NCBI GenBank assembly: GCA_002086835.1 | Contig: MVIG01000003.1 | Span: 248,001 to 312,000 of the forward strand | Direction: 5' to 3' | DNA: 64,000 nt | Source: Mycolicibacterium porcinum | GTDB lineage: Bacteria > Actinomycetota > Actinomycetes > Mycobacteriales > Mycobacteriaceae | Shown here: positions 1-64,000 of the stretch, one piece after another | How the letters are laid out: each line of letters opens with the position of its first letter | Position numbering within the stretch: position 1 is the stretch's first letter | The notes under the pieces: model-generated | Database searches by the model: none | What the model was told of the DNA's origin: nothing | The model's input: the letters and a program-made list of their open reading frames with translations, nothing else | Made by a program: the position numbers and the translations under genes

Positions 1-4
1 CTTC

Positions 5-547
5 ATGCGCGGCGTGTGGTTACAGCGCCAGGCACTGCGAGCAGGGTATTCCGTCCGTCCGATGATCGTCACGCTCATCGGATATCTCGTGCTCATCGAC
101 GGCATGCTCAACAGCCTCGGGTGGGCCCTCGACCTGGTCGCCAACCACACGCTGATCAACCGGGTGTTGATGGTCGGGTGGGGCGCCATGTTCGACGCCG
201 GCTACTTCTGGCACTACAACGAGCTGTGGATCGGAGGCGCAGCCGGTCCGGGCGAGAAGTCCATGGTGTTCGGCATGATCCTCACCGTCTTCGCGATGCG
301 GTGCGCCGCGGCGATCGGATTCCTGCAGATGAAACGCTGGGGCCACCAATGGATGATCATCACCTGCTGGATGGGAGTGCTCATCTGGTGTCTGTACGTG
401 TTCAACATGACGATGTTCGCCGATGTCCGCTACGCAGGCGTCGTGTTCCCGGTCATCGGGTGGTGGCTCTACGACATCTTCTACATCACCCCGTTCCTCG
501 CGATCCCGTACCTGCACACGGTGAACCGCGAAATCTTCTCCGACTGA
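5..547 (+). CDS. Multi-pass membrane protein, probably 5'-truncated by the window edge
   Basis: I do not recognise the family. The 180 readable residues are strongly hydrophobic, with likely membrane spans near residues 20-42, 86-107, 115-135 and 144-170, and a Trp/Tyr/His-rich stretch around 68-76 (YFWHYNELW). The frame is open to the window edge, so the ATG at 5 may be internal and the protein longer. It ends 19 nt before a second small membrane protein, which is followed 11 nt later by a cytochrome P450, so the three are probably one operon and may act on the same hydrophobic substrate. That link is inferred from spacing only. Confidence 0.6.
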
Positions 548-566
548 ACGCATTCGAGGAGCAGCC

Positions 567-989
567 ATGACCACCCCCACAGAAACAACCGAAGAGAACA
601 CCGAGGACCTCCCTCCCGGCACCACGCCGTACTACGCGCGCATGCACAAGTGGATCAAGCGCGCCGTCCTGGTGTGCCTGGTCGCCCTCGTCGTCGAGGG
701 CGCCTTCACCCTGCCGTTCATGGCGGTCTACTACGGCTACCCGACCTTGAGCCTGACCCAGATCTGCAGTGAACTGCTCAAGGTTCGCTATTCCGACGAC
801 ACCCTCGAATGCAAGGTGCCGTACCCGGCGTTCGGGCCGCCCGAGGGAGCCGAGGGCAAGGACACCGCGCAGGACGAGTGGGGCATCCAGCCGGTACCCA
901 AGTACCACCGGATCGGGTTCCGTGAGCTGGTGCGAATCCACGAGGAACGTGAAGCACGCCAAGCCGCTGAACAGCAGCAGAGCCGCTAG
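567..989 (+). CDS. Small single-span membrane protein in P450 operon
   Basis: 140 aa, family not recognised. A polar acidic N-terminus (residues 1-30) precedes one clear hydrophobic span at about 33-55. The rest is soluble, with two cysteines (near residues 67 and 82) and an acidic/Gln-rich helical C-terminal tail. The start ATG is preceded by GAGGAGC, a good ribosome binding site. It lies between the upstream multi-pass protein and the P450 start at 1001. A membrane anchor or partner for the P450 is conceivable, but nothing in the sequence proves it. Confidence 0.65.
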
Positions 990-1000
990 GAGGAGTCCCC

Positions 1001-2221
1001 GTGCCGGAGTCACTCGAACGCCACGCCGAGAACTGGGATCTGCGCCACCAGGATTTCAACGACAACGACTTCCTCTACGACGTCTACTCGGAGATGCGAA
1101 GGCGATCGCCGTTCGCGCGAACCGACAAACCATTCCTCAGCGCGACGCCGGCCGGCGCGTGGGTGGCGGTGCGCTACGCGGAGTGCGTCAAGATCCTGCA
1201 GGATTGGGAGCACTTCTCCAGCAATCCGACACCCGAGGGCGCCGAGCAGCTGGCGGGGGACCTGGTGATCACCCTCGACCCGCCGCGGCAGCAGAAGTTC
1301 CGCAAAGTCCTGAACCCGTACTTCTCCCCGGCACGGATGAAGGCGCTGCGCCCCGAGATCTGCGCCGAGACAGACCTGCTCATCGATGAGTTCATCGAGA
1401 ACGGATCCGGTGACCTGGCCCAGATCGCCTGGCGCCAGCCCGGAATCGTGTTCTTCAAGTATCTGCTCGGTATGCCGATCGAAGATGTGCCGCTGTGCGT
1501 CGAGCTGACCGACACGGCACTCAACGGAGCCACCGAGCAGGACCGGATGACCGCCTGGGGCGGGCTGTACCAGCATCTGCACGACGCCGTGACGGCACGA
1601 ATGGACCAGCCGCCCCGTGACGACATGATCGACGTCCTGCTGTCCGCCGAGATCGACGGTGAGAAACTGTCATTCGGCGATGTCGTGTCCAACGCCATGC
1701 TCCTGGTCCAGGCCGGTCTCGAGACAACGGCCAGCGCAATGTCTTTCGCCTATCACTACCTTGCCACCAACGCCGCCGAGCGCGACCGTCTGATCGGCGA
1801 TCCCGAACTCCTCTCCCGTGCGGTCGAGGAATTCATCCGGTTCGCCGGGTCGATCCACGGCATCCCCCGCACCGTGGCCAAAGAGGTCGAACTGAACGGC
1901 TGCACCTTCTCGCCGGGCGAATCGGTCATCGTCAACTATGCCGCCGCCAACCGCGACGAACAGGAATTCCCGGATGCGGGGCGGTGCATCCTCGATCGCC
2001 GCGAGAACCGGCACCTCGGCTTCGGCGCCGGCGTGCATCGCTGTCTCGGGTCCAATCTCGCTCGCCTGGAATTCCAGGTGGGCCTGGAGCGGGTGCTGTC
2101 CCGAATGCCCGACTTCACCGCGGCGGCGGGCGAACAGGCGAAGTTTCATGGCAACTCGGTCACCCGCGGATTCCGCTCGGTTCCCGTCACTTTCACGCCC
2201 GGTAGACGGACCGACACCTGA
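1001..2221 (+). CDS. Cytochrome P450
   Basis: Soluble bacterial class I P450 of 406 aa, normal length for the family; a haem-thiolate monooxygenase that would need ferredoxin and ferredoxin reductase. The haem-binding loop FGAGVHRCLG carries the axial ligand Cys348. The I-helix oxygen-activation motif AGLETT is at 238-243 (Glu in place of the commoner Asp, which the family allows), and the K-helix ExxR is E277-R280. The GTG start has a strong AGGAGG site 7-12 nt upstream. It is last in a three-gene cluster with two membrane proteins. The substrate cannot be told from sequence. A decayed fumarate reductase relic begins directly after the stop codon. Confidence 0.95.
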   Translation: MPESLERHAENWDLRHQDFNDNDFLYDVYSEMRRRSPFARTDKPFLSATPAGAWVAVRYAECVKILQDWEHFSSNPTPEGAEQLAGDLVITLDPPRQQKFRKVLNPYFSPARMKALRPEICAETDLLIDEFIENGSGDLAQIAWRQPGIVFFKYLLGMPIEDVPLCVELTDTALNGATEQDRMTAWGGLYQHLHDAVTARMDQPPRDDMIDVLLSAEIDGEKLSFGDVVSNAMLLVQAGLETTASAMSFAYHYLATNAAERDRLIGDPELLSRAVEEFIRFAGSIHGIPRTVAKEVELNGCTFSPGESVIVNYAAANRDEQEFPDAGRCILDRRENRHLGFGAGVHRCLGSNLARLEFQVGLERVLSRMPDFTAAAGEQAKFHGNSVTRGFRSVPVTFTPGRRTDT

Positions 2222-2750
2222 CCTACCGGGTCGTGTATCTGGGACTGTTGGTGTGGTCTCTCGGCAGTGGGCACTACGCCTCGTTCGAGCACTTCAGCAG
2301 ACATCCACTGGTGATCGTGCTGAACCTGGGGCGCTGGCTTTCCTGTTGTTGCACACCGTGACCTTCGGCCTGGCCCCTCGCGCGATGGTCGTGCACCTGC
2401 GCGGCCGGCGGATACCCGCGGACGCGGTGCTCGCCGGGCATTACGCCGCATGGCTCGTCGTCTCGGCAGTGATCGCATGGCTGATGCTGCTGTTCGGCGT
2501 GCTGTTCCCGGTCGGCATGCTCGACAGCCCCGACCCCGCACATCTGCTGGCGGTGGTGCGCAATCCGCTCACCAGGATCGTGCTGGCCGGCCTCTTCGTG
2601 CTCGGGCTGTTCCATTGGGCCCACCGGTTCCGCTTCATGCTCGAACACGGCCTGAAGCTCAGCCGCTACGACCGGGCGATCGCGGTATGCAGCTACGGCA
2701 CAGCGGTTCTGGGATCGATCGCGGCGATCTGGGTGCCGGCCACCCTCTAA
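2221..2750 (+). pseudogene. Fumarate reductase membrane-anchor relic (frdC'-frdD' fusion, frameshifted)
   Basis: Read in frame from 2221, the DNA encodes a FrdC-like segment up to about 2330 (ending HPLVIVLNLG) with no start codon of its own. The similarity then moves to the frame of 2223 (ALAFLLLHTVTFG, then RAMVVHLRGRRIPADAVLAG and GHYAAWLVVS), which is the C-terminal part of FrdC. With no stop it passes directly into the second half of FrdD (LLFGVLFPVGML, RNPLTRIVLAG, HWAHRFRFMLEHGLKLS). So the FrdC 5' end is missing, there is one frameshift near 2330, and the FrdC/FrdD junction together with the FrdD N-terminus is deleted. No frdA or frdB is nearby. The family match rests on memory of mycobacterial FrdC and FrdD. 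A shortened protein could start inside the second frame, but it would lack FrdC helix 1. Confidence 0.8.
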
Positions 2751-2757
2751 CGCCGAA

Positions 2758-2792
2758 CAGTCCCCGGCGGACGCGAGGCTCGCGGGGGACTG
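2758..2792. terminator. Hairpin between convergent genes
   Basis: CAGTCCCC (2758-2765) pairs with GGGGACTG (2785-2792), enclosing a smaller CGCGAG/CTCGCG stem. It lies between the frd relic and the convergent SRPBCC gene. There is no T-tract, so it could act on either strand or only as an RNA end. Confidence 0.6.
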
Positions 2793-2805
2793 CTCGTACG
2801 AGAAA

Positions 2806-3255
2806 CTACGACGACGCGTAGAGCGCCTTGAACTTGTTCAGCGACTGCTGGATATCGCCCTTGAGCGCGGCCGCGACCACCATGCCGATCGGCCCGAACA
2901 GGGCAGGCCCACCGAGGTGCACGTCGAAGGACACTTTGGCGCCCTCGCCGCCGTCAACCTGGGCCGGAGTGATCTTTCCGATCAGCTTGACCTTTACCCC
3001 GCCACGGCCGTCGCCGTTGAGGGTCAGGGACTGCGGTGGCTTGTAATTCACCAGAGTCCACTTCACGCGGTTCAGCATGCCCTTGACTTCGACGATCGAG
3101 TCGATGACCGTGCCCTTTTCCAGGGTCTCGGGCAACTTCGACCGCCAGGCGCGGTGGATGCTGAGCCACTCGTCGTACCGGGACAGATCAGAGGCGTACT
3201 CCCACGCCTTCTCCGGCGGCAATGGAACATCGACGGAGACAGACAATTTAGCCAT
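2806..3255 (-). CDS. SRPBCC-fold protein, Rv0910-like (proposed toxin of a TA-like pair)
   Basis: 149 aa polyketide-cyclase/START-like fold: an N-terminal strand (LSVSVDVPLPPEKAWEYASD) followed by the typical WLSIHRAW and a C-terminal helix (LKGDIQQSLNKFKALY). Closely resembles M. tuberculosis Rv0910, which has been described as the toxin of the Rv0909-Rv0910 pair; SRPBCC proteins more generally bind hydrophobic ligands. It starts 3 nt after the stop of the 59-aa Rv0909-like gene, so the two are co-transcribed. ctpE lies just downstream of the promoter side, as in M. tuberculosis. The toxin role is from the literature and is not visible in the sequence. Confidence 0.85.
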   Translation of the reverse strand: MAKLSVSVDVPLPPEKAWEYASDLSRYDEWLSIHRAWRSKLPETLEKGTVIDSIVEVKGMLNRVKWTLVNYKPPQSLTLNGDGRGGVKVKLIGKITPAQVDGGEGAKVSFDVHLGGPALFGPIGMVVAAALKGDIQQSLNKFKALYASS

Positions 3256-3258
3256 GAG

Positions 3259-3438
3259 TTACTGCTGCGGTTCTTCCTTGTTGATGGCGTTCTTCGCCGC
3301 TTCCTGTGCCTTGTCGACCGCGCCGGAGTACTTGCCCTGCGTCTTCTCGTCGACGATGTCGCCGGCCTTGTCGATGGCCTGCTCTACCTTGTCAGCGTTC
3401 TGAGACAGAAGGTCCTTGGCCTTGTCCAGGAATCCCAT
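3259..3438 (-). CDS. Rv0909-like small protein (proposed antitoxin)
   Basis: 59 aa, starting MGFLDKAKDLLSQNADKVEQ and ending NKEEPQQ. Lys/Asp/Gln-rich and almost wholly helical, matching the antitoxin/CsbD-like small family of Rv0909. TAGGGT on the coding strand (complement of 3445-3450) lies 6 nt before the ATG, fitting a leaderless start. The next gene, the Rv0910-like SRPBCC protein, begins 3 nt after this stop. It is too short for most ORF callers. The protein is highly charged, and an antitoxin role rests on the M. tuberculosis pair only. Confidence 0.85.
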   Translation of the reverse strand: MGFLDKAKDLLSQNADKVEQAIDKAGDIVDEKTQGKYSGAVDKAQEAAKNAINKEEPQQ

Positions 3439-3506
3439 TTTCCCACCCTATCTTCTCGACATTTCTCGGTGTTCAACCGAACCTCGCACATTGTCCTCGC
3501 TGCCAG

Positions 3507-5882
3507 CTATCTCCACAACCGGCGCTTCTCCCCCAGCACCATGCCCTGGACCCACCACAGCACCTCGATCAACCCGGCCCCGACCAGGCCGATACCCAGC
3601 GCGATCCCGGTGACCTTGAGATTCGTCGGATCCAGCATGAACAGCCGCTGAGCCAGTGGCAAACAGAAGATCAGCACGTAGGCCAGACCCGAGATCGCGA
3701 CCAGGGCCACGCGCCACCACTCGTACGGCCGGGCCACCACCGACAGCACCCACAGCGAGGACACCAGCAACGTGATCAGCGCCGCCGTCGAGGCCTGGGT
3801 CTGCTCCACCGCACTGGCTTCCCGGCCCTGATAGGCCACCAGGTACGAGACGAACGTGGCGGTACCCACCACCAGGCCCGAGGGCAGCGCCGCCGTCATC
3901 ACCCGGCGCACGAACCCCGAATGGGCCCGCTCGTTGTTCGGGGCCAGCGACAGGATGAAAGCCGGGATACCGATGGTGAACCAGGCCGCGATGGTGACAT
4001 GGATCGGCTGGAACGGGAACAACAGCGGATCGGTGTCGAACAGCTTGGACGACAGCCCGGCCAACCCGACCAGGATGGCCAGCAGCACCGAGTACACGGT
4101 CTTGGTGAGGAACAGGTTCGAGACCCGTTCGATGTTGCCGATCACCCGGCGGCCCTCGCCGACCACATAGGGCAGCGTGGCGAACTTGTTGTCCAGCAAC
4201 ACGATCTGAGCCACCGCACGCGAGGCCGAACTGCCCGAACCCATCGCGACGCCGATGTCGGCGTCTTTGAGGGCCAGCACGTCGTTGACGCCGTCCCCGG
4301 TCATGGCCACGGTGTGCCCGCGCGACTGCAGGGCGTGCACCATGGCCCGCTTCTGATCCGGACGCACCCGGCCGAACGTGGTGTATTCCTCCAGCGCCTC
4401 GGCCAGTTGCTCCGGCTCGTGCGGCAACTGGCGTGCGTCCAGCGTCTCGCCGTGCAGCCCGAGCTTGCCGGCCACCGCACCCACCGACACGGCGTTGTCC
4501 CCGGAAATCACCTTGACCGAAACATGCTGGGAAGCAAAGTAATCGAGGGTTTCACCGGCGTCGGGCCGGATCCGCTGCTCGAGCACCACCAGTGCGACAG
4601 GAGCGACGGTTCCCGGGGCCTGGGGCGCGTCGACCGCCAGATCGGATGACCCGACCAGCAGCACCCGCAGCCCCTTGGCGCCGATCTCCTCGGCCTGCTC
4701 GGCCACCGGTGAGCTGGAGTCCAGCAACACATCCGGGGCGCCGATCACCCAGTTGCCGTGCTCGCCATAGGACGCGCCACTCCATTTGGTCGCCGACTTG
4801 AACGGCGCCGTGGCGGTGGCCGCCCACCCCGGCGGCATCTTGTAAGCCTCGGCGATGGCCGCCATGCTGGCGTTGGGGCGCGCGTCATCGGCGGCCAGCT
4901 GCGCCAGCACCTGAGCGACGTCATCGGCGGTAAAGGACTTCAGATCGCTGACCCGCATACCGTTTTCGGTCAGTGTGCCGGTTTTGTCGGCACACACCAC
5001 GTCCACGCGGGCCAGGCCCTCGATCGCGGGCAACTCGTTGACCAGGCACTGGCGCCGGCCCAGCCGCACCACACCGACCGCGAACGCGATCGAGGTCATC
5101 AGCACCAGACCTTCGGGCACCATCGGCACCAGAGCGCCCACCATGCGCAGCACCGCGTCGTGCCAGTCGGCGTGGGTGGTGAACAGCTGGGTGTAGATGG
5201 TCAACAGGCCGGCAGGCACCAGCAGGTAGGTGATGAACTGCAGGATCTTGTTGATGCCGTTGCGCAGTTCGGATTTCACCAGGGTGAACTTGGAGGCCTC
5301 TTCGGCGAGCTTGGCGGCGTAGGCCTCGTGCCCCACCTTGGTGGCCCGGTAGGCGCCGGAGCCCGCGACCACGAAGCTGCCCGACATCACCGCCTCGCCC
5401 ACGCCCTTGACGATCGGATCGGCCTCACCGGTCAGCAGTGACTCGTCGACCTCGAGGTTGGATTCCTCGATGACCTCGCCGTCCACCACGATCTGATCGC
5501 CGGGCCCGAGTTCGATGATGTCGTCGAGCACCACCTCGCTGGGCAGCACTGCGCGGCTACCGGATTCGCGGCGCACGGTGGGCTTGGCCCGTCCGACGAT
5601 GGCCAGCTTGTCCAGGGTCTGCTTGGCCCGGATCTCCTGGATGATGCCGATCGCGCTGTTGGCGATGATCAGCAGGCCGAACGCGCCGTTGATCACCGAC
5701 CCGGTGGACATCACGATCAGGAACAGCACACCCAGGATCGCGTTGATCCGGGTGAACACGTTGCCGCGGATGATGTCCGAGATGCTGCGCGCGGCGCGCG
5801 TCGGGACATCGTTGCTCTTACCCTCGGCAACCCGCTGGGCCACCTCGGCTTCGGTGAGACCAGTGACATTGATCGTCGTCAT
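3507..5882 (-). CDS. ctpE: P-type cation-translocating ATPase CtpE
   Basis: 791 aa P-type ATPase. The phosphorylation motif [10 protein letters not shown] begins at Asp299. The actuator motif appears as LTGEADPI, and the hinge is [21 protein letters not shown]-terminal helices lie near residues 45-85, with a core helix pair at about 215-270 and a C-terminal bundle after about 600. The gene order next to Rv0909/Rv0910-like genes and echA6 matches M. tuberculosis ctpE (Rv0908), which mycobacterial work links to calcium uptake and cell-surface integrity. There is no heavy-metal N-terminal domain and no CPC motif, so a copper or zinc role is unlikely. The calcium substrate is inferred from orthology. 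Confidence 0.92.
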
Positions 5883-5947
5883 GCGCGCAAAGTCCTAGTC
5901 CCGTCTCCAGTCGTGATGTCAGACGTCAGTTTGCCATCCGGGGGTGG

Positions 5948-7063
5948 TCAGAACTCCCACCATGGATCGAGCGCCGCCGATTCGGCATCCACCCGTTGCC
6001 CGGGACGCGGCACCGCGATCTGCACCCCGGCCGGATCGGCGGCCGTGAGCAACCGTCGCACCGGATCGGCCCACGGGTGCGGCGCCAGCCGGAACGTCGC
6101 CCAGTGAACCGGCACCAGCAGGCCGGAATCGGTGACATCGAGGTGGGCACGCACCGCTTCCTCGGGGTTCATGTGGATGTCGGGCCAACTCGGGTGGTAG
6201 GCCCCCACGGGCAGCAGGGTCAGGTCGAAAGGCCCGTATTCCGAACCGATTTCGGAGAAACTCTTGGTGTAGCCGGTGTCCCCGCCAAAGAACGCCCGGT
6301 GTTGCGGCCCGATGACCGCCCACGACGCCCACAGCGTGGTATTGCGCTGGAACAGCCGCCCCGAGAAATGCCGGGCCGGAGTGCACACCAGAGTCAGCTC
6401 GCCGATCCGATGACTCTCGTTCCAGTCCAACTCGACGATGCGGTCTTCGGGTATCCGCCACTTGCGCAGGTGGGCCCCGATCCCCAGCGGCACCACGAAC
6501 GGCGCGCGCTGCGTGCGGGCCAGGCCCAGCACGGTCTCGATGTCGAGGTGGTCGTAATGATCGTGGCTGATCAGCACGGCGTCGACGGCCGGAAGCGCCT
6601 CCAGCGGCAGCGGCGGTTCGTGCAGCCGCCGCGGGCCCACCACCCGCGACGGCGAACAGCGCGCGCTCCAGACCGGGTCGGTCAGCACCCGGTAGCCGTC
6701 GATCTCGATCAACGCGGTGGAGTGTCCGTACCACGACACCGCGCAGGCCTGCCCAGCGTCGTCGGTCGGCACCACAGGCTCGGCCAGCGGGATCTTGCCG
6801 GGCGGCCGGCTGGCCGAGCGCGGGCCGAACATCTCGGCCAACAGCATGCGCCACTCCTCGGAGCTCATGCTGATGCCGGGCGAGGCCGGCTCGATATTGA
6901 CGAACACGCCGTCGGCGTATTGCGTGGACCGCTGCGCCACGGGGCGGATATCGCGGGGCAGGGCGCCCACCGAGGCATAGGTGCCGTTCAGCGCGCGCAA
7001 CAACCACCCGCCGGCCAGCAGTGACGCCGACCTGGCCCCGAACCGCAGCGCAGCGCCCAGCAC
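5948..7063 (-). CDS. MBL-fold metallo-hydrolase (Rv0906-like)
   Basis: 371 aa metallo-beta-lactamase fold protein of the UlaG/NAPE-PLD-like branch. The metal motif SHDHYDHLD gives HxHxDH in variant form (H-D-H-Y-D-H). Further ligands sit in TPARHFSGR and GGDTGYTKSF, and the C-terminal PVHWATF supplies the last His. A hydrophobic N-terminal stretch (ASLLAGGWLLRAL) may be a membrane anchor or uncleaved signal. The GTG start lies 1 nt after the echA6 stop, so the pair is co-transcribed, as Rv0905-Rv0906 are. NAPE-PLD-like enzymes cut phosphodiester or amide bonds in lipids; the actual substrate is unknown. Confidence 0.88.
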   Translation of the reverse strand: MLGAALRFGARSASLLAGGWLLRALNGTYASVGALPRDIRPVAQRSTQYADGVFVNIEPASPGISMSSEEWRMLLAEMFGPRSASRPPGKIPLAEPVVPTDDAGQACAVSWYGHSTALIEIDGYRVLTDPVWSARCSPSRVVGPRRLHEPPLPLEALPAVDAVLISHDHYDHLDIETVLGLARTQRAPFVVPLGIGAHLRKWRIPEDRIVELDWNESHRIGELTLVCTPARHFSGRLFQRNTTLWASWAVIGPQHRAFFGGDTGYTKSFSEIGSEYGPFDLTLLPVGAYHPSWPDIHMNPEEAVRAHLDVTDSGLLVPVHWATFRLAPHPWADPVRRLLTAADPAGVQIAVPRPGQRVDAESAALDPWWEF

Positions 7064-7064
7064 G

Positions 7065-7799
7065 TCAGGCCCCGGTGAAGTTCGGCGGACGCTTCTCGAT
7101 GCGGGCCACCTGCGCCTCGATGACGTCCTTGGACGCCCACGCCTTGTCGAACAGCTCCTTGTGGGCCGGCCACGATTCTTCGTAGGCGCCGTCGTCGTTG
7201 AGCACCCGCTTGGCGTGCTGCAGCGCCAGCGGCGCGAACCCGGCCAGCTCGGCCGCCCACTTCTGGGCGTCGGCCAGGGTGCCGATGCGGTTGGCCATGC
7301 CGGTCTGCAGTGCGGTCTCGGCCGTCAGCTTCTCGGCGCCGAGCAGCATGCCCCGCGCCCGGCCATAGCCGACCAGGGAGGTCAGCCTGCGGATGCTCCA
7401 GTTGTCCAAGGCCAGCCCGTACTTGGCGACCGGGAACTGGAAATAGGCCTCGGGGGCGACGACCCGCAGGTCGCAGATCATGGACAGGATCACGCCCGCG
7501 CCGATGGCCGGGCCGTTGATCGCGCCGATGACCGGCACGGGGGCCTTGTCGATCGCCAGGTTCAACGCCAGCGCCTTGTCGGGAAGCTTCTCGGCCATCC
7601 CCGCGGCGTCGCTGAGGTCGGCTCCCGAACTGAACACCGGACCGGCTCCGGTCAGCACGATGGCCCGGATGTCCTGCTCGGCGGCATGCTCGACCGCCTC
7701 CCGCAGGGCGTCGACAAGCTCGCAGTTCAGCGCGTTGCGCCGCTCTTCGCGTTGCAGTTCCAGGGTCAGGACATTGCCGTCTCTGGTCACACCAATCAT
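7065..7799 (-). CDS. echA6: Enoyl-CoA hydratase/isomerase family protein EchA6
   Basis: 244 aa crotonase fold; the oxyanion-hole regions are seen as [11 protein letters not shown] and [12 protein letters not shown]. Its position beside accD3 and the Rv0906-like hydrolase matches M. tuberculosis echA6 (Rv0905). That protein is reported to lack hydratase activity, to bind long-chain acyl-CoA and to feed mycolic-acid synthesis. Consistent with this, the usual catalytic Glu pair is not apparent: the region after residue 100 reads [26 protein letters not shown] ends 6 nt upstream of the ATG, giving a leaderless start. It is transcribed divergently from accD3 across only 26 bp. Confidence 0.88.
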
Positions 7800-7825
7800 G
7801 TGGCCAGCCTATATAGGCTCGTGCC
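7800..7825. promoter_or_regulatory. Mirror-image divergent promoter of echA6 and accD3
   Basis: The 14-bp perfect palindrome AGCCTATATAGGCT (7806-7819) places a TAGGCT hexamer on each strand: 7814-7819 for accD3, complement of 7806-7811 for echA6. Each is exactly 6 nt from the start codon of its gene (GTG at 7826, ATG at 7799). Both genes therefore look leaderless, and two RNA polymerases could not melt the site at once. Confidence 0.7.
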
Positions 7826-9295
7826 GTGAGTCGGATCGGCGCCCGCGCGCTTCGTGATGCAGTGCTCGACGAGGGTTCGTTTCAGAGCTGGGATACCCCG
7901 CCGCTCGAGATCGCCCGTTCTGCGGACTACCAGCGCGAACTGGCCGAAGCCGCGGCGAAGACCGGGCTCGACGAGTCCGTATTGACCGGCGAAGGCACCA
8001 TCTTCGGCCGCCGCGTGGCCGTGGTGGCCTGCGAGTTCGACTTCCTGGCCGGATCGATCGGGGTGGCCGCCGCCGAACGCATCACCGCCGCGGTGACCAG
8101 AGCCACAGCCGACGGGCTGCCGCTGCTGGCCTCGCCGAGCTCCGGCGGGACCCGCATGCAGGAAGGCACCGTGGCCTTCCTGCAGATGGTCAAGATCGCC
8201 GCGGCCGTCGAGCTGCACAAGCAGGCCCACCTGCCCTACCTGGTGTACTTGCGCCACCCCACCACCGGCGGCGTGTTCGCCTCGTGGGGTTCGCTGGGCC
8301 ACGTCACCGCCGCCGAGCCGGGCGCACTGATCGGCTTCCTCGGCCCCCGGGTGTACGAGCACCTGTACGGGGAGCCCTTCCCGTCCGGGGTGCAGACCGC
8401 CGAGAACCTGCACGCCCACGGTGTCATCGACGGGGTGGTGCCGCTCGCGCTGCTGCGCGACACCCTGGACCGCACGCTCCGGGTGGTCTTGGACACTCCT
8501 GTGCCGCCTCCTGCTGCCCCCGAGCCCGAGCCGCTGCCCGACGTGCCGGCCTGGGAATCGGTGCTGGCGTCGCGACGGCCGGACCGGCCAGGGGTCGGCT
8601 ATCTGCTGCGCCACGGCGCCACCGACCGCGTGCTGCTCTCCGGCACCGAACGCGGTGAGGCCGCGACGATGCTGCTGGCGCTGGCCCGCTTCGGCGGACA
8701 GCCGGCCGTGGTGGTCGGACAGCGTCGCAGCGAGGGCGGGCTGGTCGGTCCCGGCGCGCTGCGCGAGGCGCGACGCGGCATGGCCTTGGCAGCCGGGCTG
8801 CAGCTCCCGCTGGTTCTGGTGATCGACACCCCGGGCCCGGCCCTGTCGATCGAGGCCGAGCAGGGCGGGCTGGCCGGCGAGATCGCCCGCTGTCTGGCCG
8901 AATTGGTCACGCTGAACACGCCCACGGTGTCGGTGCTGATGGGTCAGGGCAGCGGCGGTCCCGCGCTGGCGATGGTGCCCGCCGACCGGGTGCTGGCCGC
9001 CGCCAACGGCTGGCTGGCACCGCTACCACCCGAGGGTGCCAGTGCGATCGTCTACCGCGATACCGCGCATGCCGCGGAACTGGCTGCCGGACAAGGGGTT
9101 CGCTCTGTCGACCTGTTGCGCACCGGCATCGCCGACGCGATCGTGCCAGAACATCCCGATGCCGCCGACGAACCACGGGCCTTCACCGAACGGCTCTCGA
9201 CGGCGATCGCCACCGAGCTGGCCCACTTGCGCACGGTGCCCGACGAGCAGCGACTGCAGACCCGGCTCGAGCGCTACCGGCGGATCGGGCTCTGA
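7826..9295 (+). CDS. accD3: Acyl-CoA carboxylase beta (carboxyltransferase) subunit AccD3
   Basis: 489 aa with two crotonase-like halves. The N-half holds the acyl-CoA pocket (SSGGTRMQEGTVAFLQM, TTGGVFASWGSLGHVTAAEP, IGFLGPRVYE) and the C-half the biotin side (VLVIDTPGPALSIEAEQGGL, VSVLMGQGSGGPALAM). This is the transcarboxylase component that moves carboxyl from a biotin carrier (AccA) to an acyl-CoA. It is close in length to M. tuberculosis AccD3 and holds the same place next to echA6. No biotin carboxylase gene is nearby, which is normal for these subunits. GTG start, leaderless by the shared palindrome promoter. Substrate range is not deducible. Confidence 0.92.
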   Translation: MSRIGARALRDAVLDEGSFQSWDTPPLEIARSADYQRELAEAAAKTGLDESVLTGEGTIFGRRVAVVACEFDFLAGSIGVAAAERITAAVTRATADGLPLLASPSSGGTRMQEGTVAFLQMVKIAAAVELHKQAHLPYLVYLRHPTTGGVFASWGSLGHVTAAEPGALIGFLGPRVYEHLYGEPFPSGVQTAENLHAHGVIDGVVPLALLRDTLDRTLRVVLDTPVPPPAAPEPEPLPDVPAWESVLASRRPDRPGVGYLLRHGATDRVLLSGTERGEAATMLLALARFGGQPAVVVGQRRSEGGLVGPGALREARRGMALAAGLQLPLVLVIDTPGPALSIEAEQGGLAGEIARCLAELVTLNTPTVSVLMGQGSGGPALAMVPADRVLAAANGWLAPLPPEGASAIVYRDTAHAAELAAGQGVRSVDLLRTGIADAIVPEHPDAADEPRAFTERLSTAIATELAHLRTVPDEQRLQTRLERYRRIGL

Positions 9296-9323
9296 GGTTC
9301 GCGACGTCTCCTAGACTCGCCGA

Positions 9324-9374
9324 GATCGACGCTGTGGTCGTTCAGATCGCGAATTCACGACCATGGCGTCGATT
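9324..9374. terminator. Imperfect inverted repeat between convergent accD3 and YhgE genes
   Basis: GATCGACGCTGTGGTCGT (9324-9341) is nearly complementary to ACGACCATGGCGTCGATT (9357-9374), 15 of 18 positions, with a 15-nt loop. It sits in the 112-bp gap between two genes that converge, where a bidirectional RNA end is expected. No T-tract. Confidence 0.55.
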
Positions 9375-9407
9375 TCGACGCAGGCGAAGGCTTGGAGGCC
9401 TGCGGCA

Positions 9408-11414
9408 TCACACTTCGATCGGCGGATGCAACCTGTCCATCGTGTACTGCCGGTCTCTTCGCGCGGCCCACGAACTGGCGGCCAGCGAAACCACCAGAAC
9501 ACCGAGCAGCACCGTGATCGCGATCCACAACCGCGAGTCGATGCCGCCCACGATCAACTGGCGAAGACCGTTGACCGCGTAGGTCATCGGGTCGACCGGA
9601 TGCAGGATCTGGAATGGTTTGGCGGTGGTCTCCACCGGATAGATGCCGCCGGCCGAGACCAGCTGCAACATCAGAAAGGCCAGCGTCACCACCCGGCCCA
9701 CCGACACCCCGAACAGCGCGTTGAACGCCTGGATCAGAGCCAGGAACGTGCCCGCGACCAGCAGCAGGAACGCCACGGTGGCCAGCGGGTATTTGGCTTG
9801 CAGACCGACCCCGAAGTGCACCACCGCGTACATCACCACGACCTGGCAGAACACGATCAGCAGCGCGGGCCAGTAGGAGGCCAGTACCACACGCAGCGCC
9901 CCCAGCCCGTTGACCACCGGGCGGGACTGCAACGGCTTCAACAACATCCAGATGATGAGCGCGCCGATGAACAGCGCCAGCGGCAGGAAGAACGGGGCGA
10001 AACCCGTGCCGAACGTGGCAGCCGGATTGTGCGTCTGGATATCCAGCGCCACGGGTGCGGCCAGGGTGCGCGCCACCTCGGTGCGCTGCTGCGGGGTCCA
10101 CGACGGGACCTGGGTCGAACCTTCCTTGAGCGCGGTGGCCAGTTGCTGATTGCCGGCCTCTAGTTTCTCCGTGCCTGCGGCGAGTTCGCCTGCCCCACTG
10201 GACAGTTGACGCCCACCGTTGGCCAGCTGCACCAGACCGTTGTTGAGCTGCTGGGCGCCGGTGTTGAGTTGGTGCGCGCCGTCCCGCAATTTGACGACGT
10301 CGGAGCGCAAACCGCCGGTGAGCGCCTTGGTGATGAATACCCGAAGTTTGCTGTTCGGGTCACCCAGTTCGTTCTCCAGCTGGGCGGCGTTGTCCCGCAG
10401 CCGGATCAGACCCTCGTCGGTGGTGGGGTCCAGACCGCGAGCCTGCAGCAGGCGTTGGGCCCCGGCCAGGAACTCCCCGGTGTCGCGCACCGTGGGATCG
10501 GGGCTGTTGCGCAGGATCCCGACCGCCTGGTCGACGATCGCCGCGGCCTGGGCCTGGTCGATGTTCAACGCCGCGATCCGGTCGGTCGTCGAGCGCACCG
10601 CCCCCGAAAGCCGCTGCGCGGCCATACCGACCTCGTTGGGGTCCAGGCCTAGCCCGCTGACCCGGTCCAGCACGGTGAGCAGCGGATCGGTGGCCGTATC
10701 GACCGCCGTCGTCAGTTGCCGGGTACCGGCGGCCAACTGGGACGAGCCGTCACGCGCGGTGACCAGACCCGCGGTCAGGGCGTTGGCGCCGGTGGACAAC
10801 CGGTGCGCGCCGTCATTGGCCGCCGCGCTACCGGTGGCCAGCTGCTGCGCGCCGTCGGCCGCCTTCACCAGTCCTGTCCCGGCATCTGTCAGTCCGGTCA
10901 GCACTGTGCCGAGGGTGCGTTCGCCGATCTTCGCGTTGATCTGGTTGATCACCTCACGGGCGGCATTCTGGCCGATGATCGAGCCCAGGTAGTTGTTCGC
11001 GTCGTTGAACGTGAAGCGCACGTTGGCCTGATGCGGCGATCCACCCGACGGAGAAGTGATGCTGGTGCTGAAATCCTGCGGCAGCGTGATCGAGAAGTAG
11101 TATTTTCCGCTGGCCACCCCGTCGGCCGCCTCCTGCGCCGAAACCCGGTGCAGCTGAAGCTGACCCGAATCGACCAGCGCATCGGAGACCTCGTCTCCGG
11201 CCTTGATCTGCTGCCCCTCCGCGACGGCGCCCTGATCTTCGTTCACCAGCGCCACCGGAACCTTGTTCACCTCGCCGAACGGGTTCCAGAACGCCCACAG
11301 GTACATCGCGCCGTACAGCAGGGGCAGCAGGATGACCGTCACGAGCGCGATCCGCGGCATGGTGCCGCGCGAGAATCGTTTGAGGTCGGTGCCCAACGAC
11401 ATTCCGGCTAGCAC
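9408..11414 (-). CDS. YhgE/Pip-domain membrane protein
   Basis: 668 aa. One N-terminal span (about residues 20-40, IALVTVILLPLLYGAMYLWA) is followed by a large external domain typical of YhgE/Pip proteins (VNEDQGA, YYFSITLPQDFS). Next come repeated heptad-like segments rich in GA.QL.TGA (about 185-240 and 365-430) and a C-terminal group of about five spans (about 485-655). The family includes phage-infection proteins and exporters related to ABC-2 permeases and to type VII system subunits. The GTG start lies 2 nt after the stop of an ABC-like ATPase gene, so the two form a unit. Its cargo is unknown. Confidence 0.88.
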   Translation of the reverse strand: MLAGMSLGTDLKRFSRGTMPRIALVTVILLPLLYGAMYLWAFWNPFGEVNKVPVALVNEDQGAVAEGQQIKAGDEVSDALVDSGQLQLHRVSAQEAADGVASGKYYFSITLPQDFSTSITSPSGGSPHQANVRFTFNDANNYLGSIIGQNAAREVINQINAKIGERTLGTVLTGLTDAGTGLVKAADGAQQLATGSAAANDGAHRLSTGANALTAGLVTARDGSSQLAAGTRQLTTAVDTATDPLLTVLDRVSGLGLDPNEVGMAAQRLSGAVRSTTDRIAALNIDQAQAAAIVDQAVGILRNSPDPTVRDTGEFLAGAQRLLQARGLDPTTDEGLIRLRDNAAQLENELGDPNSKLRVFITKALTGGLRSDVVKLRDGAHQLNTGAQQLNNGLVQLANGGRQLSSGAGELAAGTEKLEAGNQQLATALKEGSTQVPSWTPQQRTEVARTLAAPVALDIQTHNPAATFGTGFAPFFLPLALFIGALIIWMLLKPLQSRPVVNGLGALRVVLASYWPALLIVFCQVVVMYAVVHFGVGLQAKYPLATVAFLLLVAGTFLALIQAFNALFGVSVGRVVTLAFLMLQLVSAGGIYPVETTAKPFQILHPVDPMTYAVNGLRQLIVGGIDSRLWIAITVLLGVLVVSLAASSWAARRDRQYTMDRLHPPIEV

Positions 11415-11416
11415 GG

Positions 11417-12157
11417 CTACTCGCCACCTTTCTGCGAACCGGCCAGCTCGGCCAGCGTGGTGTTGGGCACTGTCAGTTGGGCTCGCACTGCGGAGGCCAG
11501 GTGGCCGGGCACCCCGTTCACCGTCGCGGTGATCACGGTTTGCTTCTCCCCCAGCGCGAACAGCCGCCCCAGCAGGATGTCCCGGTTGCGGTCGTCGGTG
11601 AGGTGGTCGAGGTTGCCGACCACCAGCAACGGCGGGGTCCCCGTGTTGGCCAGGGCGATGCGCAGCAGGATCTGGTCGAGCTCGGTGAGCCCGTCGAAGT
11701 ACGACGTCAGCGACGGCAGCGGCAGCTCACCGAACACCGGTGCGCACATCGCGGCCAGCGCGTCGTCGTCCGCCCGGCCCACCAGCGTGTACCAGGGTGC
11801 GTCCCATCGTCGTTGCTCGGTCACCAGGTCACGCACCGTCACAGACTCCGAGACCGTGTCCAGTTCGTCGATCCCGGCAAGTGCGGAGACGCGGAAGATG
11901 TCGCGCGCCCGGGTACGCCCGAACACCGTCAGCTGCCCGCGGGCGGTTCTCATCCGCCCGGCCAGCGTCATCAGCAGCGCCGTGCGACCGGTACCCGCCG
12001 GTGCGACGAGCACCGTGACGCCACCTTCGTCGATGTCGAGGTCGACCGGCCCGTACACCGGGCCCCACGGTCCGTGCATGGCGATCGCGCGCGCGGTGAT
12101 TGCCGGGGACTTTCGCTCGTCCTCGTCGGTATCCGGCTCGGGACTTTGCTCAGGCAT
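11417..12157 (-). CDS. ABC-ATPase-like protein with degenerate catalytic motifs
   Basis: 246 aa from ATG at 12157; an upstream in-frame extension to 12295 looks non-coding. The fold follows an ABC ATPase, but every catalytic motif is altered. Walker A reads APAGTGRTAL (Lys replaced by Arg). The signature region is LTELDQILLRIALA instead of LSGGQ. Walker B is LLVVGNLDHL, lacking the Asp-Glu pair. It is paired with the YhgE/Pip membrane protein immediately downstream. It may bind but not hydrolyse nucleotide, serving as a regulatory or scaffold subunit. The first 20 residues are acidic (EQSPEPDTDEDERK). No convincing ribosome binding site precedes the start. Confidence 0.8.
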   Translation of the reverse strand: MPEQSPEPDTDEDERKSPAITARAIAMHGPWGPVYGPVDLDIDEGGVTVLVAPAGTGRTALLMTLAGRMRTARGQLTVFGRTRARDIFRVSALAGIDELDTVSESVTVRDLVTEQRRWDAPWYTLVGRADDDALAAMCAPVFGELPLPSLTSYFDGLTELDQILLRIALANTGTPPLLVVGNLDHLTDDRNRDILLGRLFALGEKQTVITATVNGVPGHLASAVRAQLTVPNTTLAELAGSQKGGE

Positions 12158-12389
12158 AGGCACATCACAACACATCGAGCGGGCGCGCACAGGCAACCGC
12201 AAACCCCCGGGCGGCTGCCAATTCCTGGGTGAACCCTGCGGAAACGCTCGAAGACTTCCGGTGACGACGGTCACGCTCAGGTCGCGAAGTGTCATTGCCG
12301 AACTGACACAACCGATTTGGAGTCGGAGATCTGACGGTGAACTGTGTTGACAATCGGGCGGTGTAGGGTTCTAATGAAATCCGCGCTTC
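12158..12389. promoter_or_regulatory. Upstream region and promoter of the mgtA leader
   Basis: A TTGACA -35 (12347-12352), 17-nt spacer and TCTAAT -10 (12370-12375) give a good sigma-A promoter that would start RNA at about 12382, just ahead of the M-box. Further upstream is an inverted repeat GTGTCA-N9-TGACAC (12289-12294 / 12304-12309) and GTGAC-N4-GTCAC (12261-12274). Either could bind a regulator of mgtA or of the divergent ATPase gene. No gene is seen here. Confidence 0.7.
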
Positions 12390-12546
12390 GTTAGGTGAGG
12401 CTCCTACACGAACACAGGCCACTGATCCGACGACGTCGAGAGACGCCCAGGATTAGGACAGGTCTTCCCGGCTTAAGGGATGACCCGAAGTGGCTTCCCA
12501 CCTCCAGTGGGACACGTCGTGTAGTGCCAAAGCTCTGATGAGGAAG
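12390..12546 (+). promoter_or_regulatory. M-box (ykoK) magnesium riboswitch aptamer
   Basis: The conserved 5' block GTTAGGTGAGGCTCC (12390-12404) and 3' block GTGCCAAAGCTCTGATGAGG match the M-box class closely. CTACACGA (12404-12411) pairs with TCGTGTAG (12517-12524) to form the closing helix of the core. CTTC (12386-12389) can pair with GAAG (12543-12546) as the outermost P1 stem. M-box RNAs fold around Mg2+ and turn down Mg transporter genes when Mg2+ is plentiful, and the next long gene downstream is mgtA. Downstream, GAGGAAGT (12540-12547), which includes the 3' P1 strand, is exactly complementary to ACTTCCTC (12585-12592). It encloses a CGCGCC/GGCGCG hairpin (12551-12568) and is the likely switching helix. 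Confidence 0.93.
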
Positions 12547-12665
12547 TGCTCGCGCCAAAACCGGCGCGTTCGGCCATGTGCCCAACTTCCTCTTCAGCGT
12601 TCATGTCTGACGACTGCGTCAAGGCCAGCGCCCTGTGCGCCCGACAGCGAGGAGGTGACGACGAC

Positions 12666-12749
12666 ATGACGTCAAGTGACAGTCCGTATCCCAGTCCGAT
12701 TCGAAAACGTCTGTCCATAAACATCTTTCCGCTGTCGATGACTGCGTAG
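12666..12749 (+). CDS. Proline-rich 27-aa leader peptide candidate of mgtA
   Basis: A short ORF with a strong AGGAGG site (12650-12655, 10 nt before ATG). The peptide reads MTSSDSPYPSP followed by IRKRLSINIF and a short tail. Its pattern is an acidic residue, three prolines at alternate positions, then a basic cluster. This resembles enterobacterial MgtL (EPDPTPLPRRR type), a leader peptide that senses proline supply and Mg2+ by ribosome stalling or instability. It lies between the M-box and mgtA. An in-frame upstream ATG at 12603 would give a longer form. Translation is inferred from the ribosome site and composition; homology to MgtL is not claimed. Confidence 0.55.
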   Translation: MTSSDSPYPSPIRKRLSINIFPLSMTA

Positions 12750-12752
12750 ATC

Positions 12753-12779
12753 ACCACCCCGGGCACCCGCGGTGGGTGG
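12753..12779. other. Hairpin after the leader peptide
   Basis: CCACCC pairs with GGGTGG around an inner CGG/CCG stem, starting 4 nt after the leader-peptide stop. There is no T-tract. It could act as a pause or Rho-dependent attenuation site controlled by translation of the peptide. Confidence 0.45.
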
Positions 12780-12831
12780 CTGCCGCATGCCTGCCGACAC
12801 GGAGAGCTCCGATTCAGATGGAGTTGATCCC

Positions 12832-13005
12832 ATGCAGCGCAACACCTTTCTTCGCCGTACCCAGGGCTTGGTCAGGGGACCGATCGCGTGGATCCACACG
12901 CGCGCATCGCTGACCCCGCAGGAGCGGCACAACCTGAGGATGAGCAACACCCCGGTGGCGGTCCTGACCGCCTCGCTGGGCGGCGGCTCACATACCGCTC
13001 CATAA
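12832..13005 (+). CDS. Small ORF (57 aa) in the mgtA leader
   Basis: ATG at 12832 with GGAG 8 nt upstream. Encodes 57 residues, basic and Arg-rich in the first half (QRNTFLRRTQGLVRGPIAWI), with the tail TASLGGGSHTAP. I do not recognise it and there is no clear membrane span. It lies 165 nt before the mgtA start, inside the riboswitch-controlled transcript, so it would be made when Mg2+ is low. It could be a small partner of MgtA, a second leader peptide, or not a real gene. Confidence 0.4.
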   Translation: MQRNTFLRRTQGLVRGPIAWIHTRASLTPQERHNLRMSNTPVAVLTASLGGGSHTAP

Positions 13006-13039
13006 CCGAGCGAACCCACATCCCTTTGATTCAACCAAC

Positions 13040-13063
13040 GTTCACGTCGCTACCGACGTGAAC
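13040..13063. other. Perfect 10-bp inverted repeat before mgtA
   Basis: GTTCACGTCG (13040-13049) and CGACGTGAAC (13054-13063) are exact complements around a 4-nt loop. It is an RNA hairpin or a protein operator 108 nt before the mgtA start. No T-tract follows. Confidence 0.6.
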
Positions 13064-13170
13064 CGATCCCCGACAACCCGCACACACCCCAAGTCTCACC
13101 GAATCTCGGCTTTTGCCAGCAGGTTCGGTGTGACTTGCAGTGCGCGCCCACCACCGACAGGAGCAGCCAG

Positions 13171-15855
13171 ATGAACACCGCTGTCGCGCAAACCGCCCTG
13201 ACCCCGACCGGGCATGCCGACCGGCTGTCGCTGCGTGCGGCCGCTGAGGCGCACAACGACCTGGACGTCACGCTCGCCAACGTCAGAGGCCATCTCGACG
13301 GCCTGACCATAGAGGACGCCGCCGAAAGGCTGGCCGACGACGGCCCCAACGAGGTGGCCCACGACAAGGCGCCACCCGCACTCCTCCAATTCCTGGAAGC
13401 CTTCAGGAACCCGTTCATCGCGGTACTCATGGTGCTGGCCGCCATCAGCTCGGTCACCGACATCTACCTGCCGATTCGTGCCGGACAGGACGCGGACTAC
13501 ACGGGCGTGTCGATCATCGTCACCATGGTCGCGCTCAGCGCCCTGCTGCGGTTCTGGCAGGAGTACCGCTCGGGCAAGGCGGCCGAAACACTCAAGGCGA
13601 TGGTGCGGAACACCGCGACGGTGCGGCGCCGGGCCAGCCCCGACGCCACGCCCGAACTGATGGAAGTCCCCATGGCGCAGATCGTTACCGGCGACATCGT
13701 CCAGCTGTCGGCCGGCGACATGATCCCCGCCGACATCCGCCTGATCGATTCTCGCGATCTGTTCGTCAGCCAGGCAGCGCTGACGGGTGAGGCCCTGCCG
13801 GTGGAGAAGTACGACACCGCCGTTGCCGCCGACGACGGGGCCGACCCGCTCGACCTGCCCGGCATCTGCTTCATGGGCACCAATGTGGTGAGCGGCACCG
13901 CGACCGCGGTCGTCGTATCGACCGGCGGACACACCTATTTCGGGTCGCTGGCCACCGCGATCGTGGGCTCACGCGCGGAGACGGCCTTCGACCGGGGCGT
14001 CAACAGCGTGAGCTGGCTGCTGATCCGCTTCATGTCGGTGATGGTGCCGATCGTGTTGCTGATCAACGGTTTCACCAAGGGCGACTGGCCCGAGGCGGTC
14101 CTGTTCGCGCTCGCCGTCGCGGTCGGGCTCACCCCGGAAATGCTGCCGATGATCGTGTCGTCCAATCTCGCCAAGGGTGCCGTCGCACTGTCGCGTCGCA
14201 AGGTCGTGGTCAAGCGCCTCAACGCGATCCAGAACTTCGGCGCGATGGACGTGCTGTGCACCGACAAGACCGGCACGCTCACCCAGGACCGAATCATCCT
14301 CGAGCATCACGCGGACATCCAGGGCGACCGCGACGACAACGTGCTCGCACTGGCCTGGCTCAACAGCTTTCACCAGAGCGGCGTCAAGAACTTGATGGAC
14401 CGTGCCGTCCTGCACTTCGCCGACGGGACACCCGAAGCGCTGCTCGCCGCCTCGACCTACCGCAAGGTCGACGAGCTTCCGTTCGACTTCGAGCGACGCC
14501 GGCTGTCCGTCGTGGTGCAGGACGTCGACCGTAATCACCTGCTGGTCTGCAAGGGAGCAGTCGAGGAGATGCTGGCGGTGTCCACCCAGGTGTGGGACGG
14601 CATCGCGGCCCGGGAGCTCACCGATGCCGACCGCGCGGCACTGGCGGCAAAGGCCCGCGAGTACAACCGCGAGGGGTTCCGCGTGCTCCTGGTGGCCACC
14701 CGAGAGATCCCCCGCGTTCAGCGGACGCACCGGTACAGCGTCGAGGATGAGCGGGACCTCGTGGTCCACGGCTTTCTCACGTTCCTCGATCCGCCGAAGG
14801 AGACGGCCGCGCCGGCACTCACGGCCCTGGCCGAACACGGCGTCACCGTGAAGGTCCTCACCGGTGACAACGAGGTGGTCAGCGCCAAGATCTGCACCGA
14901 GGTAGGGCTCGATCCCGGCCGGCCCGTTCTCGGCTCCCGGATCGACGCCCTCGACGACGACGAACTCCGCCGCATTGCCGACGAGACAACCGTATTCGCG
15001 AAGTTGACCCCGCTGCAGAAGTCCCGAGTACTGCGTGCGCTGCAGGCCAACGGGCACACGGTCGGTTTTCTGGGCGACGGCATCAACGACGCGCCGGCAC
15101 TGCGCGACGCGGACGTGGGCATCTCGGTGGACACCGGCACCGACATCGCCAAGGAATCGGCGGACATCATCCTGCTCGAGAAGAGCCTGATGGTGCTCGA
15201 AGAGGGCGTGGTCAAGGGCCGCGAGACATTCGGCAACATCGTCAAGTACCTGAACATGACCGCCAGCTCGAACTTCGGCAACGTGTTCTCGGTATTGGTG
15301 GCCAGCGCCTTCATCCCGTTCCTGCCGATGCTGGCGATCCACCTGCTGATCCAGAACCTGCTGTACGACGTCTCCCAGCTGGCCCTGCCCTGGGACCGCA
15401 TGGACAAGGAGTACCTCCTCAAGCCGCGCAAGTGGGATGCCAAGAACATCGGCCGTTTCATGATCTGGATGGGACCGACGTCCTCGATCTTCGACATCAC
15501 CACCTTCGCGGTGATGTGGTACGTCTTCGCGGCCAACTCACCGGAGATGCAGTCGCTGTTCCAATCGGGCTGGTTCATCGAAAGCCTGCTGTCGCAGACG
15601 CTGGTCGTACACATGCTGCGCACCCGGAAGATCCCGTTCATCCAGAGCACCGCGGCGTTGCCGGTGCTGCTGACGACCGGCGCGGTCTGTGTGCTCGGGA
15701 TCCTGATCCCGTTCTCACCGCTGGGCGCGGCTGTCGGATTGCAGCCGCTGCCCTGGGCGTACTTCGGTTGGCTGGTCGCGACGCTCGTGTCCTACTGCGT
15801 CGTCGCTCAGACCGTGAAGACCATCTACATCCGCAAGTTCGGTCAGTGGTTCTGA
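13171..15855 (+). CDS. mgtA: Magnesium-translocating P-type ATPase MgtA
   Basis: 894 aa from ATG 13171, chosen for its GGAG site 7 nt upstream; the in-frame ATG at 13135 has none. Family P3B, matching the length of E. coli MgtA. The N-terminal cation-ATPase domain (about residues 35-110) is followed by an actuator motif LTGEALPVEK. The phosphorylation motif DKTGTLTQD begins at Asp365, the hinge is GDGINDAPALRDADVGISVD, and about ten spans include the C-terminal bundle. It imports Mg2+ with ATP. Control by the M-box riboswitch upstream strongly supports the magnesium role. A strong hairpin terminator follows 10 nt after the stop. Confidence 0.95.
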   Translation: MNTAVAQTALTPTGHADRLSLRAAAEAHNDLDVTLANVRGHLDGLTIEDAAERLADDGPNEVAHDKAPPALLQFLEAFRNPFIAVLMVLAAISSVTDIYLPIRAGQDADYTGVSIIVTMVALSALLRFWQEYRSGKAAETLKAMVRNTATVRRRASPDATPELMEVPMAQIVTGDIVQLSAGDMIPADIRLIDSRDLFVSQAALTGEALPVEKYDTAVAADDGADPLDLPGICFMGTNVVSGTATAVVVSTGGHTYFGSLATAIVGSRAETAFDRGVNSVSWLLIRFMSVMVPIVLLINGFTKGDWPEAVLFALAVAVGLTPEMLPMIVSSNLAKGAVALSRRKVVVKRLNAIQNFGAMDVLCTDKTGTLTQDRIILEHHADIQGDRDDNVLALAWLNSFHQSGVKNLMDRAVLHFADGTPEALLAASTYRKVDELPFDFERRRLSVVVQDVDRNHLLVCKGAVEEMLAVSTQVWDGIAARELTDADRAALAAKAREYNREGFRVLLVATREIPRVQRTHRYSVEDERDLVVHGFLTFLDPPKETAAPALTALAEHGVTVKVLTGDNEVVSAKICTEVGLDPGRPVLGSRIDALDDDELRRIADETTVFAKLTPLQKSRVLRALQANGHTVGFLGDGINDAPALRDADVGISVDTGTDIAKESADIILLEKSLMVLEEGVVKGRETFGNIVKYLNMTASSNFGNVFSVLVASAFIPFLPMLAIHLLIQNLLYDVSQLALPWDRMDKEYLLKPRKWDAKNIGRFMIWMGPTSSIFDITTFAVMWYVFAANSPEMQSLFQSGWFIESLLSQTLVVHMLRTRKIPFIQSTAALPVLLTTGAVCVLGILIPFSPLGAAVGLQPLPWAYFGWLVATLVSYCVVAQTVKTIYIRKFGQWF

Positions 15856-15865
15856 GTATCTGAGG

Positions 15866-15904
15866 TGCCACCGACCGCGCCGGGGGTCGGCGCGGTCGGT
15901 GGCA
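15866..15904. terminator. Strong hairpin terminator after mgtA
   Basis: A 16-bp perfect stem, TGCCACCGACCGCGCC (15866-15881) with its complement at 15889-15904, around a 7-nt loop, followed by TTCTGGATTT. It ends only 10 nt before the next gene's GTG start, so it also separates the two transcripts. Confidence 0.85.
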
Positions 15905-15914
15905 TTCTGGATTT

Positions 15915-16607
15915 GTGGAACCTCTGTGGCAATTCGCAGGGAACTTCTGGTGGCTGATCTTCCCGCTGGGAGGCATGATCGGCGGCGGCATCCGGGCCGT
16001 GGCCGCAGCCAACGAGCGCCGGGCCCAACGACGACTGGAGCGCTATCGCATCAAGCAGCAGACGAAGGTCGAGATCGCCCGCGCGGCGGGAGCAGCCAAA
16101 TCGGCGGACGTCGCGTATCAGCGGGAACTGGCCAAGGTGCTCACACAGCATGACCGCACCAACGACCGGTGGCTCGACTACGAGATCGACATCGCCAAGC
16201 TGCTGGACTTCCCGCTGATGACCGATATGCGCGATCCGCTGACCATCGCGTTTCACCGGGCGCGTGGCCGCGCGGACCTGCTGCGGCCCGAACGGCCCGA
16301 GGACCTGCTCGGCGACCGCGCCGCTCAGCTCGAGTACCGCGACGCGGTCCACGACTACGTGACGGCCTTCGACATCGCCGAGGCCGAGGCGATCCGCAGG
16401 CGGCGCAGCGACTTCTCGGAAGCCGCCCAGGAACGCATCGCCCGGGCACAACAACTGCTGCGGCTCGCCTCCGACGACGGTGCGACCCCCGACGAACGCC
16501 GCGGCGCCTACGCGCGGGCGCAGAAGGAGCTCGACGGGCTCATCGTGCTGCCCGCCCGCACCCGGGACGGGATCGAACGCCGGATCGTCGGAGAGCTGGA
16601 GGCTTAG
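15915..16607 (+). CDS. Conserved hypothetical membrane-anchored coiled-coil protein
   Basis: 230 aa; family not recognised beyond a general actinobacterial look. One N-terminal span (about residues 8-30, FWWLIFPLGGMIGGGIRAV) precedes a long charged, helical region rich in Arg, Glu and Ala (AANERRAQRRLERYRIKQQT). This suggests a coiled coil in the cytoplasm, with a central segment KLLDFPLMTDMRDPLTIAFH. The GTG start lies 10 nt after the mgtA terminator hairpin. No partner gene is evident; the downstream genes are on the other strand. Confidence 0.75.
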   Translation: MEPLWQFAGNFWWLIFPLGGMIGGGIRAVAAANERRAQRRLERYRIKQQTKVEIARAAGAAKSADVAYQRELAKVLTQHDRTNDRWLDYEIDIAKLLDFPLMTDMRDPLTIAFHRARGRADLLRPERPEDLLGDRAAQLEYRDAVHDYVTAFDIAEAEAIRRRRSDFSEAAQERIARAQQLLRLASDDGATPDERRGAYARAQKELDGLIVLPARTRDGIERRIVGELEA

Positions 16608-16608
16608 T

Positions 16609-17007
16609 TCATCCCGCCGACGGGCTGACCACCGAACGGTGCCGGGTGCTCACGGTCAGCACCGCTGCGGCGATGACGACCTCCGCCACCGCCAGCAGCG
16701 TCGCGGTCGACATCATCGCCGAGGCGTGAACCGGCGCCACGACGCCATGATGATGCGCGGGCATCGGGGTATGCAGGGCGATCATCGCCAGGCTCATCAG
16801 CGCGATCGTGCACCAGACTGCTGGAGTGCCGCGCCGCCACAGATGACCAGCGCAGTACAGACAGCCGATGATCATCGCGCCAAGGACTGCACCGGCGACC
16901 AGACTGCCCGAATGGCCGAGCATGACCGCGTGCAACGCCGCCGAGCAGGCAGCCAGCGCGGCACACGCCCGCCGCCCGAGGACGGCGGACGTGTGAACAG
17001 CGGACAT
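16609..17007 (-). CDS. Small four-span membrane protein in the amine oxidase operon
   Basis: 132 aa, family not recognised. Hydrophobic with probable spans near residues 16-32, 36-56, 62-82 and 96-117, and a His-rich loop (PMPAHHHGVVAPVHAS, about 83-98). Such a His/Met-rich loop could bind copper, which fits the neighbouring copper-dependent amine oxidase, whose stop codon lies 3 nt upstream of this ATG. The copper-handling role is inference. Confidence 0.65.
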   Translation of the reverse strand: MSAVHTSAVLGRRACAALAACSAALHAVMLGHSGSLVAGAVLGAMIIGCLYCAGHLWRRGTPAVWCTIALMSLAMIALHTPMPAHHHGVVAPVHASAMMSTATLLAVAEVVIAAAVLTVSTRHRSVVSPSAG

Positions 17008-17010
17008 GAC

Positions 17011-18957
17011 CTAATCCTCGCAGCAATGCGACTTCGGCGCTGCCGGAACGTTCAGGGCGGGATTGCGATCGAAGAACGACACCGGCTTGAGCTTGAACCC
17101 GGCGTAGTCGACGGGCATGACCGGCCAGTCCTCGGGCCGCGGAAAGTGCGTCAGCCCGAAGGTGTGCCACAGCACGATGTCCTCGTTCTCGATGTTGCGG
17201 TCCCCGGCGACGAACGCAGGCAGCCCGTCGCCACCGGGATGCTGGTTGACCAGATGACCGGCCGGATACCGCTGGGCCGCATCATATTTGGTCACCCACA
17301 GGTGCTTGGTGGTGAACGCGGCCCGCGCGGCCACCGAGCTGGACGGGTCGGCCAGCAGCGTGGGCTGCCCTTCCGGATACAACGCATAGGACACGTTCTG
17401 GCCCAGCCGGTTCTGCTTGTTGGGGTTGACGATGTGCCAGACCCTGGCCTTGAGGTTGTCCGCGGTGCGCATCGCGCCCAATTCGTGGGTCAGCTTCGTC
17501 TTCTGCTGCGTGAAGCCGTTACCCCACGGGTTGTCGGGGCCCATCGGCGCGGCGACGGCGTCGACCTCCTCGACCGTGTTGGCATGCCCGTCGACGGCCA
17601 TGTCGAGCCGCGCAGAGAAGAGGTGCTGGTGATACGGCGCACCCAGGCCCGGCGCCAGCTCGGACGCGAACTGATCGGGTGCCCGGTACCCCGACGCGAA
17701 CACCACGCCGGTGGCCTTGACCTCCATCTCGATGGTGCCGTCGAGGTACAGGTACCAGTAGAACCCGTAGTCGTAGTTGCCGATGGTCAAGAAGAACGAG
17801 ATCACCAGGCGCCGGGACCGGCGCACCTCGGACATGCCGTTGAACATGTCGACGTGCTTCCACAGCACGCCGTAGTCCTCCTCGTGCAGGCAGATCGCGT
17901 TCTTGATCACCCGGGGCTCGCAGTGCTCATCGGCGATCGTGGCGTCGAAGTACTTGATCTCGCCGAGGCAATCACAGCCCAGCTCAAGGGAATTCGTGTA
18001 CCGGGCGAACATGTACTCGCCCTGGTCGAAATAGTTGATCCAGTACCGCGACGGCGACGGGTGGGCGTACGGCACCACCATCTCGGCGATCGACGCGCGG
18101 TAGATCACCGGACGCTCGGCGTCGCCGTCCTTGAGTGACAACTGGTGCAGTGTCAGGCCCTCGCGAACGTCGAAGCCGAACCGGAACGACCAATCCGCCC
18201 AGGTGATCTTGTTGCCGTCGACCGTGAAGCTCGGCCCCTCGGGCTGGGTGATCTCGATGGGCTTGAGGTCGGTACGGGTCGGTGTCGCGTGCGGTGCGGC
18301 ATCCCACTCCGACCGCTCACTGGGGAAGGGCAGCTCATCGTGATCGACGACCGACATGACCGACTTCGCCGTGAGGTCGATATGGGCGACGACGCCGTCG
18401 ATGGGGTGTCCCCATGGCAGGTCGGCCTCGTCGAACTGATAGAAACCGAGCACGCGGGCGACGCGCTTGCCCACTTCGTCCTCATAGCCGAATGCCCCGG
18501 CCGACAACGGCAGTGCACGCACCTTGGCCGGGTCCAGCCCGCGCTTGCGCATCGCGGCCAGCCACTCGTCGCACTCCAGCAGGATCGCCTCGACATCACC
18601 GAATTCCTCGTCGAGCACCGGAACCTGGCCGTCGGTCACCGGGTCGACATCGTGGCGGTACACGATCTGCCCTTCGGTGATCGACACGATCAGGTCGGTG
18701 CCCTGGCCGCTGTCGCGGTCCAGCATGATGACCCGGGCGCGCCGCTCGATCGCATCGCCTGGCGTGAACGACAGCACGACGTTCTTGTGCGGCTCCTCCA
18801 GCGCGACGTAGACAAATCGACCGCTCTCGCCCAACAGTCCGTTCTCAGCGATGATGCGGCGCACGGCACGGATCTCGTCGGCGCTCAGCGGCATGAGCGG
18901 GTGGTCGGGCGCGGCGGCGTCGATACCGGCGCCCACCTTTTCGAATGTTGCGGTCAT
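17011..18957 (-). CDS. Copper-containing primary amine oxidase
   Basis: 648 aa from ATG 18957. Oxidises primary amines to aldehyde, ammonia and hydrogen peroxide. The topaquinone precursor is Tyr395 in N394-Y-D-Y. The catalytic base lies in NYFDQGEYMF. Copper ligands are the His pair in YHQHLFSARLD and a C-terminal His in VLWHTFGLTHFPRPEDWPVM. There is no signal peptide, so it is cytoplasmic, like Arthrobacter phenylethylamine oxidase. The start overlaps the permease stop by 4 nt (ATGA). With the upstream aldehyde dehydrogenase it makes an uptake-oxidation route of the type amine to aldehyde to acid. Phenylethylamine or tyramine are likely but unproven substrates. Confidence 0.95.
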   Translation of the reverse strand: MTATFEKVGAGIDAAAPDHPLMPLSADEIRAVRRIIAENGLLGESGRFVYVALEEPHKNVVLSFTPGDAIERRARVIMLDRDSGQGTDLIVSITEGQIVYRHDVDPVTDGQVPVLDEEFGDVEAILLECDEWLAAMRKRGLDPAKVRALPLSAGAFGYEDEVGKRVARVLGFYQFDEADLPWGHPIDGVVAHIDLTAKSVMSVVDHDELPFPSERSEWDAAPHATPTRTDLKPIEITQPEGPSFTVDGNKITWADWSFRFGFDVREGLTLHQLSLKDGDAERPVIYRASIAEMVVPYAHPSPSRYWINYFDQGEYMFARYTNSLELGCDCLGEIKYFDATIADEHCEPRVIKNAICLHEEDYGVLWKHVDMFNGMSEVRRSRRLVISFFLTIGNYDYGFYWYLYLDGTIEMEVKATGVVFASGYRAPDQFASELAPGLGAPYHQHLFSARLDMAVDGHANTVEEVDAVAAPMGPDNPWGNGFTQQKTKLTHELGAMRTADNLKARVWHIVNPNKQNRLGQNVSYALYPEGQPTLLADPSSSVAARAAFTTKHLWVTKYDAAQRYPAGHLVNQHPGGDGLPAFVAGDRNIENEDIVLWHTFGLTHFPRPEDWPVMPVDYAGFKLKPVSFFDRNPALNVPAAPKSHCCED

Positions 18958-20417
18958 TGCGCGATCTCCTTTGCGATATCGGGGTTTTCGTCTTGGTTTC
19001 CGGCATGGGGGCGGCCGATCGCGACCGCGATGCCGCCGAGGAAGGCACCGGCCAGCAGCACGCCGATGATGGCGGCCAGCGTGTCGGAACCGCCGACCAG
19101 CAGTGGCAGGTTCACCGCCGTCATCACCGACAGCACCACCAGGCCCACGAAGCCGAGGGTGGGTGCGATCACGGTGTGCCACGGCCGGCTGTCGAAGCGG
19201 GTGCGGCGGAAGTAGACGACGACGGCTGCCGACGTCAACGTCATCAGCACCACGATGCCCACCGACGCCGCGCCGACGAACCAGGTGAACACCTGGGTGA
19301 CCGGGTCGAGCTGCGCCACGACGGAAGCCACGACCAGAACGAGCGCCGAGACGGTCTGCACGACCGACGCGATGTGCGGGGAATCGTGGCGCAGGTGCGA
19401 GCGGCCGCACCGCTCGGGCAGCGCCCGGGTGTTGCCGAGCGAGAAGATGTACCGCGCCAGCACGTTGTGGAAGGACAGCAGTGCCGCGAAAAGGCTTGTG
19501 ATCAAGAAGATCTGGACCAGGTCGCCGGCCATCGGGCCGACGTAGCGGATGGCTGTGCCGGTGAGCATGTTGGCCGGGTTGTCGGTGGCCTGCGTGATGG
19601 CGGCCGCATCGCCCCACGCGGACACCATGGCCCAGCTGGACAGCGCGTAGAAACCGCCGATGAGCAACAGCGCGACGTAGGTCGCCCGCGGGATTGTGCG
19701 AGCCGGGTCGCGCGCCTCATCCCGGAACACCGCGGTCGCCTCGAAGCCGATGTAACCGGCCAGTGCGAAAATGAGTGCGATTCCAGGCGCGCCCGAGAAG
19801 AAATTGCCGGGATGCAGCACCGCGGTCGACAGTCCCTCGGCGCCGCCGCGTCCGATCACCGCGACGTTGATCACCAGCACGATGCCGACCTCGCAGACCA
19901 GCAGGACGCCGAGCACCTTGCCGGAAACTTCGATGTGGCGGTAGCCGAGCGTGCCGACGATTGCCATCATCGCGAGTGCGTAGACGTACCACGGCACCAC
20001 GGGACCGCCGTGGCTCGTGACGAGTTCGCCCAGCGCCGCACCGATATAGCCGTACACACCGCCCTGCACCGCGGTGTAGGACAGCAGAGCCAGGAACGCT
20101 GCGCCGAGGCCGGCATGCCTGCCGAAACCGTGCGCGATGTAGGTGTAGAAAGCACCGGCACCGCGGATGTGGCGGGTCATCGCGGTGAACCCGACCGCGA
20201 ACAACAGCAGCACGACCGTGCAGACGCCGTACGAGGCGGGGAACGCGGCGCCGTTGCCCGCCGCGATACCGATCGGGAACGTGCCGGCGACCACGGTCAG
20301 CGGCGCGGCGGCCGCGACGACCATGAACACGATCGCGGTGGGGCCGAGCTTGCCCGCCAGCCGGTGGGTACGACCACCGGTGTCAGCCCCGGGATCGAGG
20401 ACAGCGTCAGTTGTCAT
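18954..20417 (-). CDS. APC-superfamily amino acid/amine permease
   Basis: 487 aa, 12 probable membrane spans. The first-helix motif APLTVVAGTFPIGIA and the sixth-helix motif IGFEATAVFRDEARDP are typical of the amino acid-polyamine-organocation family. It lies between aldehyde dehydrogenase (82 nt upstream) and amine oxidase (4-nt overlap), so it probably imports the amine the oxidase uses. An inverted pair of ATTCTCATTTG sites sits in the gap before its start. A second, divergent permease of the same family is 22238-23707. Confidence 0.92.
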   Translation of the reverse strand: MTTDAVLDPGADTGGRTHRLAGKLGPTAIVFMVVAAAAPLTVVAGTFPIGIAAGNGAAFPASYGVCTVVLLLFAVGFTAMTRHIRGAGAFYTYIAHGFGRHAGLGAAFLALLSYTAVQGGVYGYIGAALGELVTSHGGPVVPWYVYALAMMAIVGTLGYRHIEVSGKVLGVLLVCEVGIVLVINVAVIGRGGAEGLSTAVLHPGNFFSGAPGIALIFALAGYIGFEATAVFRDEARDPARTIPRATYVALLLIGGFYALSSWAMVSAWGDAAAITQATDNPANMLTGTAIRYVGPMAGDLVQIFLITSLFAALLSFHNVLARYIFSLGNTRALPERCGRSHLRHDSPHIASVVQTVSALVLVVASVVAQLDPVTQVFTWFVGAASVGIVVLMTLTSAAVVVYFRRTRFDSRPWHTVIAPTLGFVGLVVLSVMTAVNLPLLVGGSDTLAAIIGVLLAGAFLGGIAVAIGRPHAGNQDENPDIAKEIAQ

Positions 20418-20454
20418 CGCATTTCTTTCGGTGAAATTTGAGGTGGGGAGTTTT

Positions 20455-20490
20455 CAAATGAGAATGGCCGTGGTGCCGAATTCTCATTTG
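20455..20490. repeat. Inverted pair of ATTCTCATTTG sites between ALDH and permease
   Basis: CAAATGAGAAT (20455-20465) and ATTCTCATTTG (20480-20490) are exact 11-bp complements with a 14-nt spacer. The same word recurs upstream of the ALDH gene. It could be a regulator site driving a second promoter for permease and oxidase, or an RNA hairpin. Confidence 0.75.
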
Positions 20491-20499
20491 GCGGGGAAA

Positions 20500-22008
20500 T
20501 CAGAGAGCAATATTGACGGCTTTGGTCTGGGTGTATTCCGCGATGGCACCCTCTCCCAGCTCACGACCCCAGCCGGATTGTTTGTAGCCGCCGAACGGAA
20601 GGGCGGTATCGAACGCGTTGTGGCAGTTCACCCACACCGTGCCTGCCTTGATCTGGGCGGCGACCCGATGCGCGGTCGACACGTCACGTGTCCACACACT
20701 GGCCGCCAGCCCATAGGGCGTGTCGTTGGCGGCCTCCTGGACGCCGCGGTCGCGGTTGAACGGAACCGCCACGGCGACCGGTCCGAAGATCTCCTCCCGG
20801 TACACATCGAAGTCGGGCTGCACGTCGACGAGCAGGGTGGGCTGTACGTAGAAGCCGGCGTTCCCGTGGCGGCCACCACCGGCCAGCGCCCGGGCGCCCT
20901 GCTCGATCCCACCGTCCAGATAGCCCGTGACCTTGGTGAGCTGCTCGCGCGAGATCAGCGGTCCGATGTCGTTGGTGGGATCCAGACCGGGACCGATCCG
21001 CAGTCCCGCGGCGTGCTCGGCGACGCCCGCGGTGAACTCGTCGAAGATCGTGTGCTCGACCAGCAGCCGCGTGCCCGCGGTGCAGGTCTGCCCGTGGTTG
21101 AACAAGAAGCCGCCGGCCACCCCGGGGATCGCGGCTTCCAGGTCCGCGTCGGCGAAAACCACCTGCGGACTCTTGCCGCCGAGCTCCAGCGAAACCTTCT
21201 TGAGGTTGCCCGACGCGGCGTTGACGATCTTCTTGCCCACCTCGGTGGATCCCGTGAAGGCGACCTTGTCGACGCCGTCATGCGCCGACAGCGCGGCCCC
21301 GACATCCCCGAACCCGGTCAGCACGTTGACCACGCCGGCGGGAACACCGGCCGCTGCGATCACCTCGGCCAGCAGCAGCGCAGTCAGAGGGGTCTGCTCG
21401 GCGGGCTTGAGGATGACGGTGTTTCCGCACGCCAGCGCCGGGGCCACCTTGAATGCGGCCATGACCAGCGGGAAGTTCCACGGGATGATCTGGGCGCACA
21501 CACCTACGGGCTCACGCAGCGTGAAGGCGTGAAACGTCGTACCCGGAGCCCATGGGACCGACACCGGAACGGTGCGCCCCTCGATCTTGGTAGCCCAGCC
21601 TGCGTAGTAATAGAAGATCTCCGCGGCCCAGGTGACGTCGACGGCCTTCGCGACGGCCACGGATTTGCCGTTGTCGATGCTCTCCAACTGGGCGAACTGG
21701 TCGGCTCGGGCCGAGATACCCTCGGCAATGCGCCAGAGCATGCGCTGACGCTCGGCCGGGGTCACCGCGGGCCACGGCCCGGTTTCGAAGGCCCGCCGGG
21801 CCGCTGCGACCGCCCGCTCGACGTCTTCGGGGCCGCTGCGCGGGACTGTGGTGAGCACTCGTTCGGTGGCGGGATCGACGGTATCGAACCGCTGCTCGGA
21901 CAACGCGTCGACCCACTGTCCGTCGACGAACATCTGGAGTGGCGTGGCGATGAAATCGACGGTGCGCGGGTCCAGTTCTGAGCTGAGCACGGATGTCATG
22001 AAAGTCAT
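20500..22008 (-). CDS. NAD-dependent aldehyde dehydrogenase
   Basis: 502 aa, normal for the class. Motifs: SLELGGKSPQVVFADADL with the catalytic Glu, NHGQTCTAGTRLL with the nucleophile Cys, and the C-terminal PFGGYKQSGWGRELG. Oxidises aldehydes to acids with NAD(P). As first gene of the unit with an amine permease and copper amine oxidase, it probably removes the aldehyde made by the oxidase (for example phenylacetaldehyde). Three ATTCTCATT(T/C)G sites lie 60-175 nt upstream of its start. A second possible start is the ATG 9 nt inside. Confidence 0.93.
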   Translation of the reverse strand: MTFMTSVLSSELDPRTVDFIATPLQMFVDGQWVDALSEQRFDTVDPATERVLTTVPRSGPEDVERAVAAARRAFETGPWPAVTPAERQRMLWRIAEGISARADQFAQLESIDNGKSVAVAKAVDVTWAAEIFYYYAGWATKIEGRTVPVSVPWAPGTTFHAFTLREPVGVCAQIIPWNFPLVMAAFKVAPALACGNTVILKPAEQTPLTALLLAEVIAAAGVPAGVVNVLTGFGDVGAALSAHDGVDKVAFTGSTEVGKKIVNAASGNLKKVSLELGGKSPQVVFADADLEAAIPGVAGGFLFNHGQTCTAGTRLLVEHTIFDEFTAGVAEHAAGLRIGPGLDPTNDIGPLISREQLTKVTGYLDGGIEQGARALAGGGRHGNAGFYVQPTLLVDVQPDFDVYREEIFGPVAVAVPFNRDRGVQEAANDTPYGLAASVWTRDVSTAHRVAAQIKAGTVWVNCHNAFDTALPFGGYKQSGWGRELGEGAIAEYTQTKAVNIAL

Positions 22009-22069
22009 ACTTACGCCGTGATGTGGTGCGAGTCACCACTTATTCCGAATGGGTATTTCGCCGTTTTCC

Positions 22070-22180
22070 ATTCTCATTTGACTTGGTCTGGGAATTCTCA
22101 TTCGAACCATCGGGAAAACACAGCTGACTTGCCTGAGACTGACCGGCACCGGCATCCCGAAGTGCCCGGATTCTCATTTG
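22070..22180 (+). promoter_or_regulatory. Three direct ATTCTCATT(T/C)G sites in divergent ALDH/permease region
   Basis: Copies at 22070-22080 (ATTCTCATTTG), 22094-22104 (ATTCTCATTCG) and 22170-22180 (ATTCTCATTTG), all in the same orientation; the first two are 24 nt apart. The region lies between the ALDH and permease/IclR start codons, where a shared regulator would act. With the inverted pair at 20455-20490 this makes five copies within 1.7 kb. Confidence 0.75.
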
Positions 22181-22237
22181 AAGTTTTTCTTGCATTTGCG
22201 CTGTCGGAGCGGCGCTCAATGGGCTACCTTGCGACGG

Positions 22238-23707
22238 GTGAGACGGCAACCGGCCCCCCGAGAAGGGATGAGGAGCCGCTCGCCGGTCTCCGGGCTCCGG
22301 CGCGCGCAGCTGTCGTTCACGCAGGTGCTCGGCCAGTCCGTATCGGCGGTAGCGCCGTCCGCCGTCATGGTGACGTTGCCCGCACTCGTCATGCCGGCGG
22401 CCGGCGGGGCGACACTGCCGGTTTTCGTGGTGACCGCGCTGTTGATGACCGCGGTCGGTTACTGCGCGACACAGTTCTCCACCCGAATGGTCGCGGTCAG
22501 CGGCCTGTACAGCTACACCGTGAAGGGCCTCGGGCCGCTGCCCGGCATCGCCGCCGGCTGGTCGGTGGTGACCGGGTACGCGGGCGCCGCGATGGCCAGC
22601 ACACTCGGGGCCGCAAGCTATCTCACCGTCCTGCTGAGCCGGATCGGCGTGCCCGACAACCAGGTCACCGTGGCGGTGCTGGCCGTCGTCGTCGGTGTGC
22701 TCGCACTGACACTGATGGTGCGCGGCATCCGGCTCTCCGCGGCGACCTCGCTGAGCGTCGAGATCTTCGCCATCGTCGCTGCCGCGGCGGTGCTCGTGGT
22801 CGCGTTCACCGGGGCGATCGCGGGAGGCCATGACCCGCCGAAAGCGCCTGTCGGCGAATCACACCCGGCGCTCGGCTTCGCTCTGCTGCTGGCCATCACG
22901 TCATACGTCGGATTTGAGAGCGCGAGCACGGTTGCCCGGGAAGCCCAGCGCCCCTTCGTCACCGTCACCCGGGCCATCCGCTGGACGCCCCTCGCACTCG
23001 GGGTGCTCTACACGTTTGCCGCCGCCATGCAGTCCACCGGAAGCATTCATGCCGGAATCGGTTCGGTGCCCATCGTGCTGAGGCTCCCGGAATCGGCGGG
23101 CACCGCATCGACAGCGCTGTCGATCGTGATGGAAATGGGCATCACCGCATCGTGGTTCGCCTGCGTGATCGGCTCGACCACCGCTCTGTCGCGAACGTTG
23201 TTCGCGATGGGCCGCGAGGGGGTGGTGTCCGAGCGGTTCGGCCGGGCCCACCCGATATACCGAACCCCCCACATCGCGCTCTGCCTGACGATGCCGGTGA
23301 TCGTCGCGGTCCCGGTGGGCTACCTCTTCATCGCCGGCTCCAGCCGAGAGGTGCTCGTCGGCTTGCTGGCGGTGTCAGCACACGGCTACATCGGGGCGTA
23401 TCTGTTGGTATGCCTGGCCGCACCGGCGTTCCTGCGGCGCATCGGCGAACTCACGCGGACGCCGCTCGCGGTCGGACTGGCCACCGCCGCGATGATGGTC
23501 ACGATCATCGGCTGGGCCGCACTGACCGTCGAATCACCGGTCTGGATAGCGACTGCCGTCTACGCCGCGCTGCTGGCAACGGGTTTCGCGGTTTTCGCCA
23601 TCCGGCGGCGCACCGTCCCGGACCTCACCGAACGCGTCGGTGTCTTCGACGAAACCGTCTCCGGCGACGTGTTCGCCGATTACAACCCCTGGGAGGTGCG
23701 CCGATGA
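22238..23707 (+). CDS. APC-superfamily permease, second copy
   Basis: 489 aa from GTG 22238, chosen because TACCTT (22225-22230) lies exactly 7 nt upstream, the pattern of a leaderless transcript; an in-frame ATG at 22178 would add 20 poor residues. About 12 spans; motifs QSVSAVAPSAVMVTLPA near the N-terminus and ITSYVGFESASTVAREAQRP in helix 6. Divergent from ALDH and overlapping the downstream IclR gene by 4 nt, it is likely controlled with the amine catabolic cluster. It may import a related substrate or export a product. Confidence 0.9.
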   Translation: MRRQPAPREGMRSRSPVSGLRRAQLSFTQVLGQSVSAVAPSAVMVTLPALVMPAAGGATLPVFVVTALLMTAVGYCATQFSTRMVAVSGLYSYTVKGLGPLPGIAAGWSVVTGYAGAAMASTLGAASYLTVLLSRIGVPDNQVTVAVLAVVVGVLALTLMVRGIRLSAATSLSVEIFAIVAAAAVLVVAFTGAIAGGHDPPKAPVGESHPALGFALLLAITSYVGFESASTVAREAQRPFVTVTRAIRWTPLALGVLYTFAAAMQSTGSIHAGIGSVPIVLRLPESAGTASTALSIVMEMGITASWFACVIGSTTALSRTLFAMGREGVVSERFGRAHPIYRTPHIALCLTMPVIVAVPVGYLFIAGSSREVLVGLLAVSAHGYIGAYLLVCLAAPAFLRRIGELTRTPLAVGLATAAMMVTIIGWAALTVESPVWIATAVYAALLATGFAVFAIRRRTVPDLTERVGVFDETVSGDVFADYNPWEVRR

Positions 23708-24456
23708 GCCCGGCGGACGGCGCGCTGTCCGGCCGGCAGCCCAAGGCCGTCCAGAGCGCGCTACAAGTGCTCGAAGCGGTCGCACTGGCCGGAGCCGGCG
23801 TGACTGCCAAAGAGATCGCCGCGAGGCTGAACATGCCGTCGGCCACCACCTATCGGTTGCTCAATCTTCTTGTCGCCGATGGATATCTCGTGCGCCTGCC
23901 CGACCTGTCAGGTTTCTCGCTCGGCCCACGGATGGGCGTGCTGATCGACGCCGCGGTCTCGCCGACCGTGTGCTCGGCCGCCAGGGACGTGCTCGCCGAC
24001 CTGCGACTGTCTGTGCGATTCGGGGTGCACCTGTTCTATTTCACGAACACTTCCGTGCGCATCGCCGATGCCGACACCGAATATCCGCCGCCGGCAGACG
24101 AATCGGTACTCAACCACCACCTACACGCCTGCGCGGTGGGCAAGCTGCTGCTGGCCGAGAAGCGCGATGCCGATGCTCTGCTGACCTACCCACTGAGCGC
24201 GCTGACAGATCGCACCGTCACGTCCCGGTCGGCGCTGGCAGCCCAACTCGAGGCGGTCCGCAATGGCGACGCCGCCACTCAGAGCGGCGAGCTGCGGGAA
24301 GGAGCGGCGTGCGTCGCGGTGCCGGTGCGTTCAGCCGCCGGGGCTCTGGTGGCTGCCGTCGCCATGTCAGGACGAGCCGACCAGGATCAGCTGCTGGAGC
24401 GGCAGATCCCGGTATTACGCGACTGCACAACGCGATTGGGTCCGCTGCTGGCGTGA
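23704..24456 (+). CDS. IclR-family transcriptional regulator
   Basis: 250 aa. The N-terminal winged helix (residues 12-70) shows SALQVLEAVALAGAGVTAKE and ARLNMPSATTYRLLNLLVAD. The C-terminal ligand-binding domain follows (HLHACAVGKLLLAEKRDADA, ELREGAACVAVPVRSAAGAL). IclR proteins control catabolic genes and bind small organic acids. ATG overlaps the permease stop (ATGA), so it is made with the permease. It is the best local candidate to read the ATTCTCATTTG sites. It could repress or activate the ALDH-permease-oxidase operon; direction is unknown. Confidence 0.92.
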   Translation: MSPADGALSGRQPKAVQSALQVLEAVALAGAGVTAKEIAARLNMPSATTYRLLNLLVADGYLVRLPDLSGFSLGPRMGVLIDAAVSPTVCSAARDVLADLRLSVRFGVHLFYFTNTSVRIADADTEYPPPADESVLNHHLHACAVGKLLLAEKRDADALLTYPLSALTDRTVTSRSALAAQLEAVRNGDAATQSGELREGAACVAVPVRSAAGALVAAVAMSGRADQDQLLERQIPVLRDCTTRLGPLLA

Positions 24457-24585
24457 CTGCCGGCCGAACGTCGGCTTGTGTGCGAGAAATCAGCCGGACT
24501 TCGACAACAAGGCGACACTCGGCACCGTGAACCGAGAGCAGGAAAACCCCGGTGCGTCTTCGCGTATCGCCGTAGCGTCTGCCCT

Positions 24586-25662
24586 ATGACGTACTTCCCA
24601 GCCCGCCCCGCCTGGTCGCGACTGGCGATGGGCACCGTCCTGCTCACGGCCGCGCTCACGGCATGTTCGACCAACACCACTTCGCCCGAAGCGACGACAA
24701 CCCCGGACGCCTCCAACGGTGAGTCGACGGCAGGCAGGGTCGTGGTGATCACCACCGGCGGGACCATCGCGACGAGCACCGATGCCAACGGCGTACGCCG
24801 CCCGACGGTCAGCGGCGCCGACCTGGCGGCAGGGCTGGACGTCCAGGTCGTGGATGTGATGAAGAAGGACAGCTCACAGCTGACACCGGTCGACTGGGAT
24901 GTGATCGGTACGGCCGCCAAGAAGGCCGTGGCCGACGGCGCGTCCGGCGTGGTGATCACCCACGGCACCGACACCATGGAAGACACGGCAATGTGGCTGG
25001 ACGTCACCTACAACGGGCCGGCACCGATCGTGCTGACCGGGGCACAGCGCAGTTCCGATGCCCCGGATGCCGACGGGCCGACCAACCTGCGGAACGCGCT
25101 GACCGTCGCGTCCAGTCCCGCCGCCCGCGACCAGGGCGTGATGATCACGTTCGCCGGCGACGTGTTTCAGGCCCTGGGCACACACAAGGTGAACACCCAG
25201 GACCTCCACGCGTTCGGCGGCACCGCTCCGATCGGGTCCGTCGCCGACAACACCTTCAAGCTCGACCACCCCGCGCAGCGGCCGTTCATCGCTGACATAC
25301 CGGCGGCCGGGGCCCCGCCGGTCAGCGTCGTCGCGGCCTATCCCGGTGACGGCGCCGGCCCCATCGATGCGGCGGTGGCCGCGGGCGCGCGCGGAATCGT
25401 CGTGGAGGCACTGGGATCCGGCAACGCCGGTGACGGCGTTGTCGACGCGGTACGCCGGCACGCACCGGCCGGTGTGGCCTTCGGCATCTCCAGCCGGGTC
25501 CCGGACGGAGAGGTCATCGCCGAATACGGTCCAGGTGACGACATGGTCAAGGCCGGCGCGGTGATGGTGCCCCACCTTCGCCCGAGCCAGGCGCGGGTGC
25601 TGATGATGGCCGCGCTGGCCGCCAAGCAGCCGGTGGGCGACGTGATCAAGCGCTGGGGCTGA
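24586..25662 (+). CDS. Lipoprotein L-asparaginase (AnsB type)
   Basis: 358 aa. Start ATG 24586 follows TAGCGT by 7 nt (leaderless); longer in-frame starts lack support. The signal sequence ends in a lipobox LTAC with Cys27, so the enzyme should be anchored outside the membrane, followed by a Thr/Ser-rich linker. The asparaginase signature 1 TTGGTIA (Thr60) and signature 2 [11 protein letters not shown] carry the catalytic residues. It would release aspartate and ammonia from external asparagine. It stands alone between the IclR gene and convergent acyl-CoA synthetases. Confidence 0.92.
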
Positions 25663-25673
25663 CCGGCCGAAAC

Positions 25674-27290
25674 CTACTCGGGCCCGAGCCCGAGCAGTTT
25701 GACGCTCTCGTCGCGCATGTCGACCTTGCGGATCTTGCCGGTCACCGTCATCGGGAACTCTTCCACGACAACCACATAACGCGGGATCTTGTAGTGGGCC
25801 AGCTTTCCGGAGGCGAACGCCCGCAGGGCGTCGGCGTCCAGCGGCGCACGGCCCGGTTTCATCCGGACCCAGGCACAGACCTCTTCGCCGTACTTGGCGT
25901 CGGGCACGCCGATCACCTGGGCGTCGTCGATGTCGGGATGGGTGTAGAGGAACTCCTCGATCTCGCGGGGGTAGACGTTCTCCCCGCCACGGATCACCAT
26001 GTCCTTGATCCGCCCGACCACCGTGCAGTACCCATCCTCACGCATCACCGCGAGATCCCCGGTGTGCATCCAGCCTTCCGCGTCGATGGCCTCGGCGGTT
26101 TTGGCCGGCTCATCCCAATAGCCGAGCATGACCGAGTAACCGCGAGTACAGAATTCGCCCGGCTGCCCACGCTCGACCGTCTCGCCGGTGTCGGGGTCGA
26201 CGATCTTGACCTCGATGTGCGGATGGGCCCGCCCGATCGTGGCGGTACGGCGTTCCAGGTCGTCGTCGACCAGCGTCTGACATGACACCGGCGACGTCTC
26301 GGTCATGCCGTAACAGATGGCCACCTCGGCCATGTGCATGTCTGCCACCACGCGCTTCATCACCTCGACCGGGCAGACCGAGCCCGCCATGATGCCGGTT
26401 CGCAGTGAGGACAGGTCGAATTGGGCGAAGTCGGAGTGGCCCAACATGGCGATGAACATCGTCGGCACCCCGTACAGCGCGGTGCACTTCTCGGATTCGA
26501 CTGTGGCCAGTGTGATGCCGGGATCGAACCCCGGCGCGGGGATGACGATCGTCGCGCCGTGGGTCAGCGCCCCGAGGTTTCCCATCACCATGCCGAAGCA
26601 GTGATAGAAGGGCACCGGGATGCACACCCGGTCACCGCGGTCGAAATTGATCAATCCGCCGACGAAGAACCCGTTGTTGAGGATGTTGCGGTGGCTGAGG
26701 GTGGCGCCCTTGGGGAATCCTGTTGTGCCCGAGGTGTACTGGATGTTGATCGGGTCCGTGTTGGACAGCTCGCCGATGCGCGCCCGCAGGTGCGCTGCGT
26801 CGGCCTGCTCGGTGTGCAGGCGATCCCAGTCCAGGGTGCCGAGGAAGATGATGTCTTTCAGTGCCGGGCACTCGGCCTGCACCTCGGCCACCATCGTCAC
26901 GTAGTCAGAGGACTTGAACGCAGTGGCCGACACCAGGGTCCGGATGCCGGATTGCTTGAGTACGTAGGCCAGTTCGTGGGTACGGTACGCGGGGTTGATG
27001 TTGACCAGGATCGCGCCGATCTTGGCCGTCGCGAGCTGCAGCATCACCCATTCGGCGCAGTTGGGCGCCCAGATGCCCACCCGATCGCCCTTGTCCACGC
27101 CCAAGGCCATGAGACCGCGTGCGACCGCGTCGACGTCGTCGTTCAGCTCGGCATAGGTCCAGCGCCGCCCGGTCTCCATCTCGACCAGCGCGTCGGCGTC
27201 CGGACCCGCGGCCACCATGCGCTCGAAGTTCGCGCCGATGGTCTCTTCGAGGACGGGTACCTCCGTGGGGCCACGATCATAGGACTTCAT
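25674..27290 (-). CDS. Acyl-CoA synthetase (FadD-type, AMP-binding)
   Basis: 538 aa member of the adenylate-forming enzymes. The P-loop [17 protein letters not shown], core [10 protein letters not shown], the hinge region [20 protein letters not shown] and C-terminal Lys in [12 protein letters not shown] are all present, so it looks active. Makes acyl-CoA from a carboxylic acid, CoA and ATP. It follows another AMP-binding gene with a 4-nt overlap, so both work in one operon under the divergent GAF/LuxR regulator. The acid chain length is not deducible. Confidence 0.93.
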
Positions 27291-28984
27291 CCCAGTAGAT
27301 CCTCGTATCGGAATTCGGTGGAAATCGCTTCGCCCGCTTGATGAGCCGCGTCTTCACGCTTACGCAACTCGACCCGGCGGATCTTGCCTGAGATGGTCTT
27401 GGGCAGGTCGAAGAACTCGACCCGGCGCACCTTGAGGTAGGGGGCGAGATGGTCACGGGCATAGGCCATGACGTCTTTCGCGGTGTCCGCGTTGGCTTCC
27501 CAGCCTTCGGCCAGCGCGACGTACGCCTTGGGTACCGACAGCCGGGTGTCGTCGGGCTGCGGCACCACCGCGGCCTCGACCACGGCCGGATGCTCGATCA
27601 GCACGCTTTCCAGCTCGAACGGCGACACCTTGTAATCGCTGGACTTGAACACGTCGTCGGTGCGGCCGATGTAGGTGATGTAGCCGTCGTCGTCCCGGCC
27701 TGCGACGTCGCCCGTGTGGTAGAAACCGCCGGCCATCACCGCCTCATTGCGTTGCGGGTCACCGAGATAGCCCGTCATCAGGTTGCGCGGGTGCGCCGCC
27801 AGATCCAGACAGATCTCCCCCTCGTCGGCCGGCATCGAGGTGATCGGATCCACCAGCACCACCGGGACGCCCGGCATCGGACGGCCCATCGAGCCGGGTT
27901 TCACCGGCTGGCCCGGGGCGTTGCCGATCAGCAGTGAGGTCTCGGTCTGGCCGAACCCATCGCGAATCGTCAGCCCCCAAGCCTTTTCCACCTGAGCGAT
28001 CACGTCGGGGTTGAGCGGCTCGCCCGCGCCCAGGATCTCCCGCAACCCCTCGGGCCGCTCCCCCAGGTCGGCCTGGATCAGCATCCGCCACACCGTCGGC
28101 GGGGCACAGAACGTGTTGACGCGTGCCCGCCGCAACTGGCGCAACAGGGCCGCCGCGTCGAAGCGCGCGTAGTTGTAGACGAAGATCGTCGCCTCGGCGA
28201 TCCACGGGGCGAAGAAACAGCTCCAGGCATGCTTGGCCCAGCCGGGCGAGCTGATCGCCAAGTGCACGTCGCCGGGTTTGACGCCGATCCAGGCCATCGT
28301 CGTCAGATGCCCGACGGGGTAGCTCACCTGGGAGTGTTCGACCAGCTTCGGCTTGCTCGTGGTTCCGGACGTGAAGTAGATCAGCATCGGGTCGTCCACG
28401 GTGGTGCACGCCTCGAATCGACGCGATGCCGCCTCGTAGGCATCGGCGTAGCGATGCCAGCCCGCCGGGGCCTGGCCGACCGCGATGCGCACGTAGTCCC
28501 CCGGCACCTCGGCGAACTTGACCGCATCGGCGGTGTTGACGATGACGAAGCGGGCCCCACCGCGCGCGATGCGATCCGACAGGTCCGCAGGCCCCAGCGC
28601 CCCCGTCGTCGGCATGATGATCGCGCCCAACTTCGCGATGGCCAGCATGGCCTCCCACAACTCGACCTGATTGCCGAGCATCAACAGAACCCGGTCCCCC
28701 TTGCCCACGCCGAGCCCCTGTAGCCAGGCCGCGACGCGGTCGGACCGGTCCGCCATCTCGGCAAAGGTCACCCGCTGCTCGGAACCGTCCTCCTCGACGA
28801 TCCACAGCGCCGTGCGGTCATTGCCCCTGGCGACGGCGTCGAACCAGTCGGTAGCCCAGTTGAAAGTGCCGCTGATCTGCGGCCAGGAGAACTCCTCGAC
28901 GGCCGACGCGTAGTCCCCGATGCCGGCAACCAGCTGGTCACGGGCCCTGCGGTAGCGGTCTGTGTTGCTCGCGGCGCAATCCAT
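27287..28984 (-). CDS. Acyl-CoA synthetase (acetyl/medium-chain type, AMP-binding)
   Basis: 565 aa. P-loop [29 protein letters not shown] core, and hinge [20 protein letters not shown], with the catalytic Lys near [12 protein letters not shown]. The longer N-terminus ([20 protein letters not shown]) is like that of acetyl-CoA and medium-chain acyl-CoA synthetases, unlike its FadD-type neighbour. First gene of the two-gene operon; its start lies 59 nt from the divergent regulator. The two enzymes probably act on different acids from one feedstock. Confidence 0.92.
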
Positions 28985-29043
28985 GACAGTTATGCTCTAC
29001 GTCACACCGACCCGCCCGCTACCCCCGAAAGTGTGTATCGACG

Positions 29044-29883
29044 ATGCGCTCCTCGTTGCTCCGACCGCGTGACGCCGACGCAGTCCGCGCCGAGCTGCGC
29101 CGGATGGCCACCGACACCGGCCTGCCGCTGGCCTTCGGCGGGCAGGTGCACGAGGACACCCTGCTGCTGAGCGAGTTCTTCGGCACCCGGACCGGTGCCA
29201 TGCGCGGGCTCGCGGTGCTGCCCCGCGCCGGATTGGGCGGGGCCAGCGTGGTGTCGCGTCGCCCCATCTCGGTGCCCGACTACCGGCGCGCCTCGACCAT
29301 CACCCACGACTACGACGAGCCGGTGCTGTCCGAGGGCATCCGCTCGATCCTCGCGGTACCGGTGGTCGTCGACGGCACCGCGAGGGCCGTGCTGTACGGG
29401 GCGCACCGCACCAGCGCCCCGATCGGCGGACGGACCGCGGCCGCGATGGTGGCCTCGGCGCAGCGGTTGAGCGAGGAGCTGCGGGTCCGCGACGAAGTGG
29501 ACCGGCGCCTGCGGATGCGCGAGGCCGCGCTGACCAACTTCGCCGATCAACCTGCGGATGCCGAACAGATCCGCGAAGTGCACGCCGACCTGCGCCGGCT
29601 GGCCGCCGACACCCCGGACCTGGCCGGCCCGTTGCGTGACCTCGCCGACCGGCTGGCCGTCGCCCTGCGCGGCGACCCGCCGGCCAGCGCCCCGCTGACC
29701 GCCCGTGAGGTCGACGTGCTGGCGCAGGTCGCCCTGGGCTGCACCAATGCCGAAGCAGCCCAGCGACTTTCACTCAAACCGGAGACCGTGAAGAGTTACC
29801 TGCGCAGCGCGGCAGCCAAGCTCGGGGCCCGAAACCGGCACGAGGCGGTCTCCAAGGCCCGCCGGCTGCGCCAGATCCCCTAG
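29044..29883 (+). CDS. GAF-LuxR transcriptional regulator
   Basis: 279 aa. A GAF-like N-domain (about residues 30-145) is followed by a helical linker (LRVRDEVDRRLRMREAAL) and a C-terminal LuxR helix-turn-helix (about 220-275: LTAREVDVLAQVALGCTNAE, LSLKPETVKSYLRSAAAKLG). Layout and length resemble RamA of corynebacteria, which controls acetate and carbon genes; that similarity is by architecture only. It is divergent from the two acyl-CoA synthetases across 59 nt, and is probably their regulator. Confidence 0.88.
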   Translation: MRSSLLRPRDADAVRAELRRMATDTGLPLAFGGQVHEDTLLLSEFFGTRTGAMRGLAVLPRAGLGGASVVSRRPISVPDYRRASTITHDYDEPVLSEGIRSILAVPVVVDGTARAVLYGAHRTSAPIGGRTAAAMVASAQRLSEELRVRDEVDRRLRMREAALTNFADQPADAEQIREVHADLRRLAADTPDLAGPLRDLADRLAVALRGDPPASAPLTAREVDVLAQVALGCTNAEAAQRLSLKPETVKSYLRSAAAKLGARNRHEAVSKARRLRQIP

Positions 29884-29892
29884 TCGAGGACG

Positions 29893-30303
29893 TCAGCCGG
29901 CACGCCGCACCAGGCGTTCATAGCGCTGCCGGGCGGCCTGCGCGCTGCCGAGGCCCAGGCCGTATGCGATGCGCTGCCAGGTGAATCCGCGTTGATGTGC
30001 GACCAGCAGCAGAAGGGCTTCGAGTTCGTCTAGGTCGAGACGAACTTTCGGCATCAGCGTGAGCGCGGCCATCAGGTCGTCCTCATCGATATCGGGCTCG
30101 CCCGGTTCCGGGCTGAACGTGCCCCCGGCCAGCGCCGCCACGATCCGGACGGCCTCATGCGGTTCTGCCATGTGCGCGTTGACACTTCTGGCTCGCTTCT
30201 CAGCGGTGTCGGCGTGACGCTCCGCGATGCGGAACAGCCCGGCGTACTCGCGCTCAGCCCGCTCGCGGCTGGGATTGGGCGGCTGCAGCGATTCGTTCGA
30301 CAT
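29893..30303 (-). CDS. Small helix-turn-helix DNA-binding protein
   Basis: 136 aa from ATG 30303. An Arg/Glu-rich helical N-terminus is followed by an acidic segment (FSPEPGEPDIDEDD) and a C-terminal HTH-like stretch (LLLVAHQRGFTWQRIAYGLG, GSAQAARQRYERLVRR). Similar small proteins in mycobacteria are annotated only as DNA-binding. Its upstream gap (82 nt to the divergent epoxide hydrolase) is AT-rich and holds a TGTTG-T-CAACA palindrome, consistent with self-control. Function otherwise unknown. Confidence 0.75.
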   Translation of the reverse strand: MSNESLQPPNPSRERAEREYAGLFRIAERHADTAEKRARSVNAHMAEPHEAVRIVAALAGGTFSPEPGEPDIDEDDLMAALTLMPKVRLDLDELEALLLLVAHQRGFTWQRIAYGLGLGSAQAARQRYERLVRRAG

Positions 30304-30329
30304 GCCCCAAGAATGGGTTTTAAACATTT

Positions 30330-30340
30330 TGTTGTCAACA
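30330..30340. promoter_or_regulatory. TGTTGTCAACA palindrome in divergent AT-rich region
   Basis: TGTTG and CAACA flank a single central base. It lies between the small HTH gene and the epoxide hydrolase, within an AT-rich stretch (30315-30350) unlike the surrounding DNA. A TTGACA on the minus strand overlaps it, so binding would block that promoter. Confidence 0.5.
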
Positions 30341-30385
30341 TGATATTGATTTCGCTCGCCGCGCCGGCACGACAGGATGGGCTGT

Positions 30386-31504
30386 ATGACCCCGAGCGAC
30401 CAATCGATCAACCCATTCCACATCGCCATTCCCGACGCCGATCTCGACGACCTCAAGGCCCGGCTGAACCGGACCCGATGGCCCGAGGCGGAGTGTGTCG
30501 AGGACTGGACCCAGGGGATCCCGCTGGACTACACCAAGGAGCTGGCGGCGTACTGGGCCAACGACTACGACTGGCGCGTCCGCGAGGCCGCCCTCAACCG
30601 GTTCGACCACTTCACCACCGAGATCGACGGTCTGGACATCCATTTCATCCATCAGCGGTCCGGACGTGACGACGCCTTCCCGCTGCTGATCACCCACGGC
30701 TGGCCCGGGTCCATCGTCGAATTCCACAAGGTGATCGAGCCACTGACCGAGGCCGGATTCGACGTGGTCTGCCCGTCGCTGCCCGGTTACGGGTTCTCCG
30801 GCAAGCCGACCACGGCGGGCTGGGGAATCGAGAAGATCGCGCAGGCCTGGGACACGTTGATAACCCGCCTGGGTTACCAGCGCTACGGCGCGCAGGGCGG
30901 CGACTGGGGTGCCGCGGTGACGACGCAGATCGGCCGCAATGTGGGTTCGTGCGTGGCCATCCACGTGAACATGCCGATCGCTCAGCCGCCGGCCGAGGGT
31001 ATCGGTGAGATGACCGAGGACCTGCAGAAGGCCCTGGCCCGGATCGACTACTACCGCAAATGGGACTCGGGCTACATGAAGCAGCAGTCCACCCGACCGC
31101 AGACCGTCGGGTACGGACTGACCGACTCCCCCGTCGGCCAGCTCGCGTGGATCGTGGAGAAGTTCTGGTCATGGATGGACTGCGACGGAGATCCCGAGAA
31201 CGTGGTGACCAAAGACGAGATGCTCGACAACGTCATGCTCTACTGGCTCACCGCGTCGGCGGCCTCGTCGGCCCGGCTGTACTGGGAGAGCCACAACACC
31301 TGGGGCGGAGGCGAATACGTCAGCCTGCCTACCGGGATCGCATCCTTCCCACTGGAGATCCTGCGCGCCCCGCGCAGCTGGTGCGAGACCGGCTACAACG
31401 TCACCCACTACACGACGATGCCGCGCGGGGGTCACTTCGCGGCGTTCGAGCAACCGGAGCTGTTCATCGATGATGTGACGACATTCTTCAACACTGTGCG
31501 CTGA
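30386..31504 (+). CDS. Epoxide hydrolase (EHN-type alpha/beta hydrolase)
   Basis: 372 aa from ATG 30386, which has AGGATGG at a good distance; the ATG at 30377 does not. The N-terminal epoxide hydrolase domain (FHIAIPDADLDDLKARLNRT, WTQGIPLDYTKEL) precedes an alpha/beta fold with the oxyanion motif HGWPGSIVEF, nucleophile Asp in GGDWGAAV, and C-terminal His in MPRGGHFAAFEQPEL. Opens epoxides to diols. Similar to microsomal-type mycobacterial epoxide hydrolases. Substrate unknown. An inverted-repeat hairpin follows 6 nt after the stop. Confidence 0.92.
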   Translation: MTPSDQSINPFHIAIPDADLDDLKARLNRTRWPEAECVEDWTQGIPLDYTKELAAYWANDYDWRVREAALNRFDHFTTEIDGLDIHFIHQRSGRDDAFPLLITHGWPGSIVEFHKVIEPLTEAGFDVVCPSLPGYGFSGKPTTAGWGIEKIAQAWDTLITRLGYQRYGAQGGDWGAAVTTQIGRNVGSCVAIHVNMPIAQPPAEGIGEMTEDLQKALARIDYYRKWDSGYMKQQSTRPQTVGYGLTDSPVGQLAWIVEKFWSWMDCDGDPENVVTKDEMLDNVMLYWLTASAASSARLYWESHNTWGGGEYVSLPTGIASFPLEILRAPRSWCETGYNVTHYTTMPRGGHFAAFEQPELFIDDVTTFFNTVR

Positions 31505-31510
31505 TCTCCC

Positions 31511-31574
31511 GCGCGAGCAGACGCTCATGCCCCCCATTTCTCGCCATTTCGGGGACATCTGTGTCTGCTCGCGC
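31511..31574. terminator. Palindromic intergenic element after epoxide hydrolase
   Basis: GCGCGAGCAGAC (31511-31522) and GTCTGCTCGCGC (31563-31574) are exact 12-bp complements; the 40-nt interior adds a CCCC/GGGG stem. Elements with this GCGAGCAGAC/GTCTGCTCGC wording recur in mycobacterial intergenic DNA, from memory. It acts either as an RNA end or as a dispersed repeat. Confidence 0.65.
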
Positions 31575-31598
31575 AGTGAGGTGACTACCGTCTTCGGC

Positions 31599-32909
31599 AT
31601 GGACCCGTTGGTGCGTTCCCGTGCTGTCCAGGCCGTGATCTGGGGTATGCCCGCCGTCAACTTCGAGCTGTTGCGCCAGGCCGCCTCCGGAGCCGGAGCC
31701 GGCGACAACCAGGTGGTGTTCTGGTCGAAGCTGCTGGACTGGAAGAACCAGACCCTGACACCCAACCCCGACACCCTCTACTTCTTCCCGTTCTACGACA
31801 CCCAGGACGGCCCAGTCGTACTGGAAATCCCGGCTGCAGAAGGCGGTTCGATCACCGGGTCGGTGGACAACGGCTGGCAGGAAGCTCTCGAAGACGTCGG
31901 TCCCGCAGGGGTCGACAAGGGCGCGGGCGGCAGGTACCTGATCCTGCCACCCGGATTCGACGGCGAGGTTCCCGATGGGTACATCCCGCTGCCGTCGGCG
32001 ACGTACACCGGATTCGGAGCCCTTCGGTCCAACATCGCCTCCAGCTCTGACATCGACGTCGCCGCGGCAGCCGAATACGGCCAGCGCATCAAGGTCTACC
32101 CGCTGTCGCGCCCGCAGGAACCGACGGTGTTCGCCGACGCCTCGGGGTCGCTGTATGACAGCACGATTCCGTACGACATCCGCTTCTTCGAACTGCTCGA
32201 CCAGTTCGTGCAACGGGAGCCGTGGCTGCAACGGGACCGGGTGATGATCTCGCTACTCGCCTCGATAGGCATCGAACAAGGCAAGCTGTTCGAACCGAAC
32301 GCCGAGTTGAAGTCGGTGCTCGAGGCCGCGGCCGCCGAAGCCCACGGCTGGCTCGAGACCAACTATCCGCGGTTCTTCACCTCGCCGTACTTCGACGGGA
32401 GCCACTGGGCCGTGCCCGCCTCACCGGCGGTGGTACAGGGCATGCAGACCGGTTTCGCCGACCCGGCCAGCTACCCCGTCGACGACCGTGGCCTGCTGTA
32501 CTCGTTCATCTACTTCAGCGCCAAACACCTTGGCCAGGGCCAGTTCTACGTGATGACAATCGTTGATGCCGACGGTCAGCCCTTCGACGGTGCCGCCGAC
32601 TACCGGTTGCGCGTACCCACCGACCCGCCCGTGTCGCTGTACTGGTCGGCGACCGTTTACGATCGCGCCACCCACGCGCTCATCCGCGGCCTGCCGCACG
32701 CGAGCCGGTCCTCGCACCGGCCCGACCTCCAGCCGAATCCCGACGGCTCCGTCGACATCTACTTCGGCCCGACCGCACCAAAGGACAAGACGTCCAACTG
32801 GATCCCGACGAGCCCGGACGGTCAGTTCGAGGTGCTGTTCCGGCTCTACGGCCCCGAACCCGCGCTGTTCGACAAGACCTGGACGCTACCCGACATCGAA
32901 AAGCTCTAG
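31599..32909 (+). CDS. DUF1254/DUF1214 domain protein
   Basis: 436 aa from ATG 31599, which follows TACCGT (31586-31591) by 7 nt; the longer frame to 31527 overlaps a palindromic element. The N-terminal half carries the DUF1254 pattern (WGMPAVNFELLRQ, TLTPNPDTLYFFPFYDT) and the C-terminal half the DUF1214 pattern (YSFIYFSAKHLGQGQFYVM, RLRVPTDPPVSLYWSATVYD, DGSVDIYFGP). No signal peptide is seen in this reading. The domains are widespread in bacteria without a settled biochemical role. It is followed 8 nt later by a small exported protein. Confidence 0.9.
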   Translation: MDPLVRSRAVQAVIWGMPAVNFELLRQAASGAGAGDNQVVFWSKLLDWKNQTLTPNPDTLYFFPFYDTQDGPVVLEIPAAEGGSITGSVDNGWQEALEDVGPAGVDKGAGGRYLILPPGFDGEVPDGYIPLPSATYTGFGALRSNIASSSDIDVAAAAEYGQRIKVYPLSRPQEPTVFADASGSLYDSTIPYDIRFFELLDQFVQREPWLQRDRVMISLLASIGIEQGKLFEPNAELKSVLEAAAAEAHGWLETNYPRFFTSPYFDGSHWAVPASPAVVQGMQTGFADPASYPVDDRGLLYSFIYFSAKHLGQGQFYVMTIVDADGQPFDGAADYRLRVPTDPPVSLYWSATVYDRATHALIRGLPHASRSSHRPDLQPNPDGSVDIYFGPTAPKDKTSNWIPTSPDGQFEVLFRLYGPEPALFDKTWTLPDIEKL

Positions 32910-32917
32910 CCGGCACT

Positions 32918-33325
32918 ATGAACCGCCTGCGTTGGCTGGGCGCCGCGGTGATCGTCGTCGCGGTGGGTGCCGGCATGCTGTGGCTGTTGTGGCCGCAGCC
33001 GCGGCCCCCGATCGTCGCCGAAGCCACTGCGGGCCCCTACCTGGTGCGGCTGAAAGACGGCCCGCCGAAGGTCGGGGTCAGCCAGCTGACCATCGAGATC
33101 CTGGGCAGCGCAGGCGAAACCCCGACCCCGGATTCGGTGCGGTTCGAACCACGCATGCCGCAGATGGGCCTGGCCGCACCCGCCGTCGATGCCATGCCCA
33201 TAGGACAGGACGACTACCGCGGCCTGGTCGACCTGTCCACGCCGGGGCGGTGGGACATCACTGTCCGCATCGGCGCAGGGCCACAGAATTACGACGCCGT
33301 CCTGCGCGTCACCGCCACGCGATAG
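32918..33325 (+). CDS. Membrane-anchored YtkA-like domain protein
   Basis: 135 aa. N-terminal span (residues 6-26, WLGAAVIVVAVGAGMLWLLW), then an immunoglobulin-like external domain of the YtkA/FixH kind (VRFEPRMPQMGLAAPAV, DYRGLVDLSTPGRWDITVRI). Met-rich surfaces in this family are often tied to copper or cytochrome oxidase assembly; here the conserved MPQMG is present. It follows the DUF1254 gene by 8 nt. Convergent with the ABC exporter. Confidence 0.8.
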   Translation: MNRLRWLGAAVIVVAVGAGMLWLLWPQPRPPIVAEATAGPYLVRLKDGPPKVGVSQLTIEILGSAGETPTPDSVRFEPRMPQMGLAAPAVDAMPIGQDDYRGLVDLSTPGRWDITVRIGAGPQNYDAVLRVTATR

Positions 33326-33354
33326 GGACTGCACGCGAGCCGAATGCAGCCCGC

Positions 33355-35208
33355 TCAGGCCAGGGAATCGACCCAGGCCCGGTGCAACGCCGCATACGCG
33401 CCGTCGGCCTTGCCGATGAGATCAGCCGGGGTGCCGTCCTCGATGATGCGGCCGTGCTCGAGCACGAGCACCCGGTCGGCGATCTGCACCGTGGACAGCC
33501 GGTGTGCGATCACCAGCGCGGTACGGTCGGCCAACACGGTTTCCAACGCGCGCTGCACCATTCGTTCGCTCGGGATGTCCAGTGAGGACGTCGCCTCATC
33601 CAGGATCAGCACCGCCGGATCGGCCAGGAACGCCCGGGCGAACGCCACCAGCTGGCGCTGCCCCGCCGAGAGCCGGCCACCGCGTTTGGCGACATCGGTG
33701 TCATACCCGTCGGGCAACGCCGCGATGAAGCGGTCGGCACCGACCGCTTCGGCTGCCTCCCGCACCTGGGCATCGGTGGCCCCGGGCCGGCCGAACCGGA
33801 TGTTGTCGGCGACCGTCCCGGCGAACATGAAGTTCTCCTGGGTCACCATCACGACGTGACGGCGCAGATCGGACTGCGCCAGCTCCCGCAGGTCGACGCC
33901 GTCCAGCGTCACCGAACCCGCCGTGGGGTCATAGAACCGGGCGATCAACTTGGCGATGGTCGTCTTGCCCGCTCCCGTGGTGCCCACCAGCGCCACCGTC
34001 TGACCGGCCGGCACCGAGAGCTCAAGCCCCGGCAACACCGGGCGGCCCGGCGTGTACTCGAACCGGACATCGTGAAACACGATGTCACCCTTGGGGTCCG
34101 GCAGGTCCACCGGCTGCTCCGGATCGGAGATGGCAGGCTGCTGCGCCAGCACCCCGGCCAGCTTCTCCAGCGCCGAGGACGCCGACTGGAAGGTGTTGAA
34201 GAACTGCGAGATCTCCTGCATCGGCTCGAAAAACATCCGCAGGTAGAGCAGGAACGCGGCCAGCGTGCCGATGGTCATCTCGCCGTGCAGCACCCGGTAA
34301 CCACCGTAGAGCAGCACCACACCCGTGGTGAGGTTGCCGACCAGTTTGACCCCGGGCATGAAGATCGCCAGCAGCTTGAAGGTCTTCTCGTTGATCGCCC
34401 GGTACTCGTCGGCGACGTCGTCGAAGATCTCCTGGTTGCGCGGCTCGCGCCGGTAGGCCTGCACGGCCTTGATGCCCGTCATGGTCTCGACGAACTGCAC
34501 GATCACCAGTGCCGCGCTCTCGCGCACCAGCCGGTAGGTCTTGCCCGACTCGTTGCGGAACCACCACACCAGGGCGACCAGGATCGGGAACGCCGCCAGG
34601 CACATCAGGCCCAGCCGCCAGTCGAGCGCCACCAGCAGGATGGCTGTGCCGAACAGCGTCAGCACCGCGGTGATCAGGCTGTCGAAGCCGGTTTCCAGCA
34701 TGTCCTGGATGGCCTCGACATCGTTGGTGGAGCGGCTGACCACCCGGCCCGACGTGTAGCGGTCGTGGAAGGCCACGTCGAGCCGGCCGAAATGCCGGAA
34801 CACCCTGCGGCGCAACTCCAGCAGCACCCGCTGACCGACCCGCCCGGACCGGCGCAGGAAGAACATCCGGCTGATCGCCTGCACGATCACCACCACGCAC
34901 AGCGTTCCCACGATGAGCATCAGCTCACGCGCCGGGCCGCCTTCGAGGATCGGCGGGATACCGCGGTCGATGCCACGCTGCACCAGGATCGGAACCGAGA
35001 GCCGGGCGACGTTCTCCACGATGACCACCAGGGCCAGCGCGACGACCGTCCACCGGTAAGGACGCAGCAACGACATGAGCAGCGCCCGGGCCTCACGGCG
35101 CCGCGGCACGCTCTCGTCGATCGGGAGGGTGGACGTGCCGGCGCCGGTGGTGTCGTCGCCCTGGTGTTCGTCGTCGGTGACACGTCCGCGCCACTCAGTA
35201 GTCGTCAT
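33355..35208 (-). CDS. ABC exporter half-transporter (catalytic partner)
   Basis: 617 aa, six spans (about residues 50-330) fused to an ATPase domain. Walker A GTTGAGKTT, signature RLSAGQRQLVA (Ala in place of the first Gly), Walker B LILDEATSSLD with the catalytic Glu, and switch VIAHRLST. The start overlaps the stop of the next ABC gene by 4 nt (35205-35208), so the two proteins should form a heterodimer. This subunit supplies the intact Walker B site, while its altered signature completes the weak site of its partner. Cargo unknown; drugs or lipids are usual for this class. Confidence 0.92.
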   Translation of the reverse strand: MTTTEWRGRVTDDEHQGDDTTGAGTSTLPIDESVPRRREARALLMSLLRPYRWTVVALALVVIVENVARLSVPILVQRGIDRGIPPILEGGPARELMLIVGTLCVVVIVQAISRMFFLRRSGRVGQRVLLELRRRVFRHFGRLDVAFHDRYTSGRVVSRSTNDVEAIQDMLETGFDSLITAVLTLFGTAILLVALDWRLGLMCLAAFPILVALVWWFRNESGKTYRLVRESAALVIVQFVETMTGIKAVQAYRREPRNQEIFDDVADEYRAINEKTFKLLAIFMPGVKLVGNLTTGVVLLYGGYRVLHGEMTIGTLAAFLLYLRMFFEPMQEISQFFNTFQSASSALEKLAGVLAQQPAISDPEQPVDLPDPKGDIVFHDVRFEYTPGRPVLPGLELSVPAGQTVALVGTTGAGKTTIAKLIARFYDPTAGSVTLDGVDLRELAQSDLRRHVVMVTQENFMFAGTVADNIRFGRPGATDAQVREAAEAVGADRFIAALPDGYDTDVAKRGGRLSAGQRQLVAFARAFLADPAVLILDEATSSLDIPSERMVQRALETVLADRTALVIAHRLSTVQIADRVLVLEHGRIIEDGTPADLIGKADGAYAALHRAWVDSLA

Positions 35209-37103
35209 CGGCGCTGCACCTCCGCACCCAGCCGCGGCGGCCCGCCCACCTCGTCGATGGCAGAGCGTTCATCGTGGCCACGTTGCAAGCGGCCCAACTC
35301 CTCGTCGTCCTCCCATTCGCACGTGCGCTCGCAGGCGTCGTCGAGTTCGTCGTCGGCGGCCAGCAGGTATCGGTATTGCGGTACCTGCGCCAGCAATTGA
35401 GCATGCGTCCCGATGTGGGTGATGGTGCCGTTCTGAAGGAGCGCGACCTTGTCTGCCAGCAGTACGGTCGACGCGCGGTGCGCCACGATGATGCCCGTCA
35501 CGCCGCGCAGGACCCGGCCCAGGGCTTCGGTGACCTTGGCCTCGGTATGCACGTCCAGGGCCGAGAGCGTGTCGTCCAGCACCAGGATCTTGGGCGCTGC
35601 CAGGATCGCGCGGGCCAGCGAAAGGCGTTGGCGCTGACCACCGGACAGGCTCATACCCTGCTCCCCGATCCGGGTGTCCAGACCGAACGGCAGGTCGTAG
35701 ACGAACTGCGCGGCCGCGATCTCGATGGCCTGCGTCAACTGCTCGTCGGTGGCATCGGCCCGGCCCAGCCGTAGGTTCTCCGCCACCGACATCGAGAACA
35801 GCGTCGGATCCTCGAAGGCAGTGGCCACCGTCTGGCGCAACACCGGCAGGCTCAGCTCCCGGACATCGCGGCCGTCGATCAGGATCTGGCCCTCGGTGAC
35901 GTCGTACAGCCGCGAGAACAATGCAGCCAGAACGGATTTGCCCGATCCGGTGGCGCCGACGAGCGCCAGCGTCTGCCCGGGTTCGACCACGGCATCGACG
36001 TGACGCAGGGCCCACTCGTCTTCGCCGTCGGGGAATCTGAAGCCCACGTCCCGCAGCTCCAGCCGCCCGCCGCGCGGCGGCTGCGACACCGGGCCGTCGA
36101 CGATGTCGATCGGGGCATCGAAGATCTCGGCGATGCGGTTGGCCGCGGTGAACGACTCCTGCGTCATCGACAACAGAAAACCCAGCGAGGCGATGGGCCA
36201 CACCAGCGACAGCATCATCGTGATGAACGCGACCAGGGTGCCCATCGTGACGTAGCCATGGCCCGCCGCGTACGCGCCGAAGCCCAGCACCACGATCAGC
36301 GTGAGGTTGGGGATGACCTCCAGCAGGGTCCAGAACTTCGCCGACACGGTGACCCTGGCGAACTGGGTGTCGTACAGCTGCGTGGCCTGCTCGTCGAACC
36401 GGTCGAAGACGTAGTCTTCCCGGCCGAACGCCTTGACCACCCGCAACCCGAGCGCAGCTTCCTCGACATGGGTTGCGACGTGGCCGGTCTGATCCTGCGC
36501 CAGCCGCGACAACCGCGTGTACTCCCGCTCGAAATGCAGCACGGTCAGCGTGATCGGGACGATCGACACCAGCACCACCACGCCCAGCGGCCAGTACATG
36601 GCCAGCAGGATCGACGTCACCACGACGATCTGCAGGGCGTTGAGGATCAGGAACACCAAACCGAAGGACAGGAACCGGCGGATCGTGGACAGATCGTTCA
36701 TCACCCGCGACAGCAGCTGCCCGGACTGCCAGCGGCTGTGGAAGCTCATCGGCAGGATCTGCAGCCGCGCATAGAGATCCTTGCGGATGTCGGCCTCGAC
36801 ACCCATGGTGGCGCGGGCCACCATCCAGCGCCGGATGAACCAGAGCACCGCCTCGGAGATACCGACCGCCACCGCGGCCGAACCCAGGACCCACAGCCCG
36901 TGCGGATCCTGGTGGCGCACCGGACCGTCGATCACGGCCTTGGTCATCAGCGGAATCGCCACCGTCGCGGCCAAGCTGACCACCGCCACCACGACCATGA
37001 CGATCCACCGGGTGCGGTACGGCAACAGGTATGGCAACAGCCGCCGCAGATCTGAACTGGTCCGGATCCGCTTCGGTGACGGGGCGATCGCGGGTTGGCT
37101 CAC
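35205..37103 (-). CDS. ABC exporter half-transporter (degenerate-site partner)
   Basis: 632 aa, six spans (about residues 35-320) plus ATPase domain. Walker A GATGSGKSV and signature LSGGQRQRLSLARA are intact. Walker B reads VLDDTLSALD, with Asp where the catalytic Glu should be, the usual change in the degenerate site of heterodimeric exporters. A polar, acidic C-terminal tail of about 50 residues (DELDDACERTCEWEDDEELG) extends beyond the domain. Translated first, then coupled to the partner by a 4-nt overlap. A third ABC exporter gene lies 37 nt upstream on the same strand. Confidence 0.92.
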   Translation of the reverse strand: MSQPAIAPSPKRIRTSSDLRRLLPYLLPYRTRWIVMVVVAVVSLAATVAIPLMTKAVIDGPVRHQDPHGLWVLGSAAVAVGISEAVLWFIRRWMVARATMGVEADIRKDLYARLQILPMSFHSRWQSGQLLSRVMNDLSTIRRFLSFGLVFLILNALQIVVVTSILLAMYWPLGVVVLVSIVPITLTVLHFEREYTRLSRLAQDQTGHVATHVEEAALGLRVVKAFGREDYVFDRFDEQATQLYDTQFARVTVSAKFWTLLEVIPNLTLIVVLGFGAYAAGHGYVTMGTLVAFITMMLSLVWPIASLGFLLSMTQESFTAANRIAEIFDAPIDIVDGPVSQPPRGGRLELRDVGFRFPDGEDEWALRHVDAVVEPGQTLALVGATGSGKSVLAALFSRLYDVTEGQILIDGRDVRELSLPVLRQTVATAFEDPTLFSMSVAENLRLGRADATDEQLTQAIEIAAAQFVYDLPFGLDTRIGEQGMSLSGGQRQRLSLARAILAAPKILVLDDTLSALDVHTEAKVTEALGRVLRGVTGIIVAHRASTVLLADKVALLQNGTITHIGTHAQLLAQVPQYRYLLAADDELDDACERTCEWEDDEELGRLQRGHDERSAIDEVGGPPRLGAEVQRR

Positions 37104-37139
37104 TGGATCAATCTTCCCATCAGGGGCAAACGATTAATC

Positions 37140-39020
37140 TCATGCGGCGGGGGCCTCCTCGGAGAACTGGGTGTCGTACAGCTCGGCGTACCGCCCACCG
37201 CGGGCGAGCAGCTCACGATGGGTACCCCGCTCCACGATCCGCCCGTCCTCGACGACCAGGATGAGATCGGCGGCACGAACCGTGGACAACCGATGTGCGA
37301 TGACGAGCGACGTACGTCCACCCAGCGCCTCGGCGAGGGCCTGCTGCACGGCGGCCTCCGAGGCCGAGTCCAGCGACGCCGTCGCCTCATCGAGCACCAC
37401 CACCCGGGATCGTCCCAACAGCAGGCGCGCGATGGTCAACCGCTGCCGCTGCCCTCCGGATAGACGGTATCCGCGCTCACCGACAACCGTGTCCAAGCCG
37501 TCGGGCATCGCCGCGACCACATCGTCGAGACGGGCCCGGCGTAGTGCCTCCCACAGCGCGGTTTCATCGGCGTCCGGTCCTGCCAGCAGCAGGTTCGAGC
37601 GGATCGACTCGTGGAACAGATGCCCGTCCTGGGTCACCATGCCCACGGTCTCCTTGAGCGACGCGAACGTCACGTCCCGCACGTCGGCCCCGTTGAGCCT
37701 GACCGCACCGGAGTCGACGTCGTAGAGCCGGGCCAGCAGCGACGCGACGGTCGACTTGCCCGCCCCGGACGATCCGACCAGCGCCACCATCTGCCCCGGC
37801 CGGGCCGTGAACGAAACGCCGTGCAGCACCTCGTCACCTCCGCGGTCGTCCAGCGTCGCCACCTCCTCCAACGAGGCCAGCGACACCTTGTCCGCCGAGG
37901 GGTAGGAGAACCGGACATTGTCGAATTCGATCGAGACCGGACCGTCCGGCACGGCCACGGCATCGGGCTCCTCGGCGATCAGCGGTTCCAGGTCGAGCAC
38001 CTCGAAGACCCGCTCGAAGGACACCAGCGCACTGGCGATCTCGACGCGCGCATTGGCCAGTGCGGTCAGCGGCGCGTACAACCGGGTCAGCAGCAGCGCC
38101 AACGACACCACCGCGCCGGCCTGCAACTGCCCGCCGATCGCCAGCACCCCGCCGAGCCCGTAGACCAATGCCAGCGCGAGCGCCGACATCAGCGTCAGTG
38201 AGTTCATGAACGTCGCCTGCAACATGGCCGTGCGTACCCCGATGTCACGCACCCGGTCGGCGCGCACCGCGAACTCGCCGGACTCCCGTTCCGGGCTGCC
38301 GAACAACTTCACCAGGGTGGCGCCGGGAGCCGAGAACCGTTCGGTCATCTGCGTGTTCATCGTGGCGTTGTGAGCGGCCGCCTCGCGGGACAGCCCGGCC
38401 ATCCGGGCGCCGATGCGCCGGGCGGGCAACACGAACAACGGCAGCAGCGCCAGCGACAACAGCGTGATCTGCCACGAGATGCTGAGCATCACGATCAGCG
38501 TCAGCGTCAGGGTCACGACGTTGGCAACGATGCCCGAGAGCGTGTCGGAGAACGCGCGTTGCGCCCCGATCACGTCGTTGCCCAGGCGGCTGACCAGCGC
38601 ACCGGTCCGGGTGCGCGTGAAGAACGCCACCGGCATCCGCTGCACGTGATCGAACACCGCGGTGCGCAGATCCAGGATCAGGCCTTCGCCGATGTTGGAC
38701 GACAACCACCTGGTCAGCAGGGCCACCGCGGCTTCCGCCAGCGCCACCGCGGCGATGACGCAGGCGAGCAGCACCACCGTCGACGCCGGCCCGCCCCGCG
38801 TGATCGCGTCGACCACCCGGCCGGCCAGCACCGGCGTCGTCACCGTCAACAGGGCACTGACCACGCTGATCGCGACGAAACCACCGAGGGCGCGGTGGTG
38901 GCGCGCGGAGAACCGCCAGATCCGCGACAACAGCCGCCGGTCGGCCAGTGCGCGCAGGTCACCGTCACGCGCATGCGCCTGCCGGTACAGCGACTGCCTG
39001 GCCACCGTTTCCATACTCAT
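37140..39020 (-). CDS. ABC exporter, homodimeric type
   Basis: 626 aa from ATG 39020. TACGGT precedes this ATG by exactly 7 nt on the coding strand, so a leaderless start is favoured over the longer frame to 39098. Six spans and an ATPase domain with intact motifs: Walker A GSSGAGKST, signature YRLSGGQRQRLTIARLL, Walker B VVLDEATASLD, switch VIAHRLST. An insertion between strands (LASLEEVATLDDRGGDEVL) lengthens the domain slightly. It may share a transcript with the heterodimer downstream (37-nt gap). Substrate unknown; divergent from prrA. Confidence 0.9.
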   Translation of the reverse strand: MSMETVARQSLYRQAHARDGDLRALADRRLLSRIWRFSARHHRALGGFVAISVVSALLTVTTPVLAGRVVDAITRGGPASTVVLLACVIAAVALAEAAVALLTRWLSSNIGEGLILDLRTAVFDHVQRMPVAFFTRTRTGALVSRLGNDVIGAQRAFSDTLSGIVANVVTLTLTLIVMLSISWQITLLSLALLPLFVLPARRIGARMAGLSREAAAHNATMNTQMTERFSAPGATLVKLFGSPERESGEFAVRADRVRDIGVRTAMLQATFMNSLTLMSALALALVYGLGGVLAIGGQLQAGAVVSLALLLTRLYAPLTALANARVEIASALVSFERVFEVLDLEPLIAEEPDAVAVPDGPVSIEFDNVRFSYPSADKVSLASLEEVATLDDRGGDEVLHGVSFTARPGQMVALVGSSGAGKSTVASLLARLYDVDSGAVRLNGADVRDVTFASLKETVGMVTQDGHLFHESIRSNLLLAGPDADETALWEALRRARLDDVVAAMPDGLDTVVGERGYRLSGGQRQRLTIARLLLGRSRVVVLDEATASLDSASEAAVQQALAEALGGRTSLVIAHRLSTVRAADLILVVEDGRIVERGTHRELLARGGRYAELYDTQFSEEAPAA

Positions 39021-39116
39021 GGGCATCACCGTAAAACCTGAACAATTATTGAGGTCAAAGACTTCCCGGGGACTTCCCTGGGTGCCTGCGCGATACACCG
39101 TCGTTCATCGGGCAAG

Positions 39117-39836
39117 ATGGCGGTCATGGATAGCGCAACCGGTGGCATGGCCTCGCCCCGGGTCCTCGTCGTGGACGACGACCCTGACGTGCTCGCCTCG
39201 CTGGAACGCGGGCTGCGGCTGTCCGGGTTCACCGTCTCGACGGCTGTCGACGGGGCCGAAGCGCTGCGCAGCGCCACCGAGACCCGCCCGGACGCGATCG
39301 TGCTCGACATCAACATGCCCGTCCTCGACGGCGTGAGTGTGGTGACCGCGCTGCGCGCGATGGACAACGACGTACCGGTGTGTGTGCTCTCGGCCCGCAG
39401 CAGCGTCGATGACCGCGTGGCCGGCCTGGAAGCCGGCGCCGACGACTACCTGGTCAAACCGTTCGTGCTGCAGGAGCTGGTGGCCCGGGTCAAGGCCCTG
39501 CTGCGCCGCCGCGGCGCGTCGGCCACCTTCTCCTCCGAGACCATCCAGGTGGGCCCGCTCGAGGTCGACATCCCGGGCCGCCGCGCCCGGGTCAACGGTG
39601 TGGACGTCGACCTGACCAAGCGCGAGTTCGACCTGCTGGCCGTGCTGGCCGAGCACAAGACCGCCGTGCTGTCCCGCGCACAGTTGCTGGAACTGGTCTG
39701 GGGCTACGACTTCGCCGCCGACACCAACGTGGTGGACGTGTTCATCGGATACCTGCGCCGCAAACTCGAAGCCGGCGGCGCGCCGCGGCTCCTGCACACC
39801 GTCCGCGGAGTCGGATTCGTCCTCAGGACGCAATAG
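39117..39836 (+). CDS. prrA: Response regulator PrrA
   Basis: 239 aa OmpR-type regulator nearly identical in wording to M. tuberculosis PrrA. The receiver domain has the acidic pocket D20-D22, phospho-acceptor Asp64 (DINMPVLDG) and Lys in YLVKPF. The winged-helix domain (about 140-235) has [20 protein letters not shown] and [15 protein letters not shown]. Start could also be ATG 39126. PrrAB is reported essential in M. tuberculosis and tied to nitrogen limitation, respiration and macrophage entry. The kinase gene follows after 3 nt. Confidence 0.96.
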
Positions 39837-39839
39837 GAC

Positions 39840-41180
39840 ATGAGACCGCTGACCCGGATCTTCCGCCGCACACCGTCGCTGCGGACCCGGGTCGCGTTCG
39901 CCACCGCCATCGGCGCGGCCATCGTCGTCGTCATCGTCGGCACCATCGTCTGGATCGGCATCACCAACGACCGCAAGGAACGACTGGACCGGCGTCTCGA
40001 TGAGGCCGCAGGCTTCGCCATCCCGTTCCTGCCCCGCGGCCTCGGCGAGATCCCTCGCTCCCCGAGCGATCAGGACGCGGTGATCACGGTGCGTCAGGCC
40101 GGGAACGTCTCGTCGAACTCGACCATCGTGCTGCCGGAGCTTCCCGACGGCTACGCCGACACCTACATCGACGGGGTGCGCTGGCGGGTGCGCACCGTCC
40201 AGATCCCCGCCCCCGGTCCCATGTGGGTGGCCGTCGGCGCGACGTACGACGCCACCATCGCCGACACCAACAACCTGCACCGCCGGGTGCTGATCATCTG
40301 CGTGTTCGCCGTCGGCGCGGCCACCGTGCTGGGCTGGGTGCTGGCCGCCTTCGCGGTGCGCCCGCTCAAACGACTGGCCGAGCAGACCCGCGAGATCGAG
40401 GCCGGCGACGAGGCTCCCGATGTCGAAGTCCGCGGCGCCAGCGAGGCCGTCGAGATCGCCGACGCGGTCAACGGCATGCTGCAACGCATCTGGAAGGAGC
40501 AGGACCGCACCAAGGCAGCGCTGACCTCGGCCCGCGACTTCGCCTCGGTGTCGGCCCACGAACTGCGCACCCCGCTCACCGCGATGCGGACCAACCTCGA
40601 GGTCCTGTCCACCCTCGACATGCCCGACGAGCAACGCAAGGAGGTGGTCAGCGATGTCATCCGCACCCAGTCGCGCATCGAGGCCACCCTGGGCGCCCTG
40701 GAGCGCCTCGCGCAGGGTGAACTGACCACCACCGACGACCACGTGACCGTCGACATCACCGAACTGCTCGACCGCGCCGCCCACGACGCGATGCGCGTCT
40801 ACCCCGATCTCGAGGTCTCGCTGGCGCCCTCACCGACGGTGATCATCATCGGGCTACCGACCGGCCTGCGGCTGGCGGTGGACAACGCGATCGCCAACGC
40901 CGTCAAGCACGGCGGCGCCACCCGGGTGCAGTTGTCGGCGGTGAGCTCACGCGAAGGCGTGGAGATCGCCATCGACGACGACGGGGTGGGAGTGCCCGAG
41001 GAAGAACGAGAAATGGTGTTCGACCGCTTCTCCCGCGGGTCGACGGCTTCGCGGTCAGGCTCCGGGCTGGGGCTTGCCCTCGTGGCCCAGCAGGCCGAAT
41101 TGCACGGCGGCACAGCCACTCTGGAGTCCAGCCCGCTCGGTGGGGCGCGCCTGTTGTTACGCCTTCCCGGCCCGCACTGA
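39840..41180 (+). CDS. prrB: Sensor histidine kinase PrrB
   Basis: 446 aa membrane kinase. Span 1 at about residues 19-41 and span 2 at about 150-172 flank an external sensor loop. A HAMP linker follows (RPLKRLAEQTREIEAGDEAP), then the phospho-acceptor His240 in SAHELRTPLTAMR. The ATPase core has DNAIANAVKHGG (N box), DDDGVGVPEE (G1) and GSGLGLALVAQQAELHGG (G2). Partner of PrrA directly upstream. Its loop is not recognisable as a known ligand domain. An imperfect hairpin (41210-41269) follows. Confidence 0.96.
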   Translation: MRPLTRIFRRTPSLRTRVAFATAIGAAIVVVIVGTIVWIGITNDRKERLDRRLDEAAGFAIPFLPRGLGEIPRSPSDQDAVITVRQAGNVSSNSTIVLPELPDGYADTYIDGVRWRVRTVQIPAPGPMWVAVGATYDATIADTNNLHRRVLIICVFAVGAATVLGWVLAAFAVRPLKRLAEQTREIEAGDEAPDVEVRGASEAVEIADAVNGMLQRIWKEQDRTKAALTSARDFASVSAHELRTPLTAMRTNLEVLSTLDMPDEQRKEVVSDVIRTQSRIEATLGALERLAQGELTTTDDHVTVDITELLDRAAHDAMRVYPDLEVSLAPSPTVIIIGLPTGLRLAVDNAIANAVKHGGATRVQLSAVSSREGVEIAIDDDGVGVPEEEREMVFDRFSRGSTASRSGSGLGLALVAQQAELHGGTATLESSPLGGARLLLRLPGPH

Positions 41181-41209
41181 CCGGAGATCGCCCGATCGCG
41201 TGATGGTTC

Positions 41210-41269
41210 GCCGATTTCTACACCAGGGTCGCGCTTCTCGAAATTCACAGCCTTGGTGTAGAACTCGGC
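41210..41269. terminator. Imperfect inverted repeat between convergent prrB and arfC
   Basis: GCCGATTTCTACACCAGGG (41210-41228) is nearly complementary to CCTTGGTGTAGAACTCGGC (41251-41269), 17 of 19 positions, with a 22-nt loop. It lies between converging genes. The TTCTACACCA word is common in mycobacterial intergenic hairpins, from memory. Confidence 0.55.
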
Positions 41270-41285
41270 GTTCGGCAAACCTGCG

Positions 41286-41906
41286 CTACTTCTTCTCGCG
41301 CTGGGATTTGCCGCTGTCCCAGCGGTTGAACCCGGCCTTCTCGGCGGATTCGACATCGGCGAACCAGATCTCGGCGATGGTCACCGAGTAGGACGGGCTC
41401 TCCGGCGAGTGATAGAGCATCGAATCCTCGTTGCCCTTGATCAGGTAACCCGTCGGGGTGCCCGCACCCGAGACGCGGATCGAGCCGGCGCCGTACGGCG
41501 TCTCCTCGACGACCTTCACATCGTCCCCGGCCCCCGCGGCATCGTCGGCAGCTTCATGGGCACCGCCGCCGGAGGCGAATTTGGCCGCCCCGGCCGCACC
41601 GGCGGCAGCCGCCCCCGCCGCCGCGGCGCCGGCGACCTTGGGCAGCTGTGTGGTGGGCTCGTCGCCCGAGCTCACCTTCGGCAGCTTGGTCGTGGCGTCA
41701 TCCGCCACAGTCGTTGCACCACCGGCAGTTCCACCACCTGTCGCCTTGGCCGCCGCGCCGCCGGACGCGGCAGGCACATCGGGACGACGACCCAGGGCGC
41801 CGTACACCGGCACCTCCCGCTTGACCCTGCGCAGGGTCAACGCCAGCGTCAACACCAGCCCGAGCACGAAGGCCAGGGCCATCAACCACCAGTTCACATC
41901 GCTCAT
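41286..41906 (-). CDS. arfC: ArfC (Rv0901-like) membrane protein
   Basis: 206 aa. One N-terminal span (residues 5-26, NWWLMALAFVLGLVLTLALT), a long low-complexity Ala/Gly/Thr linker (about 45-125) and a compact C-terminal domain (GYLIKGNEDSMLYHSPESPS, AEIWFADVESAEKAGFNRWD). Such a C-terminal domain is shared with other mycobacterial surface proteins. Last gene of the arfABC operon, overlapping arfB by 4 nt. In M. tuberculosis the operon supports ammonia release and growth at acid pH. Confidence 0.88.
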   Translation of the reverse strand: MSDVNWWLMALAFVLGLVLTLALTLRRVKREVPVYGALGRRPDVPAASGGAAAKATGGGTAGGATTVADDATTKLPKVSSGDEPTTQLPKVAGAAAAGAAAAGAAGAAKFASGGGAHEAADDAAGAGDDVKVVEETPYGAGSIRVSGAGTPTGYLIKGNEDSMLYHSPESPSYSVTIAEIWFADVESAEKAGFNRWDSGKSQREKK

Positions 41907-42058
41907 CGCCGTGCTCCGATCTCACGCGAACCGGGAAGTTCGGCGAACGCCTCTTCCTCGCTGGTGGGCTTCACGGTCACCACCGAGATCAGCCAGGCCA
42001 CCAGCGACCCCACCACGAACGCGAGCAGATACCACAACCATTGGATTACGAAGTCCAT
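41903..42058 (-). CDS. arfB: ArfB (Rv0900-like) small membrane protein
   Basis: 51 aa, beginning MDFVIQWLWYLLAFVVGSLV and ending LPGSREIGARR. One N-terminal membrane span (residues 4-27), then a short acidic tail. It lies 11 nt after the arfA stop and overlaps the arfC start by 4 nt, exactly the arrangement of Rv0899-Rv0901. It is too short for most gene finders. It probably sits with ArfA and ArfC in the membrane. Confidence 0.9.
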   Translation of the reverse strand: MDFVIQWLWYLLAFVVGSLVAWLISVVTVKPTSEEEAFAELPGSREIGARR

Positions 42059-42069
42059 GTCGAATCTCC

Positions 42070-43134
42070 CTAATTGACCGTGATCTCGACGCGGCGGTTC
42101 TGCGCCTTGCCTTCTGGGGTGTCATTGCTGGCGATCGGGTTCGCCGAACCCGCACCGGACGACGTCACGTGGTCGGCGGCCAGCCCCTGCGAAACCAGAT
42201 AGTCGGCAACGGCTTTGGCGCGGTTACCGCTCAGTGGCACGTTGATCGCATCATTGCCCGAGCTGTCGGTGTAACCGGTGACGGCCACCTGTGCGCCCGC
42301 GCAGGACTTCAGCTTGTCGGCCACCTGTGACAGCAGCTGCTGCGATGCCGGCGCCAGGACGAAGCCGTCGGTGCTGAAGTTGATCGGTGTCCGCAGCAGT
42401 GCGCTCACATCACCCTGCAACGCGGCGCAGGGTCCCGGCGCGCCACCGGGGGCGCCCGGTGCACCAGGAGCTCCCGGCGCCGGAGCAGCTGGGGCACCCG
42501 GGGCAGCCGGAGCGGCCGCCACCTGAATGTTGTTGACGAGCTTGATGTTCGGCCACGCCGCCTTGGCAGCCGCCTCGACCGCGTCGCGAACCTCCGCCGT
42601 CGGTGCGGTACCGGTGAGTGTCACCGTGTCACCGTCGACACTGAAATTGAAATCCGGAATGCCCTCGGCCGCGGCGTCGAACACCTTGCCCAGAGCCGCA
42701 ACATCGGGGGTGCTCACACCGGGACGCAGATTGAGGTTGTCGACCAGATTGACGTCAGCGCCGAATTTTCCGCGCAGCCAGTCCAGCAGCGAGGCCTTGG
42801 CGGCCGCGTCCGGCACATCACCGGTGAGCGTGAAGTCATTGCCATTACGGGCAATCGACAACGGGGCGAACGAGAGGTTCGGCACATTGGCGTTGGGCGC
42901 GTTGACGTCCGGGGCATTCACGTCGGGCGCGGTCAGTGTCGCCGTCGGATTCACATCAGGAAGCGTGACATCGGCGTTCTTGTGCGAGCGGTCCAGACCA
43001 CCCCATCCGATCAGCCCCAGCAACAACGGAACGGCCGCCAGCGCCAACAACCAACCCAAACCCGGTGGTCGTCGATATAACTTCGAGGCTGTTTGCCAGC
43101 CTGTGATTGTCCGAGATTCGTCCGAACCCGACAT
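42070..43134 (-). CDS. arfA: ArfA / OmpATb surface protein
   Basis: 354 aa against 326 in M. tuberculosis OmpATb. N-terminal span at about residues 27-46; then a repeated Asn-Val-Pro/Ala-Pro-Asp-Val segment (about 65-90) and two BON-like repeats (about 92-210). A Pro/Gly/Ala-rich linker (about 213-240) and a C-terminal OmpA-like peptidoglycan-binding domain (about 245-354, ending AQNRRVEITVN) follow. Two cysteines (CAALQ, KSCAGAQ) match the known disulphide. The linker and the Asp-Val-Asn-Ala repeats look expanded. A GGGAG site lies 7 nt before the ATG. Linked to acid-stress ammonia release. Confidence 0.92.
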   Translation of the reverse strand: MSGSDESRTITGWQTASKLYRRPPGLGWLLALAAVPLLLGLIGWGGLDRSHKNADVTLPDVNPTATLTAPDVNAPDVNAPNANVPNLSFAPLSIARNGNDFTLTGDVPDAAAKASLLDWLRGKFGADVNLVDNLNLRPGVSTPDVAALGKVFDAAAEGIPDFNFSVDGDTVTLTGTAPTAEVRDAVEAAAKAAWPNIKLVNNIQVAAAPAAPGAPAAPAPGAPGAPGAPGGAPGPCAALQGDVSALLRTPINFSTDGFVLAPASQQLLSQVADKLKSCAGAQVAVTGYTDSSGNDAINVPLSGNRAKAVADYLVSQGLAADHVTSSGAGSANPIASNDTPEGKAQNRRVEITVN

Positions 43135-43252
43135 TTTTGGGTACTCCCTGAAGTCGACGAACAGTTATCTACAGCAGCGAAACAGGTTGACGGTAGCAGC
43201 AAATGGAAATTGACGGTTAGGTTCAGCGAATACTTTCCGAACCTATGGAACG

Positions 43253-43615
43253 TCAGCGAGCGGCGAGGAGATCGATCACGAAGATCAGCGTCTTGCCCGA
43301 AAGTCGATGCCCCGAACCGGCCGGACCGTAGGCCTGCGCCGGCGGAATGACGAGCTGGCGCCGACCGCCGACCCGCATCCCGGGAATTCCGTCCTGCCAA
43401 CCCTGAATTAGTCCGCGCAACGGAAATTCAATGGACTCTCCGCGATTCCAGGAACTGTCGAACTCCTCACCGGTGTCGTATTCGACGCCTACGTAATGCA
43501 CCTCGACAGTGCCGCCTGGTACCGCCTCGGGGCCGTCGCCGACCACCAGGTCGGTGATGACCAATTCAGCAGGGGCAGGTCCATCGGGAAACTCGATGTC
43601 AGGTTTTGTACTCAC
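43253..43615 (-). CDS. FKBP-type peptidyl-prolyl isomerase
   Basis: 120 aa single FKBP domain: VEVHYVGVEYDTGEEFDSSW, EFPLRGLIQGWQDGIPGMRV and RRQLVIPPAQAYG, with the C-terminal LIFVIDLLAAR. Catalyses cis-trans turnover of proline bonds. GTG start at 43615 follows TACCGT by 7 nt (leaderless), so longer upstream reading is rejected. Cytoplasmic, with no signal peptide. Divergent from a DUF2630 gene 31 nt away. Confidence 0.92.
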   Translation of the reverse strand: MSTKPDIEFPDGPAPAELVITDLVVGDGPEAVPGGTVEVHYVGVEYDTGEEFDSSWNRGESIEFPLRGLIQGWQDGIPGMRVGGRRQLVIPPAQAYGPAGSGHRLSGKTLIFVIDLLAAR

Positions 43616-43646
43616 CTGATCAACGGTAGTCCGGCAGACTGGTTGT

Positions 43647-43895
43647 GTGGCCAAAGATCAAGACATCCTCGCCGAAGTTCACCGGCTTGTTGCCGAAGAG
43701 CAGGAGCTGCGGACCAAACTGCAACATCGCGAAATCGACGAAGCCGACGAGCAGCAACGGCTGAGATCGCTGGAAGTCGCCCTCGACCAGTGCTGGGACC
43801 TGTTGCGGCAGCGCCGTGCGCTGCGTGACACAGGACAGGACCCCGGTCTGGCCCAGAAGCGCCCCGCCGACGAGGTCGAAGGCTACCGGGGCTGA
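43647..43895 (+). CDS. DUF2630 family small protein
   Basis: 82 aa, almost fully helical and charged (ILAEVHRLVAEEQELRTKLQ, DEADEQQRLRSLEVALDQCW), ending in DEVEGYRG. Pattern matches the actinobacterial DUF2630 family of unknown role; likely coiled coil. GTG start. Followed after 12 nt by an FAD oxidoreductase, probably in the same transcript. Confidence 0.85.
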   Translation: MAKDQDILAEVHRLVAEEQELRTKLQHREIDEADEQQRLRSLEVALDQCWDLLRQRRALRDTGQDPGLAQKRPADEVEGYRG

Positions 43896-43907
43896 CCGGA
43901 GCGTGAT

Positions 43908-45464
43908 GTGACGGATAAGGCGTTGGACGCCGTCATCATCGGCGGCGGGCACAACGGCTTGGTGGCCGCTGCCTATCTGGCCCGGGCAGGACGCCGGGTA
44001 CAGGTGCTCGAACGCCTCGACCACGTCGGCGGCGCAGCGGTTTCGGCGCACGCCTTCGACGGTGTCGATGCGCGGCTGTCGCGGTACTCGTACCTGGTCA
44101 GCCTGCTCCCGCAACGTATCGTCGCCGATCTGGGCGCCCGGATCCGGTTGTCACGCCGACGAATCTCGTCCTACACGCCGGATCCGGCCACCGGCGGCGC
44201 CACCGGACTGCTGATCGGCCCTCAGCCGACGTTCGGTGCGATCGGCGCCGACGCCGACGCGTCCGGCTTCAACGACTTCTACCGACGATGCGGGCTGGTC
44301 ACCTCCCGAATCTGGCCCACGTTGTTGCAGCCACTGCGCAACCGGTCCGAGATGCGCCGGAACGTGCTCGGCGGAGGGGACACCGACACCGCAGCGGCCT
44401 GGGAAGCGCTGATCGACCGGCCCATCGGTGAGGCGATCACCAGCGCGGTGGCGAACGATCTGGTCCGCGGGGTGATGGCCACCGACGCCCTGATCGGCAC
44501 GTTCGCCGGCATGGATGATCCGTCGCTGATCCAGAACGTGTGCTTTCTCTACCATCTGATCGGCGGGGGCACCGGCGACTGGGACGTGCCGGTCGGCGGG
44601 ATGGGCGCGGTGAGTGGGGCCCTGGCGGCCGCCGCAGCCGGCTTCGGCGCCGAAATCATCACCGGCGCCGATGTTTACGCGATCGATCCGGATGGCGAAG
44701 TGCGCTATCGGCAGGCCGGGGCGTCCCGGCGCGTGGCGGCCGACCGGATCCTGGCCAACGTCACCCCGGCCGTACTCGCCGAGCTGCTCGGCGAACCGGC
44801 CCCGGTGACCGCCCCGGGCGCGCAGGTCAAGGTCAACCTGATGCTGCGTCGGCTCCCCCGGCTCCGGGACGAAAATGTCACGCCCGAACAGGCATTCGGC
44901 GGGACGTTCCACATCAACGAGACCTTCAGCCAGTTGGGCGCGGCCTACAGCGACGCCACTGCCGGACGCGTCCCTGATCCGCTGCCTTGCGAAATCTATT
45001 GCCACTCCCTGACCGATCCCAGCATTCTGTCCGAGGAGCTGCGCGCCTCGGGTGCGCAGACACTGACCGTCTTCGGCCTGCACACTCCGCACTCATTGGC
45101 GGTGGGCGATCCCGACCGGATGCGCGACCGGCTCACCTCGGCGGTGCTGAACTCACTCAATTCCGTTCTGGCCGAACCGATCCAGGATGTCCTCCTCGAG
45201 GACGGCGCCGGCCGCCTGTGCATCGAGGCCAAGACCACAACCGATCTGGAGCAGGCCCTGGGAATGACCGCGGGCAACATCTTCCACGGCGCACTGCGGT
45301 GGCCGTTCGCCGAGGACGACGCTCCGCTGGAGACACCCGCGCAGCGCTGGGGTGTGGCCACCGCCCATGACCGGATCCTGTTGTGCGGCTCGGGTTCCGT
45401 GCGTGGCGGCGCGGTCTCCGGCATCGGCGGTCACAACGCCTCGATGGCGGTGCTCGAAGGCTGA
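43908..45464 (+). CDS. FAD-dependent oxidoreductase, phytoene-desaturase-like (Rv0897c-like)
   Basis: 518 aa. N-terminal dinucleotide motif IIGGGHNGLVAAAYLARAG followed by VLERLDHVGGAA. The C-terminal FAD motif is LCGSGSVRGGAVSGIGGHNA. The middle substrate domain is hydrophobic with DWDVPVGGMGAVSGALAAAA. Belongs to the NAD(P)/FAD family of carotenoid desaturases and retinol saturases; M. tuberculosis Rv0897c holds the same place. GTG start preceded by a CCGGAG-type site. Substrate unknown. Confidence 0.9.
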   Translation: MTDKALDAVIIGGGHNGLVAAAYLARAGRRVQVLERLDHVGGAAVSAHAFDGVDARLSRYSYLVSLLPQRIVADLGARIRLSRRRISSYTPDPATGGATGLLIGPQPTFGAIGADADASGFNDFYRRCGLVTSRIWPTLLQPLRNRSEMRRNVLGGGDTDTAAAWEALIDRPIGEAITSAVANDLVRGVMATDALIGTFAGMDDPSLIQNVCFLYHLIGGGTGDWDVPVGGMGAVSGALAAAAAGFGAEIITGADVYAIDPDGEVRYRQAGASRRVAADRILANVTPAVLAELLGEPAPVTAPGAQVKVNLMLRRLPRLRDENVTPEQAFGGTFHINETFSQLGAAYSDATAGRVPDPLPCEIYCHSLTDPSILSEELRASGAQTLTVFGLHTPHSLAVGDPDRMRDRLTSAVLNSLNSVLAEPIQDVLLEDGAGRLCIEAKTTTDLEQALGMTAGNIFHGALRWPFAEDDAPLETPAQRWGVATAHDRILLCGSGSVRGGAVSGIGGHNASMAVLEG

Positions 45465-45473
45465 GCGACGGCC

Positions 45474-46250
45474 TCAGTCCGGATCGATGAGCTCGGCCAG
45501 CCCGTCCAGCACCCGCGCCAACCCGAACTCGTAAGCGTGGGAGGCACTGTAGGCCGCATCGAAGGTCTGACCGGCCACCGTCCCGACCCTCGAGGCCAGC
45601 GGATACCTGTCCCCGTCGAGCACCCGCTCCAGCAGCGGGCCGACGCGTTCCCACCACTGCCCGTCACTCTGGCCGCTGTCAGCGGCGGCCCGGCGCGAAT
45701 CGATGGAGATCCGGGCGACCGAGTTCACGAAGCCCAGCACATACGTCAGCGCGGAGTCCATGTCGAGGTCGGTGAGCCCGAGGGAATCGAACGCGCTCAG
45801 CTCATGCTCGTACTTGGCCATCATGCCCGGACCCAGCGGCGGCCGGGTGGTCGGGAGGTAGGTGATCCAGGGGTGACTCTCGAACATCGCGAGGTTCTCC
45901 TCGGCGATGGCGGAAACCTTTTCCCGCCAAGGCTTCCCGGTGAAGTCGCGGCGGGGCATCTGCAGGTAGACGGTATCGACCATCAGGTCCAGCAGCTCGG
46001 CCTTACCTGGCACATAGGTGTAGGTGGCCATCGGCGTCACACCCAGTTGTTCGGCGACCGCCCGCATGGTGAGCGCGTCCAGCCCATCCGCGTCGGCGAT
46101 CCGAATGGCGGCGGCGACCACCGCGTCGACCGTCGTGCGCTGTTTCGGGCCCCGGGTGCGAGCGCTCCGGCCCGACTCACGCCAGAGAAGCTCGAGCGTA
46201 CGAACCGGGTCGCCGGCGCTGCTGCGGTCCCCACCTGCGCGTTCTCTCAC
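45474..46250 (-). CDS. TetR-family transcriptional regulator
   Basis: 258 aa from GTG 46250, with AGAGGGTGAC just upstream. The N-terminal HTH (residues about 40-85) has TTVDAVVAAAIRIADADGLD and MRAVAEQLGVTPMATYTYVP. The C-terminal domain is of the TetR_C (tetracycline-repressor-like) type. Divergent from a SnoaL-like gene across 66 nt that hold the near-palindrome TGTACCATGTACAGTGTACA (46265-46284), the likely operator for both genes. Confidence 0.92.
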   Translation of the reverse strand: MRERAGGDRSSAGDPVRTLELLWRESGRSARTRGPKQRTTVDAVVAAAIRIADADGLDALTMRAVAEQLGVTPMATYTYVPGKAELLDLMVDTVYLQMPRRDFTGKPWREKVSAIAEENLAMFESHPWITYLPTTRPPLGPGMMAKYEHELSAFDSLGLTDLDMDSALTYVLGFVNSVARISIDSRRAAADSGQSDGQWWERVGPLLERVLDGDRYPLASRVGTVAGQTFDAAYSASHAYEFGLARVLDGLAELIDPD

Positions 46251-46264
46251 GTCACCCTCTTCTC

Positions 46265-46284
46265 TGTACCATGTACAGTGTACA
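46265..46284. promoter_or_regulatory. Probable TetR operator
   Basis: A 20-bp sequence that equals its own reverse complement at 16 of 20 positions, with outer arms TGTAC/GTACA and a TGTACA core. It lies between the divergent TetR gene and the SnoaL-like gene, 15 nt from the repressor start. Confidence 0.65.
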
Positions 46285-46316
46285 ACGTAGAGAATACCCC
46301 ACACCCGAGGAGAGCC

Positions 46317-46727
46317 ATGGCCACAATGCTGCAGGCCTGCGAATTCACGCCCACCACTGCCGATGTCGACTCGGTGCTGGCTTGGTTCGCCCACTACGAC
46401 ACGCTGGTGGCCAACAAGGATGTCGAAGGCATGGCCGATCAGGCGATGTTTCCGCTCAACGAGGTCACCGACGGCAACGCCGAGTCCGTCGACCGCGCCG
46501 GGTTCATCGCTCAGATGACCGAACAGTTGGGCGCCGGTGCCGATTTCGCGATGGAGTCCACCCGCACACCGCATTTCATCAACGAGAACCTGGTGTTCGT
46601 CATCACCGACGCGACATTCACCGCCGACGGGTTCAGTCAGCGGGTGCGCTACGGCGATCTGCTGGTCAAGTGCGACGGCGCGTGGAAGTTCCAGACGATG
46701 GTGCAAGGCGGGTGGGGCGAGAACTGA
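46317..46727 (+). CDS. SnoaL/NTF2-like protein
   Basis: 136 aa alpha+beta barrel of the SnoaL-like kind: WFAHYDTLVANKDVEGMADQ, FPLNEVT, and GDGLLVK-like strand YGDLLVKCDGAWKFQTMVQG. A site CGAGGAGAGCC precedes the ATG. Small hydrolases, isomerases and binding proteins use this fold, so no reaction can be assigned. Probably repressed by the divergent TetR protein. Confidence 0.82.
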   Translation: MATMLQACEFTPTTADVDSVLAWFAHYDTLVANKDVEGMADQAMFPLNEVTDGNAESVDRAGFIAQMTEQLGAGADFAMESTRTPHFINENLVFVITDATFTADGFSQRVRYGDLLVKCDGAWKFQTMVQGGWGEN

Positions 46728-46739
46728 CCGCCCACCCGG

Positions 46740-47168
46740 CTACGGCGCGGAGATCTTGCCCAGGATCACCCGCAAGGCTTCGAGGTCCCCGGCGTCGAGC
46801 GCTGCGAGCGCCTGCGGCGCCGGGTCCTCGATCTGGTCGATGCGCGCCAGTAGGGCGCGGCCGTCGTCGGTGAGCGAGACCAGCTTGCTACGCCGGTTGG
46901 CGGGGTCGATCTCACGCACCACCAGCCCACGCTCCTCGAGGTCGTTGACCGCGACCGTGGCGGCCGGGGCGTCGACCGTCGCCGCGTAGGCCAGCTGTTT
47001 TACCGTCAGCGGTTCGCGCGCAAGCCGTTTCAGGACGCGGACGCGGCTGAACGGAAGCCCGGTCCGCTCGATGACTGCCCGCCGCCAGCGGTCGCGGTGG
47101 TCGAACACCAACGCGGTCAGGGCGTGCCACACCTCGTCGGCCAGCTCTTGCTGCCGGTCACCGGACAT
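46740..47168 (-). CDS. MarR-family transcriptional regulator
   Basis: 142 aa winged helix: FSRVRVLKRLAREPLTVKQL, YAATVDAPAATVAVNDLEER, then GLVVREIDPANRRSKLVSLT as the wing. Typical length. It overlaps the end of an MFS exporter gene by 11 nt, so exporter and regulator are made together. A 13-bp palindrome over the exporter start is the probable binding site. Ligand unknown. Confidence 0.92.
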   Translation of the reverse strand: MSGDRQQELADEVWHALTALVFDHRDRWRRAVIERTGLPFSRVRVLKRLAREPLTVKQLAYAATVDAPAATVAVNDLEERGLVVREIDPANRRSKLVSLTDDGRALLARIDQIEDPAPQALAALDAGDLEALRVILGKISAP

Positions 47169-48612
47169 GGGTCACCTCCGGGACGTGGTGCTGACCGATC
47201 AGCGGCGCCAGCTTCTGCGCGGAGCGCAACGCCCACGGCGTGGTGGAGACGACACCCAGCGCGAAGATCACCAAACCCAGTGCGGCGCAGACGAACCACA
47301 GCGGGCGGGCGGCCTCGGCGAAATCCACGCCGGTGCCGGCCAGCGCCGCGCCTGCCACCGAACCACACAAGGCCACGCCGACGCTCACTCCGACCTGGCG
47401 GCTGGTGGAGGCCACCGCCGACGCCGCGCCCGCGCGGTCGAGGGGCATGCCACTGACCGCCGTGGTGGTGATCGGTGCGTTGACCATCGAGAAACCGATG
47501 CCGAACACCGCGAACATCACCAGCAGCTGCCACACCGGAGTGTCCCCCGTCAGCCGGGTCAGCAGACTCGTCGCCACGGTGATCGTCGCTCCCGACACCA
47601 GCAGCGAGGGCCGGCTGCCGTAGCGCCCGACCAGGCGGCCCGACAGCGGCGAGAAGATCAGCGCGCCCACCGCGACCGGCAGATAGATCAAGCCGGTGTG
47701 CATCGCCGAGTAGCCCCGTTCGGTCTGCAGGTAGAGCGACATCATGAACAGGAACGCCCCGTACGCGGCGAACGCACAGACCGCGATCAGAGTGGCCGAG
47801 GCGAACGGCACGCTGCGGAAGAACCGCAGATCGATGAATGGGTCCTTGCGCCGCGATTCGTAGCGCAGAAACGCCACCAGGGCGGTCAACGCGACCACTG
47901 CGACTCCGAGGGTGCGGGGGTCGGCCCAGCCGAACCCCGGACCCTCGATGAGCACGAAAACCACTCCGAACAGGAAGGCCACCCCCAGCGCCTGGCCGAC
48001 CGGGTCGAGATCACGCATCGTCGCCGACCTGGATTCGGGCACGAAGATCGCGGTGAGCACGACGGCCAGGGCACAGATCGGCAGGTTGATCCAGAACACC
48101 GCGCGCCAGTCCACGTACTCGATCAGCGCCCCGCCCACGATCGGGCCGAGTGCCATCGAGATGCCTACCACCCCGCCCCAGACACCGATGGCCCTGGCGC
48201 GTTCCACCCGCCCGGTGAACACCTGGGTGATGATCGACATGGCCACCGGGTTGAGCATCGAGCCGCCGATGGCCTGCAGGAATCGCGCCGCGATGAGGGT
48301 TTCGATGTTGGGGGCCAGGCTGCACAGCAACGAGGCCACCGCGAAGATCGTCAGCCCCAGCTGGAACGTCCGCCTGCGGCCGAACCGGTCGCCGGTGGCG
48401 CCGGCCAGCAACAGCAGCGAGGCCAGCACGAGCGTGTAGACATCGACGATCCATTGCAACTGCGACGGCGATGCGGCCAGATCGTCACGGATGCTCGGAA
48501 TCGCGACGTTGACGATGGTGGCGTCCATCGACACGATCAGCAGGCTCAGGCAGCACGAGACGAGGATGATCGCCTTGCGCCGTGCGCTGAGCGAGCTGAC
48601 AGTTGCATTCAC
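47158..48612 (-). CDS. MFS drug exporter, DHA2 (EmrB/QacA) type
   Basis: 484 aa with about 14 spans. Motif A is seen as GDRFGRRRTFQLGL, the helix-1 Asp motif as SMDATIVNVAIPSIRDDL, and motif C-like GGVVGISMALGPIVGG in helix 5. Proton-driven export of hydrophobic compounds is expected. GTG start lies inside the palindrome CACAACTATTGTG, so MarR binding would cover the start codon. Downstream MarR gene overlaps by 11 nt. Confidence 0.92.
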   Translation of the reverse strand: MNATVSSLSARRKAIILVSCCLSLLIVSMDATIVNVAIPSIRDDLAASPSQLQWIVDVYTLVLASLLLLAGATGDRFGRRRTFQLGLTIFAVASLLCSLAPNIETLIAARFLQAIGGSMLNPVAMSIITQVFTGRVERARAIGVWGGVVGISMALGPIVGGALIEYVDWRAVFWINLPICALAVVLTAIFVPESRSATMRDLDPVGQALGVAFLFGVVFVLIEGPGFGWADPRTLGVAVVALTALVAFLRYESRRKDPFIDLRFFRSVPFASATLIAVCAFAAYGAFLFMMSLYLQTERGYSAMHTGLIYLPVAVGALIFSPLSGRLVGRYGSRPSLLVSGATITVATSLLTRLTGDTPVWQLLVMFAVFGIGFSMVNAPITTTAVSGMPLDRAGAASAVASTSRQVGVSVGVALCGSVAGAALAGTGVDFAEAARPLWFVCAALGLVIFALGVVSTTPWALRSAQKLAPLIGQHHVPEVTHVR

Positions 48613-48637
48613 ACAACTATTGTGAAACTACAACTAT
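48612..48637. promoter_or_regulatory. MarR-type operator over the exporter start
   Basis: CACAA-CTA-TTGTG palindrome (48612-48624) overlapping the GTG start, plus a direct repeat of ACAACTAT (48613-48620 and 48630-48637) spaced 17 nt. Two protein dimers on one DNA face would fit. Confidence 0.6.
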
Positions 48638-48739
48638 CTTTCAGGCAAGTCGGCACCTGGCCGCGGTCACAGTGCCGATGATGAACGGTGTTGTGCGCCA
48701 CGAGAAATAGCGCTGGACAGCCAGGAGACAATCGTCATT

Positions 48740-49204
48740 GTGAACGAACGGAACTCCCTCGTCGCCGCCGCTGTGGCCGCCGCAGGCATCGAACCGGCCA
48801 TCAAGATCCTCGACGCCGACGCCAAGACCGCCGCCGCGGCAGCCCAGCAACTGGGCTGCGAGGTCGGCGCCATCGCCAACAGCCTGGTCTTCGAATGCGA
48901 CGGCGAACCGCTGCTCGTCATGGCCAGCGGCGCCGCCCGGGTGGACACCGGCGTCGTCGCCGATCATCTGGGGGCCACCGCCATCCGCAAAGCCGACCCC
49001 AAGCTCGTCCGGAGCGCGACCGGACAGGTCATCGGAGGGGTGGCGCCCACAGGTCACCCGGCACCGCTGCGCACCGTCGTCGACCAGACCCTGGCGTCCT
49101 ACCCGGTGATCTGGACCGCGGCAGGCACCGCCGATTCGGTCATGCCCCTGACCTACGCACAGCTACTGGCCCTCACCGGCGGCGTCCCGCTCGCGGTGCG
49201 CTGA
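48740..49204 (+). CDS. YbaK/EbsC-family aminoacyl-tRNA deacylase-like protein
   Basis: 154 aa, the full YbaK fold: IANSLVFECDGEPLLVMASG, ATAIRKADPKLVRSATGQVI, GGVAPTGHPAPLRTVVDQTL with the conserved Lys and GxxxP. Family members clear mischarged Cys- or Pro-tRNA. GTG start at 48740 with GGAG further upstream (12 nt). A strong hairpin terminator follows 12 nt after the stop. Confidence 0.9.
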   Translation: MNERNSLVAAAVAAAGIEPAIKILDADAKTAAAAAQQLGCEVGAIANSLVFECDGEPLLVMASGAARVDTGVVADHLGATAIRKADPKLVRSATGQVIGGVAPTGHPAPLRTVVDQTLASYPVIWTAAGTADSVMPLTYAQLLALTGGVPLAVR

Positions 49205-49216
49205 TCCGGCATGGCA

Positions 49217-49247
49217 AAAGCCCGGGAGCGCAGTGCCCCCGGGCTTT
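49217..49247. terminator. Bidirectional terminator between ybaK-like gene and gltA2
   Basis: AAAGCCCGGG (49217-49226) and CCCGGGCTTT (49238-49247), an exact 10-bp stem with A and T runs on the two outer sides and an 11-nt loop, between converging genes. Confidence 0.88.
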
Positions 49248-49259
49248 CGTCAGATGATC

Positions 49260-50564
49260 TCAGCGCTTGTTGATGTCCACGTAGCCGCGCTCGGTGTAAC
49301 CGGTGTAGATCTGGCGCGGGCGGCCGATCTTGTTGGGCTCCGAATGCATCTCACGCCAGTGCGCGATCCAGCCCGGCAACCGGCCCAGCGCGAACAATAC
49401 GGTGAACATGCGCGTCGGGAAGCCCATCGCCCGGTAGATCACGCCGGTGTAGTAATCGACGTTCGGGTACAGCTTGCGCTCGATGAAGAAATCATCGGTC
49501 AACGCGATCTCTTCGAGCTGCTTGGCGATGTCGAGCAGCTCATCGTCGCCACCCAGCTTGCCCAGGATCTTGTCGGCCTGCTCCTTGACGATCCGCGCCC
49601 GCGGGTCGTAGTTCTTGTACACCCGGTGCCCGAAGCCCATCAGCTTCACACCGTCTTCACGGTTCTTGACCTTCTTAACGAAGGTCTGCACGTCGTCGTC
49701 GCCGGTGCGGATCTTCTCCAGCATCTCCAGCACCGCCTGGTTGGCGCCACCATGCAGCGGGCCCCACAGCGCGTTGATACCGCCGGAGATCGAGGTGAAC
49801 AGGTTGGCCTGCGACGAACCCACCAGACGCACCGTCGAGGTCGAACAGTTCTGCTCGTGATCGGCATGCAGGATCAACAGCATGTCCAGCGCCCGCACGA
49901 TCTCCGGATCCACCTCGTACGGCTCGGCCGGGAACCCGAACGTCATCCGCAGGAAGTTCTCCACCAGCGTCAACGAGTTGTCCGGGTACAGGAACGGCTG
50001 CCCCTCGGACTTCTTGTAGGCATAGGCCGCGATGGTCGGCAGCTTGGCCAGCAACCGGATGGTCGACAGCTCGACCTGCTTCTTGTCCAGCGGATCCAGC
50101 GAATCCTGGTAGTAGGCGCTCAACGCGTTGACCGCGCTCGACAGCACCGGCATCGGATGCGCGTTGCGCGGGAAACCGTCGAAGAACCGCTTGAGATCCT
50201 CGTGCAGCAGGGTGTGCCGCTGGATCTGGGTGGTGAACGCCTCCAACTGCTCGGCCGTCGGCAACTCACCGTAGATCAGCAGGTAACTGACCTCGATGAA
50301 CGTGGAGTTCTCGGCCAACTGCTCGATCGGGATACCCCGATACCGCAGGATGCCGGCGTCACCGTCGATGTAGGTGATCGCGGACTTGGTCGACGCGGTA
50401 TTGACGAAGCCACCATCGAACGTGGTGTAGCCGGTCTTGGCCAGCAACGGACCAAGCGCGATGCCGTCACTGCCCTCGGTGGCATGGACGATATCGAGAT
50501 CAATCTCGCCACCGGGGTACTTGAGAGTGGCAAGCTCCTGCCCACTCGACGGGTTTTCGGCCAC
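49260..50564 (-). CDS. gltA2: Citrate synthase GltA2
   Basis: 434 aa type II citrate synthase. Catalytic His in GPLHGGANQAVLEMLEK, second His in GFGHRVYKNYDPRARIVKEQ, and the terminal RPRQIYTGYTERGYVDINKR. Condenses acetyl-CoA with oxaloacetate as the first step of the citric acid cycle. GTG start with AAGGGA 7 nt upstream. The second, shorter citrate synthase citA lies 3 kb further on, as in M. tuberculosis (Rv0896 and Rv0889c). Confidence 0.96.
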   Translation of the reverse strand: MAENPSSGQELATLKYPGGEIDLDIVHATEGSDGIALGPLLAKTGYTTFDGGFVNTASTKSAITYIDGDAGILRYRGIPIEQLAENSTFIEVSYLLIYGELPTAEQLEAFTTQIQRHTLLHEDLKRFFDGFPRNAHPMPVLSSAVNALSAYYQDSLDPLDKKQVELSTIRLLAKLPTIAAYAYKKSEGQPFLYPDNSLTLVENFLRMTFGFPAEPYEVDPEIVRALDMLLILHADHEQNCSTSTVRLVGSSQANLFTSISGGINALWGPLHGGANQAVLEMLEKIRTGDDDVQTFVKKVKNREDGVKLMGFGHRVYKNYDPRARIVKEQADKILGKLGGDDELLDIAKQLEEIALTDDFFIERKLYPNVDYYTGVIYRAMGFPTRMFTVLFALGRLPGWIAHWREMHSEPNKIGRPRQIYTGYTERGYVDINKR

Positions 50565-50654
50565 GGGAATCCCTTCATCGTCCTGGAACCGACAACTGCT
50601 CTACAAAAGGTAGTCGCAATCGATCGGCACTGCCCGCGGGGGGTTACCAATGGG

Positions 50655-51326
50655 TTAGGAAAGGTGGCTCAGCGCAGGCTCGGGCACCTGCTGAACACCC
50701 GCCGCGACCGCCCGGAAATCGGCATACGTCGCCTCGATCCGCGCGACGATGTCGTCCACGGTCACCGATCTCCAATTTGCCTGAGATCCCAGGTCACCGA
50801 TGGCAGTCATGATGATCGAACCCCACACCACAGCGGTCAGCTTGAGCCGGCGATCGCCGCCACGCACCCCCATCCGCTCCGCCAGCGCCGCGTTGACCGC
50901 ATCCGCCCGGAACTCCGACGCGGACTGCATCAGCGCCAGAGACGACGTGATGATGCGCGCGGAAGCCAGCAGCCGATCCGAGGTGAGCTGAGTGGGCGGT
51001 GCGGTCTTCGTCTTGAGGAAGGCCTCCACGTGCGCGTGGTACAGCGCCTCGATATGCGGGATCCCGGGCGGTTGCGCGGCGAGCGCGATCGCGACGATCT
51101 CGCTCACCTCATCGATGAAGGCCAACACGACGGCATCCTTGGTGGCGAAGTAGCGGCTGAACGTGCGCGGGGACACATCCGCGACCGCGGCGATCTGCTC
51201 CACGGTGGTTTGCTCGAATCCCTGGCGGTCACACAGATCGATGGCAGCCTCGATCAACATCGCCCGGGTGCGTTGCTTCTTCCGTTCACGCAAACCCAAT
51301 GCAGCCTGCCGCACAACGTCAACCAC
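50655..51326 (-). CDS. TetR-family transcriptional regulator
   Basis: 223 aa. HTH at about residues 20-65: AMLIEAAIDLCDRQGFEQTT, IAAVADVSPRTFSRYFATKD. The C-terminal domain is of the mycofactocin-regulator-like/TetR_C type. Starts GTG; other nearby starts are possible. It stands alone between gltA2 (90-nt gap) and the MFS gene (81-nt gap), all on the same strand. Targets unknown; the MFS exporter behind it is one candidate. Confidence 0.88.
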   Translation of the reverse strand: MVDVVRQAALGLRERKKQRTRAMLIEAAIDLCDRQGFEQTTVEQIAAVADVSPRTFSRYFATKDAVVLAFIDEVSEIVAIALAAQPPGIPHIEALYHAHVEAFLKTKTAPPTQLTSDRLLASARIITSSLALMQSASEFRADAVNAALAERMGVRGGDRRLKLTAVVWGSIIMTAIGDLGSQANWRSVTVDDIVARIEATYADFRAVAAGVQQVPEPALSHLS

Positions 51327-51407
51327 GAAGTCGGATGCTAGCGCCCAAAGGACTGTTCTTCGGTCCTTTTCGGCAACTAGGTGGCGGCGAGCGCCATTCG
51401 CCGGTGG

Positions 51408-52715
51408 TCATACTTTGTCCGGCTCGGACTGTTCCTCAGACACGCCCGTGCTCGTGCTCACCCGGTAGCGCACGAACGCAGGCACCGCCAGCGCCGCGAT
51501 CACCACGCCGACGACCACCAGTGCACCGCCGCCGGCCGCGGCGACCGTCGTGCCCACCGCCGCAGCCGCGGCCCCATGCAGCGTGTCGGCCAGCCGCGGG
51601 CCACCGGCCACGACAACCGTGAACACGCCCTGTAGCCGGCCGCGCAGTTCATCGGAGGCGGCCTGCTGCAGGATCGTCGACCGGAACGCTGCCGACACCA
51701 TGTCGGCCGCACCGCCGATCGCCAAGAACGCCAACGCAATCCACAACACCACACCAGCGGACCCGCCCGCCGCCCCACCCGCGACACCGAACCCGACCAT
51801 CGCCACGCCCCACACCAGGATCGCGACCACCACGGCCAAGCCCTGCCTGCGGATCCGCGGCAGCCAGCCCGAGAAGACGCCACCGGCCACCGCGCCGACC
51901 GACATCGCCGCGGCCAGCAACGCCATGGCGGTGCCACCCTCGACGGGCCCGCCGAAACTCTCGTGCGCCATCTGCGGGAACAACGCGCGCGGCATGCCGA
52001 AGATCATCGCCACCAGATCGACGACGAACGACATCAACACCACCCGGTTGCCTGCCAGATAGCGGAAGCCGTCCAGCACCGCCGTCAGGCCCCAGCGGGA
52101 GGCCCCCTCCTCGGTGCTCACCGGGGGCATCGGCGCGAGCCGGAAGGTCGCCCAGATCGGAGCCAGACAGGTCACGGCATCGATCAGATACAGCGTCGAC
52201 AGGTCCACCCAGTTCAGCAGGAACCCGGCCATCAGCGGCCCGACGATCGCGCCGAACTGCATGACCGTCATGTTCAGCGAGTTCGCCGCTGGAAGCTGCT
52301 CGCCCGGCAGCATGCGCGGGATGGCCGCCGAGCGCGTCGGGCTGTTGATCGCGTAGAACGCCTGCTGCACGCCCAGCAAACACAGCACCACCCACACGTT
52401 GTTCAGTGCCAGCGCCGCCTGCAGCCACAACAACACAGAGGCCCCGGCCAGACCGATCGAGGCGATGATCAGCAGCAGCCTGCGGTCCATCGCGTCGGCC
52501 CAGGCCCCGCCCCACAGCCCGAAGACCACCAGCGGCACCAGCGCGAACAGACCCGACAACCCCACGTACGCCGAGTTCTCGGTGAGCACATACAGCTGTA
52601 CCGGCACCGCGAAGATGGTCAGGTTGGCGCCGATGACGGTCGGGATCCCGGCCAGCCACAACCGCCGGAAATCCGGGGTGCGCAGCGGCGTGGTGTCGGC
52701 GAAGAACCTACGCAC
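51408..52715 (-). CDS. MFS transporter, EntS/MFS_3 type
   Basis: 435 aa with about 11-12 spans. N-terminal FRRLWLAGIPTVIGANLTIF and motif A region GGAWADAMDRRLLLIIASI are typical of the EntS-like exporters. Duplicate half: FSGWLPRIRRQGLAVVVAIL. Probably a proton-driven exporter of a siderophore or drug. The Gly/Ala-rich loop between helices 9 and 10 is long. GTG start. A 22-bp tandem repeat lies just upstream. Confidence 0.88.
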   Translation of the reverse strand: MRRFFADTTPLRTPDFRRLWLAGIPTVIGANLTIFAVPVQLYVLTENSAYVGLSGLFALVPLVVFGLWGGAWADAMDRRLLLIIASIGLAGASVLLWLQAALALNNVWVVLCLLGVQQAFYAINSPTRSAAIPRMLPGEQLPAANSLNMTVMQFGAIVGPLMAGFLLNWVDLSTLYLIDAVTCLAPIWATFRLAPMPPVSTEEGASRWGLTAVLDGFRYLAGNRVVLMSFVVDLVAMIFGMPRALFPQMAHESFGGPVEGGTAMALLAAAMSVGAVAGGVFSGWLPRIRRQGLAVVVAILVWGVAMVGFGVAGGAAGGSAGVVLWIALAFLAIGGAADMVSAAFRSTILQQAASDELRGRLQGVFTVVVAGGPRLADTLHGAAAAAVGTTVAAAGGGALVVVGVVIAALAVPAFVRYRVSTSTGVSEEQSEPDKV

Positions 52716-52721
52716 GACGGC

Positions 52722-52775
52722 GGGCGAGCGAAGCGACGGGGGATGTCGCCCTGGGGCGAGCGAAGCGACGGGGGA
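52722..52775. repeat. Tandem 22-bp repeat, period 32
   Basis: The same 22-nt sequence, beginning GGGCGAGCGAAGCGACGGGG, occurs at 52722-52743 and 52754-52775, filling the gap between pdxH and the MFS gene on the same strand. Short GAGCGAAGCGA words of this kind are dispersed in actinobacterial intergenic DNA, from memory. Confidence 0.85.
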
Positions 52776-52778
52776 AAT

Positions 52779-53468
52779 TCACGGCTGGAGGCGCTCGACT
52801 TGATCGCCGACCACGCGAATTCGGTTGTGCACCCGGTTCTCCCGGCCCTGCCAGAATTCGACGCTCTCCGGGGCGATCAGATATCCGCCCCAGTTCGGCG
52901 GCACCGGAACGGCATCGTAGGCGGCGAACCGCTCGGTCACCTCGGCGAACTGAGCCAGCAGTGCCTCCCGCGACGCGATCGGACCGGACTGCTGCGATGC
53001 CCAGGCGCCGAGCTGTGAACCTCGGGGGCGCTTCGACCAGTACGCCTCGGTGTCCTCACGGCTCACCTTGGTCACCGGCCCCCGCACGTGGACCTGACGC
53101 CCCAGCCTGTACCAGGGGAAGGTCGCCGACGCGTAGGGATGCGCGGCCAGCTGGGTCCCCTTGGCAGAGTCGTAGTTGGTGTAGAACGTGATGCCCGTCT
53201 CGTCCATGCTCTTGCACAACACCGTTCGGGTGACCGGTCTTCCCTCGTCGTCCGTGGTGGCGACCACCATGGCGTTGGGCTCGGGCGCCCCGGCCCGGTA
53301 CGCATCGGCCAGCCACGCGCGCAGCAACGTCAGCCAGCCGGTTTTCGGGTCCTCTCCGAGCCAGTCGAGGTCCAGGTCGCCGCAGCCGTCCTTCTCGACG
53401 TAGTCCACGCGCATGGCAGCCAGGTCGTGCTCGTGGTGATCAGGGGTGTGTCCAGATGGTCTTGCCAC
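52779..53468 (-). CDS. pdxH: Pyridoxamine 5'-phosphate oxidase PdxH
   Basis: 229 aa. FMN-binding motifs [40 protein letters not shown] and the C-terminal [20 protein letters not shown] followed by HNRI. Makes pyridoxal phosphate from PNP or PMP with oxygen. GTG start at 53468 follows TAGCGT by exactly 7 nt (leaderless), chosen over a later ATG. Divergent from citA across 41 nt. Confidence 0.94.
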
Positions 53469-53509
53469 CGCGGTAACGCTACGCCTGGAGTTGGTGCAAG
53501 AATCTGGCC

Positions 53510-54628
53510 ATGCCAGCTGTACCGGAGGACTTCGTTGCCGGCCTCGAAGGCGTCGTCGCCTTCACCACCGAGATCGCCGAACCGGACAAGGACGGTGGTG
53601 CGCTGCGCTACCGGGGCGTGAACATCGAGGACCTGGTCGGCCACCGGGTCACCTTCGGGGACGTGTGGGGACTGCTGGTCGACGGCAGCTTCGGTACGGG
53701 CCTGCCCCCGGCCGAGCCGTTCCCGCTGCCGATTCACAGTGGCGACGTGCGAGTGGACGTCCAGGCCGGGCTGGCCATGCTGGCCCCGATCTGGGGCTAC
53801 GCACCGCTGTTGGACATCGACGACGACACCGCGCGCGACCAGCTGGCCCGGGCGTCGGTGATGGCGCTGTCCTACGTCGCCCAGTCCGCCCGCGGCATCT
53901 ACCGGCCCGCGGTGCCCCAGCGCACGATCGACGAATGTGACACGGTCACAGCACGTTTCATGACGCGCTGGCAGGGCGACCCCGATCCCAAGCATGTCGA
54001 GGCGATCGACGCCTACTGGGTCACCGCCGCCGAACACGGGATGAACGCGTCGACGTTCACCGCCCGGGTGATCGCCTCGACGGGCGCCGATGTCGCGGCT
54101 TCCCTGTCGGGTGCGGTGGGCGCGATGAGCGGACCGCTGCACGGCGGCGCCCCGGCCCGGGTGTTGCCGATGATCGAGGAGGTCGAGAAGACCGGTGACG
54201 CCCGCGCGGTGGTCAAGGGCATCCTGGATCGCGGTGACAAGCTGATGGGCTTCGGGCACCGCGTGTACCGCGCCGAGGACCCGCGGGCGCGGGTGCTGCG
54301 GGCCACCGCCAAACGCCTTGAGGCGCCCCGCTACGAGGTGGCCGCCGCGCTGGAGCAGGCGGCCCTGGCCGAGCTCCGTGAGCGCCGCCCGGACCGGGCC
54401 ATCGAGACCAACGTCGAGTTCTGGGCCGCGGTGATCCTGGACTTCGCCCAGGTCCCCGCCTCGATGATGCCCGCGATGTTCACCTGCGGGCGGACCGCCG
54501 GCTGGTGCGCGCACATCCTGGAGCAGAAGCGGCTGGGCAAACTGGTCCGCCCGGCCGCCATCTACGTCGGCCCCGAACCGCGCAGCGTGGAATCGGTCGC
54601 CGGATGGGACAAGATCGCCACGTCATGA
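53510..54628 (+). CDS. citA: Citrate synthase 2 CitA
   Basis: 372 aa, short citrate/2-methylcitrate synthase form. Catalytic His in [20 protein letters not shown], His in [16 protein letters not shown], and late Arg in [12 protein letters not shown]. Probable regulatory-insensitive second citrate synthase. Gene order with pdxH divergent and the DinB/maleylpyruvate isomerase-like gene overlapping by 4 nt at its end. Methylcitrate activity cannot be excluded from sequence. Confidence 0.94.
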
Positions 54629-55239
54629 TCGGTGGCCGGGACGTCTTCGCTTCTGCAGCACACGCTTTCGCCCGTTTGGTGCAGGTGCTGCCTGCGGATT
54701 CGTTCGCTCGCCCCGGTTTGGGTGAGTGGGATCTGCGCGCGCTGGTGGGCCACACGTCGCGCTCGCTGGTCACGGTCAGCACATACCTGCAGTCGCCTGC
54801 GTCGACGGCCGACCTGGCCGGCCCGGTCGAGTACTACGCCGCCATGCGCGGGTTCATGTCCGACGCCGGCGCCGAGGCCATCATCGAGCGGGGCAGGCAG
54901 GCCGGGCGTGACCTGGGTTCAGATCCGGCCGCCGCGGTGGATGCGCTGGCGAGCCGGGCCCTGGACGACATCGACGACGCGGGAGACCCGTTGATCACCG
55001 TCATCGGTGGCTACGGCATCCGGTTGAGCGGTTACCTGCCGACCCGCATCTTCGAACTCGCCGTGCACAGCCTCGACATCGCCCGGGCCACAGGCCTTTC
55101 GGCCGACCTGCCGAAAGAGGTGCTGGAGGTGGCGAGCGTGCTGGCCACCCAGATCGCGGTGGAGCTGGGCGAGGGTGAGACGGTGCTGATGGCGCTGACC
55201 GGGCGTACCGAGCTGCCGAGGACCTTCTCCGTCACCTGA
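54625..55239 (+). CDS. Mycothiol-dependent maleylpyruvate isomerase-like (DinB fold) protein
   Basis: 204 aa. N-terminal helical domain FARPGLGEWDLRALVGHTSR with the His that binds metal in MDMPI/DinB proteins, and a second His in FELAVHSLDIARATG. Length fits the TIGR03086-like family common in mycothiol-making actinobacteria. ATG overlaps the citA stop by 4 nt, so they are co-translated. The exact reaction is not known. Confidence 0.85.
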   Translation: MIGGRDVFASAAHAFARLVQVLPADSFARPGLGEWDLRALVGHTSRSLVTVSTYLQSPASTADLAGPVEYYAAMRGFMSDAGAEAIIERGRQAGRDLGSDPAAAVDALASRALDDIDDAGDPLITVIGGYGIRLSGYLPTRIFELAVHSLDIARATGLSADLPKEVLEVASVLATQIAVELGEGETVLMALTGRTELPRTFSVT

Positions 55240-55362
55240 TCTCTCTCTCGGCCGTTGGTGCGCGTGTCAGACCCCGGTGGTTGCATGGGACGTGTCCGGC
55301 GATGAGATCCGCCCGCCGCGCGGGTCTGCATTGAGTCCGCTCACCGATATCAGGAGAAAACC

Positions 55363-55815
55363 ATGGCGATCGAAGTAACACCCGCAGTCACTCCGCACCT
55401 CGTTGTCGACGACGCCGCAGCGGCAATCGATTTCTACGTCAAGGCGTTCGGCGCCACCGAATTGGGCCGTGTCCCCGGGCCTGACGGCAAGCTCGTGCAC
55501 GCCGCACTGACCATCAACGGGTCGACGGTCATGCTCAACGACGACTTTCCCGACTACAACGACGGCAAGTCGTCGACGCCCAAGGCCCTGGGCGGCACCC
55601 CGGTGACCATCCACCTCACCGTGACCGATGTCGAGGAGAAGTTCGCCCGCGCGGTCGAGGCGGGCGCCGAGGTGGTCGCGGAGTTGGAAGACCAGTTCTG
55701 GGGCGACCGGTACGGCGTCGTGCGCGACCCGTTCGGGCACCAGTGGTCACTCGGACAGCCTGTCCGCGAGGTCAGCATGGACGAGATCGAACAGGCGATG
55801 AAGTCCGGGCAGTAG
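55363..55815 (+). CDS. VOC-fold (glyoxalase/PhnB-like) protein
   Basis: 150 aa, two-module beta fold: TPHLVVDDAAAAIDFYVKAF, then VTIHLTVTDVEEKFARAVEA and DRYGVVRDPFGHQWSLGQPV. Resembles the PhnB-like group and M. tuberculosis Rv0887c in the same neighbourhood. CAGGAG lies 8 nt before ATG. It may bind metal through few of the usual ligands; function unknown. Confidence 0.9.
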   Translation: MAIEVTPAVTPHLVVDDAAAAIDFYVKAFGATELGRVPGPDGKLVHAALTINGSTVMLNDDFPDYNDGKSSTPKALGGTPVTIHLTVTDVEEKFARAVEAGAEVVAELEDQFWGDRYGVVRDPFGHQWSLGQPVREVSMDEIEQAMKSGQ

Positions 55816-55833
55816 CCCCTCGGCCGCTCTCTC

Positions 55834-55873
55834 GGCCTGCCTCCCGTCGCCCCTGGTGACGTCGAGGCAGGCC
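55834..55873. terminator. Hairpin after VOC gene
   Basis: GGCCTGCCTC (55834-55843) pairs exactly with GAGGCAGGCC (55864-55873), with an inner GTC/GAC stem; no T-tract. It separates the VOC gene from the acetyltransferase gene downstream. Confidence 0.65.
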
Positions 55874-55926
55874 TGGGGTCCGCGCGGCTACCCGGAAGTC
55901 GCGGCGCCCAGTGGCATCCTGAGCGG

Positions 55927-56469
55927 GTGATCGACGTCGTGGTCGCCGAGCCCGGCGAACTGAGTCCAGACGTCTTGAGCTCGGCCGAGATGTTGGTCCG
56001 CTCGGCATTCGGCGACGATTTCCGCGAGTACGACTGGCTGCACGGGGTCGACGGCGTACACGTGTTGATCACCAAGGATCGCGAGTTGCTGGCGCACGCC
56101 GCCGTCGTGCCCCGCACGGTTCGCCACGCGGACCACGTCTTCGACACCGGCTACGTCGAAGCTGTCGCCGTGCGCAGCGACCAGCAGGGCCGCGGCCTGG
56201 GCCGGCTGCTGATGGACCAGACCGAATCGATCATTCGCACCCGCCACGACCTCGGCGCACTCGCCGCGGTGGAGAGCGCTGCCCAGTTCTATGCCGCCCG
56301 CGGCTGGCAACCCTGGGTCGGTCCGACCCAGGCCGACACCCCCGACGGGGTCATCGACACCTACGACCCGACCGACCGGATCTTCCTGCTGCCGACGGAC
56401 GCCACGTCTCACGATTTCGCGCCGTCGATACCGCTGATCTGCGATTGGCGCGCCGGCGACCTCTGGTAG
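55927..56469 (+). CDS. aac(2'): Aminoglycoside 2'-N-acetyltransferase, AAC(2')-I type
   Basis: 180 aa GNAT enzyme, length as in mycobacterial AAC(2')-I (about 181). Shared landmarks include FGDDFREYDWLHGVDGVHVL, YVEAVAVRSDQQGRGLGRLL with the acetyl-CoA pyrophosphate loop, YAARGWQPWVGPT and the terminal CDWRAGDLW. Transfers acetyl from acetyl-CoA to the 2'-amino group of gentamicin-like drugs in vitro. The natural role in mycobacteria may be other amines or peptidoglycan. GTG start. Not linked to mobile DNA, so intrinsic. Divergence from Mtb AAC(2')-Ic is substantial by eye. Confidence 0.88.
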   Translation: MIDVVVAEPGELSPDVLSSAEMLVRSAFGDDFREYDWLHGVDGVHVLITKDRELLAHAAVVPRTVRHADHVFDTGYVEAVAVRSDQQGRGLGRLLMDQTESIIRTRHDLGALAAVESAAQFYAARGWQPWVGPTQADTPDGVIDTYDPTDRIFLLPTDATSHDFAPSIPLICDWRAGDLW

Positions 56470-56554
56470 CCGAAGCCTGACCGGCTCCGCACAGTTCATA
56501 CTGGGTGCCGCGCATGCCCCGTAGATGTGCCATCCCGCAGCACGAAGGAGACCG

Positions 56555-57172
56555 ATGAACGCCCAGCCGACCGACACCACGCCGGCTGCTCGTGCGGTGC
56601 GCTGGCGGGTCGTGGACATCGTCGTCGCCAGCGTCCTCGCGACCGCCGCCGGGCTCGTATTCGTCGTGTGGAACATCGCGTCCAACCCGATCAGCGCACC
56701 GCTCAGCGCGCTGCTTCCCGGGTTACAGGCACTGCTCGCCGGCGGCTGGTTGTTCGCCGGGGTGCTCACCGCCCTGGTGATCCGCAAACCGGGTGCCGCC
56801 CTGTACGGCGAGCTCGTCGCCGCCACGGTGTCGGCACTGGTCGGCAACCAGTGGGGCGTGCTCACCCTCGAGTCAGGCCTGGTGCAGGGCGTCGGCGCGG
56901 AACTGGTCTTCGCGGTGTTCCTGTACCGCCGTTGGGGATTGCCCGTCGCGCTGCTGGCCGGCGCGGTCGCCGGATTGGCACTGGCCGTCAACGACCTCAT
57001 TCTGTGGTACCCCGGTTCGGCGAACACCTTCGCCGCGATCTACACGGCGTCGGCGATCGTCTCCGGCACCCTCGTCGCCGGCCTGTTGTCCTGGTTCGCG
57101 GTCAGAGGTCTGGCGAAGACCGGAGCACTGAGCCGGTTCGCCTCGGGCCGGATCGGCCCCGACGCTCGATGA
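56555..57172 (+). CDS. ykoE: ECF transporter S component, YkoE-like
   Basis: 205 aa with about six spans. Sequence hallmarks of YkoE: VVDIVVASVLATAAGLVFVV, ISAPLSALLPGLQALLAGGW, GNQWGVLTLESGLVQG, NDLILWYPG. In B. subtilis YkoEDC is linked to hydroxymethylpyrimidine/thiamine uptake. GAAGGAGA precedes ATG; the stop overlaps the ATPase start by 4 nt. No TPP riboswitch is visible in the 85 nt upstream, so the substrate stays tentative. Confidence 0.88.
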   Translation: MNAQPTDTTPAARAVRWRVVDIVVASVLATAAGLVFVVWNIASNPISAPLSALLPGLQALLAGGWLFAGVLTALVIRKPGAALYGELVAATVSALVGNQWGVLTLESGLVQGVGAELVFAVFLYRRWGLPVALLAGAVAGLALAVNDLILWYPGSANTFAAIYTASAIVSGTLVAGLLSWFAVRGLAKTGALSRFASGRIGPDAR

Positions 57173-58671
57173 GCTCACTGCACGGACCTGGTGCCACTGT
57201 CACGGCGCACAACTGGGGCTGGAGCCACGCCGGACGCGCCGCCTGGGCCGTGCGCGACCTCGACCTGCGGATCGAACCCGGCGAACGCGTGATGCTGCTC
57301 GGCCCGTCCGGCGCCGGGAAATCGACTCTGCTGCACGGCATCGCCGGGCTGCTCGGCGGGGCCGACGAAGGCAGGCAGACCGGCAGCCTGCTGGTCGACG
57401 GCCGCCCACCCGGTGAACAGCGCCACCGGATCGGCATGGTGCTACAGGATCCCGACTCCCAGGTGATCCTGTCCCGGATCGGGGACGACGTCGCGTTCGG
57501 CATGGAGAACTTCGGCGTCGACCGCGAACAGATCTGGCCTCGCGTCCGCGCCGCGCTGGACGCTGTCGGACTGAATCTCGCTTTGTCCCAAACCACTTCG
57601 GAGCTGTCCGGCGGGCAGAAACAGCGCCTCGCACTGGCCGGGGTGATCGCCATGGATCCCGGCCTCATCCTGCTCGACGAACCCACGGCCAACCTCGATC
57701 CCGCCGGGGTCCGCGAAGTGCGGGAGGCCGTGGCCGCATCGATCGCGCGCACCGGTGCGACGCTCATCGTCGTCGAGCACCGCACCGAGATGTGGCTACC
57801 GGTCATCGACCGGGTGATCGTGCTGGGCGCCGACGGTGAGGTGATCGCCGACGGCACCCCGGACCAGACCATCCGGCGCAACCATGACTACCTGGTCCGC
57901 TCGGGCGTCTGGGTACCTGACACCCCGCTGCCCGAGATCGACCGCCACCGTCATCGCGCAACCGGGTCATTGCTGCACGCAGCAGATCTGGCCCTCGCCC
58001 ACCCCGGCGATCCGCCCATGCAGGTCGGGTTGGATTTCGAGATCTCGCCCGGCCAGACCACGGTGATCACCGGCCCGAACGGGGCGGGTAAGTCGACGCT
58101 GGCACTCACCATCGGCGGGCTGCTGCCTGCACCGTCCGGCCGGCTGGAGGCAGCTGCCGACTTCGCACCCTCCCCGTCGCGGCGACAACCCATCAAGTGG
58201 CGGTCGAAGGAACTGCTCACGCGCATCGGCAGCGTGTTCCAGGATCCCGAGCACCAGTTCCTCACCGGCACGGTGCGCGACGAACTGGCATTGGGCCCCA
58301 AGGCGATCAAGCTCGGCCACACCGAGATCACCGCACGCACCGACGAACTCCTGGAACGCCTGCACCTGACCCGACTCGCCGAGGTGAACCCGTACACGCT
58401 CTCCGGCGGGGAGAAGCGCCGCCTGTCGGTCGCCACGATGCTGGCCACCGCACCCAAGGTGATCATTCTCGACGAGCCCACATTCGGGCAGGACCGCCGC
58501 ACCTGGGAAGAACTGACCCGCCTGCTCGCCGAGATCGCCGACGCCGGAACGGCCGTCGTGGCGGCCACCCACGATCTCGACTTCGCCACCCTGCTCGCCG
58601 ACGCCAGGATCGAACTACCGGACTGGGAGCCGACGACGGAGGCGGAGCCCACCCCGGGAACGACGCCATGA
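57169..58671 (+). CDS. ykoD: ECF transporter double ATPase, YkoD-like
   Basis: 500 aa with two ABC ATPase domains. First: Walker A GPSGAGKST, signature LSGGQKQRLALAGV, Walker B LILLDEPTANLDP. Second: GPNGAGKSTLALTIGGL, LSGGEKRRLSVATM, VIILDEPTFGQDRR. Both sites look intact. A fused pair of energy-coupling ATPases for a vitamin transporter. Overlaps the S component and T component genes by 4 nt each, making a tight operon. Confidence 0.93.
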   Translation: MSSLHGPGATVTAHNWGWSHAGRAAWAVRDLDLRIEPGERVMLLGPSGAGKSTLLHGIAGLLGGADEGRQTGSLLVDGRPPGEQRHRIGMVLQDPDSQVILSRIGDDVAFGMENFGVDREQIWPRVRAALDAVGLNLALSQTTSELSGGQKQRLALAGVIAMDPGLILLDEPTANLDPAGVREVREAVAASIARTGATLIVVEHRTEMWLPVIDRVIVLGADGEVIADGTPDQTIRRNHDYLVRSGVWVPDTPLPEIDRHRHRATGSLLHAADLALAHPGDPPMQVGLDFEISPGQTTVITGPNGAGKSTLALTIGGLLPAPSGRLEAAADFAPSPSRRQPIKWRSKELLTRIGSVFQDPEHQFLTGTVRDELALGPKAIKLGHTEITARTDELLERLHLTRLAEVNPYTLSGGEKRRLSVATMLATAPKVIILDEPTFGQDRRTWEELTRLLAEIADAGTAVVAATHDLDFATLLADARIELPDWEPTTEAEPTPGTTP

Positions 58672-59411
58672 TCAATCCGGTCGCGCGACTGCTCACCGCC
58701 CTGATCATCGCGGCAGCGCTGGTGCTTTCGGTGGACTGGGTTTCGGCGCTGACCGCGCTGATCGGTGAGATCGTGCTGTTCGCCGCGATCGGTGTGACGC
58801 TGCGCGCGGCGTTGATCCGGGGCGCGGTGGTCCTGGTGGCGGCCGCGCTCACGGCCGTGACCATCCTGCTCTACGGGCAGACCGCCGGGACCGTGTACTG
58901 GCACTTCTTCCTCGTCACGATCAGTGACGGGTCCATCGCGCTGGCGCTGGCCACCTTTCTTCGCGTGCTGGCCATCGCGCTGCCCTCCGTCATCCTGTTC
59001 ATCGACGTCGAATCCACCGAGCTGGCAGACGGTTTGGGGCAGGTGTTGCGGCTCCCGGCCCGGTTCGTGATCGGTGCACTGGCCGGCCTGCGCATGGTCG
59101 GGCTGCTCGGGCAGGACTGGCAATACCTCGGCTACGCCCGCCGGGCCCGCGGCGTGGCCGACCACGCCAGGGTGCGGCGGATCGCGGGCCAGGCGTTCGC
59201 ACTGCTGGTGTTCGCCGTACGACGCGGATCGAAGCTGGCCACCGCGATGGAGGCACGTGGCTTCGGCGCCTACCCGGATCGGACCTGGGCCCGCCCATCT
59301 CCGTTCGGAGCACGCGAATTCGGCTTGATCGCCGCGGGATTCGCCATCGCGGCGGCCGCGATCGCGGTGTCGGTGGCGTGCGGGACATGGAACTTCATTG
59401 GTGCTCGATGA
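58668..59411 (+). CDS. ykoC: ECF transporter T component, YkoC-like
   Basis: 247 aa, about five spans. The two coupling motifs typical of T components are seen at RARGVADHARV and MEARGFGAYPDRTW (A-R-G form). Transmits ATPase movement to the substrate-binding YkoE. Start ATG overlaps the ATPase stop by 4 nt. A P-loop kinase gene starts inside its last 11 nt. Confidence 0.92.
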   Translation: MINPVARLLTALIIAAALVLSVDWVSALTALIGEIVLFAAIGVTLRAALIRGAVVLVAAALTAVTILLYGQTAGTVYWHFFLVTISDGSIALALATFLRVLAIALPSVILFIDVESTELADGLGQVLRLPARFVIGALAGLRMVGLLGQDWQYLGYARRARGVADHARVRRIAGQAFALLVFAVRRGSKLATAMEARGFGAYPDRTWARPSPFGAREFGLIAAGFAIAAAAIAVSVACGTWNFIGAR

Positions 59412-59949
59412 CGTCCTGCGCCGCCTCGGCGCAGCAGCCACGACGGTCCTGATCGACGGCCGGTCCGGGTCGGGAAAATCCACGCTGGCCGTCGAGCTGC
59501 ACAATGCCTGGGCCGGCAGTGTCGTCGTCCGGCTCGACGACATCTACCCGGGCTGGGACGGACTGCTCTGGGCCGCAGACCATGTGCAGCGCTCACTGCT
59601 GGAGCCGCGGGCCGTCGGGGACACGGGCTCCTGGCGGCAATGGGACTGGGCAACAGGCGGACCCGCCGGCTGGCACACCGTCGAACCCGGACAACGACTC
59701 GTCGTCGAGGGCATCGGCGCACTCACCCCGGCCACCCGGGCCCTTGCGGACCTGGGTATCTGGGTGGATGCCGACGACGCCGAGCGCAAGCGCCGGGCAT
59801 TGGAGCGCGACGGGGACACCTACCGGCCGCACTGGGACCGATGGGCCGCCCAGGAGGACGAGTTCATCACCCGGTTCCAGCCGAGGGCATGCGCGGACCT
59901 GATCGCGGAGCCCACCGCGCGCGGATTCGAATTCACCGCGCGCCGTTAG
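59401..59949 (+). CDS. P-loop kinase, uridine-kinase-like
   Basis: 182 aa from GTG 59401 (a TTG 3 nt earlier is possible). Walker A DGRSGSGKSTLAVEL, then VRLDDIYPGW (DD motif), WDWATGG and LVVEGIGAL, the pattern of the uridine kinase/phosphoribulokinase class in actinobacterial small kinases. Overlaps ykoC by 11 nt, so it may phosphorylate the vitamin precursor brought in by the transporter. The actual substrate is unproven. Convergent with fprB. Confidence 0.85.
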   Translation: MLDDVLRRLGAAATTVLIDGRSGSGKSTLAVELHNAWAGSVVVRLDDIYPGWDGLLWAADHVQRSLLEPRAVGDTGSWRQWDWATGGPAGWHTVEPGQRLVVEGIGALTPATRALADLGIWVDADDAERKRRALERDGDTYRPHWDRWAAQEDEFITRFQPRACADLIAEPTARGFEFTARR

Positions 59950-59956
59950 CGCTGCC

Positions 59957-61615
59957 TCAGCGCAAGCCCGCCAGAACCCGTTGCCGCATGGTCGGTTTCG
60001 GTGCCGTCGCGGCGACCGCGACCATCTCGTCGACCGAGGTGAACTTGTCACGCGGCCGGTCCGCGCCACCACGGACGATCTCGGCGGCGTCGATCGCCTG
60101 CCACCCGGCGGCGTCGACCATGGCGGGCTGGCGCGTGCGCACCAGCTTCTCCAACGCGGCGGCCTTGTGCACCGGGTCGGTCAGGACACCGGCGTTGTAG
60201 TCGTCGACCAGCTGGTGCACGGTCTGCGCCGCGCACGACTTGTTGGTGCCGATGAAGCCGGTGGGCCCACGCTTGATCCAGCCGGCCACGTAGGCGCCCG
60301 CCGCGTCACGGACGCGTCCGGCGTCGTTGGGCACGACGGCCGCGTCGTCGTCGAACGGAAGGTCGGCAATTGCCTTGCCGCGGTAGCCGATCGAGGTCAG
60401 CACGAGCCCGGCGTCGAGCGTGCGCACCTCATCGGTTCCGGTGACGCCGAACTCGATGCCGCTCACGCGGTCCTCACCGAGGACGCGCTGGGGGGTCAGG
60501 CGGTAGGCCAGCCGGATCCGCGGCCGGGTCAGCGGCGCGGAGGCATTGCCCAGCTTGGCCAGGATCTCCAGCTTGTTGCGGGTCAACGGATCCGTCTCGC
60601 GGGCCAGATCCGCCACCACCAGCTGGTGATCGGCCTCGTCGAGCACAACGTCACAGCTGGCGGTCAGGCCGATCAGCTCGGGCAGGGTGAAGGCAGACTC
60701 CGCGGGGCCGCGGCGGGCCGCGATCACCACCTCGGAAACCTTCGAGGTACGCAGGGCCGCCAGCGCGTGATCGGAGATGTCGGTGCGGGCCAACACATCC
60801 GGATCGGTGGTGAGGATCCGGGCCACGTCGAATGCGACGTTGCCGTTGCCCACGATGACCACCCGCTCGTGGCTCAGATCCACGGGCAGATCGGTGAACT
60901 CGGGATGCCCGTTGATCCACGCCACCATCTCGGTGGCCGTCCCGGTGCCGGGCAACTCCATGCCGTCGATGGCGAGGCGCCGATCGTTGGGCGCACCCAC
61001 CGCGTACAGCACGGCGTGATGGTGTTCCAGCAGGTCGGCATGCGACAGGTGCTTGCCCACCTCGACGTTGAGGAAGAACTTGAACCCGGGTTGCTTGGCG
61101 ATGACGTCGAACAGGCGCGTCACCCGCTTGGTGCTCTGGTGGTCCGGCGCCACGCCGGCCCGCACCAGGCCGTAGGGGGTCGGCAGCTTCTCGAAGACGT
61201 TGACCCGCACGCCCCGCTGAGTCAGCAGCTCGTCGGCCGCGTACATGGCCGCCGGGCCGGAGCCCACGATCGCCACCGTCAACGGCGTGCCCCCGCGCGC
61301 CTCCACCTTCGGCGCCGCGATCACCGGCGCCAGCTTGGACGTCGGCGGCAACTTGCCCTCGCGCTTCGGATAGAAGGCGGCGTTGAGCTCGATGAAGGGC
61401 AGCTGCTTCTCGGTCAGCCGGGTATCGGCTTCGATCGCGCCGACCGGGCACGCGCTCACACACGCGCCACAGTCCACACAGGCGTCGGGATCGATGTAGA
61501 GCATCTCGGCCGTCGCGAAGCCCGGCTCATCCGGTGACGGATGGATGCAGTTAACCGGACACGCGTAGACACAGGACCCGTCGCTACAACACGACTGGGT
61601 GATCACATGGGGCAT
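59957..61615 (-). CDS. fprB: Ferredoxin-fused NADPH-ferredoxin reductase FprB
   Basis: 552 aa. Residues 1-75 form a 7Fe or 8Fe ferredoxin with clusters CCSDGSCVYACPVNC and CVDCGACVSACPVGA. The rest is an adrenodoxin-reductase-like flavoprotein: FAD motif VAIVGSGPAAMYAADELL, NADP motif VIVGNGNVAFDVARIL, and late GWIKRGPTGFIGTNK. Passes electrons from NADPH to ferredoxin and on to P450s or oxygenases. ATG start; the next gene upstream in the same direction is a diiron oxygenase (29-nt gap), a plausible electron acceptor. Confidence 0.95.
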   Translation of the reverse strand: MPHVITQSCCSDGSCVYACPVNCIHPSPDEPGFATAEMLYIDPDACVDCGACVSACPVGAIEADTRLTEKQLPFIELNAAFYPKREGKLPPTSKLAPVIAAPKVEARGGTPLTVAIVGSGPAAMYAADELLTQRGVRVNVFEKLPTPYGLVRAGVAPDHQSTKRVTRLFDVIAKQPGFKFFLNVEVGKHLSHADLLEHHHAVLYAVGAPNDRRLAIDGMELPGTGTATEMVAWINGHPEFTDLPVDLSHERVVIVGNGNVAFDVARILTTDPDVLARTDISDHALAALRTSKVSEVVIAARRGPAESAFTLPELIGLTASCDVVLDEADHQLVVADLARETDPLTRNKLEILAKLGNASAPLTRPRIRLAYRLTPQRVLGEDRVSGIEFGVTGTDEVRTLDAGLVLTSIGYRGKAIADLPFDDDAAVVPNDAGRVRDAAGAYVAGWIKRGPTGFIGTNKSCAAQTVHQLVDDYNAGVLTDPVHKAAALEKLVRTRQPAMVDAAGWQAIDAAEIVRGGADRPRDKFTSVDEMVAVAATAPKPTMRQRVLAGLR

Positions 61616-61644
61616 AACTAACCTTCGACCCTCCGGGGCGAGCT

Positions 61645-62661
61645 TTAGGCGACCGAGACCAGGTGCTCGCGCTGCGGCTCGCTACGGTAACGGCTCGGCG
61701 GCCCGTCGATCTTGCAGATCCGCCACATCAGCTTGGCGATCGGGTTCATGAGGCCGGTGTCGTGGCACAGCATCCGGACGTCGCCGAACATGTCCCGCAG
61801 CATCTTGCGCGATTCGGGCGAACCGAAGAAGAGCTCCTTGCGCACCGAGCGCGGGATGTCGAATTCCTTCCAGAACGCCCGCGGCGGCACGATGATGGCC
61901 GAGCACAGGATGCGCATGGTCAGCGGCACGAACAGCGACAGGATCCAGCGCTGCCGGCGACGCAGGTTGGGCACCCGCTTGTGCAGGTACTGGTGCGCGA
62001 ACGAGATGTGGCGGGCCTCCTCGGCGACGTGGATCGCCATCACCCGCTCCATGATCGGATGCAGGGCCTTGCCCTCGCGCAGCACGTTCTTCTGCGTGTG
62101 ATCGATGGGCTCTTCACCGGCGAGGACACCGAAGAAGAACGGAATCGGCAGCGGGCCTGCGGCCAGCGGGATGAGCGGCTGCAGCCACTTGAGCAGCCGC
62201 GGCATGCCCGGCACATCCATGCCGATCCGGTTCACCATCTCCTGGAACATCAGGGTGTGGTTGCACTCCTCGACGGATTCGTGCAGGCAGTACCGGTATT
62301 CCGGCGAGCCGTTGGGCACCCAGAACGAGTACTCCATCAGGCCGCGGATCAGGATGTTCTCGAAGTGCAGGCCGACCTTGGCGACGTTGGCCTGGCGCCA
62401 CATGCCGATCTCGATCTGCCGCTCGACCGGCTGGGCCTGGTACCACGCGTGCCCGCCCATCGGGTCGGTCGCAGGCAGGATCCAGCGCGGATCGTTCGGG
62501 ATCACCGCGAACTCCGGCGAATCCCAGTCGATGTCCTTGTACGGGTTGAAGTTGCGCCGCACCGAGCCCTCGGACAGCGTGGAGAGCATCTCGACGTACT
62601 GGGTGTCATCGCTGACGTCCATGTTCTTGCGCCAACGCCTGACCATCTTGGTCCGAGCCAT
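61645..62661 (-). CDS. AurF-like diiron oxygenase (Rv0885-like)
   Basis: 338 aa, mainly helical. Iron ligand motifs as in AurF-type N-oxygenases: ESVEECNHTLMFQEMVNRIG and HVAEEARHISFAHQYLHKRV, with an earlier Glu in LHFENILIRGLMEYSFW and a late His region VRMLCHDTGLMNP. AurF converts aryl amines to nitro compounds; the mycobacterial relatives have unknown substrates. A site AGAGAGG precedes the ATG. Followed by fprB, as Rv0885-Rv0886 in M. tuberculosis. A hydrophobic stretch at about residues 170-190 could touch the membrane. Confidence 0.88.
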   Translation of the reverse strand: MARTKMVRRWRKNMDVSDDTQYVEMLSTLSEGSVRRNFNPYKDIDWDSPEFAVIPNDPRWILPATDPMGGHAWYQAQPVERQIEIGMWRQANVAKVGLHFENILIRGLMEYSFWVPNGSPEYRYCLHESVEECNHTLMFQEMVNRIGMDVPGMPRLLKWLQPLIPLAAGPLPIPFFFGVLAGEEPIDHTQKNVLREGKALHPIMERVMAIHVAEEARHISFAHQYLHKRVPNLRRRQRWILSLFVPLTMRILCSAIIVPPRAFWKEFDIPRSVRKELFFGSPESRKMLRDMFGDVRMLCHDTGLMNPIAKLMWRICKIDGPPSRYRSEPQREHLVSVA

Positions 62662-62783
62662 GTTGCAGACCTCTCTATACTCGTCTGAGGTTTACATCTA
62701 CCCACTTGTTGTACAAACGGTACCGCAGGTATCGAGTAAAAGTCCATGCCTGATTCCATAAGTTTGCCGACAGGTGGCCGCCC

Positions 62784-63548
62784 GTGTTCGCCCTGAAGAC
62801 CGAAGCCCAGGTAGAGGCGATGGCCGCGGCCGGCGCTGTGGTGGCCGACACACTCCGCACACTTGCTACAGAGGCCGCAGAAGGCCACACCACCGCCGAT
62901 CTCGACCGGATCGCCGCCGAAATCCTGGCCGCCCACGGCGCCACGTCACCGTTCCTCGACTACCACCCGCGCTGGGCATCCAGCCCGTTCCCGGCAGTGC
63001 TGTGTGTGAGCGTCAACGACGCCGTGGTGCACGGCATCCCCGACGGCACCGTCCTGGCCGACGGCGACCTGGTGTCGGTGGACTTCGGGGCGACCCTGAA
63101 CGGCTGGTGCGGCGACGCCGCCCGCAGCTTCGTGATCGGCACACCCCGGCCCGCCGATGCCGCACTGATCGAGGCGACGGACGCGGCGCTGGCCGCCGGG
63201 ATCGCCGCGGCGCGGCCCGGCAACACATTGGGCGACATCGGTCACGCCATCGCCACGGTGGCCCGGGAGGCCGGGTACGGCCTGCTCGCCAACCACGGCG
63301 GGCACGGCATCGGCCGCACCATGCACGAAGCACCGCACGTCCCCAACTCGGGACGGCCCGGCGAGGGCATGGCCTTGCAGCCCGGCCTGGTGATCGCGAT
63401 CGAACCGATGCTGATCGCCGACGGCACCACGGGCTACGTCCACGACCCCGACGGGTGGACACTGCGCAGCGCCACCGGGGCCCGCGCCGCCCACAGCGAG
63501 CACACTGTGGCCGTCACCACTGCCGGTGCCCGAATTTTGACGCGGTAG
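62784..63548 (+). CDS. map: Methionine aminopeptidase, type I
   Basis: 254 aa pita-bread fold with all five metal ligands: Asp in VSVDFGATL, Asp in CGDAARSF, His in GGHGIGRTMHE, Glu in AIEPML and Glu in HSEHTVAV. Removes the initiator Met. No N-terminal SH3-type extension, so closer to MapA than MapB. GTG start at 62784. M. tuberculosis has no such gene beside serC, so this may be an extra copy. Confidence 0.94.
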   Translation: MFALKTEAQVEAMAAAGAVVADTLRTLATEAAEGHTTADLDRIAAEILAAHGATSPFLDYHPRWASSPFPAVLCVSVNDAVVHGIPDGTVLADGDLVSVDFGATLNGWCGDAARSFVIGTPRPADAALIEATDAALAAGIAAARPGNTLGDIGHAIATVAREAGYGLLANHGGHGIGRTMHEAPHVPNSGRPGEGMALQPGLVIAIEPMLIADGTTGYVHDPDGWTLRSATGARAAHSEHTVAVTTAGARILTR

Positions 63549-63561
63549 CGGCCGACTTTAG

Positions 63562-64000
<439 letters not shown>

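Follow-up and report, generated by a model that had tools for sequence, protein, structure and literature searches.

An M-box leader of the Rv1805A (uORF2) type, with a predicted self-pairing start region, precedes a small-protein gene and mgtA in Mycolicibacterium porcinum

Layout of the leader and its downstream genes

The locus described here is a mycobacterial uORF2 (Rv1805A)-type M-box leader that lies before a small-protein gene and mgtA. All of its features are on the forward strand of the window, by which we mean the whole 64,000-nucleotide stretch of Mycolicibacterium porcinum DNA that was analysed. The M-box (RF00380) aptamer at 12380..12552 was matched by cmscan over the full model (model positions 1-169) at 143.5 bits (E 1.9e-32), against a curated cut-off of 44, and is the sole M-box match in the genome assembly. 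The structure line of this match sets the aptamer's P1 at 12384-12389 with 12543-12548, and the 3' strand of P1 is overlapped by SD1, or anti-anti-SD (GAGGAAGTG, 12540..12548). Further downstream lies alphaSD (12585..12597), a pyrimidine-rich stretch complementary to SD1 or to SD2. Indeed, in the MFE fold of the leader without its aptamer, 12535-12547 pairs with 12585-12597, and the duplex energies, computed without loop penalties, are -18.1 kcal/mol for SD1:alphaSD and -13.0 kcal/mol for alphaSD:SD2. SD2 (AGGAGGTG, 12650..12657) is the ribosome site of uORF2 and stands 8 nt before its ATG, a spacing found in 107 of 147 genus leaders. The ORF itself, uORF2, occupies 12666..12749 and its translation is a peptide of 27 aa (MTSSDSPYPSPIRKRLSINIFPLSMTA), so that the original prediction of a 27-codon ORF with a ribosome site between the M-box and mgtA is borne out.

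The hairpin that was predicted 4 nt past the uORF2 stop is present in the window (12754..12779, with arms CCACCC at 12754-12759 and GGGTGG at 12774-12779), but it varies among close relatives and is missing in one leader, L145. No intrinsic-terminator-like or promoter-like sites were found in a scan of 12200-13250. A GTG frame at 12546 that runs in frame into uORF2 (uORF1, 67 aa) was discounted because its start touches the SD and indels in the leaders of relatives break the frame. A second small ORF, overlooked in the original prediction, separates the peptide from mgtA and encodes a 57-aa protein of the LTPQER...ASLGGG family (12832..13005). The gene at 13171..15855 is mgtA, for a Mg2+-translocating P-type ATPase, with NF011702 (1645 bits) and TIGR01524 (1381 bits) both over cut-off.

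The 57-aa protein has its own SD and a core of the form LTPQERxNL...TPxAVxTASLGG, and neither Pfam nor NCBIfam has a match for it at E 0.01. Against Mycolicibacterium septicum and two M. peregrinum records its pS is 0.24 and its pN 0.04-0.06, which shows purifying selection. Its family has 34 matches in 31 of 118 genomes of the genus, at least 27 of which begin no more than 1 kb downstream of an M-box. It is a candidate metal-regulated small protein. In L145 (genome G020), an M-box, uORF2 and a 57-aa-type protein are present and no mgtA or other recognised transporter gene lies within 2.7 kb downstream, the next recognised gene being an AMP-binding enzyme on the other strand; a 770-aa frame, the longest ORF there, proved false, with 0 Pfam matches. 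Since L145 has the switch and the small protein, and mgtA was not seen, the switch may have controlled the small protein before it controlled mgtA.

Leaders of this kind have been described before. The pe20 M-box of M. tuberculosis acts via a translational platform and Rho and controls a uORF2 that is Rv1805A (PMC12810186), and the statement in the original prediction that no such mycobacterial pairing was known is thus superseded. The same account gives Rv1805A a conserved N-terminus with Pro7, proposes competition of SD1 (at the aptamer end), alphaSD and SD2, and divides mycobacterial M-boxes into four classes, namely pe20, Mn, rv1535 and mgtE (PMC12810186). For the pe20 leader it reports that uORF2 is translated, that deletion of alphaSD gives about twofold more uORF2 expression, and that termination is Rho-dependent (PMC12810186). 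Like the leaders described there, that of the window has the aptamer, SD1 at the aptamer end, alphaSD, SD2, a Pro7 ORF and no intrinsic terminator; unlike them, it has the 57-aa protein and mgtA as its downstream genes. From the published description (an SD2-led ORF, the N-terminus and Pro7) and the codon comparison, the window's ORF can be assigned to the Rv1805A family, and the SD1/alphaSD/SD2 complementarity that marks uORF2 of mycobacterial M-boxes is likewise found in its sequence. With mgtA downstream, the locus falls into none of the four classes as published and therefore represents a further context.

The M-box/mgtA arrangement was found only in G000 and G021 among the examined M-boxes of the 118 genus genomes, the G021 DNA being identical to that of an M. 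peregrinum record (L127 = L158). The peptide-codon pattern was also matched in three records of M. peregrinum and one of M. septicum, and in an alignment of these four records with L127 the start of mgtA comes after it. Among the matches listed in a search of literature titles and abstracts, most subscription papers lying outside its scope, neither an mgtA-type mycobacterial M-box nor a lock within uORF2, of the kind set out below, is described.

Distribution of uORF2 in the genus and the family

An M-box was found in 63 of the 118 genomes of the genus sample, and 55 had no match. We examined 150 M-boxes with flanks, the window's included, among the matches listed (8 later-found ones were not added), and behind 147 of these an SD-led frame of 15-40 aa stands at the expected place. 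Because such a frame recurs at the same place behind 147/150 M-boxes, uORF2 is beyond chance, even though at least two of the 147 frames are open to doubt, that of L057 having arisen by chance and that of L101 being doubtful. The start codons of the 147 are ATG (106), GTG (19), TTG (17) and ATT (5), the last including the chance frame and the doubtful one. In the other ATT leaders (L131, L135 and L089), the SD and codons of uORF2 are kept; AUU initiation would be unusual, and limiting. With L057 set aside, the peptides are 21 to 34 aa long.

In the family sample, M-boxes occur in 62 of 251 genomes and, counting the window's own genus, in 18 of 31 genera. Of the 94 matches, 67 lie outside the genus, of which 61 were examined. 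An SD-led ORF of 8-45 aa follows in 51 of these 61 non-genus leaders, and 18 of the 61, from 8 other genera, are clearly uORF2-like by eye (e.g., MKSGDSPYPSPVRKSLSF and MPPGDSPYPSS), whereas other non-genus ORFs have different N-termini such as MDDPPSRYS and MPDDSRSRS. The family of uORF2-like ORFs is therefore wider than the genus and not mycobacterium-specific, although the peptide has been called mycobacteria-specific (PMC12810186).

Several leaders show further variation. Acid-proline starts are found even where a non-genus peptide is otherwise unlike uORF2; for example, the short ORFs of four non-genus leaders (L170, L178, L216 and L221) start with MDDPP, MDEPP or MPDD, and the next gene in L221 is MgtC (Pfam). 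L147 and L148 carry uORF2 copies without a detected M-box. The L147 copy precedes PE and PPE genes; L148 has an apparent decayed aptamer upstream and a downstream protein that ends like the LTPQER family. In L032 (match 102909) and L048 (match 4123497), the uORF2 start is lost and the later TTTCGTTCCGATCCGG stretch is kept, which hints that this stretch of RNA has a use of its own. M-boxes grouped in clusters and divergent pairs that span a few kb were seen in G071 C11, G117 C1, G060 C1, G083 C4, G138 C12 and G179 C50.

Constraint on the peptide and pairing of its start region

Changes in uORF2 were counted on a tree built from the aptamer for 118 of the 147 leaders, all ungapped, and pairwise for 132 of the 147; leaders were left out for want of an ungapped anchor, for another length or as duplicates, and L057 was excluded from these counts as well as from the proline-position counts, the acid/Pro counts and the swap tests below. 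The tree-based non-synonymous/synonymous ratio is 0.28 for codons 2-9, 1.12 for codons 10-16 and 1.11 for codons 17-23, and the pairwise ratios agree (0.38, 1.10 and 1.11). On these ratios, codons 2-9 are constrained as protein and codons 10-23 are neutral as protein. Where a ratio could be computed, the most constrained codons are D5 (0.05), Y8 (0.17) and P7 (0.24), with 22 synonymous vs 7 non-synonymous changes at D5 and 21.5 vs 10.5 at P7. In addition, AGT is nearly fixed at codon 2 (119/132) and codon 6 (123/132), and the N-terminal conservation is therefore partly not protein-level. Codon 6 is conserved at the nucleotide level, since its synonymous changes are zero; no pairing partner for the AGT codons 2 and 6 was found in the 132 leaders. 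uORF2 is thus a leader peptide, as the original prediction held, and a conserved one; the lack of conservation of peptide codons that it had named as telling against the idea is not what we found.

The consensus N-terminus is MSxxDSPxx. Among 137 unique peptides of the genus, prolines fall mostly at odd positions (P3 in 59, P5 in 3, P7 in 112, P9 in 64 and P11 in 60), with proline at each even position from 2 to 12 in 1-9 peptides. The window's peptide has P at residue 7 and DSP at residues 5-7, shared by 112/137 and 90/137, respectively. Residues 2-9 include both an acidic residue and a proline in 127 of the 137, as they do in 41 of 48 peptides from other genera. Among 157 SD-led N-termini taken from long ORFs in the same DNA, only 39 include both; this background set is mechanical and uncurated, and the counts compared with it come from related peptides and are non-independent. 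Even the non-SPYP-like uORFs of other genera have both in 26 of 29 peptides (20 of 23 distinct 9-mers). The "acidic start" of the original prediction stands insofar as there is one acidic residue, but it goes no further than D5. When mycobacterial M-box leaders were compared, as the original prediction had proposed by way of a check, a short ORF proved conserved, but the P7/P9/P11 triple occurs in only 16 of the 137 peptides, and the basic run is not a kept feature, three or more K/R in residues 12-17 being found in 1/137, the window's own.

If the second half of uORF2 is neutral as protein, perhaps it serves as RNA. In the MFE fold, the stretch 12643..12657 (GACAGCG and the GGAGGTG of SD2) forms the 5' arm of an outer stem with 12722..12736, a 3' arm inside uORF2 (codons 19-24; alignment columns 3-17 with 82-96) that covers SD2. 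An inner stem around the start codon, read from the alignment, joins 12663..12672 to 12707-12715 (codons 14-17), with 9 pairs, 0 broken and 1 compensatory G-C to A-U change in L145. The predicted structure, which we call the lock, takes up the whole GGAGGTG of SD2 in the window, leaving the Shine-Dalgarno buried in the MFE fold. RNAalifold, run by class, likewise pairs the stretch between SD2 and the start with codons ~14-17.

The lock was tested by swapping partners between leaders, with the start region (-12..+3) set against +33..+63 (codons 12-21); the leaders were sorted by peptide regex into classes A, B, C and X, and class A took in L110, L111 and L114, where the following gene groups with the Nramp genes. 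In 132 genus leaders, cognate partners pair at -13.92 kcal/mol vs -12.30 when swapped (z -8.7), and a repeat gave z -9.2 overall and -4.9 within class. The 48 leaders of other genera gave z -8.1, the 20 chosen as uORF2-like, three weak ones among them, z -4.1, and all 183 leaders -14.03 vs -11.79 kcal/mol (z -13.8; within class -9.3); one L188 M-box leader is absent from the 48 and 183 sets. Kinship inflates all of these swap z-scores, and permutation within the rough classes corrects them only in part. Segments not overlapping the arm showed no comparable preference (z -1.4 to +3.7), whereas the overlapping segment +18..+48 gave z -6.3 in the genus, with other values of -1.2 (other genera) and 0.0, and +48..+78 gave +2.0 in the genus and -3.7 in other genera, and also -0.7.

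The same test was applied to other pairings. SD1 prefers its cognate alphaSD half across the 183 leaders (z -5.7 for all, -6.2 within class). For the pairing on which the published model relies, between the TIR and upstream sequence, the genus leaders showed no preference (z +1.4), and the 183 leaders gave, for all and within class, -0.1 and -2.3 with the 5' half and +6.2 and +3.5 with the 3' half; this test is low in power because SD2 is nearly invariant. Pairing of the 3' arm with downstream sequence was rejected, the preference for post-stop segments being weak overall (z -2.0 to -3.9) and little within class (+0.1 to -2.5; class A -0.3 to -1.1).

The alignment of the mgtA-type group has 7 rows, 4 of them distinct (the window, L127, L145 and the four named records, L127 and L158 being the same DNA). 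Pairing holds in 119 of 119 cells and one change is compensatory, but covariation within this group alone is not significant (131/500 shuffles). The energy of the window's hairpin is ordinary (z -1.18; 21/200 shuffles fold as well), and the start region with its own ORF has an isolated duplex energy of -26.3 kcal/mol, computed without loop penalties. In the leader MFE without the aptamer, SD1:alphaSD and the lock coexist (z -2.08; 6/200 shuffles as good); as the two can coexist, the step that would carry the Mg2+ signal to the lock is one that we infer. The overall pattern suggests that the first nine residues matter as protein and the second half only as foldable RNA that hides its own start.

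A proposed gate-and-lock model and its alternatives

We consider it fairly probable, on this comparative evidence, that the leader works through an M-box gate, a self-locking uORF2 and a nascent peptide that acts in cis. The complementarities SD1:alphaSD, alphaSD:SD2 and SD2 plus start:codons ~14-24 are present in the sequences, and the order of events proposed for them is as follows. At low Mg2+, P1 would open and SD1 would capture alphaSD, leaving SD2 free for the 50-80 nt of transcription that pass until its own 3' arm emerges. A ribosome loading in that interval would hold the lock open and shield the RNA from Rho, so that the small protein and mgtA would be made. At high Mg2+, alphaSD would briefly mask SD2 and the ribosome would miss the interval, after which the uORF2 hairpin would lock SD2 away and transcription would end prematurely. 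Going by the duplex energies, alphaSD could gate SD2 only briefly here, since the lock is the stronger pairing and forms after it. The uORF2 peptide would act in cis as a nascent chain, its first nine residues, with acid and proline, probably slowing or destabilising the early ribosome and thereby setting the time for which the lock stays open, and the remainder of uORF2 would be kept for its RNA and not for its residues.

A different view is that uORF2 is a functional small protein acting in trans, the M-box merely controlling the first gene of an operon; indeed, the authors of PMC12810186 suggest that Rv1805A modulates or joins a Mg2+ transporter. Conservation of the frame in 147 of 150 genus leaders speaks for such a protein, as do copies without an M-box (L147, and Rv0115A in PMC12810186), and the L147 copy fits a trans-acting peptide about as well. 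This copy nevertheless still sits in a leader position, before PE and PPE genes, and we regard a trans-acting protein as unlikely when over half of the peptide (codons 10-23, ratio 1.1) is without protein-level constraint, lengths vary from 21 to 34 aa and, as reported in PMC12810186, expression with pe20-ppe31 made no visible biofilm difference. One might also hold that the peptide has no role, only RNA features (SD, start context and hairpin) being conserved and any translated sequence being good enough. The near-fixed AGT at codons 2 and 6 and a second half that is neutral in amino acids and constrained as RNA agree with this, yet D5 and P7 keep their residues while their third positions change, and acid plus proline recurs in the non-SPYP-like peptides of other genera, so that we also think a roleless peptide improbable.

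A special case of a cis nascent-chain role, with odds that overlap those of the gate-and-lock model, is that the peptide is a second Mg2+ sensor in series with the M-box, at which ribosome drop-off at low Mg2+ would alter folding and termination, as for MgtL. Like MgtL, uORF2 is a short peptide encoded in the leader of an mgtA transcript and has acid and proline near its start, and the MgtL model is Rho-linked (PMC11282234); the MgtL motif EPDP, with Glu2 and Asp4, gives drop-off at low Mg2+ (PMC11282234), and M. tuberculosis depleted of Pth accumulates peptidyl-prolyl-tRNA (PMC9973355). The enrichment of acid plus proline in residues 2-9 and the bias of prolines to odd positions 3, 7, 9 and 11 are also consistent with such a sensor. 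Unlike MgtL, however, the window's peptide has TSSD at residues 2-5 and no EPDP, its metal sensor is an M-box, and the latter half of its ORF pairs back onto the start region. The window does show alternate prolines ahead of a basic run, as the original prediction observed, but this layout is unconserved in the genus and, on the counts of the P7/P9/P11 triple and the basic run, a property of a small group; what stands of the resemblance is acid plus proline in residues 2-9. P9 and P11 are not universal, related peptides are non-independent, and residue 5 is the main acidic position, leaving many peptides with a single early acid, whereas clear dependence on EttA, a read-out that is related but not the same, took at least a DPEE motif (PMC11282234). 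The sign of the effect is also ambiguous, since drop-off would favour the lock. In a term search, the words MgtL and destabili- were absent from the main text of PMC12810186. uORF2 is thus not MgtL; that it works like MgtL, as a second sensor in series, is possible though doubtful. A family-wide and convergent second Mg2+ sensor, made of a destabilising acid/Pro N-terminus and a second half that as RNA locks the ribosome site of the same ORF, seems to us quite doubtful; if true, an MgtL-like device would have evolved a second time and been joined to a riboswitch from another class.

Other leaders offer partial parallels to the gate-and-lock model. MgtQ of the Salmonella mgtCB leader is, like uORF2, an early-acidic short ORF whose translation controls stems before a Mg2+ transporter gene; unlike uORF2, it is 8 aa long, intergenic and acts on the mgtB RBS, and the account in PMC8092293 mentions no riboswitch for it. 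The B12 riboswitch-uORF leaders of M. tuberculosis (PMC11260477) likewise combine a riboswitch with translation of a uORF, although the ligand differs.

To the account in PMC12810186 we add, from comparative data throughout, the occurrence of uORF2 in other genera, the constraint confined to the N-terminus and a covarying lock between the start and the ORF. The role of Rv1805A/uORF2, called unclear in that 2026 paper (PMC12810186), thereby becomes a matter of simple cis/trans tests. The split between nine residues that appear to be kept as protein and a remainder kept as an RNA lock points away from a free-standing transporter subunit. If, in addition, the peptide is Mg2+-sensitive, then two unrelated lineages would have placed ribosome-stability sensing before genes for Mg2+ uptake, in one case downstream of a riboswitch.
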